From positions 1-20,594 of IMG/VR virus record IMGVR_UViG_3300045738_001863: a stretch of 20,594 nt of DNA; one strand, 5' to 3'. The notes under the pieces are model-generated. The model made no database searches, was not told where the DNA came from, and worked only from the letters and a program-made list of their open reading frames with translations. Both the position numbers and the translations under genes were made by a program. Shown here one piece after another: positions 1 to 20,594 of this stretch. The stretch comes from a virus. The stretch's first letter is position 1; each line of letters opens with the position of its first letter.

Positions 1-262
1 TGCGAGATTCGTCATTTTTAACTTCAAGATCTGGACAAATAGTTAATCTGAGTCCATATATTAATTGTATATTTGCGTCTTTTAAATTACGATAGGCTTG
101 CAAAAATCCACCCATAGAATCCTCTACTAAGAAGATTTTATCTAGAGAATTCTCTTTTGCAATCGTTACAATTGAGTCTGGCCCGTCCTCTAAAGGGTCG
201 TCCTCAAGGGTTAAGATGCTTCTTCCTATGCTGTAGTGCGATTTAAAGAACGGCAGAACCAT
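1..262 (-). CDS. PHP-domain protein, N-terminal part (cut by window edge)
   Basis: The gene starts at ATG 262 and runs off the left edge; about 87 codons are visible. The start of the protein matches the PHP fold found at the N-terminus of C-family DNA polymerases (DnaE/PolC) and in stand-alone PHP phosphoesterases: a KSHYS segment (residues 7-11) where HxHSxYS is usual, a helix like the family's 'ELVERAKELGL' (SIVTIAKENSL), then VED-SMGG where TDHGNL is usual, and IQLIYGLRLTI where 'IKPIIGxEVYV' is usual. Two metal ligands of the active family (the first His and the His of TDH) are therefore not conserved, so activity is doubtful. It lies downstream of helicase, primase and nuclease genes, which fits a replicase, but the polymerase part is outside the window. 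A strong promoter lies directly upstream. Confidence 0.65.
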   Translation of the reverse strand, partial: MVLPFFKSHYSIGRSILTLEDDPLEDGPDSIVTIAKENSLDKIFLVEDSMGGFLQAYRNLKDANIQLIYGLRLTICPDLEVKNDESR

Positions 263-268
263 ATACCT

Positions 269-298
269 AGTATAGCACGCTTCTGCATTTCTTGTCAA
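269..298 (-). promoter_or_regulatory. sigma70-type promoter, probably leaderless
   Basis: On the minus strand TTGACA (298-293) is followed by an 18-nt spacer and TATACT (274-269). Only 6 nt (AGGTAT) separate the -10 box from ATG 262. A start site 6-7 nt after the -10 box would fall at the A of the ATG or one base before it, so the transcript would have essentially no leader. The motif match is direct; the leaderless reading is inference, supported by three similar sites in this window. Confidence 0.65.
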
Positions 299-305
299 AC
301 AAATT

Positions 306-1295
306 CTACCCTAAGTCAAATGGGTCCTCTTTGTTTACTTCGTGTTTAAACCGTGGACAACCGTCGTATTTTCTTTCTTCTATGTTCTGGTCGGGGGCCG
401 GTTCAACCGTAACGCCATCGCGATTCACAAAAGTTCTCGTGAAGGAAGATATCAAAACTTTTTTATCTTTATCCAATAAGACATAAAATTTGAAGGCCTT
501 TTTCATTGGACAAACCCACTTACCAATGCCGCACATCCATCTCGACTTTGGGTCATCTATCGCCCAGTTACATGTAGCGTCTTTCTTGGAGAAATTGTTA
601 ATAACTTTGTGCATGTGCACTAGGTAGTGCTCGAACCCTTTGATTTCCTCGTCTGAAAACTCTAGAGTTTGCAGTGGGCTCTTGGGAAAGCGAAGGAAAA
701 GGAATTCTACAACGGGCTTATAACCTTTCCACATTTTTTTTGCTGCTAGTGAATACATTAACGCTTGAATGTTAGACTCAAGGTCGTCTCCCCTGAATTT
801 GTATTTTGAAGATTTGTAGTCTACAATTTTAACCCTCTTCTCTTTCGTGTATTTTATACACTTGTCTATGAATCCCACGATGTTGTATATCGGTCTTTTG
901 TTTTCAAACTTAAAAGCTGTTTCTGCTTTCATTAGCTTCCCGCCGCTACCAAAGAAGTCGTTGTGCAGTCCTACTAAAATCATTTTATCAATTAGTTCGT
1001 AATTATCATCAGGTCTGTCTTTTAGAATGTCGTGTTTCTCTAAAAAATTTAAAATTAATCTTTGAACTGCGGGGCTACCTTCAATTGAAGATTCTTTTAA
1101 AATAGCGTCATAGTGTTTTCTGTGCTTTTTGTCAAGGAGGAGCTCGAAAACCAAGTGGCAAATCGTACCTCGAAGTGCACCATCATTTGGCGTATCTGGT
1201 AAATGCAAATGATATTTGCACCAGTAAACCCAGCTACACGTTTCTAGAGTTTTAATTCTAGAGGCCGATAGATATTTTTCTTTTTTTGCTTTCAA
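306..1295 (-). CDS. Cas4/RecB-like PD-(D/E)XK nuclease
   Basis: A 329-residue protein with the motifs of the RecB/AddB/Cas4 nuclease family, which cuts DNA ends and often carries a 4Fe-4S cluster. Visible: an N-terminal segment with Cys20 and Cys26 (ETCSWVYWCKY); GTICH with His47; GFID with Asp144; VDYKSSK with Asp159 and Lys161; and QALMY with Gln177 and Tyr181. Cys242, Cys255 and Cys262 could complete a cluster with Cys20. The start at 1295 lies 38 nt inside the primase gene; the conserved LSASRIKTLE segment begins at residue 9, so a later start is unlikely. It belongs to the right-to-left replication operon. In phages such nucleases are thought to act in recombination or end processing. 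There is no CRISPR array or cas1/cas2, so a CRISPR role is not indicated. Confidence 0.85.
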   Translation of the reverse strand: MKAKKEKYLSASRIKTLETCSWVYWCKYHLHLPDTPNDGALRGTICHLVFELLLDKKHRKHYDAILKESSIEGSPAVQRLILNFLEKHDILKDRPDDNYELIDKMILVGLHNDFFGSGGKLMKAETAFKFENKRPIYNIVGFIDKCIKYTKEKRVKIVDYKSSKYKFRGDDLESNIQALMYSLAAKKMWKGYKPVVEFLFLRFPKSPLQTLEFSDEEIKGFEHYLVHMHKVINNFSKKDATCNWAIDDPKSRWMCGIGKWVCPMKKAFKFYVLLDKDKKVLISSFTRTFVNRDGVTVEPAPDQNIEERKYDGCPRFKHEVNKEDPFDLG

Positions 1296-2208
1296 AATCG
1301 TCTATAAAATTCTCTCCCCAGCGGTTTATCTCGTCGCGACTCATCTCCCCGAAGTCCTTCTTGTCCGGGAGGGCGATTTTCATTTGGTAGCGATCAAAAT
1401 ATTTTAATAATTTTCGTTTTGCTTTTTCTGCAGCTATGTTTCCCGCGTTGTTGTTTGACGCATCATTATTAAAACTTATATAAATTTTATTTGGATCTAA
1501 TTTTAATAAAAGATTTACAACTGATGTACTCACGTCTAATCCGAAAGTGACTACCACGTTTTGTATTTCATTTTCCCACAGAGACAACATGTCTCCGACG
1601 CTTTCTATAAGAATGACTTCTCTTATAGACTTTAAAGTCTTATAATTCGCTTGAAGTGGATATTTCCAACTGCTTTTGTCTCCTATGTGTTTCCATTTCG
1701 GCCTCTTTGACCCCTCTATGTTGAGGAGATCTCTGCCGCTAAACCCAACTAGATTTTTTCTGCCATCTAAGATAGGGAAAACGTATCTATCTTTCATTCT
1801 TCCGCTTCTAACCACTCCCCCTTCAAATACTTTTAGTGTCGTCGTAGATATGCCTCGATTATTCCAGTATTCGTGTTCGGGGAATATCCGACTGAGTACT
1901 TCTTTGGAAAAGATTTTTTTATCTTTTATAAGAGGCTTCGTTTCTACCCTCTCGTCTCTTGTGTAATTTTTATTTTTTAACCACGTGTTAGTTTCTTCCA
2001 TCGAGGAAAGCTTAAGAGTTCTCTTAACGAGGTCTTCAAAGCGGCCTCCTCGAAGCTCTTTGAAGTCGTACCATTTGCCCGTTGCTTTTTCGATAGTGAG
2101 TATGGTGTCGTTGTCTGATTCTCTATATAGCGGTCTTGCTCTATACTCTTTGCCATAATCTCTAAGATCATATCCTAGTTCTGTAAGAATTTCTGCAAAA
2201 TTATCCAT
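1258..2208 (-). CDS. DNA primase, DnaG/Toprim type with cysteine-free N-terminal domain
   Basis: A 316-residue protein. The Toprim core is clear: VILIESVGDMLSLW with Glu202, then IYISFNNDASNNNAG (residues 242-256), where the usual DxD appears as Asn247-x-Asp249. The N-terminal stretch (about 20-62: EYRARPLYRE ... KWYDFKELRGGRFEDLV) follows the pattern of the CHC2 zinc-binding domain, but the four Cys/His zinc ligands are gone. At 316 residues it is much shorter than bacterial DnaG (about 580) and has no visible helicase-interaction tail. It would make RNA primers for the adjacent DnaB. The ATG at 2208 overlaps the helicase stop (TAATG); GGAG lies 10 nt upstream, inside the helicase 3' end, suggesting translational coupling. 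Confidence 0.8.
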   Translation of the reverse strand: MDNFAEILTELGYDLRDYGKEYRARPLYRESDNDTILTIEKATGKWYDFKELRGGRFEDLVKRTLKLSSMEETNTWLKNKNYTRDERVETKPLIKDKKIFSKEVLSRIFPEHEYWNNRGISTTTLKVFEGGVVRSGRMKDRYVFPILDGRKNLVGFSGRDLLNIEGSKRPKWKHIGDKSSWKYPLQANYKTLKSIREVILIESVGDMLSLWENEIQNVVVTFGLDVSTSVVNLLLKLDPNKIYISFNNDASNNNAGNIAAEKAKRKLLKYFDRYQMKIALPDKKDFGEMSRDEINRWGENFIDDFESKKRKISIGL

Positions 2209-3722
2209 TAAAAAAAATCTCCGTCTTCGTCTCTTCTGTCGTTTAAGGCGTATAATTCATTTTGTCGCCTTACTATGTCGTGGAGAGAGCCTCTTTCTTC
2301 AACTTTGAAATTATCGACATTAAAGTTTAAATAGTTATTCGACCAAACACTACCATTGCCGTTTCCAGTGGGCCTACGAATTATATCATGGTGGCCAGCG
2401 GCGTCTCTACCTTGATGCCTAGCCTTTAAAGGCACGAGCTTATGAGAGCCGTAGTCATGCAACAACGCCCCATTGTCATCATAAATATTATCCAGAGCAA
2501 TTTCGTCTAGTGTTTTTCTGCAAAAGAGACCCACGAACGAAGCAAACCATTGTAGTCTGTCGGATTGCGCAATTGCAGAGCTGTCATAAACTACAGAGCC
2601 ACTGCTCCTATTAAAGTTTTCTCCCGATCTATTCATTTGAATGGCTGTTAACAGAGCGATGTTGCATTCTTCGGATATTCTTTTAAGCTTGTCCACCTTT
2701 TCTCCCAACGCCTGATGTTCCGCCCAATTATTGCCCACTTTGTCTCCTGTGAGTTTCAGATAATCATAAACCACAATGCATTTGTTGCCCCTACCTACGG
2801 TTTTTAGACACCATCTCCTTATTAAGGAGCAGACTTGATCAGTGGTTTTATTACCAACATGCATGAAGGAGTATTCTTTTTCTTTAAGAATCCTGAGGGA
2901 ACTCCGCACTTTCTCTATCATATCCGCGTCCCTCCTCCAATTACCTGTTTCAAGGTTCCATACGGATACCTCGCTCATGGCCGCAACCATTCTGAACTGC
3001 ATTTCTTGGGGAGACATTTCGGTATCTAGAACTAAAACTTTTGTATTATTTAATTCGGCGGTCTTATACGCCGTATAATTAAGCCATGTAGTTTTACCTT
3101 GCCCGGGTCTTGAGGCTATAGCATACATGTTGCCCGTTCTAAATCCTCCATATAAGCGGTTCCATTCGGGATAAGGCGTAGTAAATCCGTAGTCTTCTTG
3201 GGGATTGTTTCCCCTCTCTTCTACTAGCTCTTCAATGTTCCCAAACAGGTTTTCGGGTTCATCATTGAACTCGTACGAGCGCATTTGATTATTGAATATG
3301 CTATCGCTACCCACGATAATGTCATCTAAATTTTTACTAACATTTTTCTTTGCCCACTCGGCTGTCTCTTTACATGAGCCCACTATCTCTCTAACGACAC
3401 GCAACTTTGCTAGCTCCCGCGCAGCTTCGATAGTAGCTTTTTGCGTTATCTGAGTAAAACTTATAGAATCTATATAATCATGGATATTAATCTCGTCTTT
3501 AAAACTTATACCTAAATTTTTTATTCTCAATGCTAGAACAGTCTTGTCTATCTCCTCGCCGTTGGCTACCATTGCCTTCGTGACTGAAAAAATCGTCGCA
3601 TGAACATCAGAATAAAAATCTTTTTCATCGATGAATCTTTCTAGGTCCGCGAAACATTGAGGGGCTTTAATTATCCCTCCTAGAACGTGCTTCTCTGTGC
3701 GTAAATCATAAACTGACATCAT
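2208..3722 (-). CDS. dnaB: replicative DNA helicase, DnaB family
   Basis: A 504-residue protein of normal DnaB length. The N-terminal helical domain is recognisable (EKHVLGGIIK, DLERFIDEKDFY). The RecA-like core starts near 180 with the typical YPEWNRLYGGFRTGNMY. Walker A is SRPGQGKTT (204-212), the catalytic glutamate lies in LDTEMS (Glu235), Walker B is CIVVYDYLKL (Asp320), and AIAQSDRLQWFASF corresponds to the family's late motif region. It would unwind the fork and recruit the primase encoded next. Two ATGs in tandem (3722 and 3719) are possible starts; a promoter-like sequence ends 4 nt before the first and 7 nt before the second. There is no Shine-Dalgarno sequence. The last residues (GDEDGDFF-like acidic tail) overlap the primase start. 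Confidence 0.93.
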   Translation of the reverse strand: MMSVYDLRTEKHVLGGIIKAPQCFADLERFIDEKDFYSDVHATIFSVTKAMVANGEEIDKTVLALRIKNLGISFKDEINIHDYIDSISFTQITQKATIEAARELAKLRVVREIVGSCKETAEWAKKNVSKNLDDIIVGSDSIFNNQMRSYEFNDEPENLFGNIEELVEERGNNPQEDYGFTTPYPEWNRLYGGFRTGNMYAIASRPGQGKTTWLNYTAYKTAELNNTKVLVLDTEMSPQEMQFRMVAAMSEVSVWNLETGNWRRDADMIEKVRSSLRILKEKEYSFMHVGNKTTDQVCSLIRRWCLKTVGRGNKCIVVYDYLKLTGDKVGNNWAEHQALGEKVDKLKRISEECNIALLTAIQMNRSGENFNRSSGSVVYDSSAIAQSDRLQWFASFVGLFCRKTLDEIALDNIYDDNGALLHDYGSHKLVPLKARHQGRDAAGHHDIIRRPTGNGNGSVWSNNYLNFNVDNFKVEERGSLHDIVRRQNELYALNDRRDEDGDFF

Positions 3723-3726
3723 ATAT

Positions 3727-3756
3727 ATGATAACATGAATCTACGTTCATTGTCAA
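3727..3756 (-). promoter_or_regulatory. sigma70-type promoter before dnaB, probably leaderless
   Basis: On the minus strand TTGACA (3756-3751), an 18-nt spacer, then TATCAT (3732-3727). The -10 box ends 4 nt before ATG 3722 and 7 nt before the second in-frame ATG (3719), so the second ATG would be at about +1. It fills almost all of the 35-nt gap between the endonuclease and helicase genes, which would otherwise be unusual in this tightly packed operon. Confidence 0.5.
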
Positions 3757-3757
3757 T

Positions 3758-4177
3758 CTATATTTCTATGTCGAACTTTTTTTCTATCCACTCGGGAGAG
3801 AGGTGGGGAACGTCTGCGGTTTCTATCTCTATCAATTCATAATCGTTACTTTCTAACCACTCGGTTTTAATCCAGTCGCGCTTTATGGACTTTAAAAAAT
3901 TAGCTTTATTTTTGTGGAAGTGGGGAACATATTCAGAGTGCTGTCTGCCATTAACTTCAATGGCCACTTTCTTTGTCGCATTTAAGAAGTCCACTTTTTG
4001 TAGCGTTCCGTATACGGGGAATTCTTCAAAGCAAATTTGGTGGCACCAGTGAGGCTTCAGGAACTCCTTGACGCTAAATTGAAGCTTCGATCTAGATTTC
4101 TTGTCCCAGTCTATGAGATAAGAAGTAACATTTTTGTTTACTTCTCTACCGTTGATATTTTTTAAACGAAGTTTCAT
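3758..4177 (-). CDS. small PD-(D/E)XK endonuclease (Vsr/DUF559-like)
   Basis: A 139-residue protein. The nuclease core is visible at about 45-120: an acidic pair in CFEEFPVYG, then KVDFLNATKKVAIEVNGRQH, giving the Asp ... Glu-x-Asn pattern seen in very-short-patch-repair and DUF559-type nucleases, followed by a helix with KRDWIKTEWLESNDYELIEI, as in those families. Its position between recA and dnaB suggests a role in recombination, repair or junction processing; the substrate cannot be told from the sequence. The ATG overlaps the recA stop (ATGA at 4177-4174), so the two are probably translated together. A homing-type nuclease is less likely, given the coupling to the operon. Confidence 0.7.
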   Translation of the reverse strand: MKLRLKNINGREVNKNVTSYLIDWDKKSRSKLQFSVKEFLKPHWCHQICFEEFPVYGTLQKVDFLNATKKVAIEVNGRQHSEYVPHFHKNKANFLKSIKRDWIKTEWLESNDYELIEIETADVPHLSPEWIEKKFDIEI

Positions 4178-5304
4178 ACGCCGCTATATGCATCTCTAAA
4201 TCTATCAAACCATAGGTCTGTAAATTTGGTGTTCTCTTCTAAGAACTCAAAGACCCTCTGTCTTCCTTGGAATTGCTCCGGACATTCTATCCCTTCTTTT
4301 TTCATCTCTTTTTGCACTGATTCACTGACCTTTATCCAAGCGCCTTTCTTTTCTAACATGCCGTTCTCGAGCAGTATGTCTAGCACTTCATATTCCCTCC
4401 AAATACTCTTCCCATCTTTTCGTCCATATTTTACTGGATAAGCGATGGACAGATTAGTCTTTTCGTTTGGCGACTTTTTAATAGTCACCTTGGCATAGTG
4501 CCCTAAAATTTGATTCGTCTTTATGTCCGGTCTTTGGTCTGGCTTCTCAAGGATTAGGTCCTTCTGGAATCTGGCTTCAAACTCAAAGATAAAATTAGCA
4601 TAGTGCAATAGGGCGTTGCCTCCGCTGGCAGAGGTTTGTCTTATCGGGCGTTTCGCGTATGGGTCTATGACTATGGACTCTCTAACTTGAGAGATAAGAA
4701 TTAGAGTGTGTCCGAATTTAGTCATTGCTAAAGCAACCTTCTTCATGAAGGTGGAGCTAATCGTTGCCCCGCCTGATACTTTAGCTGCTTCGCTTAAGTC
4801 TTTTGCCATGTCTGCTCTTAAGATCAAGGCGTCCATGGAGTCTATAAGAAATAAATATTTTTTATTATCTTTGTTGTCTGTTATTAGCATCTTTATTAGA
4901 TCGAATACTGATTCATAAATGTTAGAATCAAACACAAAGCAGGTCCCATCTTTCCAGTCTTCCGCGTTATATGTAAGTTTAATACCCGTGCGCGCTTTCA
5001 TGTCTGGCGTTAAGCGCCCTTCGGCTTGGAAGTATACCCCTCTTGCGTCGGGTATGGTGTTTAAAAAGTTTCTCATCACTTCGAGCGCTTCAGAGGTTTT
5101 CCCTCCCTCGTTCATGCCGACGAACCTGTGTAAGCCGGGCATGAGTCCGCCGCCTGTATATATGTCTAATAGAAGGCTCCCTGTTGATATTCTGTAGTAA
5201 ACCTCTTCGCAAAAATTATAGTGCTCGTCCTTCCTTTGCTTCAAAAAGGACTGTAGGTTCTCGTTCGCCCCCATGTCTTCGGTTGCTTTTTTCTTTCTAG
5301 TCAT
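4174..5304 (-). CDS. RecA-family recombinase
   Basis: A 376-residue protein. Walker A is GMNEGGKT (63-70), the catalytic glutamate is in YFQAEGRLTP (Glu95, where RecA has DAEHALDP), Walker B is YLFLIDSMDAL (Asp155), and SASGGNALLHYANF matches the RecA 'TGGNALKFYAS' segment after loop L2. It would promote strand exchange and repair of phage DNA. It keeps bacterial RecA order rather than looking like T4 UvsX, though it is divergent. The start is firm: AAGGAG lies 8 nt before the ATG. The start overlaps the 3' end of the gene upstream by 8 nt, and its stop overlaps the endonuclease start. Confidence 0.9.
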   Translation of the reverse strand: MTRKKKATEDMGANENLQSFLKQRKDEHYNFCEEVYYRISTGSLLLDIYTGGGLMPGLHRFVGMNEGGKTSEALEVMRNFLNTIPDARGVYFQAEGRLTPDMKARTGIKLTYNAEDWKDGTCFVFDSNIYESVFDLIKMLITDNKDNKKYLFLIDSMDALILRADMAKDLSEAAKVSGGATISSTFMKKVALAMTKFGHTLILISQVRESIVIDPYAKRPIRQTSASGGNALLHYANFIFEFEARFQKDLILEKPDQRPDIKTNQILGHYAKVTIKKSPNEKTNLSIAYPVKYGRKDGKSIWREYEVLDILLENGMLEKKGAWIKVSESVQKEMKKEGIECPEQFQGRQRVFEFLEENTKFTDLWFDRFRDAYSGV

Positions 5305-5707
5305 TTCTACTGCTCCTTATAAAGTCTAAAAGATTTTTTGGCTTACTCTTCACCTCTATATCTTTTCCTATTTTGGGAGAATTTAATTTGGTTCCCCGCT
5401 TGGAAATAAGTTTTACGTTCTTCATCTTCTGAAAGACCGGATATGATTCTCGCATAAGTGTGTACCCCATGGCCGAGAGGCAAAAGGCCAAGCTGTCCGG
5501 CTTAAAGTCAAGAAAATTCGCAATAGATCCCCAAAATTTTAAATCCGGAAACTCTTTCAAAAGCTTGGAGGCCATCTTGGTCTCCTTGGCCCAAGAACAT
5601 GCTTCGGGATTTATAAGCACGCACCAAATCAAATATTGCTGCTTTGATTTAATACTGGCTTTTTTTCCGTTCTTCTTGAAAAAATTATGACTCTTGTAGT
5701 CGACCAA
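5297..5707 (-). CDS. hypothetical protein with probable TTG start
   Basis: A 136-residue soluble protein that I do not recognise. It is lysine-rich, with a central predicted helical part containing WCVLINPEACSW and DSLAFCLSAMGY, and a basic C-terminal third ending in LLDFIRSSRND. No metal-binding or catalytic motif stands out. The most upstream start is TTG at 5707, inside the 3' end of the dehydratase gene (23-nt overlap). That TTG is 6 nt from a good -10 box, which favours it; no ATG or Shine-Dalgarno lies nearby. The gene overlaps recA by 8 nt, so it may heads a recA-nuclease transcript and serve replication or recombination, but this rests on position only. Confidence 0.65.
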   Translation of the reverse strand: MVDYKSHNFFKKNGKKASIKSKQQYLIWCVLINPEACSWAKETKMASKLLKEFPDLKFWGSIANFLDFKPDSLAFCLSAMGYTLMRESYPVFQKMKNVKLISKRGTKLNSPKIGKDIEVKSKPKNLLDFIRSSRND

Positions 5708-6734
5708 TGTCCCATTGTACCATTCTTTTTACTAAACTGTCAAAGGAAATTTTTGGTTTCCAACCTAATTCCTCTCTTATGGGAGTAGAATCACCGAGTA
5801 ATAAGTTTACGTCTGCTGGGCGAAAAAATTCTTCATTTATTTTAACTAACGTTATCCATTTAGATTTATCTTCGTAACCATAAGTTTCTTCTAATCCCTC
5901 CCCCCTCCAAAAGCCATAAATTCCTGCGTGTTTGAATGCTAATTCTACGAATTCTCTTATGGAATGAGTTTCTCCACTAGATAAGATATAGTCTTTCGGC
6001 TCTTCCTGATTTATCATAAGCCAGATTCCCTCTACGAAGTCTTCGCTATCGCTCCAGTCTCTTTTGGCGTCTAGATTGCCTAGCTCGATAGGGTCGAAAG
6101 ACTCTATGGAGGCAAGGCGATGTTTTATTCTGGCTACTCCCTTGGTGATTTTTCTTGTTACAAACTCTTCGCCCCGCTTCGTCCCTTCGTGATTAAAAAG
6201 AATACCATGAACCGCAAATAAACCATGAGACTCACGGTAAACTTTTACTAAATGTCGAGCAGCAGCCTTAGACGCTCCATATGGGCTCCTTGGTTTTATG
6301 GGATGCTTTATATCTTGGGGAGAATAGTCCACGTCCCCCATCTCTTCGCTGCTACCCGCGCTATAGAAACGGCAATCTTGTTTAAATTTACGAATAGCAT
6401 TCATACAACGAAGCACGCCTATGCAATTAACGTCCATTACTTGTTCTGGCATATCCCACGAACAACCGACAAACGAATTTGCCGCAAAATTAATGAAATA
6501 ATCTGGTTGGATTTCTTTTACGAGGAGGTCAATGCTTACGTCATCGGATAAATCTCCATATCTAAACTCGAAGTTCGGATGACCTTGAAATTTCGAAGTA
6601 TTTATAAAGTTGGGATTTGCGGATCTTCTATACATTCCATAAACTCGAATGGGCTCATCTTGTTTAAGGAGAAGAAACTCTGCCATGTTCGCGCCATCTT
6701 GGCCCAATATTCCTGTTATAATTACTGTTTTCAT
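5685..6734 (-). CDS. gmd: GDP-mannose 4,6-dehydratase
   Basis: A 349-residue extended short-chain dehydrogenase that converts GDP-mannose to GDP-4-keto-6-deoxymannose, the precursor of fucose, rhamnose and perosamine sugars. It has the NAD(P)-binding GILGQDG motif at residues 8-14, the active-site AGSSEEMG region (126-133), the YGASK motif with Tyr152 and Lys156, and the typical FNHEGTKRGEEFVTRKI segment, all as in Gmd; length is normal. The ATG overlaps the stop of the upstream glycosyltransferase (TAATG). No partner enzyme (fucose synthase or perosamine synthetase) is in the window, so the product would be used by a host enzyme or by genes elsewhere. Confidence 0.92.
   Translation of the reverse strand: MKTVIITGILGQDGANMAEFLLLKQDEPIRVYGMYRRSANPNFINTSKFQGHPNFEFRYGDLSDDVSIDLLVKEIQPDYFINFAANSFVGCSWDMPEQVMDVNCIGVLRCMNAIRKFKQDCRFYSAGSSEEMGDVDYSPQDIKHPIKPRSPYGASKAAARHLVKVYRESHGLFAVHGILFNHEGTKRGEEFVTRKITKGVARIKHRLASIESFDPIELGNLDAKRDWSDSEDFVEGIWLMINQEEPKDYILSSGETHSIREFVELAFKHAGIYGFWRGEGLEETYGYEDKSKWITLVKINEEFFRPADVNLLLGDSTPIREELGWKPKISFDSLVKRMVQWDIGRLQES
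5714..5743 (-). promoter_or_regulatory. sigma70-type promoter inside the end of gmd
   Basis: On the minus strand TTGACA (5743-5738), an 18-nt spacer, TACAAT (5719-5714), then 6 nt (GGGACA) and the TTG start of the next gene. It lies inside the last codons of the dehydratase gene. It would separate transcription of the recombination block from the sugar genes upstream. The spacing to the start codon is the same as at the promoter near position 270. Confidence 0.55.
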
Positions 6735-7687
6735 TATCGCTTACTAACTAATTCCAAATATTTATCAGACCAATATGGATATAGGTCTCCATGAAAAGCT
6801 TTGTCTAAATTATTATAAGTTAAAAGTTTGACGAGTTCCCCCTCGTCATCTTCATGCAGGTGGACATTTTGCGGGTAGAGCCAATCGAGATCTGGTAAGT
6901 CATAATCTTTTAAGCTGGGTAGGTATAGTTGCTTAGCTGAAGGAAAATTTAATATGATTATAGATTTTATGTCTAAAGCTGCGGCGAGGTGCATGACGCC
7001 GCTATGTATACCTAGAAAATATTCACACGCCGCTAACTCTTCAAAGGACTCGTTGAGGGGGAGCCCGCATTTGTTTTCGACACTCTCTAGCCACCCGCAG
7101 CGATTAGCTCCTATTTCAATGAAGTCATAAGTATTACTGTAATCGCTTATAAATTTTTGGATAGTCTCTCTGTGCTCTGGATAGACTTCTCTGGCTCGGG
7201 GGTGAATGTTCTTCCTCTGCTCCTCAACGTGCCTGCCGGGCTCGAAGTTCACGGCAACTCTCGTACGTCGTTGCTTCTCCGGGGCAAAAGAAAGGTCCGG
7301 TTTTGGCCTCAGGTCTATTTCAAATCCACATGCTTTTTGTATTTTTTGAAAGAAGTGTCCGCCACCAAAATTAAAAAAAGCTTGAAAATGTTCGACTCTT
7401 ATGCCGTTGCAATCATCGATAAGAGGTTTAATGTCTTTGTTGTATTTGCTTAGGGCATTAAAATATTCTACGTTGGAGCTATGCACATAGGACTTAAAGC
7501 CGTGTTCCTCGAAAAACTTAGGCAAATGAAACACGGACAATACGTCTCCAAGTCCGGGGTTGGAATTAAAAAATACACAGTTTTCTGGCACGAACAAAGC
7601 TACTCCTTCTGGAACAGTTTTTCTATCCTTGCATAGTAAATCGTCATTGTTTTCGTAAAAATTGACAATTTTATCTGGATTAATCAT
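6734..7687 (-). CDS. GT9-like (heptosyltransferase-type) glycosyltransferase
   Basis: A 317-residue protein. The clearest signal is the C-terminal AACEYFLGIHSGVMHLAAAL block (about 224-243), typical of the nucleotide-sugar site in GT-B enzymes of the ADP-heptose:LPS heptosyltransferase class. The N-terminal half has FFNSNPGLGDVLSVFHLPKF, like the 'GxGDxLxxxPxL' start of that family, and a loop with RKNIHPRAREVYPEHRETIQKF. It would add a sugar to a lipid-linked or surface glycan. It is coupled to gmd by an overlapping stop/start. The start at 7687 has no Shine-Dalgarno sequence. Acceptor and donor are unknown; an inactive or retargeted relative is possible. Confidence 0.7.
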   Translation of the reverse strand: MINPDKIVNFYENNDDLLCKDRKTVPEGVALFVPENCVFFNSNPGLGDVLSVFHLPKFFEEHGFKSYVHSSNVEYFNALSKYNKDIKPLIDDCNGIRVEHFQAFFNFGGGHFFQKIQKACGFEIDLRPKPDLSFAPEKQRRTRVAVNFEPGRHVEEQRKNIHPRAREVYPEHRETIQKFISDYSNTYDFIEIGANRCGWLESVENKCGLPLNESFEELAACEYFLGIHSGVMHLAAALDIKSIIILNFPSAKQLYLPSLKDYDLPDLDWLYPQNVHLHEDDEGELVKLLTYNNLDKAFHGDLYPYWSDKYLELVSKR

Positions 7688-7780
7688 CTATTATGAGACA
7701 GATTCTAGAAAAATATATTTAATGTATCTAAATTAAACCTTAAATGTGTAATTATTTATGAAAGGAACCTAAAAAAGAGA

Positions 7781-8011
7781 GTGACTACAAGGCAGAATTC
7801 GGATAAAGATGTATTCGTAGTATTGATTATTTCTGTAGTTCTGTGTGTGTCTCATCTCTATAAATTAGGAATGGAGGGCAATGAAAAAGAAAAGCCAGAC
7901 GAAAAAAAAGCCCTCCAGTGGGCCCCCCAACCCCGAGCCCCCAGATCTGCACCTTCCCTCGAAAGCCCAAAGGAGGGAAGCGTTCTCCACGATGAGCAAG
8001 GAAAAGACTAA
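7781..8011 (+). CDS. small membrane protein, proline-rich tail (overlaps next gene)
   Basis: A 76-residue open frame starting at GTG 7781. It has one predicted membrane helix near residues 10-30 (DVFVVLIISVVLCVSHLYKL), then a hydrophilic, charged and proline-containing tail. No family is recognised. The last 131 nt are also coding in another frame for the next gene. The Shine-Dalgarno sequence is poor (AGAG just before GTG; AAAGGAA is further away, preceding a four-codon ATG-TAA mini-frame). It is the first gene of the plus-strand membrane cassette. The clean hydrophobic helix supports it, but it could be a chance frame; confidence is modest. Confidence 0.45.
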   Translation: MTTRQNSDKDVFVVLIISVVLCVSHLYKLGMEGNEKEKPDEKKALQWAPQPRAPRSAPSLESPKEGSVLHDEQGKD

Positions 8012-8135
8012 AGAAGGGAGAAGAAAAGAGGCGGGAAAATTAGAAGTTATATTTAAAGTCGTATATCTATCTGTAGCGTATGGCTTATTTATTGTTTTCT
8101 TTATAGGAATGATTAGTTTAGAAAGGTGTTCATGA
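7881..8135 (+). CDS. small membrane protein with basic N-terminus
   Basis: An 84-residue protein. Residues 1-10 are very rich in lysine, 11-26 are proline-rich, 28-54 are charged, and 56-80 form one hydrophobic helix (VIFKVVYLSVAYGLFIVFFI). The charge pattern suggests the N-terminal domain stays in the cytoplasm. Start choice is good: GGAGGG lies just before the ATG. Its stop overlaps the next start (ATGA at 8132-8135). It shares 131 nt with the preceding frame. No family is recognised. The context of overlapping membrane genes suggests a joint function at the envelope. Confidence 0.65.
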   Translation: MKKKSQTKKKPSSGPPNPEPPDLHLPSKAQRREAFSTMSKEKTKEGRRKEAGKLEVIFKVVYLSVAYGLFIVFFIGMISLERCS

Positions 8136-8230
8136 ACACGTATAAATATATATTTGTGGGAGCGGTCGTGGCTGTGCTGGTCTACTTCCTCATTAAGTGT
8201 CCATGGTGCTCCTCAAATTATATATTATGA
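8132..8230 (+). CDS. 32-residue single-helix membrane peptide
   Basis: A very short gene. It starts with MNTYKYIF, runs through one hydrophobic helix (VGAVVAVLVYFLI, about 9-21), and ends with KCPWCSSNYIL, which contains a CPWC pair just after the helix. Support comes from coupling on both sides: ATG overlaps the previous stop (ATGA 8132-8135) and its TGA overlaps the next ATG (ATGA 8227-8230). AAAGG precedes the start. The CxxC could bind metal or form a disulfide outside the membrane. No homologue is recognised. Confidence 0.6.
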   Translation: MNTYKYIFVGAVVAVLVYFLIKCPWCSSNYIL

Positions 8231-8637
8231 AAAATATATGGAATAAAATAAAAAATTATTGGAGTAAGTTGCGTAATGGATTTTGGCCATTCGTTCTTAA
8301 ACACGATAAGTGCTTATATACTTTTTTGATTACGACTTTGGTATTTTTATCTATTATCGCTTATCAATCTCACGATCGCACCAAGCATCATCTGCAATGG
8401 AAAAAAGAGAGAGCTCTGCTCGTGCAGGATTTGAAGATCGCCACGGAAATTATTACTATTCAAGGTGAAATAATAAGAAAGAAAGAAGAAGTTATATCTG
8501 TTCAACGGCAAACCTTGGAACGAGCAAAGGGAATTATTCTGATGCAGAACGAGGCTATAAAAGATTTAATAAAAAGATTTATGCCGCCTCCTAAATCTGA
8601 CTCAAGGAATTGGGCTACTCACAATGAAGCTTACTAA
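8227..8637 (+). CDS. membrane-anchored coiled-coil protein
   Basis: A 136-residue protein. A basic, aromatic N-terminus (1-28) is followed by one membrane helix (about 29-47, LYTFLITTLVFLSIIAY) and a long charged helix (about 50-115) with coiled-coil character, ending in a short tail with MPPPKS. This layout resembles inner-membrane spanins (Rz-like) but is also common in unrelated phage proteins. ATG 8227 was chosen over an in-frame ATG at 8197 because it makes an ATGA overlap with the preceding small gene. It overlaps the next gene by 14 nt. Confidence 0.7.
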   Translation: MKNIWNKIKNYWSKLRNGFWPFVLKHDKCLYTFLITTLVFLSIIAYQSHDRTKHHLQWKKERALLVQDLKIATEIITIQGEIIRKKEEVISVQRQTLERAKGIILMQNEAIKDLIKRFMPPPKSDSRNWATHNEAY

Positions 8638-8875
8638 ACTAGATAAAAATGCACACTGGTGGAAGGGAACCCGCACAACTTGGTATTACCAAGATAAAGA
8701 GGGGTGGGTATGGCTAATTAAAGATCGAGACGGGGAAGAAAAAAAAATGAAGACTAAGCCCGAACACATTAGCCTAAGGTCAAGCAAGCATCATATTAAG
8801 TTTTATTTAAGGGTGTGTTTGGCCAGCTTCTTGGGGGTGTTCTTGGCTGCGCTAGTAGCTAGATTTTTATTATGA
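8624..8875 (+). CDS. small tail-anchored membrane protein
   Basis: An 83-residue protein. The first 55 residues are hydrophilic and tryptophan-rich (HWWKGTRTTWYYQDKEGWVW), looking like a small beta-rich domain. Residues about 60-83 form one C-terminal membrane helix that runs to the last residue. No family is recognised. The start lies within the preceding gene (14-nt overlap) and the stop overlaps the lipoprotein start as ATGA (8872-8875), so production of the two is probably linked. Confidence 0.65.
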   Translation: MKLTKLDKNAHWWKGTRTTWYYQDKEGWVWLIKDRDGEEKKMKTKPEHISLRSSKHHIKFYLRVCLASFLGVFLAALVARFLL

Positions 8876-9435
8876 AAAGAATCAAACCTTTGGCGTGGAT
8901 TTTGGCCGCAGTAATGGCAATTGGACCATTACTATTTACTGGTTGTGGTGTATTTAATCCCCCTTACCGGGACTCTGACGGATACTATGCGGTGCACTAT
9001 AGTTGTTGTGGTCCACAGGCTTTAGGAAGGGCTTTTGACATGTCTTACCAAAGAGATGGTATTATTTTCCTTAGGAGACCACATAGCGAAAAAGAAATCA
9101 GTAGATTCATACAGGACAGGGGACAGAAAAGCAAAGTTTTTCTTTCATATTTCAGTAAGAGTGCCGTGTGTATAACGTGGCCTTCAGAGATAAAGGCCGC
9201 CGCAAAACGCTATGGATTTACCCCGATTACCTTAGGGGAGATGGATAAATTAGATCCGAAGAAAGACGTGGCAGTTATTCTTGTTCGTGGTAGTACTCTA
9301 AAAGGAGAATGGCACTGGGTATGCTTTCCTTATTATAACGCGGAGAGTATTAAAAAATATTACGGCGAGAAAACTAAAATCGAAAAAATTTATCTATTAA
9401 GCGGCCCAGCGCATATTTTTAGTGGTGACCACTAA
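8872..9435 (+). CDS. lipoprotein with papain/C39-like cysteine motif
   Basis: A 187-residue protein. Residues 1-25 are a lipoprotein signal: KRIK, a hydrophobic core, then LLFTGC with Cys25 as the lipidated residue (the -3 position is Phe, acceptable but not ideal). The mature part has SCCGPQALGRAF with Cys45-Cys46, like the 'CGPxAL' nucleophile helix of C39 and related papain-fold peptidases, and GEWHWVCFPYY with His148, where the family has its histidine strand. The conserved Gln before the cysteine is not visible and the third catalytic residue is unclear. It may therefore be an envelope peptidase or transpeptidase-like enzyme, or a non-catalytic relative. It is the last gene of the membrane cassette and overlaps the convergent gene by exactly 17 nt. 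Confidence 0.6.
   Translation: MKRIKPLAWILAAVMAIGPLLFTGCGVFNPPYRDSDGYYAVHYSCCGPQALGRAFDMSYQRDGIIFLRRPHSEKEISRFIQDRGQKSKVFLSYFSKSAVCITWPSEIKAAAKRYGFTPITLGEMDKLDPKKDVAVILVRGSTLKGEWHWVCFPYYNAESIKKYYGEKTKIEKIYLLSGPAHIFSGDH
9419..9435. repeat. 17-nt palindrome forming the overlap of two convergent genes
   Basis: TTAGTGGTGACCACTAA has two perfect 8-nt arms around a central G. It contains the stop codon of the plus-strand lipoprotein (9433-9435) and that of the minus-strand glycosyltransferase (9421-9419), so the genes end in SGDH and SGHH. No T-run follows on either strand, so an ordinary intrinsic terminator is not supported. Confidence 0.8.
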
Positions 9436-10153
9436 GCTCTTTCATCTTCTCAAAACCTTCCCAGTTAGAAATGTCTGTTATTTCGTCGTCATGAAAACCG
9501 AACTGATCTGTCCACGTATAGGGGTGTCCCCAGTTATGTTCTAAAGAAAATTTTTCCGCTACATTCTCGGGGGCGAATTTCATGCCTTGTTTTCCTAGTT
9601 CTGCTCTAAATTCTCTACATATAAGATGATCTTCTGCAACTTGGTCTGGGCGCAGGGGCATTTCATCAGCTACTCCCCTGTTGAAAACCGCACCGACTCG
9701 GCGAGCGAGAGCGGTTGATCGTGGGCTAGTTAAATCAATTTCAGATACAGCCTTCATGAGTTTTTTACTGCGCAGAGAAAAGCCTCCGTTTCCTACTACT
9801 CCGTCAAACCATGGAGACCCAACGAAATCATATTCTAAAAATTTATCAGACCACGCAGCAGAGTTTAGAATAAAACCGTCGCTTTGAAAAATTAATAGAA
9901 AATCTGTGTCCACGTACTTGTGGACATCTTGAAACATAAGGCGAGAATAGAGAGAGATGTCGGGGATGGCGTCTATTGAGACGTGATCTTTATGATTAAG
10001 ATCGAAGGGGCATAAGAGTTTTACTTCTTTAAATTCTATATTTTTTGTACATTGATCCGCAGCAAACAGAAATTTTGCTACGTTATTTTTCACCCCCTCA
10101 ACACCCACTAGCGTTACGTTGGGGAGGCTAAGTTTATTATCTCTTGAGACCAT
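9419..10153 (-). CDS. DUF5672 glycosyltransferase (GT-A type)
   Basis: A 244-residue protein that closely follows the DUF5672 family of predicted glycosyltransferases: LPNVTLVGVEGV near the N-terminus (10-21), IPDISLYSRLMFQDVHKYV in the middle, then DTDFLLIFQSDGFILN with a QSDG in the metal/nucleotide-binding position, EYDFVGSPW, and GNGGFSLRSKKLM. A later AEDHLICREF and EHNWGHPYTW complete the pattern. It would transfer a sugar, possibly to a surface polysaccharide or glycoprotein; the acceptor is unknown. The start overlaps the preceding gene by 17 nt. The stop is inside a palindrome shared with the convergent lipoprotein gene. Confidence 0.85.
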   Translation of the reverse strand: MVSRDNKLSLPNVTLVGVEGVKNNVAKFLFAADQCTKNIEFKEVKLLCPFDLNHKDHVSIDAIPDISLYSRLMFQDVHKYVDTDFLLIFQSDGFILNSAAWSDKFLEYDFVGSPWFDGVVGNGGFSLRSKKLMKAVSEIDLTSPRSTALARRVGAVFNRGVADEMPLRPDQVAEDHLICREFRAELGKQGMKFAPENVAEKFSLEHNWGHPYTWTDQFGFHDDEITDISNWEGFEKMKELSGHH

Positions 10154-10421
10154 CTATCTTCTCTTCTAGACGATCAAATCTGTCGTTCATTCGTTCGGAG
10201 AACATTTTAAAGTCGTCTTTGCTAACGTATTCTTTAGGAAGAGAGAGGGCTAGTGAGGTGTGTTTTTCTCTTAGTTTGTCGATATCTATGTGATGATTTT
10301 TCATTAGGTCGTGATGCTCTCCTTTAATTTCATTTAGCGTGCCGAGAATCATTTTGAAAACCCATCCGCCCATGAGAGTAATTATGCCCACGGCTATATT
10401 TACAAGAATTTGATAATCCAT
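10137..10421 (-). CDS. membrane-anchored helical protein
   Basis: A 94-residue protein: one N-terminal membrane helix (about 5-25, ILVNIAVGIITLMGGWVFKM), then a charged helical region ending in LPKEYVSKDDFKMF and ERMNDRFDRLEEKIDGLKR, likely a coiled coil. This layout is common in phage proteins annotated loosely as holin-associated or spanin-like; none is proved here. The stop overlaps the glycosyltransferase start. There is no useful Shine-Dalgarno (AAGGG lies only 2 nt from ATG). An 11-nt element shared with the next gene upstream ends 5 nt before ATG. Confidence 0.7.
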   Translation of the reverse strand: MDYQILVNIAVGIITLMGGWVFKMILGTLNEIKGEHHDLMKNHHIDIDKLREKHTSLALSLPKEYVSKDDFKMFSERMNDRFDRLEEKIDGLKR

Positions 10422-10426
10422 TGCCC

Positions 10427-10437
10427 TTATTTACACT
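10427..10437 (-). promoter_or_regulatory. AGTGTAAATAA element, copy 1
   Basis: The minus strand reads AGTGTAAATAA, ending 5 nt before ATG 10421. The same 11 nt end 7 nt before the GTG start at 10779. The shared sequence is seen directly. It resembles the T4-type late -10 box TATAAATA, so it may be a start site used by the phage sigma factor, but this is inference from two exact copies. Confidence 0.35.
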
Positions 10438-10452
10438 AATATAAAGCGAGAT

Positions 10453-10779
10453 TTATAAAGAAAATATAATATGTTTTTTAAAATCCTTAAAGGAACACGT
10501 TAGAAGTATGTCAGCTAATAATTTGGAAAGTATTTCTGCGGGAGTAAAGCCCTCGTTCTCTGCCCAGACCCATTTTTTTACGTCTACTTTATACGTGGAT
10601 ATAGAGCCGTCGACATTGACACCTATGAGGCCGACTCTATCTTGATTGGTTATAATAAATAAGTCTCGAGAAACCGTCTCTGTAATTAAGAGGATCTGCT
10701 CGTTTTCTCTGGCTAATTTTTTTAGGTCTATCAATGTATCAATCAATTTGCCTATTTGCTCGTAGTTAGGTTTGGTCAC
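10453..10779 (-). CDS. hypothetical protein
   Basis: A 108-residue soluble protein with no recognised family. The first part is helical (YEQIGKLIDTLIDLKKLARE), the middle looks like beta strands (ILLITETV, LFIITNQDRVGLIGVNVDGS, STYKVDVKKWVW), and the end is helical and hydrophobic (AEILSKLLADILLTCSF). The start is GTG at 10779, preceded by AAGAA rather than a clear Shine-Dalgarno. It shares an upstream 11-nt element with the gene at 10421, suggesting common control. An alternative start further inside cannot be excluded. Confidence 0.55.
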   Translation of the reverse strand: MTKPNYEQIGKLIDTLIDLKKLARENEQILLITETVSRDLFIITNQDRVGLIGVNVDGSISTYKVDVKKWVWAENEGFTPAEILSKLLADILLTCSFKDFKKHIIFSL

Positions 10780-10786
10780 TTCTTGA

Positions 10787-10797
10787 TTATTTACACT
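10787..10797 (-). promoter_or_regulatory. AGTGTAAATAA element, copy 2
   Basis: An exact second copy of the 11-nt sequence found before ATG 10421, here 7 nt before GTG 10779. A related sequence (AGTGTAATATAATA, minus strand 11681-11668) lies before the 56-residue gene at 11626. Function is unknown; a late-type promoter is a reasonable guess. Confidence 0.35.
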
Positions 10798-10819
10798 GAA
10801 ATGAAAAAAATCTCTTAAT

Positions 10820-11437
10820 TTAGAGGGGCTTTAAGGCTAGATACCCTTCAGAACGGTAGTCTTTTTCTATGGAGTGTGTTTTTTGGAACAGGTCGTATAT
10901 AAAATCTATGCCACCGCCAACGGGGTCAGTTTTGCTTATGGCGCGCATGCCCCCCTTATCAAAGATCGCGAAGAAACCGTCTGGGAGAAGAGTAGAGCTC
11001 CAGTTCCCGTGGGCGTAAGGACCATCTTCATATATCCTTAAATCATCTATAATAAAAACATCATTTGACACATCTTTATGCTTGATTATGAGCGACAACT
11101 CCTCTTCCAAAGGGAGTTCTGTGCCAGCGTCTTGGGTGTGGCCATAAAAACTGGGCAAATGTGCGTCTAGCCAAAAAAGAGTAGAGACATCTAGGTTATC
11201 TTTTAAAATTTCAGGAAGGACATCTGTAGATTTGCCTAAAAAATCTAATATCTTGGGCTCTCTAGAAAAGTTAACACAATTGAATGTCGCTTCCATCAAT
11301 TCAATAGTATAGACCTTGTCGAAGATCTTTGACAAATGTCTGGCACCCCCACCCTTGTAGGTTCCTGTCTCTATAGCGATTTTAAGATTATATTTTTCTT
11401 TTAAATCGCTAATAGGCCAATCGCTAATTCGCCCCAT
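10820..11437 (-). CDS. class I SAM-dependent methyltransferase-like protein
   Basis: A 205-residue protein. LKIAIETGTYKGGGARHLS (18-36) is a glycine-rich motif I, VYTIELMEATF supplies the acidic ribose-binding residue, and STLFWLDAHLP and DVFIIDDLRIYEDG resemble the later core strands. This is the pattern of small methyltransferases found among phage and bacterial polysaccharide genes. It may methylate a sugar, but the substrate cannot be inferred. Start ATG 11437 lies 19 nt past the stop of a 56-residue gene. No Shine-Dalgarno is seen. Confidence 0.65.
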   Translation of the reverse strand: MGRISDWPISDLKEKYNLKIAIETGTYKGGGARHLSKIFDKVYTIELMEATFNCVNFSREPKILDFLGKSTDVLPEILKDNLDVSTLFWLDAHLPSFYGHTQDAGTELPLEEELSLIIKHKDVSNDVFIIDDLRIYEDGPYAHGNWSSTLLPDGFFAIFDKGGMRAISKTDPVGGGIDFIYDLFQKTHSIEKDYRSEGYLALKPL

Positions 11438-11455
11438 ATGAATAGTATTGTTTGC

Positions 11456-11626
11456 TTAACTGTTATGAGATCTTAAGAGCCGCAAAGCTCCTATCGCCCA
11501 CGCCAGCCAAGTTACCGCAACGAGCGGACCTACAATTCCTGATTGGAGAAGTAATCCGAATCCCAAGAGGGTTAATCCCGTCCATGAATCATGGCTTTTC
11601 AAGTGCTTTAATAATAATGCTTTCAT
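11456..11626 (-). CDS. 56-residue small membrane protein
   Basis: A short gene. The protein begins MKALLLKHLKSHDSW and continues with two hydrophobic stretches (about 16-28 and 31-48: GLTLLGFGLLL and VGPLVAVTWLAWAIGALRLL), probably a helical hairpin, ending in RSHNS. The start is well supported: AAGGAG lies 8 nt before ATG. It sits just upstream of the methyltransferase. Size and topology would suit a small holin-like or regulatory membrane protein, but no family is recognised. Two TATAAT sequences lie upstream on the same strand (about 11671-11676 and 11693-11698), so a promoter here is likely. Confidence 0.7.
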   Translation of the reverse strand: MKALLLKHLKSHDSWTGLTLLGFGLLLQSGIVGPLVAVTWLAWAIGALRLLRSHNS

Positions 11627-11707
11627 AATAAAAACTCCTTACTCGAACTGGAGTTAGGAGTTATCTGTATTATATTACACTGGGGTCAGTAATTATACCT
11701 TTTTTTT

Positions 11708-11722
11708 GTTTAATTATTAAAC
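11708..11722. repeat. 15-nt palindrome before the signal peptidase start
   Basis: GTTTAATTATTAAAC: perfect 7-nt arms around one T, ending 7 nt before ATG 11730. A run of eight T precedes it. Stem composition is too AT-rich for a terminator. It lies between divergent genes, so an operator is possible. Confidence 0.5.
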
Positions 11723-11729
11723 TTAATAT

Positions 11730-12224
11730 ATGAATTTTAAAAGATTGTTATTAGGAAAAAATTTAAGATGGACTCTGCTCAGGCTATTGCTGTTGACGGT
11801 AGTTTTTCATCTTTATTTCTCGAATAATTTTAAATTAGTCTACAGTAGAGGGGACAGCATGTCTCCAACCATGGAGAACAAGTTGTTGCTCGTGGGCGTA
11901 GATTTTTATGACCATGACAATCTGCCAATGAGATATGACGTCGTAGTTGTTTACGATTCCATTGAGAGGGATTTTTTGACCAAAAGGATAATTGGTTTGC
12001 CCGGTGAAATTATTAGTGTTATTGACGGTCTTCTTTTTATTAATGGAGAAGAACTGGTCGATGATCTATATGGATACGGATGGTTCGATCACGTAACTTT
12101 TGACATGTACCCCCAAGAAATACCTTATGACATGTATTATGTAATTGGGGACAATAGAGAAGACTCTGTGCATGGCCTTTATCTCTACGACGAGATTGTC
12201 GGAAGAGTATTGAATGTGGAATAA
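11730..12224 (+). CDS. type I signal peptidase
   Basis: A 164-residue protein of the S26 family, which removes signal peptides outside the inner membrane using a Ser/Lys dyad. One N-terminal membrane helix (about 12-30). Box B: RGDSMSPTM with Ser43. Box C: MRYDVVVVYD. Box D: TKRIIGLPGE with Lys85. Box E: VIGDNREDSVHG. All boxes are in the right order; the short length with one helix resembles Gram-positive or TraF-like forms rather than E. coli LepB. It is a lone plus-strand gene between minus-strand genes. No Shine-Dalgarno is seen before ATG 11730. Its own nearby candidates are the lipoprotein and membrane genes at 7781-9435, though lipoproteins are normally cut by signal peptidase II. Confidence 0.88.
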   Translation: MNFKRLLLGKNLRWTLLRLLLLTVVFHLYFSNNFKLVYSRGDSMSPTMENKLLLVGVDFYDHDNLPMRYDVVVVYDSIERDFLTKRIIGLPGEIISVIDGLLFINGEELVDDLYGYGWFDHVTFDMYPQEIPYDMYYVIGDNREDSVHGLYLYDEIVGRVLNVE

Positions 12225-12230
12225 TATAAT

Positions 12231-12869
12231 TTAAGTCCAGAAGTATAACGGGTTTCTGGTAGGGTTTGCGCTCCAGCGAGTTTTACCGGTGTGACCATCG
12301 TTGATAGTCGGAGAATCCATCGTCGCGCCATCCTCTTCAGGAGGCGTTTGATGTTTCACCCCAAAGAAATATAAATCATGAGAGGCAGTATTCATTTCGA
12401 AGGAGTGGAGAGAAAAGGTTCTAGGTAGATCTAGTGCTTTTGCAAAATGTAATGGATTACGATTTTCGTAGAAGTCTAATGTATGCACGGAGCAACCCGG
12501 GTGACTGTCGTGTGTCCCGTGTTCTGGGCGACCTTCGCTCGCACAAGTCATAAAGAATAGGCCGCCGGGCCTTAGCATCTTCGATATATTGCGCAGACTT
12601 TCTTCAAAAAATTCGTCATGTTCAAACGCTTCTGTAGATACTATGGTATCATAAGGTATAGACGGCTCATGCTTGTGCATGGGGCAAACTAAATCTACAT
12701 TCGGTCCCGGGCCCACGTCTATTCCTAAGTATTCACAATTTTCGAAAAGATAACGGTTATTGCCATTTATATCTTGAGAACCAGCATCAAGCACTCGAAC
12801 ATTTCTGAAGTACGCGGGGAAAACCTCACGTACTCTTTCGCAATAAAGTTTTTGTTCAAGGTGTGCCAT
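12231..12869 (-). CDS. class I SAM-dependent methyltransferase
   Basis: A 212-residue protein. VRVLDAGSQDINGNNRYLF (motif I, about 24-42), YLGIDVGPGPNVDLV (acidic residue after strand 2), YDTIVSTEAFEHDEFFEESL (motif II region) and ISKMLRPGGLFFMTCAS (motif III) give a typical Methyltransf_11-type core. The C-terminal third is proline- and asparagine-rich and unlike the family core. The neighbouring genes (another methyltransferase, signal peptidase) suggest a role in modifying a glycan or other surface molecule. Start ATG 12869 has GAGG 12 nt upstream, within the end of the next gene. It converges on the signal peptidase gene with a 6-nt gap. Confidence 0.75.
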   Translation of the reverse strand: MAHLEQKLYCERVREVFPAYFRNVRVLDAGSQDINGNNRYLFENCEYLGIDVGPGPNVDLVCPMHKHEPSIPYDTIVSTEAFEHDEFFEESLRNISKMLRPGGLFFMTCASEGRPEHGTHDSHPGCSVHTLDFYENRNPLHFAKALDLPRTFSLHSFEMNTASHDLYFFGVKHQTPPEEDGATMDSPTINDGHTGKTRWSANPTRNPLYFWT

Positions 12870-12873
12870 ATTA

Positions 12874-13581
12874 TTATGTTACCTCTGAAACACAGAAATA
12901 TCTATTGCTATGTTTGCTCTCGTGAAGTGCGTCGACTGAAAACCCCGAAAAGTCGAGCATGAGTTTCAGGCAGTTTATAGTTGGGGCACAAGTCGCTTTG
13001 TATTTGTCTGAGTCCATTTTCTCTTTAAAATATTTTAGTTCTTCGCTGTCACCATCATTATAAAGAGTTTCTGTTAAGAGCAACGCTTTATCGTTACAAA
13101 CTGATCTAATTTTTTCTAACGCTAAGTACGGGTGCTTTAAGTGGTAGAAGACCCCAAAGAACATAACTATATCAAATTTACCTAGGCTGGAGGAATCGAG
13201 ATCATAAACATCTATTGCTCTTGGTTCTTCACACTTAGAGTCTAGCGCTTCTCTTACGAAATTGACCTTATCTTTCATTTTATAATAGACATGATCGGGT
13301 GGGTGCTCAAAATTGTCGTAATATTTATCTGTGGGAACTACTCTTGACGCCCCCCTTCGTTCCGAGTAGAAAGAAAACCCCCCATCTAGAGCTCCTATAT
13401 CTAAGACTGATTTATCTTTAAAATCTATATCGTCTAGTCTCCATTGGTGGACCTCATCTTCTATTGAGTAATTCTTCAGGCCGGGGGTAGTTATAGATTC
13501 ATTTATCTTATAAGAATGCCACCATCTTAGCCCCTTTGACTGTAGATTCTCTAATTCATTTTTTATTTCCTGAGGACTCAT
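12874..13581 (-). CDS. CmoB/DUF1698-like methyltransferase
   Basis: A 235-residue protein. The order WHSYKINESITTPG, DKSVLDIGALDGGFSFYSER (motif I, about 56-75), RVVPTDKYYD, and FDIVMFFGVFYHLKHPYLAL (about 132-151) matches the CmoB/DUF1698 group, whose founding members act on tRNA wobble uridine; many relatives sit among polysaccharide genes and act elsewhere. It lacks the length of true CmoB (about 320 residues), so a tRNA role is not established. It starts at ATG 13581 just after the nrdB stop, with GGAGG about 12 nt upstream, and ends 5 nt before the next methyltransferase gene. Confidence 0.75.
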   Translation of the reverse strand: MSPQEIKNELENLQSKGLRWWHSYKINESITTPGLKNYSIEDEVHQWRLDDIDFKDKSVLDIGALDGGFSFYSERRGASRVVPTDKYYDNFEHPPDHVYYKMKDKVNFVREALDSKCEEPRAIDVYDLDSSSLGKFDIVMFFGVFYHLKHPYLALEKIRSVCNDKALLLTETLYNDGDSEELKYFKEKMDSDKYKATCAPTINCLKLMLDFSGFSVDALHESKHSNRYFCVSEVT

Positions 13582-13583
13582 TA

Positions 13584-14594
13584 TTAAAAATCGTCCTCCA
13601 AAACTCCGGCGCTTTGATAGTCCTTAACTTTTCTCTCGAAAAAATTGGTCATTGCTCCTGTATCAACGACTTCAGATAACCACGGGAAGGGATTGGTGTC
13701 GCTATCAAAAGAAAAGTCAACGCCAATTCCTTCAAGCCTTCGGTTGCCGATGTACCGCATGTAATCAACAAACATGTCAGCATTTAGGCCTAAGATGCCG
13801 CGAGGGAGAACGTCATGGGCGTATGCAATTTCAAGCTCTACGGCTTTTTTAATATGTTCAATTGTTTCCGCCTCGAATTTTTTTGTCCACACCGATGGGT
13901 GTTGTTCTTTGATTGTATTGATTAAATACGTTCCAAATTGTATGTGGAGACTTTCGTCTCTTAAGGTATATCTGATCTGATCTGAGAGTCCGGGCAATTT
14001 GTTTTGTCTACCTAGGGCAAGCAGCATTGCAAATCCACTAAAGAAAAAGGTGCCCTCGCAAACTATGTAATAAACAATAAGATTACGCAGGAATTCCCTC
14101 TTGCCCTCTATAGTTTTCGTGGAGAAATCTGGACGAGTAACGTCTGTAGTAACCTCCATTAGGAAATCATCTTTATTTTTTATAGAAGGAATATTTAAGT
14201 ATGCCTCGTAAACTTCATTGACTTTCAAACCGTAGCTATCACAACAGGTTACGACTGTCCAGTTATGGAGCGACTCTTCGTAGGCTTGTCGTAAAATATA
14301 CTGGCGACATTCGGGATCTGTAACCCATCTAGCGACAGTCAAAAGCAAATTATTGCCAACGAGCGATTCACTTCCTGCGAAAAATCCCAAGCATCTTTTA
14401 ACAAGCAGCTTCTCATCAGGGGTCAGGGTTCCGTTTTTCCACTGATCCACATCGTCACTCATGTTAATCTCAGAGGGAGACCAATTGTTAGCTACGCCTT
14501 TTAGAAATAAGTCCCACGCAAACTTATGTTTGTGAGGTAATATTTGATTTACCCCTGCTATTTCATCTCCTAAGATTAACCCTGTCTTACTCAT
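13584..14594 (-). CDS. nrdB: ribonucleotide reductase class I small subunit, tyrosine-less (class Ic type)
   Basis: A 336-residue R2 subunit that houses the metal cofactor starting the radical in NrdA. Metal ligands are Glu76, Glu107, His110, Glu180, Glu214 and His217. These spacings (31, 3, 70, 34, 3) equal those of Chlamydia trachomatis R2 (Glu89, 120, His123, Glu193, 227, His230). The first ligand is Glu, and the residue four after His110, normally the radical Tyr, is Val114 (ESLHNWTV). Both are marks of class Ic enzymes, which use a Mn/Fe cofactor in place of a tyrosyl radical. The codons were checked on the DNA. It is translationally coupled to the 62-residue gene upstream (TAATG; AGGA 10 nt before). 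Confidence 0.92.
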   Translation of the reverse strand: MSKTGLILGDEIAGVNQILPHKHKFAWDLFLKGVANNWSPSEINMSDDVDQWKNGTLTPDEKLLVKRCLGFFAGSESLVGNNLLLTVARWVTDPECRQYILRQAYEESLHNWTVVTCCDSYGLKVNEVYEAYLNIPSIKNKDDFLMEVTTDVTRPDFSTKTIEGKREFLRNLIVYYIVCEGTFFFSGFAMLLALGRQNKLPGLSDQIRYTLRDESLHIQFGTYLINTIKEQHPSVWTKKFEAETIEHIKKAVELEIAYAHDVLPRGILGLNADMFVDYMRYIGNRRLEGIGVDFSFDSDTNPFPWLSEVVDTGAMTNFFERKVKDYQSAGVLEDDF

Positions 14595-14782
14595 TAGCTG
14601 TTTTTCCTATTGTCATCGTCTAGCTCATTAAAATTGCGTCTCAGGTTAGTTTGTAGGCTGGTCTCAGACGTAACCCCTTGATTATTTCCATTAGAGTAAT
14701 GAAGATTCATTCTGTCAACGCTTTTATACATCTCTAGAAGGATCTTCCTCCTTTGCTTTTCTATATTATTGGCAGCTTTCAC
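14594..14782 (-). CDS. 62-residue protein between nrdA and nrdB
   Basis: A small hydrophilic protein: a basic N-terminal helix (NNIEKQRRKILLEMYKSV) then an asparagine-rich, probably unstructured part (SNGNNQGVTSE ... NELDDDNRKNS). It has no cysteine, so it is not a glutaredoxin. The start is GTG 14782, with AAGGAGG 5 nt upstream, the strongest ribosome site in the window, although it lies inside the last codons of nrdA. The stop overlaps the nrdB start. Tight placement argues that the gene is real; it might help the two subunits or separate their translation, but no function is known. Confidence 0.7.
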   Translation of the reverse strand: MKAANNIEKQRRKILLEMYKSVDRMNLHYSNGNNQGVTSETSLQTNLRRNFNELDDDNRKNS

Positions 14783-17243
14783 ACGATCCTCCTTCTTGCG
14801 TGGCCTCTATGCTACAGGTCTGATCAGCAGACTCAGGACTATCGACACTATTTGTATTGATATTACTATCGTCACCCATTTTTGTAGACTTTTCAATTTT
14901 GCTTGCGCTTTTATTCCTTAAGTAATATGTACTCTTAAGCCCTCTTATTCTAGCATGCATATATAAATCATTCAAGTATTTTAATGAAGTACTATTATTA
15001 AATAAATTTAAAGACTGCCCCATGTCTATCCATTTCTGCTTGGCTGCTGCCCCATCAACTAATTTAAATTGATCATGATCGAAAGCTGTTCTAAATCTAT
15101 TTTTTAAATCTTCTGAAAGCTCACCGTTTAGTCTACCAACGTCGCCATCAACTGCTTTTAAAGTCTCAATGAATTGTGGCGTCCAGATTTCTAGCTCTTT
15201 GCATTCTTTAACAAACCACTCGTTTGTAATAAATAAATTACCTGATTTATTTTCATAAACAAATAGAGTTGAAAAGTCGGGCTCAACCGACGGAGAGCAT
15301 CCTTGTATGTATGAAATTGTTGCGGTGGGAGCGATGGCCATGGTGTTACTGTTGCGCATGCCGTGCTCCTTAATATGGGAGCGAACATCTTTCCACTCTA
15401 CTTCTGGACAGAACTTCTTACCTCTATGGAGTATCGATTTACCATCTAGATAGGTCATTAGTTCCTTGTAGGTGTCTATCGGTAAGATATCTTGACTCCA
15501 TAGGGAACCATCGTAGGATTCATACTTCCCTTTTTCTTTGGCGAGTTTGCTTGAATTTAGAATACAATGATAGGAAATAAACTCGTAGAGCTCATCTGAG
15601 AATTTTACTGCATCATCGGATGAGAAATCGATTTTATAAGAATGAAAAACATCAGCCCAGCCCATGCTTCCTGCGCCAACGGGCCTATGCCTGAGATTAG
15701 CTTTCTCTGCTTCTTTTGTGGGGTAATAATTTAAATCGATAACGCTATCTAACATTCTCATTTGGGTAGCTATAGTCTTTGCTAGCAATTTAAAATTTAA
15801 TTTGCCATTATCTTTCAAGTGCTCCTTAAGGTTAACTGAACTCAAGTTGCATACTGCAGTTTCCCCCACCTCTATCTTTTCCCCATCTTTATAAAGAGAC
15901 GGTTTCGTATGTAGAAAAATCTCCGTGCAAAGGTTGGAGCTATTGATTACCCCCTCGTGCTTGTTTGAATAACGAAAGTTCGCGTTATCTTTGAAGGTGA
16001 TCCAAGGGTGCCCTGTTTCGAATAAAGATTTAAGCATCTTCTTCCAAATGTCTTTAGCTTTTACAATTTTAAAATTCTTAATCTCCCCCTCGTCTACGAG
16101 CTTGCAATATTTTATATAGGCTTTATCAAAATCTTTCCCACAAAGACCATGAAGATCAGGAGTATCAGAAGGAGAGAATAAATACCAATCACTATTAGAT
16201 TGAACCTTGCGTAGAAATAAGTCAGGTATCCAGTTAGCCGTATTCATGTCGTGACAACGGCGACGTTCGTCTCCTGTATTTTTTTTAAGATCAAGGAATT
16301 CTTCGACGTCAAGATGCCAAGGCTCGAGGTAGGCACAGCCCGCCCCGGGTCGCTTGCCTCCTTGATTAACTGCTACGAGTAAGTCATTGAAGACTTTCAA
16401 CCAAGGCACGAGACCGCTAGAAGTACCATTTGTTCCTTTTATAAATGAACCTGCTGCTCGGAAATTTGACACATCAAATCCTAGGCCACCTGCAAATTTA
16501 GATTTTCTGGCTTCTTGCCATGCTCCTTCAAAAATTCCATCTATAGAATCATGAAAAGTATTAAGATAACAAGAAGAAAGTTGAGAACGCACAGAGGCGC
16601 TATTAAATAGAGTGGGGGTTGATGGGCAAAGCTTAAAGGTGCTGATCGCCTCGTAGAATTCAATAGCTTTTTTTTCTTTATTTTCCTCATCTAGAGACAG
16701 GCCCATAGCTACCCTCATCCAAAACGACTGAGGGGACTCTAGCCTTCTGCCCTCTACGCGAAGAAAATATCTATCGTATAGGGTTTGCAGGCCGAGATAT
16801 TTAAATTTATAATCTCTGCTTAGGACGAGAGATTCGGAAAGCTTCTTTAGGTCAAACTCTAATAACTTCTCGTTAAGGATATCCTCCTTAACTAAAAGCT
16901 TGATATTTCTTATGAAGGCCAAGCGATACTGATGCTCGAACGCCTCTTTGTCCACGCTGGACCCAAAAACTTCTTTATGGACATTGCCTAATAAAAGTCT
17001 TGCGGCTACATGAGAATAGTTTGGTTCTTTTTCTACCTTAGAACGCGCAGATAAAATGAGAGCCTGATCTATCTCTCTGGTCGTAATTTTGTCATAAAAT
17101 TGAACATTCGCATCGATAACCACCTCGCTCGCTGATACATTTTCAAGGCCCTCACATGCGCGCTGCGCACATAAATTGATTTTGTTTATATCTACCTTTT
17201 GGAGCCTGCCGTTTCTTTTCTTTACATTGATTACTTCGCTCAT
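14766..17243 (-). CDS. nrdA: ribonucleotide reductase class I large subunit
   Basis: An 825-residue catalytic subunit that reduces ribonucleoside diphosphates to deoxy forms. The N-terminus (about 5-95) is an ATP-cone regulatory domain. Active-site marks: SSCYLNTF (first redox Cys), SNLCTEIF (thiyl Cys and Glu), ETAVCNLSSVNL (second redox Cys), the GGLGFDVSNFR loop, and the electron-path tyrosine pair in LKSTYYLRNKSA. The C-terminal redox pair is CESC, with the protein ending one residue later. It is about 65 residues longer than E. coli NrdA, mostly in a loose serine- and asparagine-rich tail. No intein is seen. The ATG at 17243 has only a weak AGAGAA upstream. Confidence 0.95.
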   Translation of the reverse strand: MSEVINVKKRNGRLQKVDINKINLCAQRACEGLENVSASEVVIDANVQFYDKITTREIDQALILSARSKVEKEPNYSHVAARLLLGNVHKEVFGSSVDKEAFEHQYRLAFIRNIKLLVKEDILNEKLLEFDLKKLSESLVLSRDYKFKYLGLQTLYDRYFLRVEGRRLESPQSFWMRVAMGLSLDEENKEKKAIEFYEAISTFKLCPSTPTLFNSASVRSQLSSCYLNTFHDSIDGIFEGAWQEARKSKFAGGLGFDVSNFRAAGSFIKGTNGTSSGLVPWLKVFNDLLVAVNQGGKRPGAGCAYLEPWHLDVEEFLDLKKNTGDERRRCHDMNTANWIPDLFLRKVQSNSDWYLFSPSDTPDLHGLCGKDFDKAYIKYCKLVDEGEIKNFKIVKAKDIWKKMLKSLFETGHPWITFKDNANFRYSNKHEGVINSSNLCTEIFLHTKPSLYKDGEKIEVGETAVCNLSSVNLKEHLKDNGKLNFKLLAKTIATQMRMLDSVIDLNYYPTKEAEKANLRHRPVGAGSMGWADVFHSYKIDFSSDDAVKFSDELYEFISYHCILNSSKLAKEKGKYESYDGSLWSQDILPIDTYKELMTYLDGKSILHRGKKFCPEVEWKDVRSHIKEHGMRNSNTMAIAPTATISYIQGCSPSVEPDFSTLFVYENKSGNLFITNEWFVKECKELEIWTPQFIETLKAVDGDVGRLNGELSEDLKNRFRTAFDHDQFKLVDGAAAKQKWIDMGQSLNLFNNSTSLKYLNDLYMHARIRGLKSTYYLRNKSASKIEKSTKMGDDSNINTNSVDSPESADQTCSIEATQEGGSCESCQ

Positions 17244-17264
17244 CTTGAGTATTCTCTGGTACTA

Positions 17265-17294
17265 ATATTACATTGATTTTACTAGAAAAGTAAA
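17265..17294 (-). promoter_or_regulatory. possible promoter before nrdA
   Basis: On the minus strand TTTACT (17294-17289), an 18-nt spacer, TAATAT (17270-17265), with a leader of about 15 nt to ATG 17243. It is weaker than the four TTGACA promoters but lies in one of the few 100-nt gaps of the minus-strand run. Confidence 0.3.
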
Positions 17295-17302
17295 GATGAA
17301 AA

Positions 17303-17324
17303 TGACATTGTGAATAAAATGTCA
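17303..17324. repeat. inverted repeat in the nrdA upstream gap
   Basis: TGACATT and AATGTCA (7-nt arms, 8-nt loop). On the minus strand the repeat follows a TTGACA and is followed by TTTTC, so it could be a weak terminator of the upstream gene, or an operator. No well-placed -10 box follows the TTGACA. Confidence 0.4.
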
Positions 17325-17345
17325 ACAAGATCGAAAAAGCGTAGG

Positions 17346-17714
17346 CTACTTAAAGAACTTTCCACTATTTTCCCCCTTGGGGTCTTGCTGGTGCTTCTTG
17401 CCTCTTCTCCGCTCGCTGTAATTTTTAAAATACTTGTCCTTTACGGGGTCTTTACCTCGTTGCTTCTCTCTTATGTCGCTACATCTTCTAGAAGCGTCCC
17501 ATAGGTCCCCCATGTTCCCCTTCTTATCGGCTGTGTATTTCATGAAGCTTTTTTTAGAGCCGTCTAGCTTAGTGTCTATACCAGCGTTCGGCGACGTCCA
17601 TACCCTTTCCCATTCTACGCCATCGTCGTCTATGTAAACGTGGGGATCATTCATCTTCTGAAGCTCTTCGATTACGAGGTCTGTTCCGGGATGTCTGAAT
17701 AAGTATACTGGCAT
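17346..17714 (-). CDS. FmdB-like small protein without zinc ligands
   Basis: A 122-residue protein. The start (MPVYLFRHPGTDLVIEELQKM ... VEWERVWTSPNAGI) follows the FmdB 'putative regulatory' domain, but the two CxxC pairs of its zinc ribbon are absent. The rest (DGSKKSFMKYTADKKGNMGD, LWDASRRCSDIREKQ, DPVKDKYFKNYSERRRGKKH) is lysine-rich and matches, from memory, a small protein often seen in marine myophages. Function is unknown; nucleic-acid binding is possible from its charge. It starts 11 nt after the glycosyltransferase stop with no visible ribosome site. Confidence 0.7.
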   Translation of the reverse strand: MPVYLFRHPGTDLVIEELQKMNDPHVYIDDDGVEWERVWTSPNAGIDTKLDGSKKSFMKYTADKKGNMGDLWDASRRCSDIREKQRGKDPVKDKYFKNYSERRRGKKHQQDPKGENSGKFFK

Positions 17715-17724
17715 ATCGCAATAA

Positions 17725-18804
17725 TTAGAGTAAGTTCATTAGGTCATCTAGCGTTTTAGCGTAAGTAAATCGCTCTCGCATGAGCGATCCCGCTTCGTTT
17801 TTCTTATCGACTTTAACTCTATCTATTGCTTTGTGACATGCTGAAATAAAATCTTCTTCATCAAAATCAAATATATTTCCTTGATTGACTAAATTGCCTT
17901 TTTGAAAAAATCCGCCATCATGGGAATCAATTTTGCCAGAAGGCTCTACTAATACTGAATTGATTTCATCAGCCCAATCTTTGTGTACGTGGGCATTTAG
18001 TATTACAGCGTGTTTTCCTAGACCAACTGAATGAAATTCTGGCAGACTCCACCCTTCGCCTCCAGACATACCAATAACAATGTCGCCAGAATTAAGAAAA
18101 TCATTATATAATGTATTCTTCGACATCCAGTTTAAGAATGTTATATTAGAGTACCTTCTGCCCCCGAAGCACTTCCCTAAGACTGAGTTGTTTGACTCTG
18201 GGGTCATAAATTTATTATAGAGAGCGCACTGTAGGTGATACTTGGGGTTATCTCCAAATTCTTTAACCCATGCTTGTAGAACTTTCTCGTGATGCTTTCT
18301 CCTTTCGAACTTGCCACATACATTGAAAACTATTCTCCCATCCTTAAAATATTCTTTTCCTGTCGATTTAAAATTGACTTTATCAAAACCAAGGGGGGTA
18401 TAATGCACGGAGACTCCCGCTTCCTCGAAAACTTCTTGAGTATACCTAGAAGTAACAACGGTAGTAAAGTTCTTGGAGATATTTAATTCTATAGGCGTCG
18501 GAGCATCTAGTTCATAAAAAGTTAAGAATACGGTCTTATCGCTATAAGACTGAAAACCTTCTGGATTTAAGTGCCAGAGCTTGATCAGAGGAGTAGACCG
18601 ATGATGCGTGGGGAGAGACTTCTTTATTCCATCATCTAGCCATTCGCTAAATTCTGAGTCAGGTTCCTCTGTGGAGAGGTCCACATCCCCCATGGGAAAG
18701 ATAGGGGGATGCAGACCTCGGCTCTTAATTTCTCTTAGAAGATTTATTGAAACCTGTCCAAAAGAAACCGAGTTGATAGGAAGGTGGACCGCAAAGTCTG
18801 CCAT
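17725..18804 (-). CDS. GT-B (GT1/GT4-like) glycosyltransferase
   Basis: A 359-residue protein. The C-terminal half carries the usual GT4 signals: VFNVCGKFERRKHHEKVLQA (start of the second Rossmann fold, about 172-191) and SGGEGWSLPEFHSVGLGKH (about 254-272) with the Glu-x7-Glu type donor site. The N-terminal half includes SFGQVSINLLREIKSRG, TVFLTFYELD and TSRYTQEVFEEAGV, as in acceptor domains of this fold. It would transfer a sugar from a nucleotide donor to a surface glycan or to a phage structure. It begins 2 nt after the upstream stop, with no Shine-Dalgarno, so it is probably read by coupling. Confidence 0.8.
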   Translation of the reverse strand: MADFAVHLPINSVSFGQVSINLLREIKSRGLHPPIFPMGDVDLSTEEPDSEFSEWLDDGIKKSLPTHHRSTPLIKLWHLNPEGFQSYSDKTVFLTFYELDAPTPIELNISKNFTTVVTSRYTQEVFEEAGVSVHYTPLGFDKVNFKSTGKEYFKDGRIVFNVCGKFERRKHHEKVLQAWVKEFGDNPKYHLQCALYNKFMTPESNNSVLGKCFGGRRYSNITFLNWMSKNTLYNDFLNSGDIVIGMSGGEGWSLPEFHSVGLGKHAVILNAHVHKDWADEINSVLVEPSGKIDSHDGGFFQKGNLVNQGNIFDFDEEDFISACHKAIDRVKVDKKNEAGSLMRERFTYAKTLDDLMNLL

Positions 18805-18806
18805 AA

Positions 18807-19097
18807 TTACAGCAGGCTTTCTTCGTCCTGTTCTTCTTTGTTTTGTGTGTCAGTCTCACTGACCTCAACAGACGCAACAGGTGCTTTAGACTTATACATC
18901 CGGAAATCCGGTTGCTTATCGTTATTTTTGTGTCCGTTTTGAAAAACAACGACCTTAATGGTCTGCTCTTCTCCAAACTCGCCCACTTTAATGTGACCAG
19001 CTAGATACTTCTGGCCCTGTTGTGAGGTGCGCTTCCACAACGCTCCTAGTTCTTCGTTCTTCTGTTCTGTGTTTTTTTGCTGTGTTTGTGTTTCCAT
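18807..19097 (-). CDS. small conserved phage protein (DUF736-like)
   Basis: A 96-residue protein. The core ELGALWKRTSQQGQKYLAGH (about 15-34), a strand TIKVVVFQNG and KQPDFRMYKSK resembles the small DUF736-type proteins common on phages and plasmids (GAxWxxTSxxGxxYLxG ... PDxRxxxS). Both ends are low-complexity: Gln/Lys/Glu-rich N-terminus and an acidic C-terminus. Biochemical function is unknown. It is preceded by a strong promoter whose -10 box ends only 8 nt before ATG 19097, and no Shine-Dalgarno is present. It heads a run of genes toward nrdA. Confidence 0.6.
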   Translation of the reverse strand: METQTQQKNTEQKNEELGALWKRTSQQGQKYLAGHIKVGEFGEEQTIKVVVFQNGHKNNDKQPDFRMYKSKAPVASVEVSETDTQNKEEQDEESLL

Positions 19098-19105
19098 ATT
19101 CTCTA

Positions 19106-19134
19106 AGTATATTATGTTTCTAAAAAAATGTCAA
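19106..19134 (-). promoter_or_regulatory. sigma70-type promoter, probably near-leaderless
   Basis: On the minus strand TTGACA (19134-19129), a 17-nt spacer, TATACT (19111-19106), then 8 nt to ATG 19097. The -35 box overlaps the TGA stop of the sigma-factor gene. The predicted leader is 1-2 nt. Confidence 0.65.
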
Positions 19135-19730
19135 ACAAAATCTAAATATTTTTGCGTTTTCATTTTGTTCTTCAGAATAACTCTCCCTTTCGTATGAAGA
19201 TTGATGACGGTTTGCGTGCTGATATTCATTTTTTTAGCTATCTTGGCCCAAGTTTGTTTGTCTTTGTCTTTAGCGTATCGTTCTCTATATATATTATATA
19301 TTCTTTTATCTTTTAAGCGAGACAAGACATCAAAAATTTGTTCGGTGAGCGATTCTTCAGCTTCGTTCGGGCCTTCTTGGATTTTCATCTGAGAATTCTT
19401 ATCTATGAGGTATGACAGGTCTTCGCTGTCATAAGTTGAGTGTCTATTGTGGGCGTTTATGAAATTTAGACAATGATATCTAGCGTGGTTCCCTACCCAT
19501 GTTGAAAATTTAGTTTTCTTGCCGCTGTCAAAAGATAATAAAGCTTTGTATATGACAAAGTTTTTATCATCGAAAACGTCATCCAAAAAAACTCCGACAG
19601 ACCTCAGCGCCGGAGAATATTTTTGACATATTTTATAGTACAAATTCTCGTGGCGAATAAGAAGTTCGCTAAAGCTTGTACTACAATTATCGTTTTTAAC
19701 TCTATAAATTAGAACATTATCTGTGTCCAT
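19131..19730 (-). CDS. RNA polymerase sigma factor (sigma70 family, phage type)
   Basis: A 199-residue protein. Region 2 is visible at about 18-100: FSELLIRHENLYYKICQKYS, then IYKALLSFDSGKKTKFSTWV and NHARYHCLNFINAHNR, the core- and -10-binding helices. Region 4 lies near 145-190, with a helix-turn-helix in WAKIAKKMNISTQTVINLHTKGR. Region 3 is short. This is the layout of phage late sigma factors (T4 gp55 class) and small alternative sigma factors; ECF factors are alike but lack the close fit of region 2. It would direct host RNA polymerase to a set of phage promoters. The start at ATG 19730 is right after a small inverted repeat and lacks a Shine-Dalgarno. Confidence 0.82.
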   Translation of the reverse strand: MDTDNVLIYRVKNDNCSTSFSELLIRHENLYYKICQKYSPALRSVGVFLDDVFDDKNFVIYKALLSFDSGKKTKFSTWVGNHARYHCLNFINAHNRHSTYDSEDLSYLIDKNSQMKIQEGPNEAEESLTEQIFDVLSRLKDKRIYNIYRERYAKDKDKQTWAKIAKKMNISTQTVINLHTKGRVILKNKMKTQKYLDFV

Positions 19731-19731
19731 C

Positions 19732-19748
19732 GTCGCGATATAAGCGAC
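19732..19748. repeat. small hairpin directly before the sigma-factor start
   Basis: GTCGC and GCGAC arms (5 nt) around a 7-nt AT-rich loop, ending one base before ATG 19730 on the minus strand. In mRNA it could fold next to the start codon and limit initiation; the stem is short, so this is weak. Confidence 0.35.
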
Positions 19749-19751
19749 AGG

Positions 19752-20054
19752 CTACTCTTCTTTTTCTCGGTCTATCCTCTCTGATGCTATTCTCCGTATT
19801 TCTCTCATGTCTGTTACAAAGTTGCCTGTCGATACGTACGACGGTTTTTTAGTGAAAGCTATTCGCGCCAACTTAATGGGTAACCAGATAGGAAATAGGA
19901 GTATATACCATTTTACAAACATAAATAAGATATAAAATATAGCTGGTATCAATAAAGCAGCCCACATCCACCAGTTTGAAAGGACACTCATGTCTGTCTG
20001 AAATTGCCCCCAAAGGAAGGTTAAATATGCATCTAATATCTCTTTAGTGCTCAT
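19752..20054 (-). CDS. small two-helix membrane protein
   Basis: A 100-residue protein. Hydrophobic stretches at about 28-50 (WWMWAALLIPAIFYILFMFV) and 51-66 (WYILLFPIWLPIKLARI) suggest two close membrane helices, followed by a basic, charged cytoplasmic tail (TDMREIRRIASERIDREKEE). No family is recognised. The start overlaps the dNMP kinase end by 11 nt and its stop is 21 nt before the sigma-factor ATG. The grouping with kinase and sigma genes gives no hint of function; holin-like or superinfection roles are possible but unsupported. Confidence 0.65.
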   Translation of the reverse strand: MSTKEILDAYLTFLWGQFQTDMSVLSNWWMWAALLIPAIFYILFMFVKWYILLFPIWLPIKLARIAFTKKPSYVSTGNFVTDMREIRRIASERIDREKEE

Positions 20055-20594
20055 TTTTATACCATTCTACTTTATTCTTGTACCATTCTACAAACGATTC
20101 TATATGTCTTTCTAAAAGAAGCTCTCGAGTTAGAGGGTCCTTTACATATGGCCAATTTATTTCAAAATCAGACAGATTCTTAAGTATGGGATCATTCCTA
20201 TGCTCTTCTTCATTAGCGGGAAGGAGGGCCTCTTTTTCTCCCGTGGCTCTAGTATGCCTCATTTGAGTGATGTGAACTAACACTCCATCTAGCTCGTCCT
20301 TTAACCAACTCACTTCGTCATCCATATATTCTTGATATCTAATGTCCGTTATAACTGGAATATCGTCTGTCTGTTTGTTTAATAAAAACTCGTAGATTTG
20401 ATCGTCTAATTTGCCTATCCAATATCTCCCCTCACTTTCTTTTCGTTTCTCTCTACCGAAAGAAACGAGAAGAGGCCTTATTTTATTCTTTTCTTCTCGC
20501 GAACACGATAGGGGATCAATACCATACGACGTTTTCGTTATGCCTGAAACTTCTCTTTTTAATTCGTCTGCGAGAGCGAACCTCTTTACCGGCA
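20044..20594 (-). CDS. deoxynucleoside monophosphate kinase (5' end outside window)
   Basis: The frame is open from the right edge of the window to TAA at 20044, about 183 codons; the internal ATG at 20325 is not the start. Visible features fit phage dNMP kinases (T4 gene 1 type): FALADELKREVSG, the basic segment RPLLVSFGREKRKESEGRYW (where the family has RxxLQxxGxxxRxxxxxxW), then IPVITDIRYQEYMDDEVSWL matching the 'DVRFPNE ... W' block, and GVLVHI. It would phosphorylate dNMPs made or salvaged by the phage. The P-loop should lie upstream, outside the window. The C-terminus ends in a short tandem repeat, VEWYKN twice. Confidence 0.78.
   Translation of the reverse strand, partial: PVKRFALADELKREVSGITKTSYGIDPLSCSREEKNKIRPLLVSFGREKRKESEGRYWIGKLDDQIYEFLLNKQTDDIPVITDIRYQEYMDDEVSWLKDELDGVLVHITQMRHTRATGEKEALLPANEEEHRNDPILKNLSDFEINWPYVKDPLTRELLLERHIESFVEWYKNKVEWYKNEH
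20050..20091 (-). repeat. tandem 21-bp repeat in the dNMP kinase 3' end
   Basis: Two adjacent 21-bp units, 17 of 21 bases identical, encode VEWYKNK and VEWYKNE. All four differences leave the reading frame intact, so this looks like a recent in-frame duplication at the protein's end. Confidence 0.7.

Follow-up and report, generated by a model that had tools for sequence, protein, structure and literature searches.

A conserved viral gene cassette combining two membrane proteins and a lipoprotein with a predicted C39-like peptidase domain, possibly linked to host envelope disruption

Results

Layout of the cassette

What is a run of small, overlapping genes for membrane proteins doing among genes that face the other way? 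The question is raised by a fragment of 20,594 nt, catalogued as a viral contig and referred to here as the window, in which six plus-strand ORFs (A to F) overlap successively by 131, 4, 4, 14 and 4 nt. The cassette is flanked on both sides by minus-strand genes: on the 5′ side a gene with weak glycosyltransferase-9 similarity (6734–7687) and on the 3′ side a DUF5672 gene (9419–10153). A previous account based on the letters of the window (the sequence-only reading) had described these ORFs and overlaps, and we reproduced its coordinates and lengths exactly; its statement that all six products carry a membrane helix or a lipobox also holds, as each has one strong hydrophobic segment, that of F being a lipoprotein signal.

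The neighbours of the cassette in the window are replication and nucleotide genes rather than late genes. A motif search gave no sigma-70 promoter signal above chance. A hairpin that may act as a terminator (9418–9436, plus strand) lies between the ends of F and the convergent minus-strand gene, and is a consensus match only (four such hairpins found against 1.3 expected).

Genes or chance frames

ORF A (7781–8011; 76 aa, GTG start) has a short N-terminus, one membrane helix at about residues 11–29 and a polar tail in the part that overlaps B. ORF B (7881–8135; 84 aa) has a Pro/Lys-rich N-terminus, a C-terminal membrane helix and the last residues LERCS. ORF C (8132–8230), of 32 aa counted from its ATG, consists of a single helix plus the motif CPWC.

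Homologues of B, D, E and F are present in the syntenic contigs L001 and G002 with E-values of 1e-34 to 1e-84, and those of A in L001 and L002/L007 with E-values of 1e-26 to 1e-28. Values of pN/pS for these five ORFs range from 0.26 to 0.53, synonymous change exceeding non-synonymous change, and are rough because synonymous sites are near saturation. Syntenic homologues and purifying selection together indicate that A, B, D, E and F are real genes. ORF B, found only in the window, L001 and G002, is 60–63% identical in amino acid sequence to its counterparts in L001/L002, with a pN/pS of 0.31–0.36. For A the value is 0.45–0.53, the weakest of the five, and part of the ORF overlaps B, so that its case depends mainly on the conserved N-terminal half; a weak A-like ORF (E 0.044) also occurs directly upstream of D in L049.

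ORF C stands apart. It has no detectable homologue and is absent from L001 and L002, where the B stop and the D start overlap directly (GTGTTCATGAA). At the same junction the window has some 95 nt more, and the extra nucleotides encode C between two ATGA overlaps; the support for C consists of this reading frame and these two junctions. Because the B–D junction of the relatives is a direct ATGA overlap, we read C as probably a recent insertion, or a small gene private to this lineage and unbacked by conservation.

That the ORFs might be chance frames is ruled out by pN/pS for A, B, D, E and F; C may still be one.

Gene order among relatives

We ran profiles of B, D, E and F over the six-frame ORFs of all related loci, the relatives being IMG/VR contigs. 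In two of these, L001 and the 109-kb G002, the order A, B, D, E, F is kept, as are the two minus-strand genes that flank the cassette in the window. Apart from the window, 20 contigs have E, and in every one D lies upstream of it: directly in 19, one gene away in L053. The E sequences of L015 and L016 are identical in alignment; these contigs may be near-identical copies, and the independent count is then slightly below 20. F lies downstream of D–E on the same strand, within two genes, in 13 of the 20 (L001, G002, G003, G004, G005, G007, G010, L049, L051, L053, L054, L058 and L061). It also occurs without the D–E pair, in L060, L062/L063, L064, L065 (where an unassigned D-like ORF lies two genes upstream) and the fragment L011, and in several contigs stands alone beside phoH. 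No F homologues were found in bacterial genome contigs.

Co-occurring homologues in other phages, on which the sequence-only reading had made its proposal hang, thus exist. Its view of six proteins as one machine is not supported in that form: the profile search rules out all six as one conserved unit, with only D–E constant, F present in 13 of 20, A and B confined to close relatives and C to the window.

The conserved unit is instead D–E(–F). Both the four-base ATGA overlap of E with F and the overlap of D with E recur in several contigs, which makes the coupling of these genes a conserved feature.

Predicted properties of D, E and F

ORF D (8227–8637; 136 aa, ATG start at 8227) has a basic N-terminus, a membrane helix at residues 29–47 and a Pro-rich C-terminus. 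Its periplasmic segment is predicted to form an amphipathic helix, with a helical periodicity peak near 100–103 degrees. D thus combines the inner-membrane N-terminal helix and periplasmic domain of an i-spanin, and its predicted topology is i-spanin-like (Rz-like), with an N-in membrane anchor. Searches for a spanin family match gave a best E-value of 0.066, for one D homologue, and nothing for F; the single-sequence search with D was empty, homologues of D being reached via E.

ORF E (8624–8875; 83 aa) has a Trp-rich N-terminal domain and a C-terminal membrane helix (a tail anchor), with a basic stretch between the two; its conserved motif is LDKNAHWWKG..W..QDK.G.WWI. As the basic stretch precedes the C-terminal helix, the positive-inside rule would place the N-terminal domain in the cytoplasm.

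ORF F (8872–9435; 187 aa) has a lipoprotein signal ending in LFTG-C25, leaving a mature protein of 163 aa that comprises a predicted C39/papain-like cysteine-peptidase domain; the lipobox is also found in F homologues. F is predicted to be an outer-membrane-type lipoprotein. Across 19 F homologues, one of them a fragment, there is no variation at Cys25, His42, Cys46-Gly47, Ser77 or Gln81 and almost none at His148-Trp149; Cys46 and His148 are both invariant over 18 homologues, giving F the conserved catalytic Cys and His of a PF13529-like peptidase. The homologue from L064 passes the PF13529 (Peptidase_C39_2) cut-off (28.9 bits against 24) and that from L010 matches weakly (17.9 bits); F of the window itself has no PF13529 match. 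AlphaFold modelled the mature domain well from 18 rows (pLDDT 85.7, pTM 0.82), and poorly from nine full-length rows (pLDDT 54). A Foldseek search of the PDB with the F model gave no match below E 0.001 (top E above 0.29). The weak matches are mostly of papain fold: the best was staphopain B precursor (probability 0.75), others being staphopain, the C39 domains of ComA and PCAT1, and Josephin.

F shares with Peptidase_C39_2 the CGPxAL motif, the downstream His and the order of these elements. It differs in that the window protein falls below detection, strict conservation does not extend to the third catalytic residue, and the protein is lipid-anchored and phage-encoded. On this sequence and model evidence we assign F, with moderate confidence, a predicted C39-like cysteine-peptidase domain.

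Genomic settings and signal peptidase I

In G010, G003, G004 and G005, D–E–F lies within the structural (late) gene cluster, with genes for portal, tail and head protease close by. A second setting is found in the six F-less contigs that we viewed (L016, L050, L052, L055, L056 and L057): here D–E lies upstream of nrdB–nrdA, in the genome region that it also occupies in the window, with a gene for signal peptidase I after it. Nothing separates E from this gene in L050 and a 59-aa membrane protein does so in L055; in four to five F-less contigs, among them L016, L052, L056 and L057, the position is taken by a protein that has both a lipobox and a C-terminal helix.

The window has its own signal peptidase I gene (11730–12224, plus strand), 2.3 kb downstream of the cassette. 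Its product scores 65.3 bits against TIGR02227 (cut-off 47), matches PDB 4nv4 at E 2e-8 and has the invariant Ser43 and Lys85 of the catalytic dyad, as expected of the enzyme. In the window minus-strand genes lie between cassette and peptidase; with F present and signal peptidase I nearby but apart, the window group has an intermediate layout.

Phage-encoded signal peptidase I is widespread in this phage group, with an intact Ser-Lys dyad in L016 (8526–9062), L050 (8231–8779), G002 (29408–29902) and G010 (67441–67995). Distant signal peptidase-like matches occur in a few unannotated phage records, so the gene alone is not unique. All three larger contigs further encode an exported chymotrypsin-like serine protease (G010 69338–70285; G002 17588–18517; G009 12305–13312) with a signal peptide and, by eye, GHVID and GSSGG motifs, which brings the envelope proteases to three: F, signal peptidase I and this enzyme.

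Small membrane genes are also found nearby. The window encodes on its minus strand a 94-aa membrane protein (phrog_462; 10137–10421) and a small holin-like membrane protein (11456–11626); genes of both types adjoin D divergently in F-less contigs (L016 6762–7379; L050 6349–6945).

Lysis-type neighbours

In L061 one contiguous run comprises a holin-like gene, a 59-aa ORF, an Rz-like lipoprotein, D, E and F. In L010, L013 and L065 the holin-like/lipoprotein pair lies upstream of D/F genes with none to two genes between, so that F is found close downstream of the pair in four contigs. Both family matches are weak (holin E 0.033; lipoprotein E 0.0057). L060, at 0.9 kb from F, and G010 each have a gene for a Hydrolase_2 endolysin whose N-terminus carries a signal or anchor sequence. 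The sequence-only reading had recognised no endolysin inside the cassette, and we found none there or elsewhere in the window; the cassette therefore lacks the endolysin of a holin-endolysin-spanin arrangement.

Just before the holin-like gene stands a gene for a 384–403-aa protein (L010 4466–5635; L013 3874–5028; L061 5477–6631; L065 5523–6734) that has no named-family match; its GAGGGSGAGT motif recalls FtsZ/tubulin.

Relation to known systems

The two-component spanins (lambda Rz/Rz1, T4 PseT.3/PseT.2) likewise pair an N-anchored inner-membrane coiled coil, here D, with a nearby lipoprotein, here F, encoded by overlapping or coupled genes. In contrast to them, the cassette shows no detectable homology, a conserved E sits between D and F, F has an enzyme-like C39 domain, and the window has no adjoining endolysin gene. 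The enzyme-like character of mature F also sets it apart from o-spanins as described (PMC6139136). Since membership by sequence was tested and no family match resulted, we treat the cassette as spanin-like in predicted layout and do not assign it as a spanin member.

A lipobox plus a C-terminal helix is the layout of U-spanins (PMC6139136), and the F substitute of L016, L052, L056 and L057 shares both with T1 gp11. It differs from T1 gp11 in having no detectable homology to families of that type, and in sitting with D–E and signal peptidase I instead of in a holin-endolysin cassette.

ORFs A–F of the window gave no significant match to PHROGs, Pfam, NCBIfam or PDB sequences. Searched against annotated phages, the DNA of the cassette region matched nothing, and neither did the protein sequences of F, an E homologue and a portal homologue. 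Our literature search found no paper on phage-encoded signal peptidase and no description matching a lipid-anchored C39-like domain linked to a phage signal peptidase I; both the domain and the tie appear unusual.

Discussion

Taken together, the analyses suggest a role at the envelope and, judging by gene position, late expression in most genomes. The most likely use of the cassette to the virus is in breaking or remodelling the host cell wall from within. Our favoured reading, held tentatively and at somewhat less than even odds, is that D–E–F is a late envelope-disruption module of spanin type, associated with lysis. What favours it is the company of holin-like and lipoprotein genes in L061, L010, L013 and L065, the U-spanin-like layout of the protein that substitutes for F, and the Hydrolase_2 enzymes of G010 and L060. 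The constant order of D and E with F usually after them, the Rz-like topology of D, the lipobox and predicted peptidase domain of F, and the position among structural genes in G010, G003, G004 and G005 speak for it as well. D would be the inner-membrane anchor, with an i-spanin-like coiled coil extending into the periplasm; E would be its small tail-anchored membrane partner, translationally coupled to D, with the Trp-rich domain in the cytoplasm. F, as a lipid-anchored C39-like cysteine peptidase, may cut either its partner proteins or peptide links of the envelope, candidates for the latter being peptidoglycan stems and wall-to-outer-membrane tethers. It would thereby do the outer-membrane side of the o-spanin job, either replacing an ordinary o-spanin or acting alongside one. 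The muralytic enzyme itself would be a Hydrolase_2 (SleB-type) endolysin from a separate locus of such phages. The peptidase activity of F, its substrate and its place in the outer membrane are all predicted, as are the timing of the cassette and its role in lysis.

Against this reading, no member convincingly matches a curated lysis family, and the spanin-like lipoprotein that accompanies the holin-like gene could make D–E–F redundant for lysis. The enzyme-like mature part of F, the placement of the window's cassette away from late genes, the contigs in which F stands by itself next to phoH and the weakness of every Foldseek match count against it too. The verdict of the sequence-only reading that this is not a plain lysis cassette is fair in view of the predicted peptidase in F, and is weakened by the i-spanin topology of D, the holin-like pair nearby and the U-spanin-shaped substitute. 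The same three features make a lysis link the best supported of the functions that it had offered, with superinfection exclusion a less likely candidate.

More specific, and doubtful, is the idea of a proteolytic spanin-type system in which the D–E pair works with a lipid-anchored C39-like peptidase that cuts the wall or outer-membrane tethers, the outer-membrane component being interchangeable: a peptidase lipoprotein in some phages, a U-spanin-like protein coupled to the phage signal peptidase I in others. If true, some phages swap or supplement the passive, membrane-fusing o-spanin with an outer-membrane-anchored enzyme; phage exit would then include a proteolytic step, and in some phages the genome would supply a signal peptidase I gene beside that of such an enzyme. 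It would also offer a testable genetic swap, of F against the U-spanin-shaped protein, within one phage group not covered by annotation.

Small membrane proteins and lipoproteins are typical components of exclusion systems (T5 Llp and T4 Imm/Sp are examples), and a cassette of such proteins could serve superinfection exclusion or surface modification, with outer-membrane F and D–E blocking or digesting either the receptor of later phages or their tail proteins on entry. The placement among early/middle genes and glycosyltransferases in the window and relatives, and the exchange of cassette components between lineages, agree with this. However, several genomes have D–E–F inside structural (late) gene clusters, an inner-membrane coiled coil plus an outer-membrane lipoprotein is the layout that spanins need, and family searches found no homology to known exclusion proteins; we regard exclusion as unlikely.

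Ranked below exclusion, and also unlikely, is a role in envelope protein maturation, in which F, signal peptidase I and the exported trypsin-like protease would process exported phage or host proteins with D and E as scaffolds. Signal peptidase I follows D–E in the six contigs viewed and lies on the same strand downstream of the cassette in the window, and phages with near-complete data also encode the exported protease; yet F and signal peptidase I are seldom adjacent, and the peptidase of G010 is 83 kb away.

Least probable is that F is an inactive or binding-only papain fold and the cassette a structural inter-membrane tether, a spanin without proteolysis: the third catalytic residue does vary, and the oxyanion glutamine usual in C39 peptidases does not appear, the invariant His42 lying in that region, but an invariant Cys46 and a nearly invariant His148-Trp149 over 19 divergent homologues would be unusual for a dead enzyme. 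The lysis-associated module is thus favoured over exclusion, maturation and tether.

Two further kinds of small lipoprotein occur in the relatives. A conserved short one with a GKPPEIQTKDYRPLPYGYGHGSSTL motif (G010 84003–84200; G002 837–1031; G009 698–988) has as neighbours a multi-helix membrane protein and a 201-aa membrane-anchored protein, and in L018 a 45-aa Cys-rich lipoprotein ORF (8775–8912) directly follows F.
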